DNA of 64,000 bases from Haloarchaeobius amylolyticus (lineage in GTDB: Archaea; Halobacteriota; Halobacteria; Halobacteriales; Natrialbaceae), in the NCBI RefSeq assembly GCF_026616195.1, contig NZ_JANHDH010000003.1, forward strand, positions 62,001-126,000, written 5' to 3'. The notes under the pieces were generated by a model. That model was not told the origin of the DNA. It did no database searches and saw only the letters and a list, made by a program, of their open reading frames with translations. How positions within the stretch are numbered: position 1 is the stretch's first letter; the number at the start of each line of letters is the position of its first letter. The translations under genes were made by a program, and so were the position numbers. Below, in pieces: positions 1 through 64,000 of the stretch.

Positions 1-1003
1 CCTCGTCGTCGGGGGCATCGTCGCGGTGTTGCTGGTGCTCGCGACGTACGCGCTCCTGAGCGGCCCCATCTCCATTCCACTGCGGTCGCTGCCCGAGATT
101 CTGCTCGGGCAGACCGGTGGTCGGGGCGCGACCGTCATCTGGAACATCCGGCTGCCCCGAATCGTCGCCGCTGTCGGGGCGGGGTTCGGCCTCGCGGTCG
201 CCGGGACCGTGCTTCAGAGCCTCCTGCGGAACCCCCTCGCGTCGCCCTACACGCTGGGTATCTCGCAGGCAGCGGCCTTCGGCGCGGCCGTCTCCATCGT
301 CGTGTTCGGCGCCGGCTCTGCGACGAGCAGTTCGCCGCTGGACTGGGTGCCCTACCTGACGACCGCGAGCGCGTTCGCCAGCGCCCTGCTCTCGACGGTC
401 GCCATCCTCCTCGTCGCGCGGCTCAAGCGCGCGACGCCCGAGACGCTGGTGCTCACCGGCATCGCGCTCGGGGCGTTCTTCGCGGCCGGGACCTCCGCGC
501 TGGAGTACTTCGCGACGAACGTCCAGCTCGCTGCCCTCATCGCCTGGAAGTTCGGGACGGTCTCGGGGGCGACGTGGGACGGCAACCTCGTGCTCTGGGT
601 GGTCGTCGTCGCGGCGAGCATCTACTTCGTCCGCCGGGCGTGGACCTACGAGGTGCTCGACGCGGGCGACGACACCGCCAGGTCGCTCGGGGTCGACGTG
701 ACCCGGGTCCGGCTCGTGGGGATGATCGTCGCCTCGCTGGTGACCGCGGTCGTCGTCTCGCTGTTCGGCGTCATCGGGTTCGTCGGCCTCGTGGTCCCGC
801 ACATCGTGCGGCGGGTCATCGGCGGCGACGAGCGCTTCCTCGTCGTGGCCTCCAGCGTGGCCGGTGGCGCTCTCTTGCTCGCCTCCGACATCGTGGCGCG
901 GGCCATCATCGCGCCGGTCGTGCTCCCAGTCGGTATCGTCACCGCCTTCGTCGGCGTGCCACTGTTCCTGTACCTCATCGTCAACGGGAGGGAATACTGG
1001 TGA
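1..1003 (+). CDS. FecCD/BtuC-type ABC transporter permease (5' end outside window)
   Basis: Membrane permease of a cobalamin- or iron-siderophore-type importer. The frame is open from the first bases of the window, so the true start lies upstream; the visible part is about 330 residues of the usual 330-360. The protein is strongly hydrophobic with about nine or ten membrane segments. It carries the family's signature: an LQ..LRNPLA.P..LGI stretch near visible residue 65 and the cytoplasmic coupling segment GVIGFVGLVVPHIVRR near residue 250. The stop overlaps the start of the ATPase gene, showing a shared transcript. The substrate cannot be read from the permease. Cobalamin is an inference, because a B12-dependent reductase lies two genes downstream and haloarchaea are known to import B12 through BtuCDF. 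A solute-binding protein gene is expected just upstream. Confidence 0.9.
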   Translation, partial: LVVGGIVAVLLVLATYALLSGPISIPLRSLPEILLGQTGGRGATVIWNIRLPRIVAAVGAGFGLAVAGTVLQSLLRNPLASPYTLGISQAAAFGAAVSIVVFGAGSATSSSPLDWVPYLTTASAFASALLSTVAILLVARLKRATPETLVLTGIALGAFFAAGTSALEYFATNVQLAALIAWKFGTVSGATWDGNLVLWVVVVAASIYFVRRAWTYEVLDAGDDTARSLGVDVTRVRLVGMIVASLVTAVVVSLFGVIGFVGLVVPHIVRRVIGGDERFLVVASSVAGGALLLASDIVARAIIAPVVLPVGIVTAFVGVPLFLYLIVNGREYW

Positions 1004-1764
1004 TACGCCTCGAGTCGGTCACGGTCGGCTACGACGACCCGGTCGTCTCGGACGCCTCGTTCACCATCGACCGCGGCGAGTGCGTCGCCCTGCTCGGGCC
1101 GAACGGGGTCGGGAAGTCGACGCTCCTCCGGACCGTCCTCGGTCTGCAGGACCCGCTCTCGGGAACCATCACCGTCGACAAGGACGACGTGACGACGCTG
1201 GAACGGGGGGCCGTCGCCAACAGGCTGGGATACGTCCCACAGTCGGAGTCGGGCGGACTCCCGTCGACGGTGTTCGAGACGGTGCTCACGGGCCGAAAGC
1301 CCCACACGTCGTGGCGGCCGACCGAGCGTGACCGCGAGGTCGTCGGCGACGTGCTGGCCCAGGTCGGCATCACGGACCTGGCGATGCGCTCGCTCGCGGA
1401 CCTCTCGGGCGGCCAGCGCCAGCAGGTCCGGCTGGCCCGGGCGCTGGCGCAGGAACCGGACGGGCTCGTCCTCGACGAACCGACGAGCAGTCTGGACCTG
1501 CGCCACCAGCTCGACGTGCTCGACCACGTCCGGGCACTGGCCGACGACGGGCTGGCCGTCGTCTTCGCGCTCCACGACCTCGAACTGGCGGTCCGGTACG
1601 CCGACACGCTGGTCTTCCTCGCCGACGGGGCGGTCGTGGAGGTCGGTGGGCCGGAGGTCGTCACCAGCGACCTCGTCTCGGCGGTGTACGGCGTCGAGGC
1701 GCGGGTGGTCGAGGTGGACGGCCACACCGTCGTCATCCCGGACTCCGAGCGCGTCACCAACTAG
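1000..1764 (+). CDS. ABC transporter ATP-binding protein (FecE/BtuD type)
   Basis: ATPase subunit that powers the permease encoded just upstream. I chose the GTG start because it overlaps the permease TGA by four bases (GTGA) and gives 254 residues, the normal size. Visible motifs are Walker A GPNGVGKST (33-41), a Q-loop at PQSES (80-84), the ABC signature LSGGQ (135-139), Walker B LVLDEPT (156-162) and the switch histidine in FALHD near residue 190. All key residues are present, so it should be active. The family handles iron siderophores, haem or cobalamin; the substrate is not determined by this subunit. Confidence 0.93.
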   Translation: MIRLESVTVGYDDPVVSDASFTIDRGECVALLGPNGVGKSTLLRTVLGLQDPLSGTITVDKDDVTTLERGAVANRLGYVPQSESGGLPSTVFETVLTGRKPHTSWRPTERDREVVGDVLAQVGITDLAMRSLADLSGGQRQQVRLARALAQEPDGLVLDEPTSSLDLRHQLDVLDHVRALADDGLAVVFALHDLELAVRYADTLVFLADGAVVEVGGPEVVTSDLVSAVYGVEARVVEVDGHTVVIPDSERVTN

Positions 1765-1811
1765 CACACCACCCCGGCCGTTTATTGGAGCGACCCGTCT
1801 CTCTGTTCGTC

Positions 1812-2711
1812 ATGACAGCGCGGCCACTCTCCGTCTCCGCGAGCCCGGACGCGCTCGGTGCGGTCGCCCCGCGGGTCGATGGCGTCGAACTCAAACTCGA
1901 CTGGGAGGACGTCGACGCCCTGCTCACCGAGCAGTCCGTGACGGCGGTCTGCCGCGAACAGGGGGTCGACCCCACTAAAATCCGGAGCATCCACCTCCCG
2001 CCTGGGACCGACCGCCGGTTCGGGATGGTGGTCGCGCCCGGCAACACCGGGACCATCTCGGAGTTCACCCACCGGGCACTGGGCGAGGCGGTCGTCCCCG
2101 AGTGGCTGACGGCCCACACGGTGCGGCGGTTCGACTATCGGGAGCACGTCGACCGACTCGCCACCATCACCGAGCTGACCGGTTTCCCGGTGGCCATCGA
2201 GAACACGCCCGATTCGTCCTACTTCCACGCCCCCGAGGACCTCGCGTTCCTCGCGCTCCTCACCGGTGCGGTCGACCGGCTCGCGGATACGCACCTGCTG
2301 GTCGACACGGCCCACGTCGACACCGACAGGACCCACGTCGAGGTGGACGAGGCTGCTATCGACGCGGTCCTCGACCGGGTTTCGCCGGAACGTGCCGAGA
2401 ATGTCGCGGACCGGTTCCGCGAGTTCGTCACGGATAACCTGGCCGGAACCGAGTCGCCGGTCCCGCCGAGCGACCCCTGGGCGCCAGTGCTGACGACACT
2501 CTACGCGACCGGGGGCGACCGGGTCCGGGCGGTCCACCTGAACCACCCGGCCGACGACGGGCTGCCGAACGTCGGCCACGACGCAGAGCCGGGACTCGAC
2601 CTGGTGCTGGAGTTCTGCCGGGACCACGACGTCGCGGTCGTCCTCGAACCCGGACTGGCGTCGCTGGAGGAGGTTTCGACGGTCGTCGCCGACCTGCAGG
2701 ACCGGCTCTGA
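1812..2711 (+). CDS. TIM-barrel protein, sugar-phosphate isomerase/epimerase-like
   Basis: A 299-residue soluble protein. The start is taken at the ATG at 1812; an in-frame ATG at 1785 would add nine residues. It shows alternating strand-helix segments with metal-binding-like acidic and His residues at strand ends (SIHLPPG near 55, VAIENTP near 127, LLVDTAHVDTD near 163, RAVHLNHP near 237, VLEPG near 280). This pattern fits the xylose-isomerase-like TIM-barrel superfamily. I cannot name a substrate. It sits between the importer and the ribonucleotide reductase on the same strand, so co-expression is possible. Related metal-dependent barrels also include the DUF692/MNIO group, which cannot be excluded. 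Confidence 0.65.
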   Translation: MTARPLSVSASPDALGAVAPRVDGVELKLDWEDVDALLTEQSVTAVCREQGVDPTKIRSIHLPPGTDRRFGMVVAPGNTGTISEFTHRALGEAVVPEWLTAHTVRRFDYREHVDRLATITELTGFPVAIENTPDSSYFHAPEDLAFLALLTGAVDRLADTHLLVDTAHVDTDRTHVEVDEAAIDAVLDRVSPERAENVADRFREFVTDNLAGTESPVPPSDPWAPVLTTLYATGGDRVRAVHLNHPADDGLPNVGHDAEPGLDLVLEFCRDHDVAVVLEPGLASLEEVSTVVADLQDRL

Positions 2712-2795
2712 GCAGTCTGGTCCCCGGCCCCTGTCCTCAACTCGGTGTGGGACACCGTTACCCACCCGGACCGCCTCTCTCAGGTGTGAACGACC

Positions 2796-4523
2796 GTGTC
2801 GACACTCAGTGACCCGGACCCGGTGGCCCGGACCGTCCTCGAGAAGCGGTGTCTCCGGCGCGATTCGCGTGGCAGCGTCGTCGAGACACCCGGCGAACTC
2901 CTCGACCGCGTCGCGAGCAGCATCGCGAGCGTGGAGGCGCAGTACGGGAACGACCCTGCGGTCGTCGCCGACGAGTTCGCTGGCATGCTCGACGCACTCG
3001 AGTTCTTGCCGAACTCGCCGGTCCTGATGAACGCGGGCACCGGAAGCGGTCAGCTCGCGGCCTGTTTCGTCCTCCCGGTCGAGGACTCGCTGGAGTCCAT
3101 CTTCACTGCGGTCAAGGACGCTGCGCTCATCCACCAGAGCGGCGGCGGCACCGGGTTCTCGTTCTCGAACATCCGGCCGCAGGGCGACGTGGTGCAAGAG
3201 ACCGGTGGCGTGGCCAGCGGCCCGGTGAGCTTCGTCCGCATCTTCGACGTGGCGACCGAGCAGGTGAAACAGGGCGGGCGTCGACGCGGCGCGAACATGG
3301 GCGTCCTCGCGTCGTGGCACCCCGACGTCGAGCAGTTCGTGACCGCGAAGACCGAGGAGGGCAGCCTCCGGAACTTCAACCTCTCCGTCGGCACGGACCA
3401 GCGCTTCTGGGACGCCATCGAGACCGGCGAGCCGTACGACCTCGTGAACCCCCGGACCGGGGCGACCGTCGAGCGTGTCGACCCGGGCGACCTGCTCGAC
3501 GACATCGCCACGGCGGCCTGGGCCGCGGGCGACCCCGGGCTGGTCTTCCTCGACACGGTCAACGCGGCGAACCCGACCCCCGAACTCGGGCGCATCGAGG
3601 CGACGAACCCCTGTGGCGAGACGCCACTGCTGCCCTACGAGGCGTGCGTGCTCGGCTCGGTCAACCTCGCGCGGATGACACACGACGGCGCCGTGGACTG
3701 GGACCGCCTCGAACGGACGGTCCGGCTCGGAGTGCGGTTCCTCGACGACACCATCGACGCCTGCGAGTTCCCGCTCCCCCAGATCACGGAGGTCGTCACC
3801 CGGAACCGGAAGATCGGCCTCGGCGTCATGGGGTTCAGCGACCTGCTCGTCGACCTGGGTGTCCCGTACGACTCGGAAGCGGCGGTCACGATGGCCGAGG
3901 ACCTGATGGAGTTCGTCTCGGAGGCCGCCTGGGATGCCTCGGCTACTCTCGCCGACGAGCGCGGCGAGTTCCCCAACTTCTCGCGGTCGACCCTGGACCG
4001 GCCGGTCCGCAACGCCACGACGACCGCCATCGCACCGACAGGGACCATCTCCCTCATCGCTGGCTGTACCTCGGGTATCGAACCCATCTACGCCGTCGCC
4101 TACGAGAAACACGTCCTCGGCGGGCTGGACCTCGTCGACGACCAGTTCGTCAGGCGCACGCGGGAGCGTGGGCTCGACACCGACGACCTCCTCGAAGCGG
4201 TGCGGGGGCGGACCTCGATACAGGACGTGGCGGCGGTTCCAGCCGACGTTCGCGAGCTCTTCCAGACCGCCCACGACGTGCCGGCGACCCGTCACCTCGA
4301 GATACAGGCTGCCTTCCAGCGCCACACCGACAACGCGGTCAGCAAGACAGTGAACCTGCCCGAGGAGGCCACGGCTGCCGACGTCCGGGCCATCTACGAG
4401 CAGGCCCGCCAGCTCGGCGTGAAAGGCGTCACCGTCTTCCGGAGTGGCTCGCGGCGCGAGCAGGTGCTCGGCGGCGACCCGCTGAAGGAGGAGTGCGTCT
4501 CCGAGTGCGTCGAGTTCGCGTGA
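2796..4523 (+). CDS. nrdJ: Adenosylcobalamin-dependent (class II) ribonucleotide reductase
   Basis: Reduces ribonucleotides to deoxyribonucleotides using adenosylcobalamin to make a thiyl radical. The 575-residue protein begins at a GTG. The catalytic centre is visible as NPCGE (N271, C273, E275; C273 is the expected thiyl residue). The redox pair is C90 in QLAACFVLP and C284 in LPYEACVLGS; the 11-residue spacing from C273 to C284 matches known class II enzymes. A C-terminal Cys pair (C567, C571) for electron relay to thioredoxin is kept. QSGGGTGF (114-121) and APTGTISL are further family blocks. There is no N-terminal ATP-cone, so overall-activity control by dATP is not expected. An importer compatible with B12 uptake lies just upstream. 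Confidence 0.93.
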   Translation: MSTLSDPDPVARTVLEKRCLRRDSRGSVVETPGELLDRVASSIASVEAQYGNDPAVVADEFAGMLDALEFLPNSPVLMNAGTGSGQLAACFVLPVEDSLESIFTAVKDAALIHQSGGGTGFSFSNIRPQGDVVQETGGVASGPVSFVRIFDVATEQVKQGGRRRGANMGVLASWHPDVEQFVTAKTEEGSLRNFNLSVGTDQRFWDAIETGEPYDLVNPRTGATVERVDPGDLLDDIATAAWAAGDPGLVFLDTVNAANPTPELGRIEATNPCGETPLLPYEACVLGSVNLARMTHDGAVDWDRLERTVRLGVRFLDDTIDACEFPLPQITEVVTRNRKIGLGVMGFSDLLVDLGVPYDSEAAVTMAEDLMEFVSEAAWDASATLADERGEFPNFSRSTLDRPVRNATTTAIAPTGTISLIAGCTSGIEPIYAVAYEKHVLGGLDLVDDQFVRRTRERGLDTDDLLEAVRGRTSIQDVAAVPADVRELFQTAHDVPATRHLEIQAAFQRHTDNAVSKTVNLPEEATAADVRAIYEQARQLGVKGVTVFRSGSRREQVLGGDPLKEECVSECVEFA

Positions 4524-4540
4524 GTCCGGAACCAGAAAGT

Positions 4541-4549
4541 ACTTTTTAC
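4541..4549 (+). promoter_or_regulatory. TATA box for the small membrane protein gene
   Basis: The T-rich element actttttac is centred about 26 bases before the GTG at 4571, the normal distance from an archaeal TATA box to the transcript start. The transcript is therefore probably leaderless. The element lies only about 20 bases after the ribonucleotide reductase stop codon. Confidence 0.45.
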
Positions 4550-4570
4550 GGACACTTCGAGTCGGCGAAC

Positions 4571-4783
4571 GTGCCCACCAATCGAACGCAACTGCTCGGT
4601 ATCACGATCATACTCGCGAGCGGGTTCGTCATGGTCCACGACCTCGTCATCTACGGGTTGATGCTGGGTTCGATACCCGACAGTGGGTCTATCATGCCAG
4701 TTCCCTACTTCGGCATCTACGTCGGCCTCGTTATCGGTATCATCGGGTTCTTCACCGCCCGCAGACCGGGTGACTCGGACTGA
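4571..4783 (+). CDS. Small membrane protein, two segments
   Basis: A 70-residue protein of unknown function. The GTG start is chosen because a TATA-like element lies at the right distance for a leaderless message. Two hydrophobic stretches (about residues 8-30 and 43-62) suggest a hairpin in the membrane, with a short charged tail (TARRPGDSD) after the second. It follows the ribonucleotide reductase on the same strand but probably has its own promoter. No family is recognised. Confidence 0.6.
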   Translation: MPTNRTQLLGITIILASGFVMVHDLVIYGLMLGSIPDSGSIMPVPYFGIYVGLVIGIIGFFTARRPGDSD

Positions 4784-4868
4784 CCCGGGCGTACGCCAGC
4801 CTGAACTCGACGCTCGTCGGAATCTCAAGGACGACGACTTGCGGCTGGGGAACCTAGCTTCCGGCGAC

Positions 4869-5090
4869 ATGCGCACCGTCGATGCCCTCAAACCCGTGTT
4901 CCTCGAACCGCGCGACGACTACTGGGAGATCCACGACGCGGACAACGTCTCGGTCGAGCACCAGCGCGAGTACGAACTGGTCCCCTTCGAGACGGCACGC
5001 CAGTTGAAGAACGCGTTCTTCTGCGAGGACTGCTTCCCGCACCGGGCGGCCGCGGAGGACGCAGAGCGCGAGAACCTCCCGTCGGCCTGA
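4869..5090 (+). CDS. Small CxxC protein, conserved-hypothetical type
   Basis: A 73-residue soluble acidic protein with a single FCEDCFPH motif near residues 51-58, where two Cys and one His could hold a metal if the protein dimerises or has a partner. The N-terminal half contains a YWEIHDADN.S.EH segment that looks like a short beta-rich fold. Function is unknown. It is convergent with the phosphotransferase gene, 26 bases away. Confidence 0.65.
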   Translation: MRTVDALKPVFLEPRDDYWEIHDADNVSVEHQREYELVPFETARQLKNAFFCEDCFPHRAAAEDAERENLPSA

Positions 5091-5116
5091 CCCCGACAGG
5101 GCTCGAGAATTCTGGC

Positions 5117-6073
5117 TCAGATGTCGGCCAGCCGCCGCTGCATCTCCGCGTCGACCATCTCGGCGAACTCCTCTGCTGGTTCGTCGGCGAACTCGGACAT
5201 GTTCTCGTAGAACCCGGCGGTGCCGAGCAGCCAGACCGCCCGGTATATCGGCTCACGCTCGTGGTAGCCGTCCGGGAGACCGCCCGCCTGTTCGCGGTAG
5301 CCGTCGTAGAGCGCCGTGACGAGGTCTTCCGGCGTCTCCACCCAGAACGAGTCGAGTTGCTGTGCCCGGGCGCGGTAGAGGTCGCGTGCCGGGTCGCCGA
5401 CGTGGGCGATCTCCCAGTCGAGCATGCCGAGGCCGGACTCGGTGCAGTAGCAGTTCGGCTTCGCGGGGTCACCGTGGAGCAGGGCGGCGGGTGCGTCGTC
5501 CAGCAGGGCCGCGTTCGCCCGGACCTTCGCGATGACCTCGTCGAAGTAGTGGTCGAACCGGTCGGAGGGGGCGAGGTCACGGGAGTCCTCGATGGTCGCG
5601 ACCAGTACCTCGCTCCAGGGGTCGACGTCGAGGTCGAGCGTGGTCTCGTCGCCCCCGCAGAGGAGTCCGTGCTCGTGGAAGCGGAGCGAGTGGATGCGGG
5701 CGAGGGTCTCGCCGAGGTCCCGGACAAGCGCCTCGTGGGCTGCCTCGTCGCCGTCCATCCACGCCTTGAGGTAGTTCTCGCCGGCCATCGGTCGCGTCGC
5801 CAGATATGGTACTTCGTGGTCGATGTCACTGGCCACGACCGTCGCGACGGGGACCGCCGTGTTCGCCCCGACGTAGGTCATGGCTGCCCGTTCACGGGTG
5901 ATTCGCGTGGGGCTCCCGTCGGTCGCGTACTTCACGAACACCGGTGGTGCGTCCGCGAACTCGACGTGGACGGTCCGGTTCCGCTCGTTCCAGGAGGGGC
6001 CCGTCCCACCGACCTCGTCGACGGTCCGGTCCGGGAACGCGGCGGCGAGGACCGATTCGAGTTGTGTGTCCAT
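5117..6073 (-). CDS. Kinase-fold phosphotransferase (APH family)
   Basis: A 318-residue aminoglycoside-phosphotransferase/choline-kinase-fold protein. The Brenner motif LHGDPAKPN (about residues 200-208) supplies the catalytic Asp and the metal-binding Asn, and MLDWE (about 218-222) is the DFG-equivalent. An N-terminal lobe with VFVKYATD (about 46-53) carries the ATP-binding Lys. In archaea these proteins usually phosphorylate small metabolites or act on acyl-CoA-type substrates rather than antibiotics; the substrate cannot be told here. The gene is convergent with the small CxxC gene and divergent from the MBL hydrolase at 6190. Confidence 0.85.
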   Translation of the reverse strand: MDTQLESVLAAAFPDRTVDEVGGTGPSWNERNRTVHVEFADAPPVFVKYATDGSPTRITRERAAMTYVGANTAVPVATVVASDIDHEVPYLATRPMAGENYLKAWMDGDEAAHEALVRDLGETLARIHSLRFHEHGLLCGGDETTLDLDVDPWSEVLVATIEDSRDLAPSDRFDHYFDEVIAKVRANAALLDDAPAALLHGDPAKPNCYCTESGLGMLDWEIAHVGDPARDLYRARAQQLDSFWVETPEDLVTALYDGYREQAGGLPDGYHEREPIYRAVWLLGTAGFYENMSEFADEPAEEFAEMVDAEMQRRLADI

Positions 6074-6189
6074 GTCCGGTGGATTTCGGGGTCGGCAGAA
6101 GGGCCTTGTGGTGGCCTGTGGGATGGTCTCATCTCACGTCCCTCTCTGGGCGGAACACGTTTTGGTCCACCGTCCCCACGTACGACCGA

Positions 6190-7170
6190 ATGCCCGACGT
6201 GCGACGTATCCCGGTGTCGACCGACTCGAGTGGGAGCCCCGAAGGTGGCAACAGCGCCTACCTGCTGGCCGACCGTGGCGTCCTCATCGACCCCGGCCCG
6301 CCCGGGGAGGAGACGTGGCGACGCCTCCGCGATGGCGTCGAAGACGCGGGGCTGGCACTCACCGACGTCGAGCACGTGCTGGTCACGCACTGGCACGCCG
6401 ACCACACCGGGGCAGCTCCACGACTGGCGAGCGAGGCCGAGGCGACCCTCGCGATGCACGACCGCGACGCGCCGTTGCTCGGCGACTACCGCGCGGCCCG
6501 CCAGCGCAGACTCGACCGGGACGCAGAGACGCTGGCACGGTGGGGCGTCCCGCAGGACAGAACCGACCCACTGGTCGAGTTCGATTCGCGCTCCCCTCTC
6601 CCCGACACCGTCCCGGTTCGCGAACTCGCCGACGGGGAGACGGTCGAGGGCGTCGAGGTGGTCCACTCGCCGGGCCACACCGCGGGCCACGCGGCCTTCG
6701 TTCTGGACGACGAGGGATTCGTCGGTGACGCGGTCCTCCGGACCGTGACGCCCAACGTCGGCGGCGGCGACACCAGACAGTCCGACCCACTCGCGGCGTA
6801 TCGGGAGACGCTCTCCCGATTGGATGCCCGGGTCGACACGGCCCACCCCGGCCACGGCGGGGCGTTCGACCTCTCGGCGCGCACCGCGGAACTGCGCGCT
6901 CACCACAGAGAACGCGGCGTACGGGTCCTCGACGTGCTCGTGAGCGAGGAGGAACGCGGCCCGCTGACGCCCTGGGACGTGGCGACCGACCTCTTCGGAG
7001 AGATGCGCGGCTACCACGTCAAGTTCGGCGCTGGGGAGGCGTTCGCCCACCTCGCTCACCTCGAAGGGAACGATGTGGTCGAGCGCGTCGGCGACGACCC
7101 GCTGACGTTCGCCGTCGCGGGAGCCGTCTCGGACGCGCAAACTGCGGTCGAACGGGCCTGGGAGCAGTAG
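6190..7170 (+). CDS. MBL-fold metallo-hydrolase
   Basis: A 326-residue metallo-beta-lactamase-fold hydrolase. The metal motif is THWHADH (His67, His69, Asp71, His72). Further ligands are in HSPGHTAGH (about 158-166) and AHPGHGG (about 218-224). A C-terminal helical region of about 90 residues resembles the winged-helix tail of LACTB2/glyoxalase-II-like hydrolases. The ATG at 6190 gives a natural N-terminus. The gene at 57951-58940 encodes a protein of the same layout, including the shared TPNVGG segment, so the two are paralogues. The substrate is unknown; thioester or phosphodiester hydrolysis is typical of the fold. Confidence 0.88.
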   Translation: MPDVRRIPVSTDSSGSPEGGNSAYLLADRGVLIDPGPPGEETWRRLRDGVEDAGLALTDVEHVLVTHWHADHTGAAPRLASEAEATLAMHDRDAPLLGDYRAARQRRLDRDAETLARWGVPQDRTDPLVEFDSRSPLPDTVPVRELADGETVEGVEVVHSPGHTAGHAAFVLDDEGFVGDAVLRTVTPNVGGGDTRQSDPLAAYRETLSRLDARVDTAHPGHGGAFDLSARTAELRAHHRERGVRVLDVLVSEEERGPLTPWDVATDLFGEMRGYHVKFGAGEAFAHLAHLEGNDVVERVGDDPLTFAVAGAVSDAQTAVERAWEQ

Positions 7171-7201
7171 GTCGGGAAGAGAGGGCCGCCTCTCTCGTGC
7201 C

Positions 7202-8725
7202 CTACTGGAAGGCAGCGCCGACCGAATCCGTCTCGTCCTCCCGGTCCGCGAAGGCGGTGGCGAAGTCGTCCCGCGTGATTCTGGGGGTGTGCTGGGTGTA
7301 CTGGTTGGCGTCACCGTCGAGGTGGCGCCGCATCGCGTTCCTGGCCGCGCTCTCACAGACCGCTGCGACGTCGGCGCCCGAGAAGTCGTCGTCCGTGTTG
7401 CCGACGAGCCAGTCCAGCGTGACCGCGTCGGCCGTCGGTCGGTCGCGGGTATGGACCGCGAAGATGTCGCGGCGAGTCGCCTCGTCGGGTTTCGGGACGT
7501 GCAGGTGGAGGCCGAACCGGCCCGGGCGCAACAGCGCCTCGTCGATCATGTCCAGTCGGTTCGTCGCCCCGACGACGACCACGTCCGAGAGCCCCTCGAG
7601 CCCGTCGAGTTCGAGCAGGAGCTGGTTCACGACGCGGTCGGTAACGGTGTCGCCACCCTGGTCGCCGCGATGCGTCGCGATGGAGTCGATCTCGTCGATG
7701 AAGACCACCGCGGGGGCGTTCTCGCTGGCGACCTCGAACACCTGTGCGACGAACTTCTGTGACTCGCCGACCCACTTGTCCATCACCTCGGGGCCCTTCA
7801 CCGAGAGGAAGCTACTGTCGGTCTCGTTCGCGATGGCCTTCGCCAGCAACGTCTTGCCGTTCCCGGGTGGCCCGTGCAACAGGACCCCGCGAGCGGTGTC
7901 GATGGCCATCTGGTCGCACAGGTGCGGGTGGTTGCGGGGCCACTCGATAGCCTCACGGAGTTCCCGTTTCGCCTCCTCGAGCCCGCCCACGTCGTCGTAG
8001 CCGACGTCGGGGGTCGACACCTGCTTGGTCAGGCGCTCCTGGAGCTCGGACGGGTCGGTCTCGTCGCCCCCGAAGTCGAAGACGGTCGCCTCCGCGTCCT
8101 CGTCGTCGTACTGGAAGCGGAGGTTGGCGTCGTGCGTGTACGCCGAGTCGGCGTACTCCATGGCGAAGGACTGCTCCTCGGCCGGGTACGCTGGTTCGAG
8201 TTCGACCCGCAGGCCGTTCACGGCCCGCTGGAGGTCCTCTCGATGGACGACCCCGTCACCGTCCTCGCGGGACTGGGCACGGTGCATCGCTCGCCGGGCG
8301 ACAGCACGGATGTCGGCCGCGGAGACGCGGTCGAACCCCCGTAACGTCTCCTCGACCACTGCGTCCGAGAAGCCAGTGTGTGTGCCAGCTGCCTCGAACG
8401 TCTCGCGGACGATGGCGCACCGGTGGGCCAGATTCGGCGCGTGGACCGGCCAGAGCTGGTCGAACACGCCGGGTCGTCGCAGTGAGGTGTTGAGCTCGTC
8501 GAGGTGGGAGACGGTCGCGAACACGAACACCTCTCTCGTCGGGTCCTCGGCGATGCTCGCGAGTCGGCGTTCGATGGACAGCGCCGTCGTCGGCTCGGCG
8601 GCGCTGGTGAGTCTGTCGAGGCCGTCGAGGAGCAACGCACAGGGCTGTGCCCGACTGGCCGCCTCGAAGAGGTCCTCGAGGATCGCAGACGTGTCGCGGT
8701 CGGACGCCAGCGTCCCGGGTGTCAC
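7202..8725 (-). CDS. Tandem AAA ATPase (CDC48/VAT-like); true 5' end unresolved
   Basis: The GTG at 8725 is the most upstream ATG, GTG or TTG in this frame, giving 507 residues. The frame, however, stays open to a stop at 9164-9166. It encodes a clear Walker A (LISGPVGTGKRRLARA) just upstream of the GTG, so the first AAA module is cut if translation begins there. Within the 507 residues are the rest of module one, with a degenerate Walker B (CALLLDGLDRL), and a complete second module: GPPGNGKTLLAKA, VVFIDEIDS, and GATNRLDMIDEALLRPGRF with the sensor and arginine-finger region. The CDC48 N-terminal domain is absent. It is probably an unfoldase-like ATPase of unknown client. It is divergent from the NAPRT gene. 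Confidence 0.82.
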   Translation of the reverse strand: MTPGTLASDRDTSAILEDLFEAASRAQPCALLLDGLDRLTSAAEPTTALSIERRLASIAEDPTREVFVFATVSHLDELNTSLRRPGVFDQLWPVHAPNLAHRCAIVRETFEAAGTHTGFSDAVVEETLRGFDRVSAADIRAVARRAMHRAQSREDGDGVVHREDLQRAVNGLRVELEPAYPAEEQSFAMEYADSAYTHDANLRFQYDDEDAEATVFDFGGDETDPSELQERLTKQVSTPDVGYDDVGGLEEAKRELREAIEWPRNHPHLCDQMAIDTARGVLLHGPPGNGKTLLAKAIANETDSSFLSVKGPEVMDKWVGESQKFVAQVFEVASENAPAVVFIDEIDSIATHRGDQGGDTVTDRVVNQLLLELDGLEGLSDVVVVGATNRLDMIDEALLRPGRFGLHLHVPKPDEATRRDIFAVHTRDRPTADAVTLDWLVGNTDDDFSGADVAAVCESAARNAMRRHLDGDANQYTQHTPRITRDDFATAFADREDETDSVGAAFQ

Positions 8726-9138
8726 GTGCAGATAGGGGACGTGGAGTGTCCCGATGGCTGCCCTCGCGAGCCGTCGCTTCCCGGTCCCGACCGGTCCCGA
8801 GATGAGGACGGTCGAGACCGCTGCAGATACCGGGCCTGTCTCGTCGACTGCGGGCAGGCGCCGCCTCCACTTCCGGCGCTGTGGCTCCGGCCAGGGCGTC
8901 TGTGCGATGGTCTCCGTCGGTGGGGGCGCGAACTCGATGGGCTCTCGTGTCGGGTCGAATCGCGGCTCCGGTCGGGCGTGGTGTTCGGACAGTGTTTCTC
9001 GACCTCTATCGTCCGTATCGTGTCGAACTACTAAACTTTCATCGTGGCTTTGATGATTACCGTTCCGGGCGGGTCCACACGGGGACGTTGAGGGCTCCGG
9101 GCTGAGGCTATAGGCCCGGCCTGAGTAGTTCCTGTACG

Positions 9139-10512
9139 ATGCCGCCGACGAATTTCGGGTACGTCACGCCCGAGAACCTCCCCCTGTTCACGGACCGGTA
9201 CGAACTGACGATGCTGCAGGGGTACCACTCGCAGGGCCACGACCCGGAGGCGACGTTCAGCCTCTTCTTCCGGGACTTGCCCGACCAGCGCGGGTACGCC
9301 ATCGCGGCCGGCCTCGAACAGGCGCTGCACTACGTCGATACCCTGGCGTTCGGCGAGCGTGCCCTCGCACACCTCGAGACCGAGGGCTTCTCCGAGGACT
9401 TCCTCGAGCGTCTCCGCGAGTTCTCCTTCTCGGGGGAGATTCGCGCCGTCCCCGAGGGGACGCCGGTGTTCCCGAACGAGCCCCTGCTCGAGGTCACCGC
9501 GCCCATCTTCGAGGCGCAGCTCCTCGAGACCGCGCTCATCAACCAGGTCAGTTTCCAGACCCTCGTCGCCACGAAGGCGCGGCGGATGCGCGACGTGGTC
9601 GACCGGTTCGGCGAGGACCAGTCGCTGGTCGACTTCGGCTCCCGTCGGGCGCACGGGACGGATGCGGGGCTGAAAGCCGCCAGAACGGCCTACCTCGGTG
9701 GGTTCACGGGTACCTCGAACGACGCCGCGGGTGAGGCCTTCGACATCCCGGTGTTCGGGACGATGGCGCACTCGTGGGTGCAGAGCTTCCAGACCGAACG
9801 CGAGGCGTTCGAGGCATTCGTCGCCGAGTACGGCGAGGAGAGCACCCTGCTCGTCGATACCTACGACACGGTCGCGGGTGCACGCCTCGCCGTCGAGGTC
9901 GCCGAAGAACACGGGGTCCCCCTCGACGGGGTCCGACTGGACTCGGGTGACCTCGTCGCGCTCTCGAAGGAGGTCGCCGACATCGTGGGCGATGCCGATA
10001 TCTTCGTCTCCTCCGGGATGGACGAGTTCAAGATACGCGACTTCCTGACCAGTGGCGGGGTTGCAGCGGGCTTCGGCCCAGGGACGAAACTCGTCACGAG
10101 TGCGGACCAGTCGTCGCTCGATGCCGTGTACAAGCTCGTCGCCGTCGAGGAGGACGGGGAGATGGCGCCCACGATGAAACTCTCCCCCGGGAAGGTCACG
10201 TATCCCGGGGCGAAGAGCGTTCGTCGCGTCACCCGTGATGGGTCGCCTGTCGAGGACGTCCTCGGCGTGCGCGATGAAGAACTGCCGGGACAGGAACTGC
10301 TCCAGCCCGTGGTCGAAGGTGGTCGCATCGTCGCCGACCTTCCGACGCTCGACGAGAGCCGGGATGTGGCACTCGAATCGGTCCGGCGGTTCCCCGAGAA
10401 CGTCCGCGCAATCGAGCAATCTGAATCGTATCCCGTCCGTGTCAGCGAGGGGCTCTCGACGACCACCGACGAACTCGAACGAGAACTCGAATCTCGTGTG
10501 GATCGCGAGTGA
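9139..10512 (+). CDS. pncB: Nicotinate phosphoribosyltransferase
   Basis: Makes nicotinate mononucleotide from nicotinate and PRPP in the NAD salvage pathway. The 457-residue protein has the family's N-terminal LFTDRYELTMLQGY, the central DFGSRRAHGTDAG (about residues 173-185), the substrate-site GTMAHSWVQ (about 209-217), LLVDTYDT, VRLDSGD and VSSGMDEFKI, and the late GPGTKLVTS. All are expected for an active enzyme. It is the last recognisable gene before the 9-bp repeat array; the first repeat-like sequence appears within about 20 bases of its stop. Confidence 0.95.
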   Translation: MPPTNFGYVTPENLPLFTDRYELTMLQGYHSQGHDPEATFSLFFRDLPDQRGYAIAAGLEQALHYVDTLAFGERALAHLETEGFSEDFLERLREFSFSGEIRAVPEGTPVFPNEPLLEVTAPIFEAQLLETALINQVSFQTLVATKARRMRDVVDRFGEDQSLVDFGSRRAHGTDAGLKAARTAYLGGFTGTSNDAAGEAFDIPVFGTMAHSWVQSFQTEREAFEAFVAEYGEESTLLVDTYDTVAGARLAVEVAEEHGVPLDGVRLDSGDLVALSKEVADIVGDADIFVSSGMDEFKIRDFLTSGGVAAGFGPGTKLVTSADQSSLDAVYKLVAVEEDGEMAPTMKLSPGKVTYPGAKSVRRVTRDGSPVEDVLGVRDEELPGQELLQPVVEGGRIVADLPTLDESRDVALESVRRFPENVRAIEQSESYPVRVSEGLSTTTDELERELESRVDRE

Positions 10513-11950
10513 GTCGCCGCCCCCTACTGTTGGCTGTGTAGGCTGTGCGAACATTCTACACTGTGTGAACTGTTCGAATTCTGCGCGGCTCGGGCGCTAT
10601 CAGGCCCGAAGGGCGACCGTTCTGGGATCTTCACCCACGGGAAGTTCTGAATGTGCACACATTGTACGAAGTCCACGAATTGTGCACGGTCTGAACCTCT
10701 GGGACTGTGTCTACTTCCCTCGGCTCTTTCTCTTCTGGTTCACTACTCAACTGTGAATACAGTGTACAATGTTTACACCGTGTACACGGTTTCAGATGTT
10801 TTGGCTGTCTGGACAGCGTTTGTGTCGATCTCCAGCTGGTTGAGGACACGATGTGTGTACTGTCTACACTGTGTAGGATGTCTATACTGTTGACACAGTA
10901 AACAGCACAGACAGTCCGAACTGGGTCGACAGTGCGCACCGCCTCAGCAGTCTCGACGGTCGAGACAGTCACTACGGTCCACGAGGTTGGAGAAGTGCAG
11001 GACGTCCACACAGTCTACACAGTGTGCAATTCCTGGGCAGTCCGTACGGTCTGAACTGCACGCGATGCGTAGAATGTACAGCTGCCCCTGGCAGTTTCGG
11101 CAGTCTACACCGCCTACACAGCCCACACTTTCCAATCCGCGGATGAACGCCTGAATAACTATCATTCGAGAGCACACAGTCTAAACTGTCTACAAAGTCT
11201 GGAAATAGAATGGGTCTGAACAGGAGATTCTGGCTTTTATGGCTGTAGCTACTATATTAAAATGTGTAGACCGTCTAAACATTCCTGTAAGTGTCTCTTC
11301 TCCACTTTCTACTCCTTGCACTCAGATTGCACCAGAAGATCGTGGATGCAGTTTACACGTCGTACAATGTCTGGACTGTGCTGACAGTCTCGACAGTACG
11401 CAGTGTGCACGATGCCTGGACCTCGATGACGGTGAGCTGGGGCTGGAACTCTCGAACTGTGCAAAATGTGTACACAGTATAGACTTTGTACACAATCCGC
11501 GCCGCTCAGACTGTATCCGCGGCCCACGCTGTCGAGACGGCTCACCCGTTCTGGGATCCGTCACACCGTCTACACTGTATACCCTTCGTACACTGCCCGG
11601 ACAGTTTCGACAGTCACCGAGTTCCAACTCCCACGGTCGTCCCATTTGAACGGAAAGGTGTGCACGGTTTAGACAGTTCACACTTCCCACACGCTCTCCC
11701 CGCCCTTACAGATGGGGACACCCGCGATTACCTCGCCGGAGACTCTGTCTACACTGTCTACACATCGTGGACCTCGTAGACTGTCTGAACTGTCAGCGAT
11801 ACCGTTAAGTCGTCGGGTGGAGACGGTACTGACCGTGCGGAACGCCCGCACCGCCTGCACGGCCCACACGGTGTAGAACGTCTACACCGTTTCGGCGTCC
11901 TGGGCCGTCTCGCGCCGCAGGCGGTGCGAACCGTCTACACAGTGTACACA
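10513..11950 (+). repeat. Contiguous degenerate 9-bp repeat array, putative centromere upstream of parA
   Basis: About 1.4 kb without a credible gene, made of tandem degenerate 9-mers close to TACACWGTS/GACAGTCTA, so that the palindromic core TACACWGTGTA recurs. The exact octamer GTCTACAC occurs at 10862, 11013, 11103, 11568, 11747, 11756, 11880 and 11933; its complement GTGTAGAC is at 11264. The pair at 11747 and 11756 shows the 9-base step directly, and the phase holds for stretches of 100 bases or more (for example 11385-11575). The clusters are strongest at 10741-10910, 11001-11120, 11345-11480, 11560-11600, 11740-11790 and 11865-11950. The last units end ten bases before the parA start, so the array covers the parA promoter. 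By analogy with RHH-type partition systems this is the likely DNA site for the ParA partner protein, and a site of parA autoregulation. Confidence 0.8.
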
Positions 11951-11959
11951 TCCACGACC

Positions 11960-12787
11960 ATGAGCACACCACGCGCGGTAAGCGTCGCCCTACAGAAAGG
12001 CGGCGTCGGGAAGACGACGATAGCCATCAACCTCGCGGAGCGACTCGCGAACCGGGGGCACGACGTCCTGCTCGTCGACCTCGACCAGCAGGGGAACGCG
12101 ACGGAAGGCGTCGGACTGGCAGACGCCTACACCGCGGAGACCCACATCGGGGACGTCCTCGTCGACGATGGCGATGCCACCCTGGGTGACATCATCCGGA
12201 CGACGGACACCCTCGACGTGTTGCCCGCGAACGAGGACCTCGACGGGGTCGAGAACACCATCCGGAGTGCGACCTTCGGCGAGCTCTGGATCCGGAACAA
12301 GATAATCGAACCACTGCTCGGTGACGAGTACGACTACATCGTCATCGACTCGCCCCCGAACCTCGGGCCGCTCTCGGACGCCTCGCTCATCGCGAGCCAG
12401 CACGTCATCGTCCCGCTCCGGATGAGCGAACCGAGCGTGAGTGGGTTCGAGCGCATGTTCAAACAGCAGATCGTCCCCATCCGCCAGGAGATCGACCTCG
12501 ACATCCTCGCCATCGTCCCGAACGCGACGTCCGGGACCAACGAGGAGAAGCGCATCATCACCGACCTGGAGGAGTCCCAGTTCGGCGAGTTCCTCCCCAC
12601 GTTCGGCCGGTCTGCACACTTCGACGACCCCGAATCCCCGGGGCCGGGCATCCGCGAACGCATCGCGTTCCGGCGCTCCTGGCGCGAGGGGCTCCCCCTC
12701 GCGGAGTACGACCCCGAGAACGACATGCTCGGGCGGCTGGACGAACTGGCCGGTGTCGTCGAGGACGGAGGTGTCGCAGATGCCTGA
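11960..12787 (+). CDS. parA: ParA/Soj-type partition ATPase
   Basis: A 275-residue Walker-type ATPase for DNA segregation. The deviant Walker A is KGGVGKTT (13-20), followed by VLLVDLDQQGNAT (37-49) and Walker B YIVIDSPPNLG (127-137). There is no N-terminal DNA-binding domain, so this is the short ParF/SegA-like class rather than the P1 ParA class. I chose the ATG at 11960 (MSTPRAVSVALQ); the frame upstream is repeat DNA that only by chance reads as VYTVYT. The gene overlaps the next gene by eight bases, a typical partition operon. Expression is probably repressed by the partner protein bound to the repeats around the promoter. Confidence 0.92.
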   Translation: MSTPRAVSVALQKGGVGKTTIAINLAERLANRGHDVLLVDLDQQGNATEGVGLADAYTAETHIGDVLVDDGDATLGDIIRTTDTLDVLPANEDLDGVENTIRSATFGELWIRNKIIEPLLGDEYDYIVIDSPPNLGPLSDASLIASQHVIVPLRMSEPSVSGFERMFKQQIVPIRQEIDLDILAIVPNATSGTNEEKRIITDLEESQFGEFLPTFGRSAHFDDPESPGPGIRERIAFRRSWREGLPLAEYDPENDMLGRLDELAGVVEDGGVADA

Positions 12788-13229
12788 CGACAACCGGTTC
12801 GCAGGCCTGAGCGAGGCCGTCGAGGGTGAGGAGGAGGTCGAGGAACCGGACGAGGTGGCTCCCGATGCCGACTCGGAGCCGACCCAGTCGACCGAATCGA
12901 CCGAATCAACCGAGCCTACGGCCGATTCGGCGTCGACGACCGAGGATACGGAATCCGAGGCTGAATCCACGGGTGAAGACGAGGAGCAGGAAGAAGAGAC
13001 GGACCCGTCCGCGTTCCCCTTCGACGCGACGAAGAAGAAGACGGTGTACGTGCGCGAGCCGACCATCGAGCGACTGGAGGACGCCCAGGCTCTGGTCGAC
13101 GCCCAGCTCCGGACCGAACACGACGTCCGGAGCCTGACCGGGCGCGAGTTCTACGACGCGGTGTTCCGTGTGGCGGCATCGGACACCGACGCGCTCATCG
13201 AGGAGATCATCGAGGCCCGCGAGGAGTAG
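12780..13229 (+). CDS. Putative centromere-binding partner of ParA (RHH-like)
   Basis: A 149-residue protein whose ATG overlaps the end of parA. Residues 1-80 are acidic, Ser/Thr/Glu-rich and probably disordered (STES/TEST repeats). Residues 85-149 are compact: a basic KKK followed by the strand KTVYVRE (87-93), a helix TIERLEDAQALVDAQL, a polar turn, then a second long helical region ending EEIIEAREE. Strand-helix-helix after a basic patch is the ribbon-helix-helix arrangement used by ParG, omega and SegB partners of short ParA ATPases. The assignment to RHH is inference from the pattern and position; no ParB-type HTH is present. The likely role is to bind the 9-bp array and stimulate ParA. 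Confidence 0.65.
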   Translation: MPDDNRFAGLSEAVEGEEEVEEPDEVAPDADSEPTQSTESTESTEPTADSASTTEDTESEAESTGEDEEQEEETDPSAFPFDATKKKTVYVREPTIERLEDAQALVDAQLRTEHDVRSLTGREFYDAVFRVAASDTDALIEEIIEAREE

Positions 13230-13419
13230 GTATACACCGTATGTCGCGATATAAAATCAGGCGGGCAGTGTGAACCCCAGCCTTCGCGAAGCACACGTTG
13301 GCAGCCGACGCGCTACTTGCGTCGAGAACCGTCAGTACAGGAAGAACAGGCACTCACACGTCTGACCAGTCGTACGCGAATCCGGCCGGCACGCGACAGT
13401 CAACTTCTCGCCGTTGCAG

Positions 13420-13842
13420 TCACTCCACGTGGTCAGGGACGGTCCCTGGCAGGTAGACGACCTTCTCACGGCCGGCCCTGATGCGGACGACCGAGTCCTC
13501 GCGCTCCATCCGTTTGAGGAGTCGGCTGAGCGAGGAACTCGACCATGCCGTGTGCTCGTAGAACGCTTGCTGACGCATCTTGCCGCCGTGAGCACGGAGC
13601 AACTCGGTGACGAACTGCTCGGGCAGCAGACCGAGTTCCTGCGTGACGTCGTTCGGCGTCTCGAGGGTCTCGGGCTCGAATCGATCGAAGAACTCCTGGT
13701 GTCGTACCCCGGAGGTTCCAGCCGGTTCCTCGAGCGGCTGGGCTGGTTGTTCGGGGCTCGCGTCGGGAGGGTCGGCTGTCTCGTTGAACCCGGTGAGGAC
13801 CCGGTCGAGACTGTCGCGTAACTTCGAGAGCTTCCGGTCCAC
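13420..13842 (-). CDS. Winged-helix DNA-binding protein
   Basis: A small protein with a coiled N-terminal part (DRKLSKLRDSLDRVL), a Pro/Glu-rich linker and a C-terminal winged helix of about 75 residues. The helix-turn-helix reads FVTELLRAHGGKMRQQAFY..TAWSSSSLSRLLKRMER, followed by wing residues VVRIRAGREKVVYLPG. The start is uncertain. An ATG at 13887 is possible, but a TATA-like aaatttt at about 13892-13898 would place the transcript start inside that extension, so I prefer the GTG at 13842 (140 residues). It lies just downstream of the ParA locus on the opposite strand; a link to segregation is not shown. Confidence 0.75.
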   Translation of the reverse strand: MDRKLSKLRDSLDRVLTGFNETADPPDASPEQPAQPLEEPAGTSGVRHQEFFDRFEPETLETPNDVTQELGLLPEQFVTELLRAHGGKMRQQAFYEHTAWSSSSLSRLLKRMEREDSVVRIRAGREKVVYLPGTVPDHVE

Positions 13843-13904
13843 AGTTGTTACTCCGTGGTACTCTCTGCTCCCCCTAATTCTGGGCATGCCAAATTTTGGA
13901 TGCG

Positions 13905-15581
13905 CTACGAGCGTTCGACGAGCGTCCGGAGTAACTTGCGTTCGCCGGCGCGGATGTGGTGATGGAACGTGGAGGGGGAGATGTCGAGGGACTCGGCGAT
14001 GTCGACGCCGGAGTTCTCGCGCGGCGATTCGAAGAACCCGGAGAAGAACGCGGCCTCGAGCGCGGCACGCTGTTTCTCGGTCAACTCGTCGGAGACGACG
14101 GACGAGAGTGACTGGGCCGGGTCGCTGTCTCGCGTCGTCTTCCTGTTCGCGACGACGGTCGTGTCCGGGTACTCCGCTTTGAACACGTCGAGGACGCGCC
14201 GGGTATCCGAGCCCGGTGGCAGGTGGATGGTGATGTCGAAGTGCCCGTCTTCGATGGTGAACCGGGCGATGCGACCGCCCATCTCGGCGACGGTCCAGAT
14301 GACCGGGGGTTCGCTGAGGCGCAACTCGAAGCGCGAGGTCTCGGCCTTCGGGTCGTCGATCTCGACCGCCTCGTGGTGGTCGAACCGGTCGACCAGCTCG
14401 TGGAGCACCTCGACGCCGTCGGCCGGGACGGTCCCGTACTGGAGGAACTCGCCGTCGCCGAGGGGGATGGTCCGGTCGATGGTGATCGACTCCCCGGGTG
14501 GGAGTGCCACGTCGATCTGGTCGAGGACGCTCGGAATCTGTACCTGGAGTTCGACGACCTCCTCGCCCAGCAGCGCCTGTTTCCGGTTGATGGCGTTGAT
14601 GGCGTGCCCGAGGACCTCACCGAGACGACCGATGACCTGCCGTTCTTTCGAATCGAACGCGTCGGAGGCGCTGGCCCGGAGGACCACCACCCCGTAGGCG
14701 GTCTCCTCGTGGACGACGGGGATGGCCGCGACGGCCCGCACGCCCGCCTCTCGGACACGCTCCTCCCAGGGGTTCCCGCCCTGGACGTCCTGTGCGACAG
14801 AGACGCTTCGGCTCCGGATGGCCTCGAATATCGGGTGGACCGGGTCGTCGTCGCGGGTGGGTGCCGCCTCGTCGGCCAGCGTTTCGGCTGGTGCACGGTC
14901 GATGCCAGCCTGGGCGCGGGCGGTGACCACGTCGTCTGTCCCGCCAGCCTCGGCGAACCAGGCGGAGTCGTAGAGGTCCGCCGCCGCGAGGTGTTCGCAG
15001 GCGAGGGACTCGACCTCCTCCCGGGTTGTCGAGCCGATGGCAAGGTGGGAGATCTCGTGGACGAGTTCGTTCAGGGAGTTCAGGGTCGCCAGCCGGTCGC
15101 GTTGCTGTTCGAGTTCTCGCTCCTGGGCCCGTCGCTCGATGGCGTGATGGACCGAGCGCACGAGCAGGCTGGCGTTGATCTCGCCCTTGACGAGGTACTC
15201 CTCGGCGCCGCGCTTGAGTGCCTCCATCCCGACGTCGCGGTCCTGGACGCCGGTGAGCACGACGATGGGAACGGTCTCGTCGTATTCCCTGACGCCATCT
15301 ACCGTCTCGAGGCCCCTGCTGTCGGGGAGGTTGAGGTCGAGGAGGACCGCGTCGGGCGGGTCGTCGTCGAGTCGGTCGAGGCCGTCCTGCAGCCGAGTCT
15401 CGTGTTGCAGGGTCGGACCCCAGTCGTCGGCAGTGACGGTCTTGTCGGGGTCGTCCGGTCTCCCCGCATCGTTCGCACGGACCTCGAGTTCCGTGGCGTC
15501 GTGCAGCAGTTCCTGGATGTAGCGCGCGTCGCCGGCGCTGTCCTCGATGAGCAATAGCGTGAGCGAGTCGTGGCCTTTCAT
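13905..15581 (-). CDS. Receiver-GAF-HTH_10 (bacterio-opsin-activator type) regulator
   Basis: A 558-residue transcription regulator. Residues 8-145 form a receiver with the acidic pocket in LIEDSAGD, phospho-acceptor Asp82 (LLDLNLP), Thr110 and Lys132. Residues about 185-335 are a GAF domain. Residues about 350-490 form the strand-rich Bat-type domain that precedes the HTH_10 helix-turn-helix near 500-552 (LTEKQRAALEAAFFSGFF, then SLDISPSTFHHHI). The family is known from Bat, the oxygen/light regulator of bacterio-opsin. Just upstream on the same strand lie a free receiver and a histidine kinase, so the three form one signalling unit; the kinase is the obvious phosphodonor, by inference. Confidence 0.9.
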   Translation of the reverse strand: MKGHDSLTLLLIEDSAGDARYIQELLHDATELEVRANDAGRPDDPDKTVTADDWGPTLQHETRLQDGLDRLDDDPPDAVLLDLNLPDSRGLETVDGVREYDETVPIVVLTGVQDRDVGMEALKRGAEEYLVKGEINASLLVRSVHHAIERRAQERELEQQRDRLATLNSLNELVHEISHLAIGSTTREEVESLACEHLAAADLYDSAWFAEAGGTDDVVTARAQAGIDRAPAETLADEAAPTRDDDPVHPIFEAIRSRSVSVAQDVQGGNPWEERVREAGVRAVAAIPVVHEETAYGVVVLRASASDAFDSKERQVIGRLGEVLGHAINAINRKQALLGEEVVELQVQIPSVLDQIDVALPPGESITIDRTIPLGDGEFLQYGTVPADGVEVLHELVDRFDHHEAVEIDDPKAETSRFELRLSEPPVIWTVAEMGGRIARFTIEDGHFDITIHLPPGSDTRRVLDVFKAEYPDTTVVANRKTTRDSDPAQSLSSVVSDELTEKQRAALEAAFFSGFFESPRENSGVDIAESLDISPSTFHHHIRAGERKLLRTLVERS

Positions 15582-15603
15582 GTGCGTGTCGTGTGAGTGG
15601 ATA

Positions 15604-16053
15604 TCAGTCGTCTGTCGGTGGGAGTTTCACCAGTTCGAACCAGAACTCCTCCAGCGTCCTGACCAGTTCGACGAAGTCGTCGGGACTGACCGGCTTGGTC
15701 AGGTATGCGTTCGTGTGGTTCTCGTAGCTCTTGACGATGTCCTCCTCGGCTTCGGAGCTCGTGAGGATGACGACGGGTATCTGGCTGAGAGTGGGGTCCG
15801 ACTTGACCTCTTCGAGGACCTCCAGTCCGTCCACCCGCGGGAGGTTGAGGTCGAGGAGGACGAGTTCTGGGGGCACCGCGTCGGCGTAGTCCCCACGCTG
15901 GTAAAGGTAGTCCAGTGCCGCCTCGCCGTCGTTGACGACGTGGAGTTCGTTGTTGATCTTCCCCTCCTTGAACGCCTCCTGTGTCAGGCGAACGTCGCCG
16001 GGGTTGTCTTCTACGAGCAGGATGTCGATCGGGTCGCTGTCTTGATGATTCAT
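15604..16053 (-). CDS. Single-domain response regulator (Rcp1 type)
   Basis: A 149-residue receiver with no output domain. Conserved residues are Glu15/Asp16 (LLVEDNPGD), phospho-acceptor Asp68 (VLLDLNLP), Thr98 (VILTSS) and Lys120 (YLTKP). The ATG overlaps the stop of the large histidine kinase gene by four bases (ATGA), so it is translationally coupled. Similar receivers partner phytochrome-like or PAS/GAF kinases and act by protein contacts or phosphotransfer. Its likely partners are the kinase upstream and the receiver-HTH_10 regulator downstream. Confidence 0.93.
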   Translation of the reverse strand: MNHQDSDPIDILLVEDNPGDVRLTQEAFKEGKINNELHVVNDGEAALDYLYQRGDYADAVPPELVLLDLNLPRVDGLEVLEEVKSDPTLSQIPVVILTSSEAEEDIVKSYENHTNAYLTKPVSPDDFVELVRTLEEFWFELVKLPPTDD

Positions 16054-19000
16054 TGAAGATCTCCGTCGGCCGGGATGGTGAACTTGAACGTCGAGCCCTC
16101 GTCCCGGTCGGACTCGACCCAGATCTGGCCATCGTGCCGGTCGATGATGCGCTGGCACAGCGCCAGCCCGATTCCGGTGCCCGAATACTCGTCGTGCGTG
16201 TGGAGTCGCTCGAACACCTCGAATATTCTGTCGTGCATGTCGGGGTCGATGCCGATGCCGTTGTCCTCGACGGCGAACACCCACTCGTCCCCCTCGCGGC
16301 TGGCATCGATGGTCACCTCCGGGTCCCGTTCGTCGTGTCGGTACTTCAGTGCGTTCGAGACGAGGTTCTGGAACACCTGTTCGAGCTGGTTCGCGTCGGC
16401 CTGCACGGTGGGTAACGAGCCGACGGTCACCGTCGCGTCCTCGTCCTGTATCTGCATCTCGAGGTTCTGGAGTGCCCGGTCGACGACCGCCTCGGTATCC
16501 GTGGGCTCGAACGACTCCGCCTCGGTGTCGATGCGCGAGTACGCCAGCAGGTCGTCGACCATGTCGCGCATCCGGTTCGCGCCGTCGACGGCGAACTCGA
16601 TGAACTCCTGGCCGTCCTCGTCGAGGTCGTCGGCGTAGCGCGACTCGACGAGCTGGAGGTAGTTCGAGACCATCCGGAGCGGTTCCTGGAGGTCGTGGGA
16701 GGTGATGTACGCGAAGTGTTCGAGGCGTTCGTTCGACTCCGCCAGGGCGTCGACCATCTCCTCGCGCTCCTGCCGGTAGGTATGGCGCTCGATGGCGGTC
16801 GCGAGCAGCGCCGAGACGCTCTGGACGAACGTCACGTCCTCGTCGCCGTACGAGCGTTGTTCCGTATCGTGGGTCCCGAGGATGCCCCACGGGTCGTCGT
16901 AGGGACCGATAACGGTGCTGATGCCGCTGGAGACGTCGTGGGAGGTGAGCAGGTCCGGGCCCGAGAACCGCGTCTCTGTCGCCATGTCCTCGACCACGAC
17001 GGGGCCGCTCGTGCGCAGGGTGTACGACGCCTGTGAATCGTCTTCGACGGCCGAGACGGTCGCCTCGCCGACGATGCCGTCGCGCCAGCCGACGCCCTGT
17101 CGCAACAGGAGTTCCTCCGCGTCCTCGTCGAGGTCGAGCACCTTGCAGTAGTCCACGTCGAGGACGTCGGTGACGAGGTCGCTCGCCATCTGGAACAGGT
17201 CGTCGAGGTCCGGCTGCTCGAGCGCGTATCGACCCAGCCGCGAGACGGCCTCCTGCTGTCGAGCCCGCGTCTCGAGGTCCTCCTCGTACTCCTTGCGGTC
17301 GGTGATGTCGCGGACGACCCCGACGCGGCCGCGGCCGCCCTCGACATCGAACTGCTTGAACCGGCTCTCGACGGTGATCGTCGCCTGCTCGGCTGTGTGG
17401 AGGCGCTCTTCGAATACGGCCACGTCCTGTCCGTCGTCCTCGAACAGGTCGTGGGCTTCGGCGTCGATGTCGTCGAACTTCTCGCCGAAGACGAGCGAGG
17501 CGTGACTGCCGAGCAGTTCGGCCCGGTCGAACCGCGTCATCGACACCATCGCGTCGTTCACGCGCTGGAAGCGGGCCGCTTCGTCGAGGACGTAGACGCC
17601 GTCGTCGACCGTCTCGACGATGCGTTCGTACTCGTGCAACTCGCGTTCCCGCTCGACGCTCTCGTAGGCGGCCTCGGCGTTCGCGGCGAGGAGTTCGATC
17701 AGGTGCTGGAGGTGCTCGTCGAAGGCGTCGACCTCCCGGGAGCCACAGATGAGGACGCCGTGGTCGCCCATCGGGACGAACACGCCGCCTCGCATCTCGG
17801 TCTCCTCGGTCGACGCGTCGTTGTACTCGACGTCGAGGATGTTCTCGAACCGCCGTGGCTCGCCGCCCTCGAACACGTGGCCGGTGAGGGTGCTGTCGTC
17901 GGCCGGGATCCGGGGGAGCGAATCTCGCATGAGTCCTTCCGCCATCGACGCCATACCGGGGTAGAGTTCGTCGCTGCACTCGTCGTAGCGGTAGACGCCG
18001 ACGCCGGGGACGTCGAGGACGTTGACGGCCGCCTCGACGATGACCTCGCTGACCTCCTCTTTCGTCGTCGCTCGCAGGAAGGCCTTCGCCGTCTCATTCA
18101 GCGTCCGCAGCTGGTTCTCTTCTCGCTTCCGTCTGGTGATGTCTCGGACGATGCCACACCGGCCTTGACCGTCTCCCGTCGGGAACTCCTGGAACCGACT
18201 CTCGACCGGGACCCGGTCGCCGTCGCTCGTGTGGAGTTCCAGCTCCAGCGTCGCCGTCTCCTGTTCGCCCCGGTGGATCTGCGCTTCGAGTTCCTCGACC
18301 TCGGGGGTCAGCTCGTCGTCGTAGACTGCTGCGGCGTGTCGGCCCAGGAGTTCGTCGCGGTCCCAGCCGGTCATCTCACAGAAGGCCCGGTTGGCGAGGA
18401 TGAACCGACCATCGTCGTCGACCGCGTAGACGCCGTCGTCGACCGTCTCGACGATGCGTTCGTACTGTTCGAGCTCGCGCTCGCGTTCGATGCGGGCGCT
18501 CACGTCCCTGACCACGCCGACGCGCTCGTAGACGCCGTCCGTGTCCGACAGGAGCGAGAAGGTCGCCTCGGCCTGGACGGTCTCGCCGCTCGCGGTGTTG
18601 ATGTCGGCCGTTATCATCGCCGTCTCCTTCGTCCCGGCCCGGAGGTCCGTCTCCCGGTCGTTCGCTCGCTCGATGGTCTCCTCGTCGACCACCTTCGAGG
18701 CGTGCGACCCGAGGAGTTCCGAACGGCTGTACCCGGTCAACTCGACGTAGGCGTCGTTGACCATCGTGAAGTAGCCGTCCGGGTCGACCGCGTAGACGCC
18801 GTCCTGCATCGTCTCGAGGATCTTCCGGTGGCGGTCCCAGGTCCGGCCCTGGTCGTCCGGGGGCCGCCACCAGAGGCGCGTCTCCTCACCGACGACCTTC
18901 GAATCGAGGTCGCCGCGACGCTCCAGGGATTCGAGCCGCTCTCTGGCCGTCTCAGGTGAACAGTCCAGCGACGCTGCGACCTCCTCGACCGTTCGAGGGG

Positions 19001-19076
19001 TGTTCGCGTCGTCCGATACGAACCACTCGAGGGTTGTTGTGAGCCCGTCGCTCGCCCCAGACCCCGATGTTCCCAT
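16050..19076 (-). CDS. Multi-PAS/GAF sensor histidine kinase
   Basis: A 1008-residue soluble sensor kinase. The order of domains is a winged-helix-like N-terminus (about 10-70, TVEEVAASLDCSPETARERL), PAS (80-200), PAS (205-325), GAF (330-480), PAS (490-610), GAF (625-770), then HisKA with the phospho-acceptor His in YITSHDLQEPLRMVSNYL (near 800). The ATPase domain shows N-box NLVSNALKY, G1 DNGIGID and G2 GTGIGLAL. There is no membrane segment, so it senses an internal signal such as redox state, gas or light through PAS/GAF ligands that cannot be read here. It is the first gene of a three-gene signalling unit on the minus strand. Confidence 0.92.
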   Translation of the reverse strand: MGTSGSGASDGLTTTLEWFVSDDANTPRTVEEVAASLDCSPETARERLESLERRGDLDSKVVGEETRLWWRPPDDQGRTWDRHRKILETMQDGVYAVDPDGYFTMVNDAYVELTGYSRSELLGSHASKVVDEETIERANDRETDLRAGTKETAMITADINTASGETVQAEATFSLLSDTDGVYERVGVVRDVSARIERERELEQYERIVETVDDGVYAVDDDGRFILANRAFCEMTGWDRDELLGRHAAAVYDDELTPEVEELEAQIHRGEQETATLELELHTSDGDRVPVESRFQEFPTGDGQGRCGIVRDITRRKREENQLRTLNETAKAFLRATTKEEVSEVIVEAAVNVLDVPGVGVYRYDECSDELYPGMASMAEGLMRDSLPRIPADDSTLTGHVFEGGEPRRFENILDVEYNDASTEETEMRGGVFVPMGDHGVLICGSREVDAFDEHLQHLIELLAANAEAAYESVERERELHEYERIVETVDDGVYVLDEAARFQRVNDAMVSMTRFDRAELLGSHASLVFGEKFDDIDAEAHDLFEDDGQDVAVFEERLHTAEQATITVESRFKQFDVEGGRGRVGVVRDITDRKEYEEDLETRARQQEAVSRLGRYALEQPDLDDLFQMASDLVTDVLDVDYCKVLDLDEDAEELLLRQGVGWRDGIVGEATVSAVEDDSQASYTLRTSGPVVVEDMATETRFSGPDLLTSHDVSSGISTVIGPYDDPWGILGTHDTEQRSYGDEDVTFVQSVSALLATAIERHTYRQEREEMVDALAESNERLEHFAYITSHDLQEPLRMVSNYLQLVESRYADDLDEDGQEFIEFAVDGANRMRDMVDDLLAYSRIDTEAESFEPTDTEAVVDRALQNLEMQIQDEDATVTVGSLPTVQADANQLEQVFQNLVSNALKYRHDERDPEVTIDASREGDEWVFAVEDNGIGIDPDMHDRIFEVFERLHTHDEYSGTGIGLALCQRIIDRHDGQIWVESDRDEGSTFKFTIPADGDLQ

Positions 19077-19173
19077 ATTTTGGACTGGCGGTGGTGTCGG
19101 TTAAACCTGTCTCATACGATAGATTACAGGAGACGGGGCTGCGGCCGTGGTGCCTGCCCAGCTGTCGGGGCGG

Positions 19174-20556
19174 TTACACCTGGTACCAGTTCACCGGCTC
19201 GCCTGCGTACTGGTCGGGGATGTCGCCGACGCCCCAGCCGGTTCCCGTCGTCTCGATGTAGGCGTACTCCCGCCCGTCGAGGCGGTACTTGTAGGCATCA
19301 CCGTGCTGATACCAGAGGCCGACGGCCATGTGGCCGGGCGGCTGGATGAGGACGGCGTCGTAGCCGAACGGGTCGGCCTCGAGGATGCTCGCGAGGAGGA
19401 TGGCCGTGTCCTCGCAGTCGCCCTCGAGGGAGACGAGCGTCTCCAGGGCGAACTTGGTGTAGTCGTCGTACCCCATGCTCACGTCGTCGGAGACGTAGGG
19501 GAGCGCCTGGACGAAGTCGATGGCGAACTCGACCTGCTGGAACGGGTCGGTGATACCGTGGTTGTCGGCCTCGGTGACGAGGAGGCTGGCGAGTTCGGGT
19601 GCGACCCCCTGCAGGAGTTCGTACTTGACGTACTCGTGTCTGGACCGCCCCCGGGGCCGTGCACTCGCGCGGTCGAAGGCGGACTTGAACGCGAGGAAGC
19701 TCACCGACCAGCTCCGGCCGGCGGTCCGCCCGGTGAGTGTCAACAGGTACGCGCCCTCGATGGGATAGCGCGAGAACCGTTCGTTGGCCGCCTGCGGGTG
19801 GTTCTCGGTCCGGGGGGCGCGACGGATGCGGTCGTCGTCCGGGTAGATGACGAACGGGTCGGTCTCCATGACGAACTCGGTGCGGCTCTCGGCGACGGTC
19901 CGGATGTCGGCGTCGTCGGGGAGGAGGACGGCCACGTAGTGCAGGCGTTCGTTCCGGGGGGCGGTGTCGAGGTTGATGTCGACGGAGACGGTCGTCTCGC
20001 CCTCCGAGCGGACGAACCTTTCGCTCGTGGCCTCGGCGACGAACTTCTTGCGCGGGTAGACGAACGCCCCGACCCAGACCTTCGCGACCTCGCTGTTCAT
20101 CGCGGGCTGGTTGGGGTAGACGTCGACCGAGACCGAGTCGATGCCGTACTCGCTGACGTGGGTACGTGTCTGCCAGTACTCGTCGGTCACGGTGAGCCGG
20201 CCGTCGTCGGCCTCGCGGGGAGGAACGGGTTCTGGGGTCGAGGTCTCTGCGGGTGACGGGGCCGTCGAGTTCGTGGTGTTCGTGGAGTTGGTGCCGGCCG
20301 TCGTCTCCGCCTCGCCGAGCGCGCGTGCCGAGGGGACCAGTGTCTCGGGGGGCGACGGTGCGGCCTTGAGGGAGACGAAGGGGACCTGCTCGGCCGTGCG
20401 GTCCATCTGCTCGGGGTCGTCGACGAAGTTGTCGCGGTCGAGGAGTCGCCGGTAGCTCCCGACGTCCTTCGCCGGTGGTGCCTCGACGGTCGTCAGGCAG
20501 CCACTGACGAGCGGCACGCTGGTGGCGATGGCGCCGAGCAGGTGCCGCCTGTTCAT
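19174..20556 (-). CDS. Exported lipoprotein with transglutaminase-like domain
   Basis: A 460-residue protein with an N-terminal MNRRHLL signal and lipobox LVSGC, so it is probably anchored as a lipoprotein on the outside. A Thr/Ser/Asn-rich linker (about 85-115) follows, typical of haloarchaeal surface proteins. The C-terminal 150 residues hold a transglutaminase/protease-like core: nucleophile Cys in LEGDCEDTAILLASIL, His in PPGHMAVGLW, and an acidic residue in YAYIETTGTGWGVGD. The fold is also found in peptidases and structural proteins, so the activity is not certain. It is separated from its neighbours by intergenic DNA on both sides. Confidence 0.85.
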   Translation of the reverse strand: MNRRHLLGAIATSVPLVSGCLTTVEAPPAKDVGSYRRLLDRDNFVDDPEQMDRTAEQVPFVSLKAAPSPPETLVPSARALGEAETTAGTNSTNTTNSTAPSPAETSTPEPVPPREADDGRLTVTDEYWQTRTHVSEYGIDSVSVDVYPNQPAMNSEVAKVWVGAFVYPRKKFVAEATSERFVRSEGETTVSVDINLDTAPRNERLHYVAVLLPDDADIRTVAESRTEFVMETDPFVIYPDDDRIRRAPRTENHPQAANERFSRYPIEGAYLLTLTGRTAGRSWSVSFLAFKSAFDRASARPRGRSRHEYVKYELLQGVAPELASLLVTEADNHGITDPFQQVEFAIDFVQALPYVSDDVSMGYDDYTKFALETLVSLEGDCEDTAILLASILEADPFGYDAVLIQPPGHMAVGLWYQHGDAYKYRLDGREYAYIETTGTGWGVGDIPDQYAGEPVNWYQV

Positions 20557-20875
20557 GTTACCGACCTATAACGACCGGAAGGTTAAAAAGTATACTGTTG
20601 ACGTTTGTCAAACCTAGGCTACCTGATGTGATAGAACCGCACGACAGCGGTGTGCTGAATCCGAATGTGGTCGACTGTACATTGACGTACAGGTTGCCAC
20701 ACCGGTCGGGGCTGATACCGGGGAGCCCCCTACCGGCTCTCCGGACCAGCCACGCCAGACCAGCACCTCCCTTCCCCTCCAGGATAGTCCGGGTCCGCGA
20801 ACACCACGGCACGCAGAACCGGGTCTGAGACGGGCTGAATCGCCGAAACGGCAACAATCTTGATAGTCTAGTACC
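20557..20875. other. Intergenic region between divergent genes
   Basis: No convincing gene in about 320 bases. It holds the TATA box of the lipoprotein gene on the minus side and an inverted repeat CTGTAC-N6-GTACAG at about 20677-20694, which could be a regulator site. A 76-codon open frame at 20598-20828 has no protein-like composition. Confidence 0.5.
20581..20590 (-). promoter_or_regulatory. TATA box of the lipoprotein gene
   Basis: On the minus strand the sequence is ctttttaacc, centred 29-30 bases before the ATG at 20556, giving a nearly leaderless transcript. Confidence 0.5.
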
Positions 20876-20920
20876 GTGGACTACGAGGCAACGACCCCCC
20901 GGTCGACCCACCGTCTCCCA

Positions 20921-21472
20921 ATGGACCCACTGTTCGTCGCCGAGAACCTGCCCCGATGGCTCGCGTTGCCACTCCTGCAGTTGCTGCTGGTGGTTGCCGG
21001 CATCCTCATCGAGAAGACCTACGTCAGCCGGGTCACCCCGTTCACCGGCGCGATGGCGCTGTTCGTCCACGTCGTCGCGTCGGGGTCGACCGACGTCTTC
21101 GTCGGCCTCTACCTCGACGTCGGCCTCGTCGTCGGCGTGTACGGGCTGTACGCCTACACCCAGAACATCCCGGTCGAGCGCCCGGAGTTCAAACTGCTCT
21201 CGTTCTTCGCGTACGGCCCCCTGACTGTCCTGCTGGTCATCGTGCTCCCGCCCTGGCTGCTCGCGGCGGCCCTGCTCGCGGGCGCGGTGGTCAACATCAA
21301 GCTCATCGACGAACTCCAGCCGGCGAAACCGTACTACTACGGCCACCCGGACGACGAGCACGACGAGGGCGGGGCGGGGATGGAGGACATCATCGCGGTG
21401 GTCCGCGACCGTGTCCGCGAACTGTACGCGGCCCTCGACCTCGACACCGGCGAGGGCGACCGGGCGAGCTAG
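20921..21472 (+). CDS. Integral membrane protein of unknown function
   Basis: A 183-residue protein with about four hydrophobic segments between residues 10 and 125, then an acidic, His-containing tail (GHPDDEHDE) and a final amphipathic helix. The ATG at 20921 (MDPLFVAENLPRW) is chosen over the in-frame GTG at 20876, because the 15 extra residues look unlike a membrane protein N-terminus; this choice is moderate. It is convergent with the BtrH-like gene, with adjacent ends. No family is recognised. Confidence 0.65.
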   Translation: MDPLFVAENLPRWLALPLLQLLLVVAGILIEKTYVSRVTPFTGAMALFVHVVASGSTDVFVGLYLDVGLVVGVYGLYAYTQNIPVERPEFKLLSFFAYGPLTVLLVIVLPPWLLAAALLAGAVVNIKLIDELQPAKPYYYGHPDDEHDEGGAGMEDIIAVVRDRVRELYAALDLDTGEGDRAS

Positions 21473-22486
21473 TCAGAGCCGGTCCCGCAGGGTCCGGTAG
21501 AGTTCCTCTTCGCGGTCGGCGACCGCGAGCACCTGCTCGCCCGCCTCCTCGTAGGCCGCCTTGGCCTCGTCCTCCTCGTCCGCGAGGCCCGCCCGTTTGA
21601 GGCTCTGGCCGATGTCGGACCAGTCCGACGCGATCTCGTGGGCCTCCGCCGCGAGTTCCGCGGTCACGAGGTCGGTTCGCTCGGCTGCCTCGTCGAGGAA
21701 GGGAGCGAACAGGCCGCGGAAGGCGCCGCCACCGGTTCCACGCTTCTCGACGTTCTGGTAGGCGAAGCGGGTGCACCAGGTCGCGTCGGGCAGGGCCTGC
21801 CAGTCGGGGAGGTCGCGCCCGAACGCACGCATCCCGGCCAGGCCGTGCGTGCCCGTGCTCGTGCTCGCGTCCGAGAACGAGAACGACTCGGGTTCGAGCA
21901 TCGTCTTCGTGGTCAGCGCGATGCCGTCGTGGATGGCGTTGGCGACGGGCCGGGTCGGCTCCTCCCCGGTCGGCGCGAGCCAGTGGTTCCGGATCGGCCC
22001 GAAGAAGCCGTGGTCGGAGTCGAGCGAGTCGGCGAGCTGGTCGAGGGGCAGGCGCTGGACGTCGTCGAACTCGCTGTCTGCGAGCAACACGGTGTCGTCC
22101 TCGTGGCCGACGGCGACGACGACGTGCGGGCTGAAGTGGACGTCCGAGTCGAAGTACTCGAGGTAGTAGATGTCGACGAACAATAGGACCGGCCGGCCCG
22201 CATCGAGATGTGTCCGGATGTCGGTCCAGGCGTCGTCGAAGGGCTGGCCGTCGCGTTCCTCGAAGGTGATGCCGAGGTGGTCGTAGAAGCCCGTCTCGAG
22301 CCAGGGGGACCGGCCGACGAACTGCCGCGTCGGCGAGTCCTCGCGCTCGATGTAGCTGAACCCGAGGCCGGCGCCGATGCCGAAACACAGCGGTTCGGAG
22401 AGCCCCCACTCGTTGAAGTCGGACACGTCGCGCAGGGAGGTAGAGCCGCAGTGGTTCCCCGTCTCGTGTGCGAAACCCGTGAGCAT
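21473..22486 (-). CDS. BtrH-like protein (BtrH N-terminal and DUF4872 type)
   Basis: A 337-residue protein resembling BtrH, the acyltransferase-like enzyme of butirosin synthesis. The papain-like N-terminal half shows the nucleophile region GNHCGSTSLRDV (Cys13), His in SPHVVVAVGHED and an acidic residue in LLADSE. The C-terminal half is helical and ends with charged repeats (EEDEAKAAYEEAGEQ). I chose the ATG at 22486, since the open frame upstream is shadow sequence. The role in haloarchaea is unknown; acyl transfer or a peptidase-like reaction is possible. No antibiotic gene cluster surrounds it. Confidence 0.8.
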   Translation of the reverse strand: MLTGFAHETGNHCGSTSLRDVSDFNEWGLSEPLCFGIGAGLGFSYIEREDSPTRQFVGRSPWLETGFYDHLGITFEERDGQPFDDAWTDIRTHLDAGRPVLLFVDIYYLEYFDSDVHFSPHVVVAVGHEDDTVLLADSEFDDVQRLPLDQLADSLDSDHGFFGPIRNHWLAPTGEEPTRPVANAIHDGIALTTKTMLEPESFSFSDASTSTGTHGLAGMRAFGRDLPDWQALPDATWCTRFAYQNVEKRGTGGGAFRGLFAPFLDEAAERTDLVTAELAAEAHEIASDWSDIGQSLKRAGLADEEDEAKAAYEEAGEQVLAVADREEELYRTLRDRL

Positions 22487-22566
22487 ACGCCGAGTGACTG
22501 CGTCGGGTGCAAAAATCGTGCCGACTCGTCGTCGCGCTGGCGACGGGACTGCGAGGGGACCCTGCC

Positions 22567-22686
22567 CTAGCCGGCAGCCGGGTCCTGACAGACGGGGCAG
22601 ACGGTCTGGTCGTCGCTGTGCTCCAGGTCCGACTGGGAGCCGGTCCAGCCGCACATCGGACACTGCACGGGCTCGGAGTTGGCCAT
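22567..22686 (-). CDS. Small zinc-ribbon protein (39 residues)
   Basis: A 39-residue protein with two CxxC knuckles, CPMCGW (residues 9-14) and CPVCQD (30-35), enough for one structural zinc. Such tiny zinc proteins are abundant in haloarchaea and several are known to affect growth or stress phenotypes, but this one has no assigned role. It lies between the BtrH-like gene and the divergent YHS-MaoC gene. Confidence 0.7.
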   Translation of the reverse strand: MANSEPVQCPMCGWTGSQSDLEHSDDQTVCPVCQDPAAG

Positions 22687-22825
22687 AAGCCGTCTTGGAT
22701 GTCTCACTCGCGCCCGAAAAGGGTGGTGCCGAAGTGTCTGTACGGGGGCGGCGCTCGGGGACTCCGAGGCAACTGGGATACGGCTGGAATCCGTACTGGA
22801 CGGTAGGAATCTGGAGGCCACTGCC

Positions 22826-23470
22826 ATGCCCATCGACCCAGTCTGCGGGATGAACGTCGAGGAAGCGGACGCCGAGACAGCACGCTTCGATGACCGGACC
22901 TACTACTTCTGCTCGGCCGACTGTCGCGACCTCTTCGAGAAGGACCCCGAGACGTTCGTCAGCGAGCCCTTCCCGCACCTGACGCGCGCCAGTGGCGTGA
23001 CGGTCCCGCGGGTTCCCTACGGTCGCGCGAAGGGGACGGTCGAACTCGACATCACGGAGCCGGGGACCCTCGCGGTCGGGGACAGTGCGACCTTCACGAA
23101 GGAACTGACCGAGGCTGACGTGCGGAAGTTCGCGGAGGCGACGGGGGACACCAACGCCCTGCACCTGAGCGACGCCTTCGCCGCGGAGACGCGGTTCGGG
23201 GGCCGCATCGTCCACGGGACGCTGGTCTCTGGGCTCATCAGCGCCGCACTCGCGTGTTTCCCCGGGCTGTCGATCTACCTCTCGGAGTCGCTGGAGTTCA
23301 AGCAGCCGGCGAGGATCGGCGAGACGGCGCGGGCGACCTGCGAGGTCCTGGAGGTGCTGGGGGACGACAGGTACCGGCTGGCCACTCGAATCGAGAACGC
23401 GGCCGGCGAGGTGCTGGTCGACGGGACCGCGACCATCCTGCTGGACGACCTTCCGGCGTTCGCGGAGTGA
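22826..23470 (+). CDS. YHS domain fused to MaoC-like hydratase
   Basis: A 214-residue fusion. Residues 1-45 are a YHS domain (DPVCGMNVE, then YYFCSADCRDLFEKDP) with Cys residues that can bind a metal. Residues about 70-210 form a hot-dog-fold MaoC/R-specific enoyl-CoA hydratase: the catalytic Asp/His are in GDTNALHLSDAFA and the nearby GGRIVHGTLVSGL. The ATG at 22826 begins a clean YHS domain. R-hydratases supply (R)-3-hydroxyacyl-CoA, for example for PHA synthesis, but no PHA gene is seen nearby. The fused metal-binding domain is unusual and its purpose unknown. Confidence 0.85.
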   Translation: MPIDPVCGMNVEEADAETARFDDRTYYFCSADCRDLFEKDPETFVSEPFPHLTRASGVTVPRVPYGRAKGTVELDITEPGTLAVGDSATFTKELTEADVRKFAEATGDTNALHLSDAFAAETRFGGRIVHGTLVSGLISAALACFPGLSIYLSESLEFKQPARIGETARATCEVLEVLGDDRYRLATRIENAAGEVLVDGTATILLDDLPAFAE

Positions 23471-23477
23471 CCCCGAC

Positions 23478-24764
23478 TCAGGGCCAGAGGCCGCGGGCTT
23501 CCTTGGCCTTCCCGATGCGTTCGAGGGCGACGATGTAGGCGGCGTCCCGCCAGCTCACGTCGGCGGCCTCGACCTCGGCCCTGACGTCGTCCCAGGCCGA
23601 GAGCATCTCGGACTCGAGTTCGTTGGCGACGCGCTCTTCGGACCACTGGCGCCGGTTGATGTCCTGCAGCCACTCGAAGTACGAGACGGTCACGCCGCCG
23701 GCGTTCGCGAGGATGTCCGGGAGCACCGCGACGCCGCGCTCGTCGAGGATGGAATCTGCGCCCGAAGTGGTCGGGCCGTTGGCGCCCTCGACGACGATGT
23801 CGGCCTGGATGCGGTCGGCGTTGTCCCTCGTGATGACGTTCCCGACGGCGGCCGGGATGAGCACGTCCACGTCGAGTTCGAGGAGGGCCTCGTTCGTGAT
23901 GGTGTTCGGGGCGTCCTGTGCCATCACGCCCTCGGCCTCCTCGCTGTGGGAGGGGACCGCGTGGGTGTCGAGCCCGGTCGTGTCGTAGAGGCCGCCGTTC
24001 ACGTCGCTGACGGCCACGACGGTCGCGCCCCAGTCGTCGAGCAGGCGGGCCGCGTTGGCACCGACCGACCCGAAGCCCTGGACGGCGACGGTGGCGTCCG
24101 AGATATCGAGGTCGTGGTAGCGCATCGCCTCGCGGGCGATGATGGCCACGCTCCGGCCCGGCGCTTCCTCGCGGCCGTAGCTTCCGCCGATTATCGGGGG
24201 CTTCCCGGTCACGACACCGGGGATGGTCTCGCCCTGTTGCATCGAGTAGGCGTCCATGAACCACGCCATGGTCTTCGCGTCGGTCCCCATGTCGGGCGCG
24301 GGGATGTCCTGACTGGGGCCGACCTCGTCGCGGATCTCCTCGGCGAACCGGCGGGTCAGGCGCTCTTTCTCCTCGGTGGAGAGGTCCTTCGGGTTGACCA
24401 CGATGCCACCCTTGGCGCCGCCGAAGGGGAGGTCCATCACGGCGCATTTCCACGTCATCCACATCGAGAGCCCGACGCACTCCTCGGCCGTCACGTCGGG
24501 ATGGTAGCGCAGGCCGCCCTTGTACGGGCCGCGGACGTCGTCGTGCTGGGCGCGATACCCGGTGAACACCTCGACGGTCCCGTCGTCGCGCTTCAGGGGG
24601 ACCGAGACCTCCACGACGCGGGTGGGGTGTCTGAGTCGCTCGATGACGCCCGGGTCCACGTCGACGTGGGTCGCAGCCTCGCGGAGCTGTCGACGGGCAG
24701 TCTCGAGTGCGGACTCGTGGGCGGGCTCCTCGACTGGGTCGTCGTCGGTAACCTGCATTGCCAT
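23478..24764 (-). CDS. gdhB: Glutamate dehydrogenase
   Basis: A 428-residue Glu/Leu/Phe/Val dehydrogenase, the size of the hexameric archaeal enzymes. Substrate-domain motifs are [11 protein letters not shown] (about 79-89), the catalytic Lys in PFGGAKGGI (about 113-121) and [10 protein letters not shown]. The nucleotide-binding fold shows [17 protein letters not shown]. It interconverts glutamate with 2-oxoglutarate and ammonia. The cofactor (NAD or NADP) cannot be fixed from the motif alone. The symbol follows haloarchaeal usage and is only a family-level name. The end is convergent with the YHS-MaoC gene, seven bases away. Confidence 0.93.
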
Positions 24765-24773
24765 GGGCGCGGA

Positions 24774-24920
24774 TTATTCGAAGGGGGTGCCGCAGTTGCG
24801 CATGGTCCCGCCACACTCCGGGCACTCGACGGGCGAGGAGTCGTCCCGGACGCGGGCGCTACAGCTGAAACATTCGTAGGCGGTCGTCGTCTCTGCGATG
24901 TCGGGTGCGTCGCGAACCAT
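24774..24920 (-). CDS. Small rubrerythrin-like zinc-ribbon protein
   Basis: A 48-residue protein with CFSC (residues 17-20) and CPEC (33-36) knuckles, the pattern of the short rubredoxin/rubrerythrin-like proteins annotated widely in haloarchaea. The ATG at 24920 is preceded on the minus strand by caatatttgc, a TATA-like stretch. It lies nine bases upstream of glutamate dehydrogenase on the same strand, so the two may share a message. The function is unknown; structural zinc or iron binding is likely. Confidence 0.75.
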   Translation of the reverse strand: MVRDAPDIAETTTAYECFSCSARVRDDSSPVECPECGGTMRNCGTPFE

Positions 24921-25002
24921 TGAGTTGCAAATATTGCTATCGGATGGACGGACAAAGCGAACGAGGTTGAATAGTCCACACCCGACCGAAACAGACGGTT
25001 GA

Positions 25003-27852
25003 CTATTCAACCGCCGGCTGGGGTCGGTCGCGGTCGACGAGGCCCGCGAAGAGTTTGCGCTCGATGCGGTTGATGTGGTCGTAGAAGGCGGTGTGGGAGA
25101 TGCCGAGGCGGTCGGCCACGTCCCGGCCGGTCACGTCGCGGTCCGCGTCGAAGAACCCGCAGTGGTACGCGACCTGTGCGACCTCGCGCTGGCGGTCGGT
25201 GAGCCCCGCGTCGTCGCGGTCGTCGGTCTCGATGGGGCGTGGCTCCTTGCGCTGGGAGACGAGGTCGACCGAGGCGAATCGCTGGGAGAGCATCTCGTCG
25301 ACCGCGCGGATGGTGGCCGTGTCCGGCACGTCGACGACGAGCTGGACGGCCCGGGGTGTCGCCACCAGCCGTCGACGGGTCGCGCCGTGGCTCGCGAGCA
25401 GCGCCGTCACGAACTGGCCGCGGACGGCGAAGCTCACCAGTCCCTCGTCCTCCCCGTCGCGGATGCACTCGGCCGCGGTCACGTCGACGTAGGAGGCCGC
25501 CTCCTCGACCACCGCCTGTGGCGAGGCTCCCTCGACGGTCACGAACACGAGTGTCGTCTCGTCCGAGCGAGAGACCTCGCTCTCGACCGTGAGGATACAG
25601 TCGAAGCGCTCGGCGAGACGCAACAGGACCGACGCGGGGTCGCGGATCTCGTGTTCGAGGCGGAACACGGAGTCGCTGCGGAGGGCCTCCTTGCGCTGGA
25701 TGCTATTGATGGCGGCGCCGATGGTGGTGCCGAACTCGGCGAACACCGACTGGACCGTCTCGCCGAAGGAGTACGGCTCGTCGTCGTAGACGGTCAGCGT
25801 CCCGAAGGAGACGCCGTCGTAGACCAGCGGAATCGAGAGCACGGAGTCGAAGTTCCGCGAGACGGCCTCCTTGCACCACGCCGCCTCGTGGAGCCTGTCG
25901 GCGACGTTGGGCACGACGGTCAGGGCGCCATCGCGGAGCGCCTGTGCGGCCGGCTCCGGGGCGGTGTCGTCGCCATCGACCGAGAGCGAGACGCTGTCGA
26001 GGTAGCCGGCGCCCGTCGCCGCCCATTCGCGGGGTCGCAGCCGCCGGTTCCGCGCGGTCGACTCGGCGATCCACGCGAACGCGAACCGTCCCTCTGCAGT
26101 CAGTTGCTCGACGACGGCGCGCTCGATCTCCTCGCGGGTCTCGGCCGCCACGAGCGCGCTGTCGATGTCGCGGATGATCTCGTTGACCTGGTTCACCTCC
26201 GAGAGGCGGTCGTTCTGCTCCTGGAGCGCCTCGTCTCGCTCGCGAAGCGCCGCCTCCCGGGCAAGGCGGTCGAAGGCAGCCTCCGTCGTCGCCGCGAGCA
26301 ACTCGCCGACCTCCTCGTCGACCCCGTCGAGGCCCGCCTCCTCGACCGCCCCGACGAGCAACACACCGTGTTCGCCCAGTGGGACGACCGTGTAGCCAGT
26401 GAGGTTCGCCAGGACGCCCGCCCGTCGATCGGAGTCGGCCGGGTCTGGGGTTGCAGCGGGTCGGGTGGTCGTGCCCTCGAGGTAGGCCCGGCTGATGGGG
26501 TGGCGCTGGTCCAGCGTCACGTCGGGGAGCGAGCCGAGGTGGTCCCAGATTGGCTGGGACGCGGCGAGGGGATACAGCGTGTTCTCGGCGTCGTCGAGCC
26601 GGTAGAGGGCGACCCCGCCGTTGGTGAGCGCGGTGGTCGCGTCGCGGGCGACCTGGTTGGCGACCGCGGTCGTGGTTTCGGCGTAGAGCAGTTCTCGGCT
26701 GGTCTCGTGGAGCTGGGTGAGCGCCTGCTCGCGCTGCTTTCGCGTGGTGATGTCGCGACAGCTGTAGAGCCGTGTACCCTCCTGGATGGAGACGTTCCGG
26801 ACGTTGACGAGGAGGGTGTGCTCGTCGCCGGCCTTGTCGGGTGCGGTGCACTCGATGTTCGTGATGACCGTCTCGGATTCCAGCCGGCGCTCGTCGAAGA
26901 GGTCCGCGCCGAGGAGTGCGTCGATGGTGCCGAGGTCGTAGATCTCCTCGGCGGTGTAGCCGAAGATGAAGTGGACGTTCGGGCAGACGTAGGTGAACTC
27001 GCCCGCGTCGTTCGTCACGAGAACGGTGTCGGTCATGTTGTTCAGCGTGACGCGGTGGAGCTCCTCGGAGGCCTGGAGTTCGGCCTCCAGTTGCGCGCGC
27101 TCGGCGAGGACGTCGCCCTGGACGAGCAGGTCGCCGGCGTCGGTCGGTCGGACGCGGAACTCGAGTCTCTCCTGCTCGCCGGTTGCTGTCGAAAGCACTG
27201 CCTCGAAGCGGCTGAGGTCGCCCTCTCTGGCGTCCTGCACTGCTTGCTGGGCCTCCCGCTTCGTGAGTTGCCCGTCGCGCCAGGGCAGCGCCCAGAACCG
27301 CTTGCCGGTGTAGCGGTCGCCCTCGCCGCCGAGGGCGTCGTCGGCCGTCGCGTTGAGCGACTGGATGGTACCATCCCGCGCGAGGACCGCCACGAACCGG
27401 TCCGGGTCGTCGGCGACGGCCTGGAATCGTGCGCCCCGCCTGCGCTCGCGGGCGTGGTCACGCTCTCGTTCGAGGACGGTCGCGAGGCCGGCCTCGCCGA
27501 CGGTTCCCGGCCCAGTCTCGTCCATGGGCACGACCCACGTCGCGGGGGTACAGTCGGCTGCTTCAACTGACTCGGCAGTCTCCGGGGCGAGGACGAACGG
27601 GCGTGGATTCTCGCCCATCTGGGTGGTCTCGGCGAGGTCGCGACCGGTCCCGTCGTCGAGCTGCTGGGCGCTGACGACGATGTCCGGCGGGGTGTCTCCG
27701 CCGAGGCGGTCACGGGCAGCCGCCGTCGTGGAGACGGGTGTGGTGTCCAGTCCATCGACCTGCTCGACGACCGGGCCGACGTGTGAGCGCCAGGCTGTCG
27801 ACCCCACGAGGAGGACCGTCACCGGAGACGCGGGGCCCCTGTCCGGGTGCAT
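25003..27852 (-). CDS. PAS/GAF-HTH_10 (bacterio-opsin-activator type) regulator
   Basis: A 949-residue regulator. The start is set at the ATG at 27852 (MHPDRGPASPVTVLLVG); the frame stays open to 28005 but that part lies in repeat DNA. Residues 10-130 form a receiver-like domain without a clear phospho-acceptor. Two PAS domains follow (about 145-270 and 275-395, the latter with FTYVCPNVHFIFGYTAEEI), then GAF domains (about 400-560 and 590-735), a Bat-type domain, and HTH_10 near 895-943 (LTDRQREVAQVAYHCGFF, LGISHTAFYDHI). It should bind DNA in response to an internal signal. The repeat satellite lies about 130 bases upstream. Confidence 0.88.
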   Translation of the reverse strand: MHPDRGPASPVTVLLVGSTAWRSHVGPVVEQVDGLDTTPVSTTAAARDRLGGDTPPDIVVSAQQLDDGTGRDLAETTQMGENPRPFVLAPETAESVEAADCTPATWVVPMDETGPGTVGEAGLATVLERERDHARERRRGARFQAVADDPDRFVAVLARDGTIQSLNATADDALGGEGDRYTGKRFWALPWRDGQLTKREAQQAVQDAREGDLSRFEAVLSTATGEQERLEFRVRPTDAGDLLVQGDVLAERAQLEAELQASEELHRVTLNNMTDTVLVTNDAGEFTYVCPNVHFIFGYTAEEIYDLGTIDALLGADLFDERRLESETVITNIECTAPDKAGDEHTLLVNVRNVSIQEGTRLYSCRDITTRKQREQALTQLHETSRELLYAETTTAVANQVARDATTALTNGGVALYRLDDAENTLYPLAASQPIWDHLGSLPDVTLDQRHPISRAYLEGTTTRPAATPDPADSDRRAGVLANLTGYTVVPLGEHGVLLVGAVEEAGLDGVDEEVGELLAATTEAAFDRLAREAALRERDEALQEQNDRLSEVNQVNEIIRDIDSALVAAETREEIERAVVEQLTAEGRFAFAWIAESTARNRRLRPREWAATGAGYLDSVSLSVDGDDTAPEPAAQALRDGALTVVPNVADRLHEAAWCKEAVSRNFDSVLSIPLVYDGVSFGTLTVYDDEPYSFGETVQSVFAEFGTTIGAAINSIQRKEALRSDSVFRLEHEIRDPASVLLRLAERFDCILTVESEVSRSDETTLVFVTVEGASPQAVVEEAASYVDVTAAECIRDGEDEGLVSFAVRGQFVTALLASHGATRRRLVATPRAVQLVVDVPDTATIRAVDEMLSQRFASVDLVSQRKEPRPIETDDRDDAGLTDRQREVAQVAYHCGFFDADRDVTGRDVADRLGISHTAFYDHINRIERKLFAGLVDRDRPQPAVE

Positions 27853-27978
27853 GTCGCTAACTGAATGGGGTCGGCGCGAAAAGGTTGCCCCTCCCGGTTC
27901 TCGGACGGTCCCACTGGAATCGGTGTCCGCCAGAAGGCGATGACGCGTCCACAAGCAGGAACCATCGCCGGCACGTCG

Positions 27979-28034
27979 TTCGAACTGTCTACACAGTGTA
28001 AACATTCGACACTGTGTGAAATGTGTTTACGTCC
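27979..28034 (+). repeat. Satellite array of the same 9-bp repeats as the ParA locus
   Basis: Six consecutive 9-base units, read as gaactgtct, acacagtgt, aaacattcg, acactgtgt, gaaatgtgt and ttacgtccc. They include the octamer GTCTACAC at 27987-27994 and the core TACACAGTGTA. The block sits in the short intergenic gap between the alcohol dehydrogenase stop and the HTH_10 regulator start, about 16 kb from the main array. It is probably a second binding site for the ParA partner protein. Confidence 0.7.
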
Positions 28035-28051
28035 CAGGAGTCGTAGATGAT

Positions 28052-29113
28052 TCAGAACTCGGTCACGACTTCGATGCCACTCGTCTCGTAATCGCTCATG
28101 GCAGCCAGTCGGTCGGAGACCGCCGCCAGTGAGACGCGATTGGTGACCAGCGCACCCGGGTCGAGCCGGCCCGACGCCATCATCGTCAGCAGTTCGTCGT
28201 AGCGCGAGGGCGGCATCCCCCGCGAGCCGAGGAAGTCCACGTCCCAGCGCGTCATCGCGTCGATGGGCAAGGCGACCTCGCCCTTCTCCGCCTCGGTCGT
28301 CAGGCCGAGCTGGACGTGGGTGCCTCGCGTCGCGAGGCAGTCGACGCTGTTGCGGCAGGTCTCTGCGCGCCCGAGGGCGTCGACAGATACGTCGGCGCCG
28401 CCGCCGGTTCTCTCTTGGATAGCTCCCGGCACGTCCTCGGTCGCACTGGCATCCACTATCGCGTCGGCGCCCAGACGCTGGGCCATCGAGAGCGGTTCCT
28501 CGCGGACGTCGACCGCGACGACGCTGGCCCCGAGCGCAGACGCGATCTGCACCCCTGCGAGGCCGAGCCCGCCGCAGCCGTGGATGGCGACCCAGTCACC
28601 ACCCCCGACCGCGGCCCGGTGCGAGAGCGCGTGGAAGGCGGTGACGTAACGACACCCGAGCGCGGCGACGTCCTCGGCCGAGACACCCTCGGGGAGTGTA
28701 ACCGCGTTGAAATCGGCGTTGGGGACGTGGACCTGTTCGGCGAACGCGCCCGGGGCATCGGCCTCGAAGCCGAGGGCGTAGCCGTCGTCACAGACGTTCC
28801 CGTGGCCGTTGCGACACTGTGGGCAGGTGCCGTCGCCGAGGTTGAACGGGACGGCGACGCGGTCGCCGACCGCGAGTTCGGTCACCTGGTCGCCGACCGC
28901 GACGACCGTCCCTGCGGGTTCGTGGCCGAGTACCTGCCCGAGTGGTACCTGGTCGTCGGCCCACTCGCCGTGGCCCTGCCAGGCGTGCCAGTCGCTCCGG
29001 CAGATGCCACAGGCCTCGACCTCGACGACCGCACCATGCTCTGCAGGCTCCGGGGAGTCGAGCGATTCGAGGACGAGTGGTTCGCCGTATTCCTCCAGGA
29101 CGAGCGCGCGCAT
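28052..29113 (-). CDS. Zinc-dependent alcohol dehydrogenase family protein
   Basis: A 353-residue medium-chain dehydrogenase. The catalytic zinc region shows CGICRSDWHAWQG (Cys36 onward) and GHEPAG; the structural zinc loop is CPQCRNGHGNVC, which keeps three Cys with a His nearby. The NAD(P)-binding fold shows IHGCGGLGLAGVQIA. It oxidises or reduces an alcohol/aldehyde pair that cannot be named. It lies between the UspA gene and the repeat satellite on the minus strand, with no clear operon partner. Confidence 0.9.
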   Translation of the reverse strand: MRALVLEEYGEPLVLESLDSPEPAEHGAVVEVEACGICRSDWHAWQGHGEWADDQVPLGQVLGHEPAGTVVAVGDQVTELAVGDRVAVPFNLGDGTCPQCRNGHGNVCDDGYALGFEADAPGAFAEQVHVPNADFNAVTLPEGVSAEDVAALGCRYVTAFHALSHRAAVGGGDWVAIHGCGGLGLAGVQIASALGASVVAVDVREEPLSMAQRLGADAIVDASATEDVPGAIQERTGGGADVSVDALGRAETCRNSVDCLATRGTHVQLGLTTEAEKGEVALPIDAMTRWDVDFLGSRGMPPSRYDELLTMMASGRLDPGALVTNRVSLAAVSDRLAAMSDYETSGIEVVTEF

Positions 29114-29161
29114 GCGGACCCAGACCCGCGCCGGCGGCTTAAAATTTCAGCGGGTAGGTGG

Positions 29162-29785
29162 TCATCGGTCGCGCTTGCCGAGCACCCGGGTGTTCCCGCT
29201 CCGGTTGTCGACGTAGACCGTCCGACTCTCGCCGTCGGCGTCCGCACGGACGACCCAGAGGGGCTCCTCGCGGTAGGGGTCCTCCTCGACGGAGACGTCG
29301 TCGTACCCCTCCTCGCGGAGTGCGTCGACCGCGAGTTCGATGGCCTGGTCCGCGGTCGTGACCACGAAGTCCGACTTGTCGAGGCGGACGACGAGCGTGG
29401 GCGTATCGACCGACCGGATGACGCGCTCGGTGACGCTCCCGAGCAGGTACCGGTCGACGCCGGTCCGGGCGTGGGTCCCGAGCACGATGAGGTCGATGTC
29501 GTGCTCCTCGCTGTAGTCGCGGATCCGTTCGTGGGGCGTGCCTACCTCGATGGCCGTCTCCACCGTCACGCTGGTCTTCGCCGCGAGGTCGGTCACCTTC
29601 GAGAGTGCCTCCTCGCTCGAGGGTGGATTCGGTCGCCTGTCCAGCTCGTGGAAGTCTTGATTCGGACTCTCGACGTAGAGCGCGTGCACTGTCGCGCCGA
29701 ACTGCTCGGCCAGTTCGAGTGCGTGCTTCGTCGCGTTCTCGGACCCGGGGCTACCGTCTGTCGGAACCAGGATGTGCTCGTACAT
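29162..29785 (-). CDS. Universal stress protein with C-terminal extension
   Basis: A 207-residue protein. Residues 1-140 form a standard UspA fold starting MYEHILVPTDGSPGSE, with the ATP-binding pattern GTHARTGVDRYLLGSVTERV (G-x2-G-x9-G-S/T type). After this comes an additional domain of about 65 residues (TADQAIELAVDALREEGYD onward, ending RSGNTRVLGKRDR) that is not part of the normal family. Its strand-helix pattern resembles a small alpha/beta appendage of unknown role. Expected to act in stress responses through nucleotide binding. Confidence 0.88.
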   Translation of the reverse strand: MYEHILVPTDGSPGSENATKHALELAEQFGATVHALYVESPNQDFHELDRRPNPPSSEEALSKVTDLAAKTSVTVETAIEVGTPHERIRDYSEEHDIDLIVLGTHARTGVDRYLLGSVTERVIRSVDTPTLVVRLDKSDFVVTTADQAIELAVDALREEGYDDVSVEEDPYREEPLWVVRADADGESRTVYVDNRSGNTRVLGKRDR

Positions 29786-29917
29786 GGTCGGTGCTCCAGA
29801 TGACCCTTCGCCCTCCCGGCAGAAATAGGTGGGAGGCACTTCCATCCCGGTGAGAAACTGCCCCCGGGCGGCCGGCTCGCCAGCAACCGTTACCCGGCTG
29901 GCGTGCGACTATCGCCC

Positions 29918-30703
29918 ATGGCCAGTCTCGACCTCACGCCGGTTCCCCGTGGGCACATCGTCGCCGACGAGTCGTTCCTCTTCGAGGGCACGTCGGTCGC
30001 GACCGCCTCGGAGCCCGACCCCACGCACGACCGTCGGCGCTGTCCGGTGTACAACGTCGTCATCGACCACCCCGACGCGACCATCCTCTGGGACACCGGC
30101 TCGCACCCGGACGCGGGGGACGGGCACTGGCCCGCCGAGCTGTACGACGCGTTCACCCACGAGGACACCCGTCGACTCGCGGACGACCTCGACGCGGTCG
30201 GGTACGACATCGACGACATCGATGCGGTCGTCATGAGTCATCTGCACCTCGACCACGCCGGCGGCCTGTACAACTTCGCCGGGACGGACGTCCCGATCTA
30301 CGTCCACCGCGAGGAGTTCGAGTTCGCACACGTGAGCGCGAAGACCGCCCACGGCGACGAGGCCTATCTCGCCGGCGACTTCGACCACGACCTCGACTGG
30401 CACCTGGTCTCCGGCCCGCGGTCGACACCGTTCCCGGACGTGGACCTCTTCCATCTCCCCGGGCACTCGCCCGGTTTGGTCGCGACTGCGATTCACCGCG
30501 AGGAGGGGACCGTGATTCTGGCCGGCGACATCGGCTACGTCAGAGAGAACTGGACCGAGCGTCGCCCGATGGGTGGCGCCCTGCTCTGGAACAAGGAGGA
30601 CTGGCTGGCGAGCTGTGCCCGGCTGGACGACCTCGCGACGCGGTTCGACGCGACCGTCGTCGTGGGCCACGACCCGGACGCGATGGAACAGCTACAGAGG
30701 TGA
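29918..30703 (+). CDS. MBL-fold hydrolase, N-acyl-homoserine-lactonase-like
   Basis: A 261-residue metallo-beta-lactamase-fold protein. The metal motif is MSHLHLDHAGG (about residues 106-116), with further His in HLPGHSPG (about 182-189), an Asp in LAGDIGY and His in VVGHDPDA near the end. The SHLHLDHAGG form and overall length match the AHL-lactonase/AttM group, but archaeal members can act on other lactones or thioesters, so quorum quenching is not implied. The ATG at 29918 gives MASLDLTPVPRG. Confidence 0.85.
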   Translation: MASLDLTPVPRGHIVADESFLFEGTSVATASEPDPTHDRRRCPVYNVVIDHPDATILWDTGSHPDAGDGHWPAELYDAFTHEDTRRLADDLDAVGYDIDDIDAVVMSHLHLDHAGGLYNFAGTDVPIYVHREEFEFAHVSAKTAHGDEAYLAGDFDHDLDWHLVSGPRSTPFPDVDLFHLPGHSPGLVATAIHREEGTVILAGDIGYVRENWTERRPMGGALLWNKEDWLASCARLDDLATRFDATVVVGHDPDAMEQLQR

Positions 30704-30768
30704 ACTGGGGGTGCCGGGGACCCGGGCTATAATGTCTGCGACGTGGTCACCACCGTCTCTTCTGGCGT

Positions 30769-31353
30769 TCAATCCTCACGTACGTCTGGCCGATGGCCCG
30801 GGGAGGAACTCGCTTCCTCGAGCGCTCCCGTCGAACTGGGAGGTCGAACGACCCGCGGGGGTAGTCGCGTTCCCCGGTACAGCCAGACCCCGGTCGAGAC
30901 ACTGCCCAGCAACAGGAGGACCGAATTCGCGGTCGGATTCTGGGCGTACACCAGTGCCAGCGTGGCGTGCGAGTTCGTGAGTGGCGCGAAGGCACGCAGG
31001 CCCATCGGGGTGATTACGTCGCCGAGGAGGTGCGAGCAGACCGAGAGGGCGACGACCAGCCCCGGGAAACCACCGGACAGGTACAGGGACCTGTCACGAC
31101 TTCTGGAAGACTGGAGGAGAACCGTCCCGAGGACGCCAGCAGTGAGGCCACAGAGGGCGACGAACCAGATGGTGTGTGTCGGGCCGCGGTGTGCGAGGAA
31201 GGGAACGAACAGGTCGAGGTCGGGGAGCGTGGCCGAGAGGGCGGCGAGCACGAGCCCACCCAGCGCGACCCGGTGGTGTCCCCGCGTGCACAGCAGCCAG
31301 CCGACCGGTGCGAAGGCCAGCAGCGCGAGTCCGATGTGGCCGGCCGCGTACAT
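30769..31353 (-). CDS. Membrane-bound metal-dependent hydrolase-like protein (YdjM/DUF457 type)
   Basis: A 194-residue membrane protein with about four or five hydrophobic segments. The polar motifs in the membrane plane match the YdjM/DUF457 family: AGHIGLALL (His6), LPDLDLF (Asp pair), HRGPTHTIW and SHLLGDVITPMG. These His and Asp residues are thought to bind metal. The protein ends in a basic Pro/Ser-rich tail. Its substrate is unknown. It is convergent with the lactonase-like gene. Confidence 0.85.
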   Translation of the reverse strand: MYAAGHIGLALLAFAPVGWLLCTRGHHRVALGGLVLAALSATLPDLDLFVPFLAHRGPTHTIWFVALCGLTAGVLGTVLLQSSRSRDRSLYLSGGFPGLVVALSVCSHLLGDVITPMGLRAFAPLTNSHATLALVYAQNPTANSVLLLLGSVSTGVWLYRGTRLPPRVVRPPSSTGALEEASSSPGHRPDVRED

Positions 31354-31553
31354 CTACACCGCCGCCTCCGTGTCCTGCTGGGTCGTCTCGACCGTGGTGC
31401 CTGACTCGCTCGTGCGCATCTGGGTAGGACTCCGTCACAGTGGACGGTAGAGCGGTAGCTTCAGCATGCCAGTCTTCAAGTGGGGTTACGAGTTCTCACG
31501 CCGCTGGCTACCCGACTGGAGACGAACACCGATACAGGAACACCGAGAACAGA

Positions 31554-31832
31554 TCAATCCGAATCGAGCGCTTCGACCGTCACGGAACCGCACGGCTCCA
31601 CCGTCACACAACAGTCCGCGTACGGGAACGCGACGGTGGAATCGAGTGACTCGTCGGTTCCGAGTGTATCGCGGAGAACCGAGAGTACCATCGGGTCGAT
31701 TGCATCGTCCAGTGCCGGCAGCTCGTCGGGCGCGACCCCTCGGACCCTCGCGACCTCGGCGACCACCCTGGCGGTGACCGGCGCGGCCTCGTCGTACACG
31801 TCGGGGGTCGGTGCAGCGATCGTCGCTCGCAT
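31554..31832 (-). CDS. HalOD1 output-domain protein (first copy)
   Basis: A 92-residue protein of the halobacterial output domain 1 family: an N-terminal helix (TARVVAEVARVRGV), the LPALDDAIDP block, then a strand-rich end with FPYADCCVTVEPCGSVTVE. Family members stand alone or end two-component proteins, and the biochemical role is unknown. A second copy lies at 32970-33260. Both copies have the same element, including GTATAACCCCC in the gene direction, 71 bases upstream of the start codon. Confidence 0.8.
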   Translation of the reverse strand: MRATIAAPTPDVYDEAAPVTARVVAEVARVRGVAPDELPALDDAIDPMVLSVLRDTLGTDESLDSTVAFPYADCCVTVEPCGSVTVEALDSD

Positions 31833-32255
31833 CTATACTACACGTTACGGGTACTTCATCTATATTGGTTTTTCGTAAGTGTATACAGTCTGGCCCCGAT
31901 TGGGGGGTTATACTGATACGTGTGGCAAACCGTGACAAACCCCTGGCCGGGGATTCTGGGTCACGTTCGTCCCTTCGAGATTGGAGGCCTGACGGCTTTA
32001 TTCGCTATTATCCGCGTACAACAGTCGGGACCTTCGCGAAGAGTCGCAGCCCTGCGGGGAACTGTCGACGGGTGGCACCGAAGTCGGTGCGAAGCCCCGT
32101 TCTTGGCTCGCGCGCGCAATAATGCAAGTGGCCCGCGAGCAAGTGCGATGAACAACTGTCGTCCTCATCGTGGGTCGACACGGCGGAAAGAGAGCTGTCG
32201 CTGGACAACGTGTCGTGCGTGCGTCGGCTACATCGGTATAATCAGAGACGCGAGT
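31833..32255. other. Intergenic region with hairpins, no convincing gene
   Basis: It contains the upstream element of the HalOD1 gene at 31874-31917, a TATA-like ctttatt near 31994, and a GC-rich stretch (about 32025-32215) with short hairpins such as GCACCG-AAGT-CGGTGC near 32076-32091 and the palindrome CTTCGCGAAG near 32032. Short open frames on both strands have no protein-like composition. A small RNA is possible but unsupported. Confidence 0.4.
31874..31917 (-). promoter_or_regulatory. Upstream element shared by both HalOD1 genes (copy A)
   Basis: The plus-strand core GGGGGTTATAC at 31903-31913 is identical to one at 33331-33341. In both places CTGGC lies 13 bases before it and GTGTATA further away. 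Both cores are 71 bases from the HalOD1 start codon. TATA-like caatata (minus strand) lies between this element and the start. Confidence 0.55.
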
Positions 32256-32453
32256 TCAGTCCGAGGCCTGGGCGCTCGGCTCCACGTCGACTGGTTCCTG
32301 CCCACTATGGTGATAACATGGCGCGCCGGGAATCGGGACGATCTGCGTGCAGATCGACCCGTCCTCGCAGCGTCGGTGACAGCGGTTCGGTTCGGCGTCG
32401 GTTCGGCTGGTCGCTGTTCGGTCGGATTCGGTCGGTCGCTGGCTCTGGCTCAT
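32256..32453 (-). CDS. Small Cys/His-rich protein
   Basis: A 65-residue candidate with an N-terminal polar stretch and a Cys/His cluster CHRRCEDGSICTQ...GAPCYHH, enough ligands for one zinc. It may start earlier at 32504 (82 residues). The composition of the C-terminal half is protein-like, while the N-terminal half is not distinctive. It is read with the two small genes upstream on the minus strand. Function unknown. Confidence 0.5.
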   Translation of the reverse strand: MSQSQRPTESDRTATSRTDAEPNRCHRRCEDGSICTQIVPIPGAPCYHHSGQEPVDVEPSAQASD

Positions 32454-32507
32454 CGGTCGGTGTGGTGTGGCTGCGGTGCTGGTTGGATGGCTGTGCTGGC
32501 TCACTGG

Positions 32508-32693
32508 CTACTCTTCGGGGAACACGAAGACCGAGGACTGGATCCACGCCTCCTCGTTCTGGACGTCCTGGATGACGCCTGCCTCCCCGCTGTCGAACTC
32601 GAGTTCCATGAACCGGTACCGCGGGTGGACGGGGTCCTCGTACCGTCCCTCGCGTTCCGGCTCACGCTGGCTTTCGCTCTTGTGCTCACTCAT
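32508..32693 (-). CDS. Small acidic haloarchaeal protein
   Basis: A 61-residue acidic protein. Its second half (RYRFMELEFDSGEAGVIQDVQNEEAWIQSS) resembles a short conserved haloarchaeal family ending with an AWI.S motif, which I remember as a DUF733x group but cannot confirm. The ATG overlaps the stop of the zinc-finger gene upstream by four bases, so the genes are translationally coupled. Function unknown. Confidence 0.65.
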   Translation of the reverse strand: MSEHKSESQREPEREGRYEDPVHPRYRFMELEFDSGEAGVIQDVQNEEAWIQSSVFVFPEE

Positions 32694-32908
32694 GCGGGAT
32701 CCTCCTCCGAATCGACCCAGGTCTCGCGACAGCTATCCTCACAGAAGAGGAAGAGCTCGACGGACCCATTGGTCCGGGTCGCGACGGGGTGCCAGTCGTG
32801 TCGGTCTATCTCGCTGCCACAGACCGCACAGACGAATGTCGGCTCGTCGTCGGTGACGGTGTGTTCGAGGGACGCTTCTGCGATCTCATCCGCGGAATAC
32901 TGGGTCAT
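32690..32908 (-). CDS. Small zinc-finger protein (DUF7576-like)
   Basis: A 72-residue protein with CAVCGSEIDRHDWHPVATR and LFLFCEDSCRETW: the first CxxC at residues 28-31 and a later C-x3-C form a treble-clef or MYM-like zinc site. The pattern is common in haloarchaea next to HalOD1 genes. The ATG at 32908 is the best start. Translationally coupled to the acidic 61-residue protein downstream. A role in DNA binding or protein contact is possible but not shown. Confidence 0.72.
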   Translation of the reverse strand: MTQYSADEIAEASLEHTVTDDEPTFVCAVCGSEIDRHDWHPVATRTNGSVELFLFCEDSCRETWVDSEEDPA

Positions 32909-32969
32909 CGATTGGTGGGAGGGGTGGGTCTGGTCGGGGACGGGCGACAGGGCGAGGCACATCGGGCGT

Positions 32970-33260
32970 TCACCTGCGGTTCCCCTGCTGGTCGGTCAGT
33001 GGTTCGACGGCGATGCTGCGGTCGCCGTAGACGACGACTGCACACTCGGCGTACGTGAACGAGACGTAGCCGTTCGGATTCGGTGTCTCGCGGCCTGGCG
33101 GCTGGAAGATCGACTCCAGGGCGTCCGGGTTGACGGTGTCCGTCAACGGCGGCAGGTCCAGCGGGTCGAGGTTCCGGACAGACGCGACGGTCTTGATGAC
33201 GTCGAGCAGGATGGAGTCGGTTCGATCGGCCGGAGATAGCTCGGCGCGTGTCGCACTCAT
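32970..33260 (-). CDS. HalOD1 output-domain protein (second copy)
   Basis: A 96-residue HalOD1 protein with the family pattern: helix DSILLDVIKTVASVRNLDPLD, block LPPLTDTVNPDALESIF, then YVSFTYAECAVVVYGDRSIAVE. A start at 33290 (GTG) would add ten residues; I prefer the ATG at 33260 because the shared upstream element is then exactly as far away as in the first copy. It heads a run of small minus-strand genes and follows the large HTH_10 regulator gene, whose stop is inside the upstream element. Confidence 0.8.
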   Translation of the reverse strand: MSATRAELSPADRTDSILLDVIKTVASVRNLDPLDLPPLTDTVNPDALESIFQPPGRETPNPNGYVSFTYAECAVVVYGDRSIAVEPLTDQQGNRR

Positions 33261-33301
33261 CTTGTACCTGTACAGACGGGCCGACCCCACATGTCCACTT
33301 C

Positions 33302-33345
33302 CGATATGTGTATATCGCTGGCGCCAGCGAGGGGGTTATACAGTT
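33302..33345 (-). promoter_or_regulatory. Upstream element shared by both HalOD1 genes (copy B)
   Basis: Copy B of the element at 31874-31917, with core GGGGGTTATAC at 33331-33341 (plus strand), CTGGC in the same position and a TATA-like cgatataca (minus strand) at about 33308-33316. It overlaps the last two bases of the large regulator gene. Confidence 0.55.
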
Positions 33346-36300
33346 AACCCCCCGTCTCGGAATCGTCGAAGACGAGGTCGAGGAGTTTTCGCTCGCTGTT
33401 CCTGATGTGCCGGTTCACCGTCGGCTGGGAGACGTCGAGCATGTCCGCGATGTCCTGACCGGTATGCTCGCGCGGCCACTCGAAGAAGCCGCTGAAGTAC
33501 GCGGTCCGGAGCACCTCCTCCTGGCGCTCGGTCAGGCGTTCCCGGTAGACGGCCTGGAACTCCTCGCGGGACTGGACGGGGCGCTCGCGCTCCTTCCGCG
33601 AGATCATCTCCGCGTCCTCGAACGTGTCGAGGAACATCTGGATGAACGACTGGATGTCGCCGCTTCGCGGCAGTTCGACCGTGAGTCGCCCCGAGTCGGG
33701 CGTCGCGGACATCTCCTTCGGGTAGGCGCCGTGTGAGATGAGCGTCCCGAGGAACCCGGAGTCGGTGACGGTCGCCTCGAAGCGGGCGGCCCCGTCGCGC
33801 TCGGCGAGGAAGGAGACGTCCCTGACCGACGTGGTGTGCTCGCTGAACGCGTAGACGTCCTCGGGGTCGGCGTTCGAGATGCTGAAGAACACGCGGTAGG
33901 TGCCGTCGGCCTGCTGGACGAGTTCGTCGAACTCGAAGATGCTGTCGTTCGACCGGGCGAAGCGGATGGCCGGCACGTCCGGGTCGTCGAGTTCGAACTC
34001 GAGTGCGATGGCGGCGTCGCTCACGAGCATCTTCTTTCGTTCCATCGCGTTGATGGCGTAGCCGACCATCTCCCCGAGTTCTTTGAGCACGGCGACCTCC
34101 ATGTCGTCGAACACGCCGGTCTCGTCGGCGTAGATGTTCAACACGCCGTAGAGCGTCTGACCGTACGTGATGGGGACGGCGATGCTCGCCCGGAAATCGC
34201 GCTGGAGGGCGTCGGTCCGCCAGGGCTCGAACGGCGGGTCAGTGTGCAGGTTGTTCTGGACCTGTGGCTCGTGGGTGAGGAACGCGCGGCCGGTCGGGCC
34301 GTCCGACTCGGGTGTCTCGCCGTCGATGGAGATGGTGATGGCGTCGAGGTAGCCGTCACCCTCGCCGGCTGCTGCCCGTGGGGAGACCGACGCACCCTGG
34401 ACCGTCTCTCGCTCGGCCATCCAGCTGAAGGTGTAGGGGCCGCCGTCGGTCAGTTTCTCACAGACCGTCTGCTCGATCTCCTCGCGGGACTCCGCGTTGA
34501 CGAGTGACTGCGTGATGTCCCGGATGAGGCGGTTGATGCGCTCGATTCGCGCAAGGGCGTCGTTGCGCTCCTCGAGCCGGTCGCGCTGGCGACGGAGTTC
34601 CTGCTCGCGGTCGACGCGTTCGAGTGCGGCCAGCGTGTTCGAGGCCAGGATGTTCGCCAGCGTCACCTCGGTGCTGGTGAAGGCGTCGGGGTCGGTCGAC
34701 CCGGTGACGAGGACGCCGTGTGTCCCGATGGGCAGGACGATGGCACTCTCGAGGGTGGTCTCGTCACTGGCAACCTCGGGGGCGTCGCTGAGGTGGTCGT
34801 ACACGCGACCCTCCTGTTCGGCGTACACCTGCCACGGAATCCCCTGTGTGCCCGAGAAGAGGGGGCCGTCGCCGACGAGGTCGGTGACGGAGTCCGTCTG
34901 TGCGACCGTCGTCAGGTGACCGCCGTCGTCGTCGTAGAGCTGGACACTCGTCACCGGGAGGTCGAGCGTCTCGCGGGCGGCGCCGACGACGGTGTCGGCG
35001 ACGGCCTTCGGCGTCTCGACCCGGGTCAGCGTCTGGGCGACCTCGTTCAGCAGCGCCAGGCGCTCCTCGCGGCGCTTCCGGCCGGAGATGTCCCTGACCA
35101 CGCCGACGCGACCGTGTCCGTCCTCTCGCGGGAACAGCGAGAGACTGACCTCGATGGGGACCACGTCGCCGTCTGCGGTCGTGAGCGTGGTCTCGAGGGT
35201 CTCGGTCTCGTGGTCGTTCTTCGCCAGGTGCTGCTGGAGGCGTTCGGCCTTCGCACTGGTCCGCGAGTCCACGAACCGGTCTGCCGGTTCACCGACGAGT
35301 TCCCCGCGCTCGTACCCGATGAGGTCGGTGTAGGCGTCGTTGACCGCGAGGAACCGGCCGTCCTCGTCGAGCGCGTAGATGCCGTCGCTGACCGTCTGCA
35401 TCACGGCGTCGTGGCGCGCGAGCTGTTGCTCGCGAGCCTTGCGCTGGGTGATGTCCTGGAACGAGAAGATGGCCGCCATCGTATCGCCAGCCTCGTCTGC
35501 CAGGGGCGCACCACAGGCGAAGAACCAGTGCGTCTCCCCGTCGACGTCGAACCGGAACTCGCCCTCGATGGTCTCCTCGTGTTCGATGACGGCGGTGTAT
35601 GGGTGGACGTCTTCGGCGACGTTCGTGTTCTGGCTGCCGCGCAGGTCTATGTCGACCGCCTCGTAGGTGGCGCGCTCGCCCTCGGGGATGCCGAGGGTTT
35701 CGCGGGCGCGCTCGTTGGCGTACGTGAACTCGCCGTCGTCGTCGACGATGAGGATGCCCGCGGGGTTCGTATCGAGGATGCGGCTGGTCAGAGCCTCCTG
35801 CTCCCTGAGGTCGGTCTCGATGCGGAGGCGTTGCATCAGTAGGCCGAGGTCGGTCGCGACCGCCGCGGTCGCCTCGACCATGCGCTCGTTCATCGCCCGC
35901 GCCTCGGGCAGTAAGAAGACGAGGACGGCGACGACCTCCTCACCGGCGGTGATGGGGACGCCGAGTGCAGCGTGCAAGCCGGCCGCATTCGCTTCCTTCG
36001 ACCGCCCGAAACCGGCCGTGTCGTCGGTCACGTCTGCGATCCACTCCGGCTCCCCTGTCTCCCAGACGCGGCCCGGCAGGCCAGCGCCTTTCTCGAACGT
36101 GTGCGATTCGGCCGTCTCGGCGAAGGCGGCTGCATCCTCGGTCGCGACGTACTGCTCGGGGAGACACGCCAGCTGGTCGCCGTCCTCGGCAGGGACCCAC
36201 ACCTCCCCGTAGGTCCAGTTCATCGACTCGCCGACGCTCTCGAGGGCGACCTCGAGGCCCGACTCGAAGTCCTCGGCCTGGAGGATACGCTGGCTCGTGT

Positions 36301-37099
36301 CGTGGAACAGTTCGCGCTCCTGTCTGAGCGTGTGTCGCTCGCTGATGTCCCTGATGATGCCACTGAAGACGCGCTCGCCGTCGACGGTGGACTCCGAGAA
36401 GGACACGCTGATGGGCACCTCGTGGCCGTCCCTGTGCTCGCCGACCAGCTCGACGTCGGTCCACTCCAGCGTCCGCGTGCCCGTCTCGAGGTACCGCTGG
36501 AAGCTCTCCCGGTGGCGCGCGGCGACCTGGTCGCTCATCAGGTCGGTCAGGGACTCGCCCACGACGGCCTCCGGCGTGTACCCGAAGAGGTCCTCGATGC
36601 CGCTGGTGGCGTAGCGGATCTCGTTCGCCTCGTCGATAGTCACCACGGCGTCGTCCGATGCTTCGATGAGTTCCCGGAGGTGTCTCCCGGGTGGCTCGTC
36701 GAGTGTGTCGGCATCGCCGCTCTCGAGGATCCTGGAGACGTGATGCGAGAGGATCGGAAGCGTCTCCGGTCCGGTGTAGGGAACGATCTCGTCGATGCCG
36801 GCGTCGTACGCGGTCTGGATCTCTGCTGCGGAGAGGTCCGGTGCCAGCAACACCGTCTCGATGCCGGGCTGGCTACTCACGAGAGTGTCGATGACCGCCT
36901 CGGTCGGCTGGTCGAATGCGTCGAGCCCATCGAAGACGACGCACGCGACCTGGTCACCGACCCGGTCCTGAAGCCCCGCGACGGACGTCGTCGAGACGCG
37001 CTCCGCCCCGAACTCGGATTCGAGGAAGGCACGGACTCGTCGCGACTGGTCCTGTCGCTGGTCCGCATAGAGTATCGTAGATACGTTGCCGTCAGGCAT
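33344..37099 (-). CDS. Very large PAS/GAF-HTH_10 regulator
   Basis: A 1251-residue regulator starting at the ATG at 37099. Residues 5-125 form a receiver-like domain (ILYADQRQDQSRRVRAFL, VVFDGLDAF). Next are PAS (about 140-262), GAF (270-415), PAS (425-540), PAS (548-668), GAF (675-825), GAF (855-1010), a Bat-type domain (1020-1180) and the HTH_10 near 1190-1245 (LTERQEEVLRTAYFSGFF, LDVSQPTVNRHI). The number of sensor domains suggests integration of several internal signals. The 14-bp palindrome at 37151 lies in its promoter region, shared with the divergent hydrolase gene. Confidence 0.9.
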   Translation of the reverse strand: MPDGNVSTILYADQRQDQSRRVRAFLESEFGAERVSTTSVAGLQDRVGDQVACVVFDGLDAFDQPTEAVIDTLVSSQPGIETVLLAPDLSAAEIQTAYDAGIDEIVPYTGPETLPILSHHVSRILESGDADTLDEPPGRHLRELIEASDDAVVTIDEANEIRYATSGIEDLFGYTPEAVVGESLTDLMSDQVAARHRESFQRYLETGTRTLEWTDVELVGEHRDGHEVPISVSFSESTVDGERVFSGIIRDISERHTLRQERELFHDTSQRILQAEDFESGLEVALESVGESMNWTYGEVWVPAEDGDQLACLPEQYVATEDAAAFAETAESHTFEKGAGLPGRVWETGEPEWIADVTDDTAGFGRSKEANAAGLHAALGVPITAGEEVVAVLVFLLPEARAMNERMVEATAAVATDLGLLMQRLRIETDLREQEALTSRILDTNPAGILIVDDDGEFTYANERARETLGIPEGERATYEAVDIDLRGSQNTNVAEDVHPYTAVIEHEETIEGEFRFDVDGETHWFFACGAPLADEAGDTMAAIFSFQDITQRKAREQQLARHDAVMQTVSDGIYALDEDGRFLAVNDAYTDLIGYERGELVGEPADRFVDSRTSAKAERLQQHLAKNDHETETLETTLTTADGDVVPIEVSLSLFPREDGHGRVGVVRDISGRKRREERLALLNEVAQTLTRVETPKAVADTVVGAARETLDLPVTSVQLYDDDGGHLTTVAQTDSVTDLVGDGPLFSGTQGIPWQVYAEQEGRVYDHLSDAPEVASDETTLESAIVLPIGTHGVLVTGSTDPDAFTSTEVTLANILASNTLAALERVDREQELRRQRDRLEERNDALARIERINRLIRDITQSLVNAESREEIEQTVCEKLTDGGPYTFSWMAERETVQGASVSPRAAAGEGDGYLDAITISIDGETPESDGPTGRAFLTHEPQVQNNLHTDPPFEPWRTDALQRDFRASIAVPITYGQTLYGVLNIYADETGVFDDMEVAVLKELGEMVGYAINAMERKKMLVSDAAIALEFELDDPDVPAIRFARSNDSIFEFDELVQQADGTYRVFFSISNADPEDVYAFSEHTTSVRDVSFLAERDGAARFEATVTDSGFLGTLISHGAYPKEMSATPDSGRLTVELPRSGDIQSFIQMFLDTFEDAEMISRKERERPVQSREEFQAVYRERLTERQEEVLRTAYFSGFFEWPREHTGQDIADMLDVSQPTVNRHIRNSERKLLDLVFDDSETGG

Positions 37100-37150
37100 T
37101 GATACCCACACTCATAGGTCCCCCCATCACACACTTCATACTTGTGGAAT

Positions 37151-37164
37151 TACCACTGGTGGTA
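37151..37164. promoter_or_regulatory. Perfect 14-bp palindrome in the divergent promoter region
   Basis: The sequence TACCAC-TG-GTGGTA is a perfect inverted repeat 52 bases upstream of the HTH_10 regulator start, and about 170 bases upstream of the hydrolase start. It could be an operator, possibly for the regulator itself; nothing else supports this. Confidence 0.35.
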
Positions 37165-37300
37165 GTTGGATTATTGGCACTTACGGGGCCAGAAAAGCCT
37201 GTTTTCCGTGGCGGTGTGTTGCAGCCTCGGTGGTCCCAGTCAGGATGACACCCTGGATGCTGTCGGGAGCGACTCATTTGGCGCCCCCTCTCAGGGAGGC

Positions 37301-37308
37301 CTTATTTA
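37301..37308 (+). promoter_or_regulatory. TATA box of the alpha/beta hydrolase gene
   Basis: The sequence cttattta is centred 27 bases before the ATG at 37332, so the transcript is probably leaderless. Confidence 0.6.
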
Positions 37309-37331
37309 GTGCCCGCTGGAGAACGCCCGGC

Positions 37332-38144
37332 ATGGCATCCGATGACGACCGCTCCGTCCAGCGGTACCGCACTCGGCCCCGAACCGTCGCGACCGACCGT
37401 GGTGACGGCCCACCGCTGGTGCTCTGTCACGGCACCCTCATGGACCGCACGATGTTCGACCCGCAGGTCGAGGCGCTCTCTGACCAGTATCGCGTCGTCG
37501 CGTACGATACCCGGGCCCGGACGGACCGCTATGCCGACTCGTACGACCTGTACGACCTGGCCGACGACTGCGCCGCCCTCATGGACGCCCTGGACATCGA
37601 CTCCTGTGTCCTCGGCGGCATGTCGATGGGCGGATTCATGGCATTACGGTTCGCCGAGCGCTACCCCGACCGCGTCGATGGTCTGGTCCTCATCGACTTG
37701 ACGGCAGGCACACACAGCGACGACGAGATCCAGCAGTACCGATCGATGATTGAGTCCGCTCGAGAGGCCGAGGAACTCTCTGCCGACCTCGCCGACGTGG
37801 TCAAACACATCCTCTTCGGGGAGACGACGCTCATGGAGAACCCCGCCCTCGTCGAGACGTGGGTCGACCGCTGGCTCACCTACCCCGGCGAGGCGGTCTA
37901 TCAGGAGGTCGACTCCTGGCTCGAGCGCCCGGACTTCACCGACGAACTCGCCGACATCGACGTGCCGGCTCTCGTGGTCCACGGGGAGGAGGACGTCGCA
38001 CTCGCCCCTGACCGCTCGGACGCGCTGGTGGAACAGCTCGATGCCCGGCGCGAACTCATTCCAGCGGCGGGCCACTCCTCGAACGTGGAGAACCCCGACC
38101 CGGTAAACGAGGCGATCCGGGAGTTCCTCGAAGACGTATACTGA
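37332..38144 (+). CDS. Alpha/beta hydrolase
   Basis: A 270-residue alpha/beta-hydrolase-fold protein. The oxyanion region is LVLCHGTLMD (about 29-38), the nucleophile elbow is GGMSMGGFMA (Ser near 98), the acid is in VVHGEEDVALAP (about 217-228) and the catalytic His is in IPAAGHSSNVENP (about 245-257). All three triad residues are present. The TATA box position supports the ATG at 37332. Such enzymes include esterases, lactonases and C-C hydrolases; the substrate is unknown. Confidence 0.9.
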   Translation: MASDDDRSVQRYRTRPRTVATDRGDGPPLVLCHGTLMDRTMFDPQVEALSDQYRVVAYDTRARTDRYADSYDLYDLADDCAALMDALDIDSCVLGGMSMGGFMALRFAERYPDRVDGLVLIDLTAGTHSDDEIQQYRSMIESAREAEELSADLADVVKHILFGETTLMENPALVETWVDRWLTYPGEAVYQEVDSWLERPDFTDELADIDVPALVVHGEEDVALAPDRSDALVEQLDARRELIPAAGHSSNVENPDPVNEAIREFLEDVY

Positions 38145-38301
38145 ACCCGACCGATTCCTTCCCGGTTCGCGAACTCACGTTGCGGAGGGCCGCGTACTCG
38201 AGGATGCCCCCACGTCGAGGACATAATCAACCTTTCTCCGATTCCGGCTGGACAGGAATCCGCCGTCCGGCTTTCAGTTTCCCTGCTTGCGTTTCGGGTG
38301 A

Positions 38302-38658
38302 ATGTCGACACTCTACGAGCAACTCGGTGGAGAAGAGGGCATCTCGGCGGTCGTGGACTCCTTCTACGACCGCGTCCTCGCCGACGACCGTGTCGCACAC
38401 TTCTTCGAGGACACCGATATGCAACAGCAGCGTGCACACCAGACCCAGTTCCTGAGTTCGGTTGCGGGTGGTCCCGTCACATATTCCGGCGAAGAGATGG
38501 ACGAAGCACACGATCATCTCGACATCCATCAGGAACACTTCGAGGTCATCGCCGAGCTCCTCGAAGAGACGATGGTCGAGTTCGATGTCGACGAAGACGA
38601 TCGGCAAGCGGTGCTCGACGCAGTCGCGCAATACGAGGATGCGATCGTGCAGTGTTAG
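38302..38658 (+). CDS. Truncated haemoglobin, group 1 type
   Basis: A 118-residue 2-on-2 globin: MSTLYEQLGGEEGISAVVDSFYDRVL is the usual start, followed by FFEDTDM, a YSGEEMDEAH segment, and the proximal His in HLDIHQEHFEVI. Truncated haemoglobins bind oxygen, carbon monoxide or nitric oxide and may detoxify nitric oxide. The neighbouring genes do not reveal which. Base use is slightly less GC-rich than the window average. Confidence 0.92.
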   Translation: MSTLYEQLGGEEGISAVVDSFYDRVLADDRVAHFFEDTDMQQQRAHQTQFLSSVAGGPVTYSGEEMDEAHDHLDIHQEHFEVIAELLEETMVEFDVDEDDRQAVLDAVAQYEDAIVQC

Positions 38659-39292
38659 CTAGCGTGGTCGTCCACTGTCGCCGGTAGGGTATTGCTAACC
38701 GTTCTCGTCTCTCAGGAAACCGTCCTGTAGCGGCCGAAGGGCGGGTCTCGTCATAGCCTCCTCAGACCGGTCTCAGACCGGTGGTGACCCGCTTTTCGGA
38801 CTCGGGACGCTTTCGGTACGGTCCAGATCAGTCCTCGCGCCACTCGAAGCACCGTCGACAGTCCACTGCAAGTCCCACCCGATATGTGGGCTTGCAAAAA
38901 AATCACCTGCCTATTTCCGTCTGACGCAACATGTTTTCTCCCAAGGAGCCACGACAGCACACGATGCGCCTGCATCCCTGGGGTGGGCGATGTCTGGATC
39001 GCAGGTCATCGGTCGTGTTGTCCGTCTACCGGTGTTCCCGTGCCACGTTCGCGCGGGACACACAGCGCCACTACCGGTTCCAAACGAGTCACCCAGCCAT
39101 GATTCCAGTCAGCAACCCGTTCCAGTCGTCGCGTGCACAGTCCCTGCCGCTGTCCACTCGGCCAGCCGACAGCCGACAGAGACACACGACACACAGGGGG
39201 TCACCATGACACTCTCACAGACAGCGGCCCAGGTAGTGTCGACTGGCGAACTGGCGAGCAACCATCGCGGCCGTCCCTGGAGGTGGTGACCG
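38659..39292. other. Intergenic stretch with no confident gene
   Basis: About 630 bases. It holds an 11-bp direct repeat (TCAGACCGGTC twice at about 38763-38784), an A-tract near 38895, and small open frames that do not look protein-like. A 27-residue frame at 39206-39289 (start MTLSQTAAQVV) ends just before the zinc-ribbon gene and could be a leader peptide or chance. This stretch may contain decayed genes. Confidence 0.4.
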
Positions 39293-39442
39293 ATGTTCGA
39301 ACTGCTCACGCGACTGGTCACCGGGCCTTCCAGCGAGGAGATCGTCGAATGCCGTAACTGTGGCACACCCATCGAGCACGAGGGCGTTCCCTGCCCGGCC
39401 TGTGACGGGACCAACTTCGCGCGATACGAGCTTGCGGCCTGA
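39293..39442 (+). CDS. Small zinc-ribbon protein (49 residues)
   Basis: A 49-residue protein starting MFELLTRLVTG with two CxxC knuckles, CRNCGTPIE (residues 20-28) and CPACDGTNF (36-44). Both spacing and the ending FARYELAA look like a real zinc ribbon. It lies alone in otherwise gene-poor DNA. Function unknown. Confidence 0.7.
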   Translation: MFELLTRLVTGPSSEEIVECRNCGTPIEHEGVPCPACDGTNFARYELAA

Positions 39443-39508
39443 CACTCTCGGATGGTTCGTTCCATCCACCAACCACAAGTGTGTCAATTTATAACATATG
39501 TAGTAGGC

Positions 39509-39628
39509 ATGTGGACCCCAGATCTCAGTGCCGACAAATCGGCATTCGACCGGATTCGAGAGGCAATCCTCAATCGCGGCGACCCTGACGACGACCGAAA
39601 CCCAACCGCCCCCGGCTCGCCCGCGTAA
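39509..39628 (+). CDS. Possible 39-residue protein or gene fragment
   Basis: The frame reads MWTPDLSADKSAFDRIREAILNR... and ends GSPA. The composition is protein-like, and a TATA-like atttataacata lies about 15-20 bases upstream, slightly close for a leaderless start. It may be the 5' remnant of a longer gene, since the following 280 bases (39629-39912) contain no credible gene. Confidence 0.35.
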   Translation: MWTPDLSADKSAFDRIREAILNRGDPDDDRNPTAPGSPA

Positions 39629-39912
39629 GCTCGCGTCGTCTTGCTCTCTCGAGGTGTTTCTATTCGAGACCCCCACCAGAGAGGTGCATATCGCATTCGG
39701 GACTGGAGTACGCACGCAGATGGACGGGGAACCCATGTATCAGCCGCGGGAGCAATCCGACAGAGGGTCCGTCTGATCGTGTTCGACGATGCTAGCCGTG
39801 CCCAGTCGTCGCATTCCCGTGGGATTTCGGTCCAACGATTCGCCCGATCGAACGCATCCACACCCACGTAACTGACAATACCCAGTATGACGTCTCTTCA
39901 CTGGAGAGCTAT

Positions 39913-40425
39913 ATGTCCGCCCAATCTGATCTCCCAGCCAACAGCCGACGAACGATACTCAGAACAGCTGGTTTCGTGGCCACAGGCCTTCTTGCCGGGT
40001 GTCTAGGACAGGAACGTTCGGACGACTCTCCTCCCTCGCCCGTCTCACCGAAAGCGAACGCAGTCACGTTGTACCGGAGTCCGACGTGTTCCTGCTGTCA
40101 TGAGTACGCCGACTACCTCAGGGGCGAACTCGACTCACCGGTTGAAATGGTCGACAAAGCGGACTTGAGCGATATCAAGGCCAGATACGGGATTCCGGAG
40201 AACCTGCTGAGTTGTCACACCGTCGACTGGGGCGACTACTTCGTCGAAGGACACGTCCCTTACGAGGTCGTCGAGCGCCTGCTCGCCGACAGGCCAGCGG
40301 TTGCAGGAATCGCGTTACCGGGAATGCCGAGTGGTTCGCCCGGCATGCCTGGTGAACAGACGGAGCAGTGGAAAATCTACTCGGTGCTCAAGGATGGTAC
40401 TGTCGACGTGTTCACCACGGTGTGA
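39913..40425 (+). CDS. DUF411 metal-binding lipoprotein
   Basis: A 170-residue exported protein. The N-terminus [20 protein letters not shown] has a twin-arginine-like start and a lipobox, so it is probably a Tat lipoprotein. The DUF411 domain follows: [17 protein letters not shown] (Cys residues at the metal site), [19 protein letters not shown] and [22 protein letters not shown], a Met/Pro-rich loop. In bacteria DUF411 proteins go with copper or silver resistance. The P-type ATPase of the CopB class 270 bases downstream supports a copper role. Confidence 0.88.
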
Positions 40426-40479
40426 CGACGGTTCTTCTGCGTGCGCCAGTCGGAGTGAGCGGACGGTCGACAGAGCGGG

Positions 40480-40578
40480 TTAGCAGCCGCGGCCCTGTCC
40501 ACCCATCCAGGGTCCGTGGGTGCCGTCAGCCATGCCGCGACCCATCTCCTCGGTCGAGACACCCATGTGCGACTCCAT
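40480..40578 (-). pseudogene. Remnant of a Met/Gly/His-rich small protein
   Basis: On the minus strand a 32-codon frame reads [20 protein letters not shown] and ends with Gly/Trp/Met residues and a final Cys. It looks like the C-terminal end of a small metal-associated protein, but an in-frame stop lies just upstream (before VEWMESHMG), so it seems truncated. It sits between the DUF411 gene and the copper ATPase. Confidence 0.4.
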
Positions 40579-40694
40579 CCACTCGACGGCCCCCTACCCA
40601 CCTGCCGTTCTCACCGAGCCCGGTCCCCTCCGACCGCCCCGTACCGTATCAGGGGCCGGACAAGACAAGGGGGAATGGCACCAACACGAATACT

Positions 40695-42965
40695 ATGAGA
40701 AACCATCCAGACGACGACCATTCCCAGGGTTCACCGGCAGACACGCGCCAAGAAGGCACTGTCACCTGCTGCCGCCTCTGCCAGTTAGAAGCACAAGCCG
40801 GGAAGCGAGCGACAGTACCCTCCTCCGCGACACAACAGACCGACTCACCCGCACACGACCACCACAGGCACGAAGCCGAGGCCGGACACGACCACGCTGA
40901 GCACCTACACGACCAGCACGTCCCTCGAGAGGAACACGAAGCCCAGGCGGAAGGACACGACGGTCACACGGCCCACACCGACCACTCGGGCCACGAGGCG
41001 ATGTTCCGGCGGCGGTTCTGGGTCTCACTCGTCCTCTCGCTGCCGGTCATCTACTTCAGTGAGTTCATCCAGACCACCGTCGGGTATGCTGCGCCGACCT
41101 TCCCTGGCAGCGTCTTGATCACGCCCGTCCTCTCGGTGATCATCTTCGCCTACGGTGGTGTTCCCTTCCTCTCGATGGCCCGGGCCGAGCTGAAGAACCG
41201 CGAACCAGGGATGATGATGCTCATCTCGCTGGCCATCACCGTCGCGTTCGTCTACTCGATCGCGAGCCTGTTCCTCGAGGGGACGACACCGTTCTTCTGG
41301 GAACTCGTCACGCTCATCGACATCATGTTGCTCGGCCACTGGATGGAGATGCGCTCGGTCCGGCAGGCGTCGGGCGCGCTCGACGAACTGGCGAAGCTCA
41401 TGCCCGACACCGCCGAGCGCATCACCGAGACCGGGGATACCGAGGAGGTACCGGTCTCCGACCTTGGTGGGGGCGATGTCTTACTCGTTCGTCCGGGTGC
41501 GAGCGTGCCTGCTGACGGAGAGGTCGTCGAAGGAGAATCATCGGTCGACGAATCGATGATCACGGGCGAGTCCCGCCCGGTCGACAAGGAACCCGGGTCC
41601 GAAGTCGTTGCTGGCACTGTCAACCAGGACGGCAGCCTCCGCGTTCGCGTGACGAAGACCGGCGACGAAACGACCCTCGCGGGCATCATGCGACTCGTCG
41701 ACGAGGCCCAGCAGTCGAAGTCCAGAACGCAGTTGCTCGCCGACCGGGCCGCTGGCTGGCTGTTCTACGTGGCACTCACTGTCGCGGCTATCACGGCTGT
41801 CGCGTGGGTCGTCGCGCAAGGGTTCAATATCGGTGTGCTCGAACGGGTCGTGACCGTTCTCGTCATCGCGTGTCCACACGCACTTGGTCTGGCCGTGCCG
41901 CTCGTGGTCGCGATCAACACCTCCACCGCTGCCCAGAACGGGATGCTCATCCGCGACCGCATCGCCATGGAGGAAGCCCGGAACCTCGATACGGTGATGT
42001 TCGACAAGACCGGCACACTCACGAAGGGCGAGCAGGGCGTCGTCGGCGTCGAGACGGCGGGCGACTGGGACGAACAGCGCGCGTTCGAGGTCGCGGCAGG
42101 CGTTGAAGGTGACTCCGAACACATGATCGCTCGCGCCATCCGGAATGCCGCCGAGGAGCGGGGCGTCCAGCGAGCCAGCGTCTCGAACTTCGAGAACCTT
42201 CGCGGGCTCGGTGTCAGGGCGACCGTCGATGGTGAGACGGTTCATCTGGGCGGGCCCAACCTGCTCGAGAAGCTCGGCATCGACCGACCCGACGATATCG
42301 CCACCTTCGCGGCGGAAGCAGGCTCGAACGCACAGACGGTTATCTACCTCATTCGGAACGAATCCGAGGTGGTGGCGGCGTTCGCGCTGGCGGACGTAAT
42401 CCGCGAGGAAAGCCGCCAGGCCATCGAGGCCCTGCATGGGATGGGTATCGAGGTGGCGATGCTGACGGGTGACTCCAAGGACGTCGCACGCGCGGTCTCC
42501 GAGGAACTCGGCATCGACCAGTACTTCGCTGAGGTACTGCCCGAGGAGAAAGATACCACGGTCGCACAGCTTCAATCCGAGGGGAAACTCGTCGCAATGG
42601 TCGGTGACGGCGTCAACGACGCCCCGGCACTCACGAGGGCTGACGTCGGCATCGCCATCGGCTCCGGGACCGATGTCGCCATCGAGTCGGGTGATATCAT
42701 CCTCGTCGATAACAACCCGCTGGACGTGGTACGGCTCGTTCGACTGTCGAAGGCGAGCTACCGGAAGATGCAGGAGAACCTCGTCTGGGCGACCGGCTAC
42801 AACGTGTTTGCACTCCCGCTCGCGGCGGGAATACTCGCTCCGGTCGGCATCCTCCTGTCACCAGCGATCGGTGCGGTGTTCATGTCTCTCTCGACGATCA
42901 TCGTCGCCATCAACGCCCGACGGCTCAAAGCGGTCGACCTGACGGTGTCAGTGACCCACGACTGA
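40695..42965 (+). CDS. copB: Copper/silver-type P1B ATPase (CopB class, CPH motif)
   Basis: A 756-residue metal-transporting P-type ATPase. The N-terminus has a CCRLC cluster (25-29) and a His-rich stretch (about 54-100) in place of Cys-type heavy-metal domains. The membrane metal site is [14 protein letters not shown], a CPH motif typical of CopB-type pumps. Functional motifs are [22 protein letters not shown] (phospho-Asp) and [18 protein letters not shown]. Eight membrane segments fit the class. It would export Cu(II)/Cu(I) or Ag(I). The ATG at 40695 ([10 protein letters not shown]) is chosen because the His-rich tail is then complete. It forms a copper group with the DUF411 lipoprotein. 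Confidence 0.9.
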
Positions 42966-43110
42966 ACTCGACTGGACGCGATTGCGGACCTCTTCCACAG
43001 GGACCGGACGGACCTCCTCATCGAGGCGATTCGCGAGCACCTCGAAGACACAGCCGAGAATACGACGTTCCAGGAACTGGTCGCGACGAAGTCTTACGAG
43101 GAACCCAGAG
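42966..43110 (+). pseudogene. Remnant of an RHH antitoxin-like gene
   Basis: Directly after the ATPase stop, and in the same frame, the sequence reads LDAIADLFHRDRTDLLIEA followed by IREHLEDTAENTTFQELVA. This is the helix part of a ribbon-helix-helix protein of a type frequent in haloarchaea. The first strand and start codon are missing, and after TKSY the reading turns into unrelated sequence. So it is a relic, not a gene. Part of another relic (minus strand, RDAGWNEDVLAEARKTWYK) overlaps about 43113-43207. Confidence 0.55.
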
Positions 43111-43273
43111 AGGGCCGGTGGGGTCGACGACGTCGTAACCTCTCTTGTACCACGTCTTCCGGGCTTCCGCGAGGACGTCCTCGTTCCATCCCGCATCTCT
43201 GGTACGGGAGTTCGCCTACCCAACAGAGCAAACATACCAAATAGCTATGTTCCAACAGTCCCAACACTAGTTT

Positions 43274-43633
43274 ATGTCGAGTGGTGCCATCGATATCGAA
43301 GAATTCGAGAACGCCGACCCGGACGAATTCGAGGAGCGGAACGACACCGAGCGAATCGTACTGTTCCTTGACGACCACGACGACCGTGCGTGGAAGGCGG
43401 CGACGATCGCCGAGCGACTCAGCCTTGAGACAGACGCTGTCAGTGCGATTCTCTCGCGACTGAAGGACCGCGGGCTCGTGCGACATAAGCGCCCGTACTG
43501 GGCCATCACGGACGACGAGGAACGGCTTCGCGCTGCCTATCGACTCCACCGACACCACGAGACGGCAGACGAACAGTACGGCGAGGAAGATCTCGAGGAG
43601 CTCCAGACCGACGAGATGGATCGAGTACAGTGA
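43274..43633 (+). CDS. Winged-helix (MarR-like) antitoxin-type regulator
   Basis: A 119-residue protein with an acidic start (IDIEEFENADPDEFEERND), then a winged helix (TERIVLFLDDHDDRAWKAATIAERL, TDAVSAILSRLKDRGLVRHKRPYWAITDDEE). Its stop is next to a truncated PemK/MazF-type toxin frame with a 4-bp overlap (GTGA). In haloarchaea this kind of regulator pairs with PemK-like toxins as a toxin-antitoxin unit. With the toxin broken, it may now be an orphan antitoxin or a plain repressor. Confidence 0.8.
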   Translation: MSSGAIDIEEFENADPDEFEERNDTERIVLFLDDHDDRAWKAATIAERLSLETDAVSAILSRLKDRGLVRHKRPYWAITDDEERLRAAYRLHRHHETADEQYGEEDLEELQTDEMDRVQ

Positions 43634-43740
43634 CAGCGTTCGAAGACCTGGAGCGTGGCGATATCGTCTGGGCGAGCGATCCACTCTCGGAGAAAGGTCG
43701 CCCGATGCTCGTGCTGGGAGCGCCTCAATTCCCAAACTAG
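43630..43740 (+). pseudogene. Truncated PemK/MazF-type toxin gene
   Basis: The GTG overlaps the antitoxin stop. The frame reads TAFEDLERGDIVWASDPLS followed by EKGRPMLVLGAPQFPN and then a TAG stop after 36 codons; intact family members have 110-150 residues. The conserved first strand (RGDIVWASDPLSEKGRPMLVLG) is kept, while the rest of the fold is absent from the following sequence. An insertion-like repeat block begins ten bases after the stop, so a mobile element probably removed the end. Confidence 0.7.
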
Positions 43741-43749
43741 GTCCCAGCG

Positions 43750-43892
43750 GCCGTGCTGCATACAGCGCGCGAATCGGGCATCGAACGATAGCCTACTAGA
43801 GATCGGCTGCTTCGGTTGATTCAGAGTTCTCGGTCTATTGTTTCACTCAGTGTTCTGAATCAACCCTGTCAGATGTGCCGTGCTGAATAGAG
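43750..43892. repeat. Insertion-element relic: direct and inverted repeats
   Basis: A 16-bp near-direct repeat GCCGTGCTG(C/A)ATA(C/G)AG occurs at 43750-43765 and 43877-43892 with 14 of 16 bases the same. Between them is a perfect 12-bp inverted repeat, GGTTGATTCAGA at 43814-43825 and TCTGAATCAACC at 43854-43865. No transposase frame is present. This fits ends left by an insertion sequence or a MITE-like element that interrupted the toxin gene. Confidence 0.45.
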
Positions 43893-43897
43893 AGAAT

Positions 43898-44632
43898 CTA
43901 TTCGCCACGGATTGCATCGGCCAGATCGCCGGTCCAGGGATCACCGTGGCCCGGCAGCAGGACGACTTCCCCAAGTGATTCGAGACGCGCGAGAGACTCC
44001 CGTGCTCGGTCATCATCGACGTTCAGCCAGGGTGGGAGCAATTGTGGGGAATTCCCCCGCCAAGTCTCGAAATCGACGGTGGCTAGGGCGTCGCCACAGA
44101 GCAATACCTCGCGGTCTGGGAGATAGAACGCGACCTCGCCGTCGGTGTGACCGGGGAGGTGAATCACCTGGGGCTGGCCGGGGACATCGGGGTCACTCCC
44201 CTCCTCAAGCGGTTCGGTCATCCTCACGGGAGGAATCGATGTCCCGTCAGATTGGAGGACTTCGATGAGATACCGCAACACGGCCGGGCGCCAGAGGTTC
44301 TTGACGAACCCACCGAGCGGTGGTTGTCCGCCCGCCTGTGCTCGCTCTCTGTCTCCGGGGTGGAGCCAGACTGGCAGATCCGCCCGTTCACGGAGTTGTG
44401 CAGCGAATCCGATGTGGTCCGGGTGGGCGTGGGTCAGCAGACACGCTTCGATATCGGCGAGGTCGTAGCCCAACGTATCGAGCTGACCGATCAACCCTTC
44501 CCAGTGAGTTGGAAAGCCGGTGTCGACGACGGTTAGTTCGTCGTTCTCTTCGATAAGGTACCAGTTGAGGCGCTGGCTTCCGCACCGATAGACCCCTTCG
44601 GCGATTTCGACGGTACGTTCAGTAGTTGCCAT
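43898..44632 (-). CDS. MBL-fold metallo-hydrolase
   Basis: A 244-residue metallo-beta-lactamase-fold protein starting MATTERTVEIAEGVYRCG (an in-frame ATG at 44668 would add 12 residues). Metal-site motifs are LLTHAHPDHIGF (about 67-78), HLPGHTDGEVAF (about 160-171), CGDALA and LLPGHGDPW near the end. The short form without a C-terminal domain is typical of glyoxalase-II-like hydrolases. The substrate is unknown. It is the last of three minus-strand genes with the cupredoxin and the cupin upstream. Confidence 0.87.
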   Translation of the reverse strand: MATTERTVEIAEGVYRCGSQRLNWYLIEENDELTVVDTGFPTHWEGLIGQLDTLGYDLADIEACLLTHAHPDHIGFAAQLRERADLPVWLHPGDRERAQAGGQPPLGGFVKNLWRPAVLRYLIEVLQSDGTSIPPVRMTEPLEEGSDPDVPGQPQVIHLPGHTDGEVAFYLPDREVLLCGDALATVDFETWRGNSPQLLPPWLNVDDDRARESLARLESLGEVVLLPGHGDPWTGDLADAIRGE

Positions 44633-44688
44633 GGGTTGTCCTTCGCCGGTTGCGTCTGTCGTAATCACGAGATGGACGATGCATCCGT

Positions 44689-45483
44689 TCAGGCCGGGGT
44701 CGGCGCGGTTAGTGTCACCTCGAGTTCGATGGCTAGGTCATCTATGGTGACAGAACCTCGGTCGACGATTGTATCCGGGGCCATCTTCGGTGGTCCGAGT
44801 GCTGGATCGTCGGGCGGAAGACCGTTCCCGAGGAGTGCAGTCGTCATCGGGAGCGGGGGCCGTCCCGGCTCCCTGACGACATCGCCGGGATTGTCGCCGA
44901 CGACGATTCGCATACCCATCCCGCCCCACTCGTGGGGGGTACAGAGGAGGTCGTACACCCCCTCCTCTTCGAAGCGATACAGCCAGAAGCCGTGATGTTC
45001 GATGACCGGCGAGGAGAACGCCGGGACGCCTTCCGGCACGCGCTGTTGGCGCTCTTGACCGGGGTGGTACGCCGTGACCGTATGTTCGGGGGTGTGGAAG
45101 TCGAACTTCACTATCGTTCCCGGATCGACGTGTAAGCCTACGGGATTGAAGTGGAATGCGCCGAACTCGACGGTGAGTTCGGGGAGGTTCGAGTCGTCGA
45201 TTTTCGATTCCTCGACGTGGAGTTCGACCGTTTCGTCCGGCGTCAGGCGGTTCGGAACGTCGTCGTCACTCGTCCCCGAGTAGCCGAAATGGGGGTGAAC
45301 AACCGGTGGCCGCGCATCGTTCTGGTATGCCTGGTGGCCGGCTGTGGACTCCGCCCGTGCCGTTGCTACGTTCCCGAGGAACGGCAGCGTCGCGCAAACG
45401 CCGGCCGCTCTCAGCACTGAACGGCGTCGGAAGATCGATCGTCTAGTCGACTGTTCGAGTGTATCCGCTGTCTCGTTTGTCAT
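44689..45483 (-). CDS. Exported cupredoxin-domain (blue copper-like) protein
   Basis: A 264-residue exported protein. The N-terminus FRRRSVLRAAGVCATLPFLG is a twin-arginine signal ending near TARAES. The cupredoxin core shows the ligand set of a mononuclear copper site: His in FHTPEHTVTAYHPG, and Cys-His-Met in YDLLCTPHEWGGMGM. It is likely an electron carrier or copper-handling protein on the outer face of the membrane. The C-terminal 60 residues are a strand-rich extension. Its position 1.7 kb from the copper ATPase is suggestive but does not prove a link. Confidence 0.88.
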   Translation of the reverse strand: MTNETADTLEQSTRRSIFRRRSVLRAAGVCATLPFLGNVATARAESTAGHQAYQNDARPPVVHPHFGYSGTSDDDVPNRLTPDETVELHVEESKIDDSNLPELTVEFGAFHFNPVGLHVDPGTIVKFDFHTPEHTVTAYHPGQERQQRVPEGVPAFSSPVIEHHGFWLYRFEEEGVYDLLCTPHEWGGMGMRIVVGDNPGDVVREPGRPPLPMTTALLGNGLPPDDPALGPPKMAPDTIVDRGSVTIDDLAIELEVTLTAPTPA

Positions 45484-45565
45484 TGTCCAAGATCGTGTCT
45501 CTGGTAGTTGTTCGATTCGCTGGGTTCGCCTTCTACCCGGTTTCTGAATCGGTCGGCGTCATGGG

Positions 45566-46000
45566 TCAGGCCTTGACGATTCGGCTACCGATCGGTTGGA
45601 CCACCTCCTCGAACTCCCCGACGACGGTACTATCCGAGAAGAACCCCAAGCATCGTGCCGTCTCGTCACCGGTGTTTCGGAACCCGTGGGGAGCCATCGG
45701 CGGGATCACCAGCAAATCGCCGGCACCGATCGTTCCCTCGGCATCCCCGGCCCAGGCCTCGATTCCTTCACCGGTGAGACAGACGACGATCTCCTCGGGA
45801 CTATCCTCGTGTGTCCCCAGTTCCTTCCCAGGTTCGAGTTCGAAGTAGACGACAGTGTGGCCCCCTTCGAGTTCGACGCCGGTCGATGCTGGGAACGCTG
45901 ACGAGAACGGGAAGCTCGCGCTGACGTCCATGTCTGTCCCCTCCTGTCCTATCTCGATCAGCTCCAAGTCGTCCAGATGGATCGTTTTCAGTCCCGTCAT
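45566..46000 (-). CDS. Cupin-domain protein
   Basis: A 144-residue single cupin. The two conserved motifs are visible: HTVVYFELEPGKELGTHEDSPEEIVV (metal His and Glu) and GDLLVIPPMAPHGFRNTGDE (second His). Small cupins can be oxygenases, isomerases or simple ligand binders, so no reaction is assigned. It is the first of three same-strand genes with the cupredoxin (82-base gap) and MBL hydrolase. Confidence 0.87.
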   Translation of the reverse strand: MTGLKTIHLDDLELIEIGQEGTDMDVSASFPFSSAFPASTGVELEGGHTVVYFELEPGKELGTHEDSPEEIVVCLTGEGIEAWAGDAEGTIGAGDLLVIPPMAPHGFRNTGDETARCLGFFSDSTVVGEFEEVVQPIGSRIVKA

Positions 46001-46110
46001 GGCCGATTCAAGGTACGTTGCAGGGAGTATTAGTTATTGGGAGAATGATACTTCACTAGTCTGGCTTAGTGAAATTCCGTTCACGTGCGAGACCGGACTC
46101 GACGGAAATA

Positions 46111-47091
46111 TCACTCTGAAGCGTCCCGGTTGAGTCCCACGAGATCCATCTCGTCGTCTAACGAGACCTCCAGGGCTCTCGCATCTCCCCGGATGGTGAT
46201 AGTGACCCGAAACGGGTCCTCTGAGACGGCAGTCTCGACACCGTTGTCGAGGAGGTCGACGATTTCATCCATGGAGGGAGCGAGGACGTCGATCCCTTGC
46301 TCGTTGAGAAAGCTAATCGCGGGGGTTAGCCCCAACGCGAACACCTCGACCGGGAGTCGCTTTGCGAACCCACACGTCTCGCACCGCTGTGTCGCCCAGA
46401 CTGGGGAACGGGTTCCACACCGGGCGCACGAGTCCCCCGCATGAGACTCGTGATCGGAACAGACCGAGACGGAAGCGGAGATCGAGCCACCACATTCCCG
46501 GCAGATACCCTTCATAAAGTAAGCGTTGTCCAACATACATCGGTAGAAACCGATGGTGAGCGCTTCGTCGGCGGTTCGGTCGGTCAATGCGGCCGCCGGA
46601 TAGTTCGATAGGAAGACCGACCCATAGGGAGTTTCCTCGCCGAACTGTCCGGCACATTCGGTGCACCTGACCCGAAGCCACTGATCCTCGTAGGAAACTG
46701 TCATTGGTGCGTCACAGAGCGGGCACGGCTGTTCCAGGTCGGCGGAGAAATCGAGGTCGTCGGTTCCCGATATCGCGATGACCGTTCTAGCTATCTGCTT
46801 GCCGGCCCCGCTCAACCGGTACCCGTCGTCGGTTTGCCGGACAAAGTGGGGAACGAGTCTGGAGAGGTGGTAATTAAAACGTCCGTTGTCGTCGATGTCG
46901 GCCTCTCGGCGCAGATCGGTGAACGAGAGCGTCTCAGCCACGTCCGACACCTCGTCGTACTTGTGGGCAGCGTCTGCGTGCCAGAGTACGCGGATGATGT
47001 CGAGCCGAGTTTTGTTGCCGAGGACAGCGAACGCCTCGTCCGGAGAGATTCCGTTCAATTCGACGTCGGGTGTCAAACGGGCATCACTCAT
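46111..47091 (-). CDS. ArsR-type HTH regulator with zinc-ribbon C-terminal part
   Basis: A 326-residue regulator. Residues 15-100 form a winged helix of ArsR type (ISPDEAFAVLGNKTRLDIIRVL, then FTDLRREADIDDNGRFNYHL). The middle and C-terminal parts hold several Cys pairs: CPLCDAPM, VRCTECAGQF, GICRECGGSI, DSCARCGTRS and RCETCGFAK, which form two or three zinc ribbons. This layout is a haloarchaeal type. The start is set at 47091 (MSDARLTPDVEL); an ATG at 47106 is also possible. It is divergent from the secreted protease across about 155 bases and may control it. Confidence 0.82.
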   Translation of the reverse strand: MSDARLTPDVELNGISPDEAFAVLGNKTRLDIIRVLWHADAAHKYDEVSDVAETLSFTDLRREADIDDNGRFNYHLSRLVPHFVRQTDDGYRLSGAGKQIARTVIAISGTDDLDFSADLEQPCPLCDAPMTVSYEDQWLRVRCTECAGQFGEETPYGSVFLSNYPAAALTDRTADEALTIGFYRCMLDNAYFMKGICRECGGSISASVSVCSDHESHAGDSCARCGTRSPVWATQRCETCGFAKRLPVEVFALGLTPAISFLNEQGIDVLAPSMDEIVDLLDNGVETAVSEDPFRVTITIRGDARALEVSLDDEMDLVGLNRDASE

Positions 47092-47210
47092 GCTAGCGAA
47101 TCTCATGCCGCGTTCAATAAGTGTACCCCAGATCGTTTCGTCTTCGGGAGCACGGATACGGATACGCGCCCACTATCTCTCAGAAGCGGAAACTCGCAAT
47201 ACTTACCATC

Positions 47211-47218
47211 AAATATAT
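47211..47218 (+). promoter_or_regulatory. TATA box of the subtilase gene
   Basis: aaatatat is centred about 32 bases before the ATG at 47247 and is the only A/T-rich stretch in the gap that fits the normal spacing. Confidence 0.5.
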
Positions 47219-47246
47219 GTCTTACGGCCGAGCATTGGTTACTGGT

Positions 47247-48743
47247 ATGCCAAATCATAGCAGACGGGGATTCCTGAAATCGGTGGCGGTCGGTGCGACC
47301 GCACTAACCACGATGGGTGTGGCGAGTGCATCCAACGGCAGGAACCAGTACGTCGTAACAGCCCGTGGACGAAGTGTACGAAAGCGACTCGAGCGGACCG
47401 GTGCAGAGGTGCTCGCGTCGATCGCCGATGGAGAGGTCCTGCTCGTCGCTGCGACAGACGCAGACAGCCTGAAACGTATCAACGGCGTGGTCGACGTCCG
47501 CGAGAACCTCGGGTATCGACCGGTCGGCCCAGCAGAGCAATCGACAGCAGAGTCTACCGACGAGCAACTTGCAGACTACCAGTGGGACAAGTTCGAGAGC
47601 ACGACGGGCGCCTTCGAGGCCCATGGAACGGCAACCGGCGCCGGCCGAAGCGTCGCCATCATCGATACTGGAATCGATACGTTCCATCCCGACCTCCGAA
47701 ACGCCGTCGAGAGAGGGAGGCTCTTCCGGGCCGACGGGGCGTCGAGCCCGGATGATTCCCCCACGGTTGCTGGTAACACGACCATCGAGGCACGACTCCC
47801 ACCGACCGACGAGGAGATTGTCCCGTATGTGTATCTCGGCTCACCAGCAACCCGTGAACAGGCGGCTGCTGACGACGTGGACTCACACGGCAGTCACTGT
47901 GCCGGTATCGCGACGGCGAAGCACGACGATATGGAGTCAGCCCCCGAGGACTTCGGTATCGCGGGCATGGCCCCCGACGCCGAAGTAGTCCCACTGCGCG
48001 TGTTCTACTGGAAGGAGTACGAGGGCTACCCCTACGATGTGGACGACGACGGCGAGGCCGAATCCGTCACGGTCACCACGCTCTGGACCACCGACTTCGA
48101 CATCCTGAGCGCTATCGACTACGCTGGCGAGACCGGCGTGGACGCCGCCAACATGAGCCTCGGCGGCGGTGTCATCAAGGGCTCGGCCCACCAGTACGGT
48201 GAACACGTCGCCTACCAGCGAGTCATCCAGTCGGCTGTCCAGCGCGGGACCGTCGTCACGACCAGTGCCGGCAACGCCAGCACAGACCTGCAACACGAGG
48301 GCTACTACACGCTCCCGAACAGCGTCCCGGGCTCTATCAGTGTCTCTGCGACCGGACCGAACAACAAGCGCGTGTTCTACTCGAACTATGGCACCAGCGA
48401 CATCGATGTCGGGGCGCCCGGTGGCGGGTACGAGACGCTGGAGAAGACACTTGCAGGCGACACCGAGTGGCCGTTCCCGACCAATCTCGTGCTCTCGACG
48501 GTCCCACCGGACCTGAACGACGGTAGAGCATTCGACTGGTACGCGGGCACCTCGATGGCTGCCCCACAGGTGGCCGGACTGGTCGCGCTCATCCGTGAGG
48601 TCAACCCCGACCTGAGCGCGAAGCAGGTCCAGAGCATCATCGAGAACACTGCCCGGTTCAGCGACGGGAAAGGCGATGCGGACATCGGCGCTGGTGTGAT
48701 CTACGCGCCTGCTGCTGTCGAAGAGGCAGCCCGGAAGAGGTGA
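47247..48743 (+). CDS. Tat-exported subtilisin-type serine protease (halolysin-like)
   Basis: A 498-residue secreted protease. The N-terminus SRRGFLKSVAVGATALT is a twin-arginine signal, so it is exported folded. A propeptide (about 35-125) follows, with strands QYVVTARGR and VLLVAATDADSLKRI. The catalytic triad is complete: Asp in SVAIIDTGID (about 143), His in DSHGSHCAGIA (about 213) and Ser in AGTSMAAPQVAG (about 435), with the oxyanion Asn in TSAGNAS. It should degrade extracellular protein. The gene converges on another exported protease at 48802. Confidence 0.93.
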   Translation: MPNHSRRGFLKSVAVGATALTTMGVASASNGRNQYVVTARGRSVRKRLERTGAEVLASIADGEVLLVAATDADSLKRINGVVDVRENLGYRPVGPAEQSTAESTDEQLADYQWDKFESTTGAFEAHGTATGAGRSVAIIDTGIDTFHPDLRNAVERGRLFRADGASSPDDSPTVAGNTTIEARLPPTDEEIVPYVYLGSPATREQAAADDVDSHGSHCAGIATAKHDDMESAPEDFGIAGMAPDAEVVPLRVFYWKEYEGYPYDVDDDGEAESVTVTTLWTTDFDILSAIDYAGETGVDAANMSLGGGVIKGSAHQYGEHVAYQRVIQSAVQRGTVVTTSAGNASTDLQHEGYYTLPNSVPGSISVSATGPNNKRVFYSNYGTSDIDVGAPGGGYETLEKTLAGDTEWPFPTNLVLSTVPPDLNDGRAFDWYAGTSMAAPQVAGLVALIREVNPDLSAKQVQSIIENTARFSDGKGDADIGAGVIYAPAAVEEAARKR

Positions 48744-48801
48744 CCTGACTCCCAGAAGAAAATGCGGTCGTAACCGGCCCCAGAGGGGACCGGGGGTTGT
48801 C

Positions 48802-51626
48802 TCAGTCGCCGAACGTCTTCACGAGGTCCCCGTTCACGTATCGCTTCTGGACGAATCCGAGTGCATTCGTCAGAACGGTATGGCCGAGGAACGACACCGT
48901 GTACTCCCGAAGACCGAACGGGTGCAGGCTCGTCTGCTTCCCGGGTGGGAGTAACGCCCCGACCAGCTGGACCGTCCCCCCGTTGTCGGCGGACAGCGTC
49001 CCTGCACCGACCCACGGGGTCCGCTCACCGAAGAAGTTGAAGGGGTTCTCGTAAGCGATACCGGCGGCGGTACCACCGGCCGCAGCGAATGCCTCTGGGT
49101 CGATACCCGTGAACGGCGTTGCTCCCCGGAACGATATCGGATAGCCCATCGGTGCCGGCTTCCACAGTTCCGCCTGGATGGGACGGACACCGTCCATCAG
49201 TGGGTGGTCGAGATCTTTCTCCCCGAGGAACCCGCTGAATAACTGGAACGTATGGATGTCTTGGGGGCTGATGTCGGCGGTCGCTTCCGCATCGAGGTCG
49301 CCGAGCAACTCTACTGCTCTGTCCGTGACTACGAGTGTGCCACCAGCGTCGACGTAGGCTGCCAACTTCTCGAGATACGACTGGTCGGCACCGTGCGCGT
49401 GAGTCAGGACGAGGTTGTCGACGGCAGGCTGCTGCCCACGGAGCAACGCTCCGTCACGCACCGCGTCGATTCCGACTCCTTCGAGCGTTCCCGGGGCACC
49501 GACTGGAGGGCGCCCCCCACCATTTCCGTTACCGCCTTGCCCACTGTGAACCCCATCCGTCACGAACGCTTCGTAGTCCTCGAAATACGCGAGTGGCGAG
49601 ACAGAGTACGAGCGCTGCTGGTAGCCGAGCGCTTCCACGGGGTTCGGCGCCGACACCGATCCGTCAGCATCCGAGAGCAGTGCTGTCGAGCTGACCGTCG
49701 CCGTGGCGGAAGTCGTCTCCTTCAGTGGGGTGAGCGTCAGGTTCCACTCCCCCGCAGGTGGGTCCTCGAGGACCCATTCGACACCATTCTCCGACGTACT
49801 TCTGCCAGGACCCGCGAAGGGGTTGAAGTGTCGCACTCGTTCCCCGCTCGGGTTTCGCAACGTCGCCTTCGCGAATCCGTGATTGAGGCGAACGGAGACC
49901 GAGATCGAACTCGCTCCGTCAGGGACCGAGAGGGTCGTCGAGTTCCGCCCGCGATCGACTGTGACCGTCTGCCTCGACGTGACCCGGTCCGTCACGTGGT
50001 CGAAGTCGAGGGCGGCCGACGTCCGCTGGACCGCGTCTGTCTCGACGTACGCCGTACTCTCGCTCCCGGTCTCGATGGTCGCGTCGACCGACCGGACAGC
50101 GTGCTCACTGACAGCTCTGATGACCTCCTTGTAGCCATCGACCTGGAGGTCGACGAGCCACGGTCTGTATTCGATACGTGGTTCCGCCCGGTTGTCCCAC
50201 CCCATCTCGTGGGCCATCATGGTTACTCCCAGTCCGCCCTGTTCGGGTGGGTGACTCATCCAGCTGATGAGGGTCCCCGACGTCGTGTAGCCGATGGTGT
50301 CCAGAATGGTCCCATAGGCGTACGCCTCCTCGGGGACCGGACCTCGGTCTCCGGTGAGGGTCTCGTTGAGGTCCTCGAACTTGGAGCGAGACGCGTCGAG
50401 ACGGTCGCCGAGAAGCGATTCCAGCCGCTCGTCCAACCGCCGATTCATCTCGTAGATGTCGTGTAGCTCCTGGTGGTCGTACTGATCGTTGACGAGCAGT
50501 CCCTCGATGAAGTCGGGGGACGTGAACATCCCGTGCAGGTCTGACCCGTACGCTAGGTTATCGTACCCTCGCAGGTGTTCGACGATGTCCAGGGCGTCCG
50601 GTGCGACCTCCGTGTATCGCGAGACGACGTCCGAATCGACGCCTGGCTCGTCGTCGACCAGGTTCAGACCGTTGGGCTCGGCAGGGTAGTGGGAGGGGTT
50701 AATCCAGCCGACGGTTGGGTAGAGCCGGTTCGGGTCGACGTCCGTCGCTGTCTGTCGCTTGAACGAGTTCTCGGTATCGGCATCCCAGTAGTCCGTCGAG
50801 AACTCGTACTGCTGGTTCTGTGCGACCCAGCCGTCCGGGTTCGCATACACGAAGAGGAGGACGAGATCGTCGAGTAACGACTCGACGGCCGGTTCCTGTC
50901 CTTCGAGAAGACGTTCGATGAACCGCGTCCCGGATTCGACACCCGAGCGTTCGTCTCCGTGGATCGAGAGGACGAATACGACCTTGTCCTTCTCGCTGAA
51001 ACTGGGCTCGTCGGCGATGTTGTTCGTCACCTCCGCGACGAAGATGTCCTTCGGGTCGTCGACGCCTTCGAACGCGTTGTAGAACCCTGGACTCTCTCCG
51101 ATGGAGTGGAATCGGAGCCGGTCGCTGTGCCGGGACGTCAGTTCGGCCATCCCGTCTTTCACCTGCTCGTAGTCGATGTGGTCGACGCTGTCTTCGACGG
51201 GCGGGAACACGCCGTTCGGATAGTGGTCGAGCCGCCAGAACGGGTTCGACCCCGGTGCGAACCGGAGTTCCGTCACCGCCTCGAGCGCCGTGAGCTGCGA
51301 GACCTCGCCTGGCTGTGGACGGACGTACGCTGCGGCCGTCGGGGTCGTGGTCGTCACGGTCTCGAACCCGGCGTTCTCGATGGCATCGAATCCGTCATCA
51401 CTCGATACGAGGGCCAGCGTCGGAATCTCGACGAAGTCCCGCGCATGATTCACGATGAACTCATAGAGGTCCGTGAACTTCGGACTGGACTCTTGACCGA
51501 GTGCAGTGCGGGGAGCGCCACTGCCCCGCCGAGTACGGCCGAGACGCGGACGAAGTCCCGCCGCGAGATGGGGACACTGTCGAACGCTGCAACAGAATCT
51601 GAATCCTGCGATTGCTCTCGTGGCAT
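48802..51626 (-). CDS. Tat-exported M14 zinc carboxypeptidase, frameshifted near the 5' end
   Basis: The large body (from about residue 35 on) is an M14 carboxypeptidase: zinc motif LSIHGDERSGVESG (H-x2-E), ANPDGW, later His in GSDLHGMF, and a long C-terminal beta-rich region. The twin-arginine signal ISRRDFVRVSAVLGG, starting at ATG 51626, lies in a different frame. The two frames meet near 51495-51505: ALPALHS in the upstream frame, and GQESSPKFTDLYEF in the downstream one. One base seems missing. Either this is a mutation or an assembly error, or the ribosome shifts there; no slippery heptamer is seen. The body itself has no stop codons and looks functional. Confidence 0.8.
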
Positions 51627-51676
51627 GTGTTGTCTTGTCACCAAGCACTGTTCAAATTTCACACATAGTAACTTAA

Positions 51677-51700
51677 TAGTTATATAACGATAGTTATATT
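51677..51700. promoter_or_regulatory. A/T-rich operator-like repeat upstream of the carboxypeptidase gene
   Basis: A direct repeat TAGTTATAT occurs at 51677-51685 and 51691-51699. The first includes the perfect palindrome GTTATATAAC at 51679-51688. The block lies about 50-75 bases upstream of the ATG, just beyond the TATA-like tgaaatttga at about 51651-51660 (minus strand), the right place for an activator or repressor site. Confidence 0.35.
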
Positions 51701-51861
51701 TGTATGAGGGGAAGCTTCGGGTTCTGCTTTCGGTACGGCCTTGCAAGCGAGCGAAACCCGGAGCCGACCCGATAACCGGTTTCCGTCGTCTTCGGCCGGA
51801 AAAGAGGGCGACGACAGGATTCTCTGCGTAGTGAACCTACTGTACGCGGACTACCTCTGTG

Positions 51862-52092
51862 TTAATCGCCGGTCGTGGCGGCGATGACACCCAGCATCGC
51901 GACGACTGCCCACTCGAAGCTTACGAGGTCGATCGAGAACATAATCACCACGATGAGAGCGAGCACGATCCCCGTGGTATCGCCCTCGTCGGCGGCTGCA
52001 AGCTCATACCAGTCCCAGTAGGAGGGTCTGGTACTCTCGTCCGTCTTCGACTGGTTTCGGTCTTCGCTCACTGGTTGTGTTGTCCCGTCCAC
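51862..52092 (-). CDS. Small membrane protein, C-terminal hydrophobic pair
   Basis: A 76-residue protein from a GTG. The first 38 residues are polar (SEDRNQSKTDESTRPSYWDWYELAAADEGDT). The rest is hydrophobic (GIVLALIVVIMFSIDL and FEWAVVAMLGVIAATTGD), giving two short membrane segments. A TATA-like gaataatata (minus strand, 52131-52140) lies about 43 bases upstream. Function unknown. Confidence 0.6.
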   Translation of the reverse strand: MDGTTQPVSEDRNQSKTDESTRPSYWDWYELAAADEGDTTGIVLALIVVIMFSIDLVSFEWAVVAMLGVIAATTGD

Positions 52093-52221
52093 TTCCGAAG
52101 TAACTGGCGAAGACGAATGTCACACAGGAATATATTATTCAAACCATTAGTTTCAGTAGTTGTGTCATGAATAACACACACTCTACGCTGTTCACATAGA
52201 TGCACGGCGGACGACCCGTCT

Positions 52222-54093
52222 CTAGTCACGAGTCGACGACTCCTCGAACGAGAACTCGAACCGCGCCCCACCTGACGCACTGTCGGTCACGCGGATCGAC
52301 CAGCCGTGTGCATGGACGATCTCGGAAGCGATGGCCAGCCCGAGGCCGGTCCCATCGTCGCTGAAGGTCACGCCGTGTTCGAGGACCGCGAGGCGGTTCT
52401 CGGGGTCGATACCCGGGCCGTCGTCGGCGACGAAGAACCCGTCACCGGACGCCAGTGGCTCGACGCTGATGTTCACCCGGTCGCCGCCATGCTGGATGGC
52501 GTTCCGGAAGAGGTTCTCGAACAGCTGGAGGAGGCGACTCTCGTCGCCCTCGATGACGGGGAGCTCGGGGGAGATGGTACACGACGCGTCGGCGGTATCG
52601 AGGTGGACCCAGGCCTCCCTGGCGACCGTCTCGAGTGCGATCTGCTCCGGAGAGTCGATGGTCCGGCCGCTGTGGGCGAGCGTCAGCAGGTCGTCGATGA
52701 GGGTCTCCATGCGGCGGTGCGCCCACTCCACCTCGGCGAAGTGGGCGTCGTCGCCCGTCTCCCGCGCCACGTCGAGGAACCCCTGGGCGACGGTCAGGGG
52801 GTTGCGCAGGTCGTGGGCGACGACGTCCGCGAACTCGCCGAGGCGCTGGTTCTGCCGCCGGAGTTCCTCCTCGCGTTCGGCACGGCCCAGGGCGGCTTCG
52901 ACGCTCGCGGCCAGGATGCTGAACAGGTCGATATCCCGGTTCGAGAAGGACTGGGCCGTCGTGCTGCCGGTCATGAGGAGACCGTGGCGGCCGAGCGGGG
53001 CGATGATCTCGCACTGGATCACGGTCTCGGGATTGTGGATACCGTCCGTATTCGGGATGTCCTCGTAGACGTCGAGGTCGCCGTCGACGAAGGTGTCCCA
53101 CGCGAGGCTCTCTCCGGGGGTGAAATGGGGAAGCTCGCCGAGTGTCGCGCGTACGTCGTCTGTCGCAGCCACGGGAACCAGCTCCTGCTCGACCTCGTCG
53201 TATTCCCACATGGCGGTCAACTCCAGGTCGAGGATGTCGGCGGCCGCCTCGACGGCGACGGTCCCGACCTCCGCCATCGAGGTGGTGGTGTTCAGTCGCT
53301 GGGTGACCTCCTGCAGGGCCCTGAGCCGTCGTTCAAGCGTCTTCTGTGCGGAGATGTCCCGGGAGAAGACGGTGAGGCCGTCCTCGTCGGGGAAGGCCCT
53401 GACCTCGACCCAGTAGCCGAAGGGGTCCTCGACGTACTCCTGGAAGGCGGTCGGCTCGCCGGTCTCGATCGCCGTCCGGAACTGCTCTTCGTGGTCGGTG
53501 CCGACGAGACTGGGGAACTCCTCCCAGAGGACGGCCCCGAGGAGCGAGTCGCGGTCACGGCCGATGCGCGTCGCCATCGTCTCGTTCACGTACTCGATTC
53601 GCCACGACACGTCGAGCGAGTAGATGCCGTCGGTCGCCCGCTCGAGTGTTCGTTCGTACCGGTTGGTGTCGGTCGCCGACGTTCGTTCCTCGCGGTAGCG
53701 TCGCCCGAGGGTGACCACCCGGTCGAGGAGGTCGGCGAGGTCGGCGCTGTCCGACGCGACGGGGTGGTACTCGGTCGCGCCCGCCCTGGTCGCTTCGGCG
53801 GCGATGGTCTCGCTCCCCTCGTCCGTGTAGAGGATGATCGGAAGGTCGCTCGCCTCCTCGCGAATCGCCCTGACGAGGTCGATACCAGTCTCGTCGTCGA
53901 GTCTGTACGCCGTCGTCACGCAGTCGACCTGCTCGCTGGTGACGGCGTCGAGTGCGGCGTCGAACGCCTTCGCCCGGTGGAGGTCGATCCCTGTCGTTGC
54001 GTCGTCGGCCTGCGCCTGTAGTCGAGTCGAGAGTGCCTCGTCCGACGCGATAGAGAGAACACTGAGACTCCCCTCGATATCCGGCCGTGTCAC
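52222..54093 (-). CDS. Sensor histidine kinase with receiver-like, PAS and GAF domains
   Basis: A 623-residue soluble kinase. Residues 10-130 are receiver-like (LSIASDEALSTRLQAQ, DCVTTAYRLDDETG, PIILYTDEGS), with the usual phospho-Asp position occupied by Thr/Ala-Tyr, so probably not phosphorylated. PAS (about 145-255) and GAF (about 265-410) domains follow. HisKA has FADVVAHDLRNPLTVAQGFL (phospho-His), and the ATPase domain shows NLFRNAIQHGGD, ADDGPGID and GTGLGLAI. Divergent from the receiver gene at 54253, which is the probable partner by position. Confidence 0.92.
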   Translation of the reverse strand: MTRPDIEGSLSVLSIASDEALSTRLQAQADDATTGIDLHRAKAFDAALDAVTSEQVDCVTTAYRLDDETGIDLVRAIREEASDLPIILYTDEGSETIAAEATRAGATEYHPVASDSADLADLLDRVVTLGRRYREERTSATDTNRYERTLERATDGIYSLDVSWRIEYVNETMATRIGRDRDSLLGAVLWEEFPSLVGTDHEEQFRTAIETGEPTAFQEYVEDPFGYWVEVRAFPDEDGLTVFSRDISAQKTLERRLRALQEVTQRLNTTTSMAEVGTVAVEAAADILDLELTAMWEYDEVEQELVPVAATDDVRATLGELPHFTPGESLAWDTFVDGDLDVYEDIPNTDGIHNPETVIQCEIIAPLGRHGLLMTGSTTAQSFSNRDIDLFSILAASVEAALGRAEREEELRRQNQRLGEFADVVAHDLRNPLTVAQGFLDVARETGDDAHFAEVEWAHRRMETLIDDLLTLAHSGRTIDSPEQIALETVAREAWVHLDTADASCTISPELPVIEGDESRLLQLFENLFRNAIQHGGDRVNISVEPLASGDGFFVADDGPGIDPENRLAVLEHGVTFSDDGTGLGLAIASEIVHAHGWSIRVTDSASGGARFEFSFEESSTRD

Positions 54094-54252
54094 GGTCGTC
54101 CCCCGCTACGAACCGATACGGGAAAAACGTTATAGTAGGCTGTCCTGTCATCGATTCGGAAACCGCCACTGGCGCTGGTCGGTGGGTGCGGGCGACGGTG
54201 ATTCGGCTCCGCGACCGGCCTCTTTAGGTAGTTTGAGACCGTTGACACGAAC

Positions 54253-54648
54253 ATGGATGGGGAGATTGTGGATGGGGAAATCGTGGCGGCCGACGACGAC
54301 GAGCAGATCCGGCGGCTGGTGGCCGTCACCCTCGGCGACGAGTTCGCGGTTCAGACGCTCGAGACCGGACAGGCTGCCTGGGACTACCTGGAGACGCGGT
54401 CGGACAGCCCACCACGGCTGGTCCTGCTGGACGTGATGATGCCAGAACTGGATGGGTTCTCGCTGCTGGAACGCATCCGCAACGAGGAGGCATTCGCCGA
54501 CGTCCCTGTATTGATGTTGACCTCACGGTCCCGCGAGGAGGACGTACTCAGGGCCTTGGACGCTGGGGCGGATGGCTACATCGCGAAACCGTTCGATCGG
54601 AGGGCCCTCGTCGATCAGGTCCGCGACCTCCTGGAAGCGTCGGCCTGA
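54253..54648 (+). CDS. Single-domain response regulator
   Basis: A 131-residue receiver. Key residues are Asp14-Asp16 (AADDDEQ), phospho-acceptor Asp60 (LVLLDVMMPELDG), Thr90 (LMLTSRS) and Lys112 (YIAKPF). No output domain. It is transcribed away from the histidine kinase at 52222-54093 across 159 bases and is a natural partner for it. A TATA-like ctctttagg lies about 30 bases before the ATG. Confidence 0.92.
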   Translation: MDGEIVDGEIVAADDDEQIRRLVAVTLGDEFAVQTLETGQAAWDYLETRSDSPPRLVLLDVMMPELDGFSLLERIRNEEAFADVPVLMLTSRSREEDVLRALDAGADGYIAKPFDRRALVDQVRDLLEASA

Positions 54649-54772
54649 CCACACCAGAATCCCGGTCGAGACGGCTCGGTCTCTGTCCTGCGTATCGCCA
54701 TCGCCCACCGGCAGTGGTACTTCGCCCCTCGATTGCGGCACCGTTTTGTAAGCGTACTGTCTCCAGTGGTGT

Positions 54773-55936
54773 ATGTGGGTTGCCACCATGCTGACCATTC
54801 TCGGGCTGCTCAGCGTGGCGACCATCACCCAGTTCACGGGGTACCGGCTCGGCGGGACCATCACGGTCCCCATCCTGGCCGTCTACACGCTCAAGGACCT
54901 CTCGCTGTTGCCGGTGTTCGTCCTGAGCACACTCACCGCGTACACAGGGCTGTGGCTGTTCCGGCGCCGGACCCTCGTCGCGGGCCGTGACGAGCTGGTC
55001 GTGGCGATGGTCGTCGGGACGACCGTTCCCCTGGCCATCTTCCTCCTCGTCGACCAGGTCGGGCTCCGGTCCGACGTCATCGTGTTCTTCGGCAGTATCC
55101 TCCCGGGGCTGGCCGCGTACAACTACCACCAGATCCGCCCCGAGTACCGCCGCAACGACCTCGCCGCGGCCGTCACCCTGTTCGTCGGCCTCCTCGTCAT
55201 CGGGTGGGTTCTCGTCACACCCGCCGTGGCAGCCCAGTTCGGGACGCTGACACCCCCGGTCCTCTTCTCGCGGACGGCAGACATCGCGCTCCTCAAGAAC
55301 GCGACCGCCGGCGCCGACGTGGCCCCCGACGTCATGGCGCGCGAGGCGGTCGCCGTCCTGTTCGCAGCCGGACTGGTACTCTCCGAACGCCTGCGTGACC
55401 GTTTCGGCGTACGCCTCGGTATCATCACGGCCGTCCTGCTCGGCATCTACGCGCTCTCTAACTACTGGCTGCTCGTCCTGTACCTCGTCCTGTTCGTCCT
55501 CGCGTTCGGGTTCGTCCAGGCGGCCAACTACGCGACGCTGCGCTACGGGCGCGTCCTCTTCGGGCTCACCGCGGCGGTCGCCATGCTCCTGGCCATCCCG
55601 TTCGTGCTCTGGTTCCCCATCACCCGCGGGCTCTCGGCGTTCTTCGTCGCGAACATCGCCGGGGTGACCGCCTACAACGCACATGTGACGCCACCGTTCG
55701 AACGCCGCCTCGTGCTCCCACTGCAGGTCGGCGTATTCGTCCCGTCGCTGCTCTTCGCCCGGCTCTTCAGCACGCCACAGCCCCAGGGCTTCACCCACCC
55801 GGTCACGCTCCCGGTCGTCGTCGCGGGGGCCCTCCTCACCGCGATGGCACTCGGACTGGCGTACTGGTACTCGGTCGACCTCCCGGACAGGGCGGCCGTG
55901 CGGTCCGCGTCGGTCCTCCCTGGGGGTGACTCGTGA
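54773..55936 (+). CDS. capC: CapC/PgsC-type membrane protein (internally duplicated)
   Basis: A 387-residue membrane protein with about ten segments. Two halves resemble each other and the 150-residue PgsC/CapC protein of poly-gamma-glutamate synthesis: GGTITVPILAVYTLKDLSLL...LFRRRTLVAGRDELVVAM and GIITAVLLGIYALSNYWLL...TLRYGRVLFGLTAAVAM. It would form the membrane part of a poly-gamma-glutamate (capsule) synthase with CapB, encoded downstream with a 4-bp overlap (GTGA). The TATA-like gttttgtaag, 27 bases before the ATG, fits a leaderless message. No capA/pgsA gene is seen. Confidence 0.8.
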   Translation: MWVATMLTILGLLSVATITQFTGYRLGGTITVPILAVYTLKDLSLLPVFVLSTLTAYTGLWLFRRRTLVAGRDELVVAMVVGTTVPLAIFLLVDQVGLRSDVIVFFGSILPGLAAYNYHQIRPEYRRNDLAAAVTLFVGLLVIGWVLVTPAVAAQFGTLTPPVLFSRTADIALLKNATAGADVAPDVMAREAVAVLFAAGLVLSERLRDRFGVRLGIITAVLLGIYALSNYWLLVLYLVLFVLAFGFVQAANYATLRYGRVLFGLTAAVAMLLAIPFVLWFPITRGLSAFFVANIAGVTAYNAHVTPPFERRLVLPLQVGVFVPSLLFARLFSTPQPQGFTHPVTLPVVVAGALLTAMALGLAYWYSVDLPDRAAVRSASVLPGGDS

Positions 55937-57558
55937 GCCGCACCGCCTTCGAGATATACGGGCGCGGCTTCGGCTGGTGCTGGCGCCTGCGCATCGACGC
56001 CGAGGTGGTCGCGACCTGCGGGACCCATCACGACCGGTCACGAGAGGCCCGGCTCGCGGTCGACGATGTTCGCGCCGCCGTCAGGCAACTGCTCGGCGAA
56101 GCCGTCCCGAACGAATCCGCGAGCGTCACGGACCCGCGGTTCGTCGTCGAGCCGGACCCGACCCCGGCGGGCGAGTTGCCTGCCGACAGGAACAACTGGG
56201 TCTGGCGGTTCGAGAGCGCCGAGCGGGTCCTCGCCCACAGCGCGGAGCGGTTCCCGACGGAGGCGGCCGCCGAGACCGCCGTCGACCGCTTCATGGCCAA
56301 CGCGACGGGGGCGCTGCCGGTGTTCATGGTCGGCGCCGAGCACGAGTGGGCACAGGGCCCCCAACCCATCACGGTCGGTAAACCCAGTCTGACCGGCCTC
56401 GTCCGCGAACTCACGCGGGGGCTGCGCCACCGACAAGCGCTCCAGCAGGTCGATACGCGAATCGTCGTCGCGGGCACCCGTGGGAAGTCCTCGACGACCC
56501 GACGCCTGGACGACGTGTTCAACCGCCGCGACTACGACACGCTCACGAAGATCACAGGGGACCACCCGACGCTCATCCACAACGGCGAGGTGTTCCCCAT
56601 CGAGCGGGAGGGCCCTCGCACCACGCTCTACGAGAACATCAGCATCATTGGCGAGTTCGCCGGGGAACTCGACGCCTACGACCCGGAGGACGTCCTCATC
56701 TTCGAGAACCAGGGCATCACGGAGTACACGACCCGACTGGTGAACCAGCGCCTCATCGACCCGGACATCATGGTCCTGACCAACGTCCGCCAGGACCACA
56801 CCGACACCCTCGGCAAGACCAGGGGAGACATCGCTCGTGCCTTCGCCCGGTCGGTCCCGAAGGGTACCCACGTCATCAGCGGCGAGCAACACCCCCTGTT
56901 GCACGAATACATGCAGCGCGACATCGAGCGCCGTGGCGGCACCATCGAGCAGGTCGACGTCCCACCAGAACACGAGGGATTCATCGGGGCCGAGACGGTC
57001 CACGCCATCAACGCGGTACTGGCGGCCGTCGACGAGTCGCCGATTCTCGACTCGGAGATCGAGGCGTTCCTCGAGGGGATGCAACCCGCCTGGACCCTGC
57101 TCCCGAACGGCCGGATCTACGACGCCGCGGCCGTCAACGACATCGAGAGCACGGAGATGATCCGGCGGGCGCTCACCGACGGCGAGCAGATCGTCCCGTT
57201 CGTCTACCTTCGGCGCGACCGCCGCGGTCGGACCGCCTCGTTCGCCGAGTACGTCGACCTGCTGTACGAACACGACCACATCGAGGTCGTCCACGTCGGC
57301 GGGGCCAACGCCCGTGCCTTCGCGGCGAACGTGGACGTCCCGGTGGTACAACACGAGAACACTGAGGGCGCGTCCGCGGTGCTCGACGAGTTGCTCGGCG
57401 ATGGCAACCGCGTCATCTGCATGGGGAACGCCGTCGACGAGTTCATGCGCGACGTGGAGGCCGAGATCGAACAGCGCGTCAGGGCGCAGAAACAGGTCGA
57501 ACGCATCAGCGGGGAGGCGTCGGCGAACGTCGCCGACCAGGGCAGCTGGGACAGTTGA
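55933..57558 (+). CDS. capB: CapB/PgsB-type Mur-ligase-fold protein with N-terminal YegP-like repeats
   Basis: A 541-residue protein. From about residue 175 it is a CapB-type amide ligase: P-loop VAGTRGKSSTTR, ENISIIGEFAGELDAY, TNVRQDHTDTLG and RIYDAAAVNDIES. It should activate glutamate with ATP to extend poly-gamma-glutamate. The first 130 residues are extra. They read as two copies of a YegP/HVO_2922-like (DUF1508) domain: FEIYGRGFGWCWRLRIDAEVV (about 5-25) and WVWRFESAERVLAHSAERF (about 95-113). This fusion is unusual. The gene is coupled to capC. Confidence 0.83.
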   Translation: MSRTAFEIYGRGFGWCWRLRIDAEVVATCGTHHDRSREARLAVDDVRAAVRQLLGEAVPNESASVTDPRFVVEPDPTPAGELPADRNNWVWRFESAERVLAHSAERFPTEAAAETAVDRFMANATGALPVFMVGAEHEWAQGPQPITVGKPSLTGLVRELTRGLRHRQALQQVDTRIVVAGTRGKSSTTRRLDDVFNRRDYDTLTKITGDHPTLIHNGEVFPIEREGPRTTLYENISIIGEFAGELDAYDPEDVLIFENQGITEYTTRLVNQRLIDPDIMVLTNVRQDHTDTLGKTRGDIARAFARSVPKGTHVISGEQHPLLHEYMQRDIERRGGTIEQVDVPPEHEGFIGAETVHAINAVLAAVDESPILDSEIEAFLEGMQPAWTLLPNGRIYDAAAVNDIESTEMIRRALTDGEQIVPFVYLRRDRRGRTASFAEYVDLLYEHDHIEVVHVGGANARAFAANVDVPVVQHENTEGASAVLDELLGDGNRVICMGNAVDEFMRDVEAEIEQRVRAQKQVERISGEASANVADQGSWDS

Positions 57559-57593
57559 GGTCGTTCGCAGGAACGAATCGGCAGGCGACGCTC

Positions 57594-57821
57594 TCAGAGC
57601 GCCTCGCCGATCAGCTGGACCGCGACGATGGGAAGCGCGAGCAGCGCGCCGAGGATGATGGTCCAGGCGAGCAGCGCGAGGACCAGTCCTGTTCCGGGGA
57701 CGAGCGCGACCAGTGCGTCGATGCCGAGCGCGAGGAGCGCGAGTGCAGCGAGCAGGAGGCCGACGCGGACGACGGTGGTCTGGGTGCGAGCGGGCTTCGT
57801 GGTGGTGATGCTGGTGTTCAT
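57594..57821 (-). CDS. Small membrane protein, two segments
   Basis: A 75-residue protein from the ATG at 57821 (MNTSITTTKPARTQ). After a polar start it has two hydrophobic segments (VVRVGLLLAALALLALGIDAL and LVLALLAWTIILGALLAL). No family is recognised. Convergent with capB, 35 bases away. Confidence 0.65.
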   Translation of the reverse strand: MNTSITTTKPARTQTTVVRVGLLLAALALLALGIDALVALVPGTGLVLALLAWTIILGALLALPIVAVQLIGEAL

Positions 57822-57950
57822 CGACAACTGTAGAGAGGACTCCCGAGCACATATAGGTAGCCAGAATTACATTTCTGTAACCGGCGGGACTGAAATCGAT
57901 TTCTGTCGGGGGACACTCAGACGAGTGTCAGCGACACCAGCGGGCGGCCG

Positions 57951-58940
57951 CTAGAAACCGAGTTCCCACCGCTGGTCGTTCTCTTCTGCCAGCGCCTCGC
58001 TCGCACGTTCAGCGATGCGATACGTCTCGCCTTCAGGAATCACGGCCCCGGTCTGCGCCAGATGTTCGAGGTGGGCGTACGCCTCGCCCGGCCCGTGGAG
58101 GATGTGGATGTCCGAAAGCTCGCCGAACAGCTCGGCACTGACCTCCCACGTGTTCAGCGGGCCGGATTCATCGAGCACGTTCAGGACCCGCCACGCCCGT
58201 TCCTCGTGGTGGTCGATGATGTGTTCGGCGCGGGCGGGCGGGTCGGCTATCGGGTCGCGGTGACCGGGCCAGGCACGGTCGTACCCGGCGTCTGCGATGT
58301 ACCGGAGCGCCCGGAGGTACTTCTCGAGGGGGTTCTCGACCCGCACGTCGGCACCTCCGACGTTCGGCGTGTACACTGGCAGGAGTGCATCCCCGGTGAA
58401 GACGACCGGGGACCCATCGAGGGTCGTCTCGAACATGCACAACCCCGCGGCGTGTCCCGACGCGTGGACGACGCGCAACTCGTGGCCGTTGACGTTGAAG
58501 GTATCCCCGTCCGCGAACGGGATGACCTCCGGGGCGTCCAGCGCCGTCGGCTCTGCCATCCTCTCTCTGAGCACCGCCTGTTTCGGTTCGGGCATCCCCC
58601 AGTCGTCGAAGTACCGCTCCTGTGTCTCGTGCAGGGTCGCCCACGCGTCCTCGTCCCCCTCGACGAGCGGGGCGTCCTCGGCGTGGACGTACACCTCGGC
58701 CCCGCTTTGCGATTGTATCTCGCCGGCCAGGCCGGTGTGGTCCGGATGCCAGTGTGTCAGGAAGATCCGGTCGATGTCCGCCATCGCGACGCCGTGGCTG
58801 GCGAGTGCCTCCGTCAACTGCGTCCGCGTCGCCGCCATCCAGTCGCCGGTGTCGATGAGGACGGTCTCCGGCCCATCGTCGAAGAGGTAGGCGTTGTTGT
58901 GTCCCTCGAACGCGGCGTTCGACAGCGTCAGGCGTTCCAT
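57951..58940 (-). CDS. MBL-fold metallo-hydrolase, paralogue of the 6190-7170 protein
   Basis: A 329-residue metallo-beta-lactamase-fold hydrolase. Metal ligands are in LTHWHPDHTGLAG (about 61-73), VVHASGHAAG and AWPGHRDPIAD. The C-terminal 80 residues are a winged-helix-like tail (SGPLNTWEVSAELFGELSDIH). It shares the layout and the TPNVGGADVR block with the protein at 6190-7170, so they are duplicates with diverged ends. The substrate is unknown. Confidence 0.88.
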   Translation of the reverse strand: MERLTLSNAAFEGHNNAYLFDDGPETVLIDTGDWMAATRTQLTEALASHGVAMADIDRIFLTHWHPDHTGLAGEIQSQSGAEVYVHAEDAPLVEGDEDAWATLHETQERYFDDWGMPEPKQAVLRERMAEPTALDAPEVIPFADGDTFNVNGHELRVVHASGHAAGLCMFETTLDGSPVVFTGDALLPVYTPNVGGADVRVENPLEKYLRALRYIADAGYDRAWPGHRDPIADPPARAEHIIDHHEERAWRVLNVLDESGPLNTWEVSAELFGELSDIHILHGPGEAYAHLEHLAQTGAVIPEGETYRIAERASEALAEENDQRWELGF

Positions 58941-58995
58941 GCCCGGTACTAATCCACCACTGTCGTTTGAGTGTGTCGAGGGCGGCGACCGGGTG

Positions 58996-59796
58996 TCACG
59001 GCTCGCCTGGGATGTCTGCGGGAGTCAGCCCGTCGGCTTCCTCCCGGTAGCGCTCGTAGAGGTCCAGTGCCCAGTCCCGTGCCTCCGGGTTGTCCGTGTC
59101 CACGAAGACGGTGAGCATCCCGGTCTGCTCGTCGTATCCGCCGAGGCCGATTCGCCCATCGAAGATGGCGAGCCCGAACGGGAGTTCCTCGTGGGTCGAG
59201 AGGCTGAGTTCGCCGCTCTCGAGTGCAGTCCGGACCGCGTCGGGATACGCCTCGACGATATCGTCGACGACGGTCGGGAGATAGACCACGTCGGTCGTCA
59301 TCCCGTCGAGTATCTCCTCACGGATCTCGTCGACGAAGATAGGGGCGATGGTGGTCGTGTCGAACCCGTAGAGGGTGCTCGATTTCCGGAGGAGTTCCAT
59401 GAAGCGAGCGACGGGTGCGTACGGGTTCGAGGGTCCCGGTTCGGTGATGGTCGCGTCTGCGAAGGGGCCGACGTCGACATCCACCGATTCGTCCGTCTGG
59501 GTCGCGAGGAACGGCTGGAGCCGTCGGGCCGTGGTGAGTCGCTGCTGGAAGGTACTCACCTCGGCTGCGACAGCCCGTCCGAACGGCGAGAGTTCGAACT
59601 CGTCGTCGGATTGCACGAGCAGGTCCTGCGCTTCGAGGTCACGGACGATACGATGGATGGTCGTTCGTGAGACGTCGAGGGCTTTCATGAGGTCCGCCCG
59701 CGTCTTCGATCCATCTCGAAGCGTCTCCAGGACGTCCGCACGCTTGATCGCTTCCACCGGGAGACTGCCGTCTCCTTCCACCTGTTCGCCACCCAT
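58996..59796 (-). CDS. Winged-helix regulator (FilR1-type)
   Basis: A 266-residue regulator. The N-terminal winged helix (RADVLETLRDGSKTRADLMK, VSRTTIHRIVRDLEAQDLLV) is followed by a C-terminal alpha/beta domain of about 160 residues with YLPTVVDDIVEAYPDAVRTA, ELPFGLAIFDGRIGLGGYDE and MLTVFVDTDNPEARDWALDL, as in the FilR1/DUF1724 family of archaeal regulators. A ligand-binding role of the second domain is likely, the ligand unknown. It is divergent from the PQQ protein across 143 bases, so both may share control. Confidence 0.85.
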   Translation of the reverse strand: MGGEQVEGDGSLPVEAIKRADVLETLRDGSKTRADLMKALDVSRTTIHRIVRDLEAQDLLVQSDDEFELSPFGRAVAAEVSTFQQRLTTARRLQPFLATQTDESVDVDVGPFADATITEPGPSNPYAPVARFMELLRKSSTLYGFDTTTIAPIFVDEIREEILDGMTTDVVYLPTVVDDIVEAYPDAVRTALESGELSLSTHEELPFGLAIFDGRIGLGGYDEQTGMLTVFVDTDNPEARDWALDLYERYREEADGLTPADIPGEP

Positions 59797-59902
59797 GAGG
59801 AGTACTCAGACCTGTCATCGTCATAGCTGTTCGTGTTCAGGAAGTGGAATCCGTTTCACGTCCTGAAACGGCGTTCAGACCTCGTTACACGGCCGATAGA
59901 TG

Positions 59903-59910
59903 CATATTTA
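59903..59910 (+). promoter_or_regulatory. TATA box of the PQQ-repeat surface protein gene
   Basis: The sequence catattta is centred about 33 bases before the ATG at 59940, in an A/T-rich stretch between the two divergent genes. Confidence 0.55.
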
Positions 59911-59939
59911 ATGTCTCCACCTGTTGCATACTTATCAAC

Positions 59940-62900
59940 ATGGGGAGCACTTCGATTCGACGGCGGACAGATGTGGGTACGCGGGTGACGACACTCGGGG
60001 TCGTTCTCATCGTCGTCCTCTCGGGTGTCGTCGCACCGGTCGGCGCCGCCCAGACGATGGAACCCGCGGTGGGAGACTCGGCGATCACTGGGTCAGTAGC
60101 GGGAGATGGACTGGAAACCAGTGCCGCACACGGTAGCACTGGGGCACAGGTCGGGACAGGCGCCTCCTCGACGTGGGAGTCACTCGGGGCAGGCGACTGG
60201 TCGACAGCCGGTCGCGACCCGGGCTGGTCCGGCGACAACCCGAACACGACGGCGCCCACGACCGATCCCGACGTCCGCTGGCTGTACGAGTTCCAGGACG
60301 ACGTCGGCACCGGACCGGTCGTCGTCGCCGATGGCCTGGTCCTGATACCCGGCCGGGACAGCCTCCGTGCGGTGGACAACGAGACCGGCGCCGTGGTCTG
60401 GAACGTCTCTGGCATCGATACCGAAGCGGTGTCTGTCGCCGATGGACTGGTCGTGGTCGACAGCGGTTACGACGGCATCTTCGTCTTCGACCTCGCGACG
60501 GGCACCGAACAGTGGAACGTCTCGTCCGTCGACGTCGACTCGAGCGTCGTCCTGAACGGCACGGTGTACGTCGATGGGGGAACCTACACGGGGCAGCGCA
60601 TCTACGCGTACGACCTCGCGACCGGGAACGCACTGTGGAACACGGAATACGCCGATTCCGCGGGTGGTGGGTTCACCGCGAGCGGAAACACCGTCTACGC
60701 CACGGCACAGTTCGGGAGCGATGCACGTGAGTACGCGGTCTACGCCCTGAACGCCAGCGACGGCTCCGAACGCTGGCGGTTCGCCATCGAAGGCCAGATT
60801 CGTATGCGTCCGGTCGTCGCCGATGGCTCCGTGTTCGTCGGCGGCGGCAGTGACGTGTACGACCCGAAGTTCATTCGCCTTGATGCCACCGATGGCCATG
60901 TCGAGTGGATCTTCGACGTGAACGCCAGACCCGCGGGGGCAGCCGTCGCGAACGGGTCGGTCTTCCTCGCCGCGGGCAACACGGTCTACGGCCTCGATGC
61001 AGGTTCTGGGACGATGCAGTGGAAACACCGCCTTGCGACCGGCGTCGAGTACGGGCTCAGCTACACGAACGTCGATACGAATCCGCCAGCCGTCGCCGAC
61101 GACGTGGTGTACGTCACGAACGACCGGGGAAGCATGGTTGCGCTGGATAGCGTGACCGGTACGGCGCTCTGGCGCGACCAGCTCGCCGGGCAAGCCGTGC
61201 GACCGGCAGTCGCCGATGGCCGTCTCTACGTGCTCGCCAGACAGACGGCCGGGTCGGGCACGGACACGACCAGGGTGTACGCACTGGAGTCGTCGCCCTT
61301 CTCGGTCAGCGGACTCACCGTCTCGAAGACGACCGTCGCGCCGGGCGAGCAGTTCACCGTCGACGTGACGGTCGAGAACGTCGACGATACAGCCCGGGAC
61401 TACAACCTGTCGCTGCAGGCGGCCGGGCCCTTCCCGGGCGACAACTGGACCCTCGGGTGGCAGAACGGCACCCTCGCCGCGGGCGCGACGACCACGCTGA
61501 CCTACACGACACAGCTCCACAGCGCCGATTCCTGGGCGCTCACGGTCAAGCGGCTCCGCGACGACGAACCGACCACCGCCTCGGTGACGGTCGACGTGGT
61601 CCACGCGAATCCGGTGGACACGTGGCGGATGGGCGGCTTCGACGCGGCGCGAACCGACGCCAACCCGAACACCGACGGGCCCACCCAGCACTACCAGGAG
61701 GCCTGGAACAGCAGTACCTACGCCGAGGACACGACGCCGGCCATCGCGAACGACACGGCCTACCTCGTCCGTGACCAGTCGCGGTACAACGGTCAGCCAG
61801 ACATCCACACCGTCAGCGCCCACGACCTGGGGACCGGAACCGAACACTGGTCGTACAACTTCACGGCGGACAACCGGGTCCCGGCAGGCTCGCCGGCGGT
61901 CGTCGACGGCACCGTCTACGTCGTCACGACCCCCTACAAGTTCCTCGACAGCGGCCCGGCCATCGTGGACGGGTCCGTCTACGCGTTCGATGCCGAGACC
62001 GGCTCGAAGGTGTGGCAGACGGGCGTCAGCATCAACATCAGTACGTATCGCGACCACGGGCCGGTCGTCGCCGACGGCCGGGTCTACCTCGCGGGCGCGA
62101 TCTACGAGCAGAACGATAACTACGAGAACGCCTCTGTCGTCGCCCTGAACGCGGTCGACGGGAGCTACGCGTGGTCGTACCACCTCGGGGACCGGTACCG
62201 CGACGAGCAGTACGTCACCTACGCTGTCGGCGACGGCTACCTGTTCGCGACGGTCACGGACGAAGGGGAGATCAGCGACTACGACGAGGAACTCCACGTA
62301 TTCGACGCCGCGACGGGCGCGCGCGTCTGGTCGACCACCGGATTGGTCCTCGACCTTGGCGAGACACCGGTCGTCGCTGACGGCACGGTCTTCGTCGTGA
62401 ACGATTCGCGGAACGCGGACGGCGAACTCGCCCAGGAACTCGTCGCACTGAACGTCACCACCGGTGCAGAGGCGTGGCGCTTCGCACCGACGCCGATTCC
62501 GTCCAGCTACGACACGATCGACGACGCATGGCGGGTCAGGACGCCCGCCGTCCACGACGGCTCGCTGTACGTCAGGCAGGTCGCCTCCTCCAACATGGAC
62601 TACGACCGCCTCTACCGCGTCGACGTGGGGACCGGCGTGGCCGCATGGAACGTGAGCACGAACTACCTCTCGCGCATCCAGATCGCAGACGGCATCGTCT
62701 ACGGCGGAGAGACGACGTTCGACCCCGGCTACACCCGCATCTACGACGCCGAGACCGGTGCGTACCTCGGCGACACCGAGAAGGGTATCTCCCGGTCGGT
62801 CGCGAACGGGACGCTGTTCGTCTTCGACGACTGGTCGGGCAAACTCCGGGCGCTCGTCGACGGCGGCGTCATCGAGTACTCGAACCTCGCGGTGGCGTCC

Positions 62901-64000
62901 CCGACCGTCGGGGTCGACGAGAACGCGACGGTCACTGCGACGGTGACGAACACCGGCTCGCTCACCCGGAAGTACGACGTGAACATCGGCGTCCTCCCGA
63001 ACGACGACAACTACGTCTATAATTACACGAACCGCGAGGGAACACTCGCCCCGGGAGAGAGCACGACGGTCACCTGGACGGTGAACCTGCGGGCTCGCGG
63101 TGATTTCGTCTTCACGCTGCGGCCGTCGAACGACGGCTCGGAGCTGGATAGCTACATGATTGACCGGACGAACACGGTGATGGTGAACGTGGGCGACGCC
63201 CGGGACGACCAGGTCGTCCCACTCGGTGAGCCGCGGACGCTCGCCCCGGGTTCCGACGCCTGGCCGACCCACGGGCGCGACGCCCGGAACACCGGCAACC
63301 AGACCGGGACCGCCCCGACGACCGTCCTCGCCGACCCCGTGAACTGGTCGGTGAACCACAGCAGCTACGAGGGGCTGAACTCGCCCCCGACGGTCGGCGA
63401 CGGAACCGTGTTCGTCGGCGGCCGCGACGGAGCTGGCACCCGGTCGGTGCTCGCCTACGACGCCGCGACCGGTGCGGAACGGTGGAGCTACGCCACGGAT
63501 GCGGAACTCGGCGCCGCGCCGACGTACGCCAGTGGCGTCGTCTACGCCGGACAGAACTACGGCAGGATTCACGCCCTGAACGCCTCGACGGGCGAGCGAT
63601 TCTGGACCTTCGACGCCGGCGGCTCCCTCGGTGGATTGACCCTGGCCGACGACACGCTGTACGTCACCGCGGACGATGGTAGCGGCGTCCTCTACGCACT
63701 GAACGCGACGACCCGGGAGGTCATGTGGACGTTCCGGACGGCCGATGAGATGCCGGTCACGCCCGCGGTCGACGGCGGATCGGTCTACGTCGCCACCGAC
63801 GCCGGGACCCTGTACAGTCTGGACGCGAGCACCGGCACGGAGCAGTGGTCGACGACGCTCACCGCGAGCTCGAACTACTTCGTCTCCTCGCCGGTCCTCG
63901 CAGATGGCACCGTGTACATCGCCGACGGCTCCGAGATGCACGCTGTCGACGCTACGAGCGGCAGCATCTCCTGGACCGCACCTGCGACGTTCGACGGCTA
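59940..64000 (+). CDS. Very large exported PQQ-propeller/CARDB protein (3' end outside window)
   Basis: At least 1353 residues are visible, and the frame is still open at the window end. It has an RRR n-region and hydrophobic core (VLIVVLSGVVAPVG) as export signal. Three beta-propeller blocks of PQQ type follow (about residues 80-455, 565-975 and 1100 on), with recurring blade signatures such as VVVADGLV, YALNASDG and VYALDA. Between them are two CARDB-like Ig domains (about 457-560 and 980-1083; TVAPGEQFTVDVTVENVDD and VDENATVTATVTNTGS). Each propeller/Ig module has the size of a repeat. It is a surface-exposed binding or adhesion protein; PQQ cofactor use is not implied by the fold. Confidence 0.88.
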   Translation, partial: MGSTSIRRRTDVGTRVTTLGVVLIVVLSGVVAPVGAAQTMEPAVGDSAITGSVAGDGLETSAAHGSTGAQVGTGASSTWESLGAGDWSTAGRDPGWSGDNPNTTAPTTDPDVRWLYEFQDDVGTGPVVVADGLVLIPGRDSLRAVDNETGAVVWNVSGIDTEAVSVADGLVVVDSGYDGIFVFDLATGTEQWNVSSVDVDSSVVLNGTVYVDGGTYTGQRIYAYDLATGNALWNTEYADSAGGGFTASGNTVYATAQFGSDAREYAVYALNASDGSERWRFAIEGQIRMRPVVADGSVFVGGGSDVYDPKFIRLDATDGHVEWIFDVNARPAGAAVANGSVFLAAGNTVYGLDAGSGTMQWKHRLATGVEYGLSYTNVDTNPPAVADDVVYVTNDRGSMVALDSVTGTALWRDQLAGQAVRPAVADGRLYVLARQTAGSGTDTTRVYALESSPFSVSGLTVSKTTVAPGEQFTVDVTVENVDDTARDYNLSLQAAGPFPGDNWTLGWQNGTLAAGATTTLTYTTQLHSADSWALTVKRLRDDEPTTASVTVDVVHANPVDTWRMGGFDAARTDANPNTDGPTQHYQEAWNSSTYAEDTTPAIANDTAYLVRDQSRYNGQPDIHTVSAHDLGTGTEHWSYNFTADNRVPAGSPAVVDGTVYVVTTPYKFLDSGPAIVDGSVYAFDAETGSKVWQTGVSINISTYRDHGPVVADGRVYLAGAIYEQNDNYENASVVALNAVDGSYAWSYHLGDRYRDEQYVTYAVGDGYLFATVTDEGEISDYDEELHVFDAATGARVWSTTGLVLDLGETPVVADGTVFVVNDSRNADGELAQELVALNVTTGAEAWRFAPTPIPSSYDTIDDAWRVRTPAVHDGSLYVRQVASSNMDYDRLYRVDVGTGVAAWNVSTNYLSRIQIADGIVYGGETTFDPGYTRIYDAETGAYLGDTEKGISRSVANGTLFVFDDWSGKLRALVDGGVIEYSNLAVASPTVGVDENATVTATVTNTGSLTRKYDVNIGVLPNDDNYVYNYTNREGTLAPGESTTVTWTVNLRARGDFVFTLRPSNDGSELDSYMIDRTNTVMVNVGDARDDQVVPLGEPRTLAPGSDAWPTHGRDARNTGNQTGTAPTTVLADPVNWSVNHSSYEGLNSPPTVGDGTVFVGGRDGAGTRSVLAYDAATGAERWSYATDAELGAAPTYASGVVYAGQNYGRIHALNASTGERFWTFDAGGSLGGLTLADDTLYVTADDGSGVLYALNATTREVMWTFRTADEMPVTPAVDGGSVYVATDAGTLYSLDASTGTEQWSTTLTASSNYFVSSPVLADGTVYIADGSEMHAVDATSGSISWTAPATFDG

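Follow-up and report, generated by a model that had tools for sequence, protein, structure and literature searches.

Satellites of a ParA-proximal 9-bp repeat array as candidate secondary centromere sites on a haloarchaeal replicon

Sixteen kilobases from a haloarchaeal ParA locus, an intergenic block of DNA, S2, carries the same 9-bp motif as the long repeat array that precedes parA. From sequence comparison, we consider that S2 probably serves the partition system of its own replicon, called C3, as a secondary centromere-like (parS-like) site. The window analyzed here is a 64-kb stretch, C3 62001-126000. C3 measures 753,550 bp and belongs to the six-contig, 4.6-Mb genome of a Natrialbaceae haloarchaeon. 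Its termini are identical over 103 bp, and thus C3 is circular. Five tRNA genes are predicted on it, among them two for tRNA-Lys and one for tRNA-Glu near satellite S3, so C3 could be a chromid and not a plasmid.

The ParA array and satellite S2

The main array spans 1.4 kb and consists mostly of blocks of two to five contiguous units (Table 1). Its unit consensus is G-T-S-T-A-N-A-C-W, also given as GTSTACAC, near-palindromic and with a period of 9 bp. Phasing from block to block was considered and dropped: the distance between the first two blocks is 117 bp (13x9), and the other spacings are not multiples of 9. In the accessible literature, we found no description of the 9-bp repeat. Periodicity of 9 bp, with other consensus sequences, also occurs upstream of more divergent haloarchaeal ParA genes (L203 and L088).

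Downstream of the array lie the genes for the ATPase and its partner. The partner comprises an invariant N-terminal MPxDNRFAGL motif, an acidic low-complexity linker, and 70 conserved residues at the C terminus. Family, profile, and structure searches gave no Pfam, NCBIfam, or PDB match, and the profile comparison with PDB chains was uninformative. The sequence pattern strand (KKTVYV)-helix-helix is suggestive of a ribbon-helix-helix (RHH) fold, with AlphaFold2 models of low confidence. Specifically, those models contain just two low-confidence helices, with no strand called and no PDB match by Foldseek. Homologues of the partner adjoin ParA in Haloferax, Salinigranum, Halostagnicola, and Halosolutus, and the Haloferax ParA-partner locus likewise has 9-bp arrays.

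Table 1. Features of the window and of replicon C3
Feature	Position in window	Position on C3	Strand	Description
Main array	10536..11950	72.53-73.96 kb	.	~70 units of the 9-bp motif in ~14 blocks; ends at ParA start
ParA-family Walker ATPase	11960..12787		+	275 aa; PF13614 (AAA_31), E=1.6e-38
ParA partner	12780..13229		+	149 aa; 8-bp overlap with ParA end; presumed repeat-binding protein
PAS/GAF/BAT/HTH_10 regulator	25003..27852		-	Neighbour of S2; probably no conserved part of the system
Satellite S2	27978..28030	89.98 kb	.	Six contiguous 9-bp units (GTNNNNAC + 1 / +N), intergenic; longest contiguous run 6 units
Zinc alcohol dehydrogenase (ADH)	28052..29113		-	Neighbour of S2; stop codon 28052, 21 bp from S2
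HerA/DUF87 ATPase gene		18323-20098		Follows satellite S1
Satellite S1		20.09 kb		Longest contiguous run 4 units
Satellite S3		598.12 kb		Longest contiguous run 4 units
Satellite S4		632.57 kb		Longest contiguous run 5 units

Read directly, S2 is GTTCGAAC T GTCTACAC A GTGTAAAC A TTCGACAC T GTGTGAAA T GTGTTTAC, that is, six 8-mers spaced by exactly 9 bp. An earlier note, made from the letters of the window, had described six consecutive units of the array family at 27979-28034, isolated and 16 kb from the ParA locus; the block and its kinship with the array hold, and its limits are corrected to 27978-28030. The kinship was measured with a 9-bp matrix learned from the main array only (70 sites, with 36 of the 69 successive gaps exactly 9 bp). 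The six-unit stretch of S2 scores 53.5 bits, above the 46.5 bits of the main array's own best six-unit window. The null maximum over 40 simulated third-order Markov windows is 1.7 bits, and the best non-overlapping window elsewhere in the 64-kb stretch is negative, at -7.9 bits. In addition, the window contains 11 copies of GTCTACAC, where 1.8 would be expected: nine are in the main array, one is in S2, and one stands isolated at 54881. S2 is thereby confirmed as real, in phase within itself, and built of the same motif as the ParA array.

S2 lies, as first described, between the ADH stop and an HTH_10 regulator, and the identities of the two neighbours (zinc ADH and BAT+HTH_10) hold. The start of the regulator needed revision. 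The ORF-maximal ATG at 28005 falls inside S2, and we prefer the in-frame start at 27852 (MHPDRG...VTVLLVGS), 125 bp from the block.

Distribution across genomes and replicons

The motif tracks the ParA/partner module across genomes. We surveyed 125 Natrialbaceae genomes with a sequence model built from the main array only, and counted a partner homologue as close at E<1e-30. Such a homologue is present in 27 of the 125. The array model matches 29 genomes: every one of the 27 that have a close partner, and 2 among the remaining 98 (Fisher p=2e-25). The reversed control pattern is absent from 124 of 125. In one exception, G090, an 85%-identical ParA is truncated where the contig ends, next to an array. 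The second exception, G007, carries two strong satellites (G007:C2 909029 and 1089484) on a 1.14-Mb replicon, and its only ParA and partner are divergent (44% and 32% identity, respectively). Homologue and pattern searches of the four other species of the genus found neither partner nor motif.

Within the genome, the repeats are confined to C3. C3 was scanned with the matrix, and the remaining contigs were searched with patterns and sequence models. The earlier note had named many equal hits at random sites as the outcome that would speak against it; the full scan of C3 returned the array, four isolated blocks (S1 to S4), and nothing more, and the same scan of three simulated C3 sequences returned zero blocks. 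In the other 3.9 Mb of the genome, a three-unit pattern allowing at most two mismatches finds nothing, and the reversed control pattern has no match in the whole genome. We do not claim that the satellites cluster in one third of C3 (p of about 0.06 by hand calculation).

Satellites are present on every replicon that was fully scanned, as clean runs of 3-6 contiguous units with a median of 5. The sister species G005 carries four on a 675-kb replicon. Flanking alignments place three of them at the orthologous positions of S1, S3, and S4, and the fourth falls within a stretch that has been rearranged, with the ADH gene on one side and genes next to S2 on the other. This S2 counterpart is not base-alignable and is situated ~3.3 kb from the ADH stop; thus, S2 is conserved by neighbourhood rather than by exact site. 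S3 is kept nearly base by base. In S1 the bases differ and four contiguous lattice units remain, a pattern that suggests selection on the lattice itself. Farther afield, in five completely scanned plasmids of 180-215 kb (Natronorubrum, Haloterrigena, and relatives), a single array is accompanied each time by exactly one clear satellite. The 285-kb Haloferax plasmid pSVX82-2 also has a single array, with four satellites, all intergenic and three of them convergent. Its satellite by a universal stress protein gene has counterparts, with little sequence identity, in H. mediterranei, H. larsenii, and H. gibbonsii, which score 45, 35, and 30 bits, respectively, against an AT-rich null maximum of 23.

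Viral contigs were searched as well. The three-unit pattern matches 40 of them versus 14 for the reversed control. We dropped the idea of viral decoy sites, since most of these matches resemble simple or coding repeats of low G+C; the ParA query matched none. Three viral contigs with 57-60% G+C (L245, L262, and L248) do carry short arrays of 9-bp units that resemble GTCTACAC or GTTTAAAC, which could be decoy or unrelated sites.

Regulation, replication, relics, or partition

What could the satellites do? One proposal, raised in the earlier note, is that the ParA partner regulates the adjacent gene, here BAT/HTH_10. In its strict form, the satellites would be operators with no partition role. 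S2 does lie upstream of the regulator start, and many plasmid satellites precede a BAT/HTH_10 gene; in one lineage they are mostly ~100-500 bp upstream of another BAT gene. RHH-type ParB proteins, for example pSM19035 omega, do control promoters (PMC9499535). Against this stands the identity of the genes. An early impression from clustering, that S2 and the plasmid satellites share an orthologous BAT regulator, was ruled out by blastp: the BAT gene of the window ranks fifth or lower among the C3 matches to the plasmid satellite-adjoining BAT genes, at 27-29% identity. In G005, where the block sits in the rearranged stretch, the blastn match covers the ADH gene and genes beyond it, not the regulator. 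Moreover, several BAT/HTH_10-type regulators occur in the one 64-kb window (13905-15581, 25003-27852, and 33344-37111), so a satellite adjoining a BAT gene is unremarkable by itself.

Gene orientation carries the argument further. In annotated plasmids, all 11 satellites (in N. daqingense, N. bangense, N. aibiense, Haloterrigena KLK7, H. larsenii XH-48, Halosolutus, Natrononativus, and four in Haloferax) fall between listed genes, in gene tables that are incomplete and could miss a small gene. The flanking pairs are convergent in six cases, tandem in four, and divergent in one. No promoter is expected between converging genes, which disfavours promoter control. Convergent gaps should repel the operators of a regulator and need not repel extra centromere sites. 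Among the convergent cases is N. bangense, whose satellite persists although it has no adjoining BAT gene, and the Natrononativus satellite is 2 kb from a BAT gene, beside another gene. Placement is therefore intergenic and not promoter-specific, and neighbour-gene regulation is not supported as a general role; we regard operators as an unlikely explanation of the satellites.

A second alternative is that the satellites are relics: pieces of the main array that inversion or transposition carried elsewhere and that no longer have a function. S1 invites this idea. The HerA/DUF87 gene that adjoins it has a homologue in G090 (L116, G090:C134; 56% identity) that divergently adjoins the parA array, so S1 could have broken away from the end of an ancestral array. 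DUF87 genes also flank the array on Halosolutus and Halostagnicola plasmids. Relics should decay and vary, however, whereas clean runs occur on every fully scanned replicon and the lattice outlives base changes in both G005 and Haloferax. We find it quite improbable that the satellites are mere debris.

Finally, the repeats could serve replication instead of partition, as iterons or as Orc1-binding repeats. C3, G005, G007, and the plasmids share one orthologous Orc1 (82-99% mutual identity, compared to 31-47% with the other Orc1 proteins compared), and on each of them a satellite lies about 7-19 kb from it; in many replicons the separation is 4-20 kb. In Haloferax, Orc1 adjoins the ParA locus. 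Yet an iteron or ORB array belongs at an initiator gene or origin, and on C3 the Orc1 gene is at 623.7 kb, ~200 kb from the main array at 72.53-73.96 kb; on plasmids, the array is roughly 100 kb from the orthologous Orc1. The motif, in turn, tracks the ParA partner. To our knowledge, a uniform 9-bp lattice is unlike described ORB elements. A replicative role thus seems very improbable. Because the replicons carry the same Orc1 lineage, they share a backbone, and the recurrence of satellites is partly inheritance; selection for position is possible. On plasmids of 180-225 kb (G100:C4, G102:C2, G109:C4, G101:C3, G023:C2, and others), the satellite and Orc1 are roughly opposite the ParA array, offset in most by about 0.41-0.49 of the circle.

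The reading we favour, a dispersed centromere, extends the earlier note's suggestion of further centromere sites, which gains support from the restriction of the blocks to C3, their recurrence on related replicons, and their tracking with the ParA partner. The notion is that the partner would bind the 9-bp lattice, probably as one dimer per near-palindromic GTNNNNAC unit, and that contiguous runs of ~4-6 units would each form one cooperative nucleoprotein patch. The main array, with ~14 runs upstream of parA, would be where the principal partition complex assembles, and binding there would probably make the operon autoregulated. The four satellites would nucleate smaller complexes, also open to capture by ParA. 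They would add points of contact with the DNA cargo next to the array and next to the Orc1 gene, and might bridge both regions. We infer partner binding, ParA recruitment, and any role in segregation from these sequence patterns.

A review of archaeal segregation lists as still open what form plasmid centromeres take, whether clustered or dispersed, and by what means halophiles segregate multiple replicons (PMC5120986). A sequence-defined candidate centromere, array plus satellites, together with a named candidate binding protein speaks to those questions. The system is present in Haloferax, where genetics is available, and the question is directly testable. More tentatively, and with more doubt than confidence, we speculate that this is a class-wide haloarchaeal partition system with an undescribed family of 9-bp-lattice partners and a distributed centromere, in which one large array is joined by a few short satellite runs at conserved places around the replicon, some near Orc1. 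On that view, a single ParA system might tie the origin region of polyploid secondary replicons to the par locus.

Comparison with known partition systems

Several partition systems share features with the one proposed for C3. Bacterial chromosomal ParB-CTPase/parS systems likewise have several sites around the par locus. In those systems, a 16-bp parS is bound by an HTH CTPase; Pfam and NCBIfam searches detect no ParB N-terminal or HTH domain in the C3 partner. On Deinococcus secondary replicons, direct-repeat centromeres are reported upstream of parAB (PMC7671480), so that a repeat array precedes the partition operon, as here; the repeats and the host differ from those of C3.

The SegAB system of Sulfolobales and other archaea likewise pairs an archaeal ParA-type ATPase with a downstream partner, which binds DNA in the case of SegB and is presumed to do so here. 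In Sulfolobales, SegB sites are clustered near segAB and also scattered elsewhere (PMC12284271). SegB sites are imperfect palindromes with the core AGA-S-TCT, mostly intragenic and chromosomal, whereas the C3 sites are contiguous, intergenic lattices on a secondary replicon, with the consensus GTSTACAC and period 9 in place of the palindromic core.

By analogy, the nearest functional parallel is the delta/omega/parS system of pSM19035, an RHH-type ParABS. pSM19035 has six parS sites, each of 7-10 contiguous 7-bp repeats, and full activation of its ParA takes at least four contiguous repeats (PMC9499535). Like that system, C3 has a Walker-type ParA, a small downstream partner linked to it across genomes, and sites made of contiguous short repeats that lie both upstream of parA and at further places; the satellite median of five units compares with the minimum of four. 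The two differ in that the pSM19035 repeats are 7-bp WATCACW units overlapping promoters, whereas C3 has 9-bp GTNNNNAC units in a large array with distant satellites that are often convergent, and the C3 partner is not recognizably homologous to its pSM19035 counterpart. Thus, with a 9-bp period in place of WATCACW, the C3 system falls outside the pSM19035 parS family, though it would work alike.
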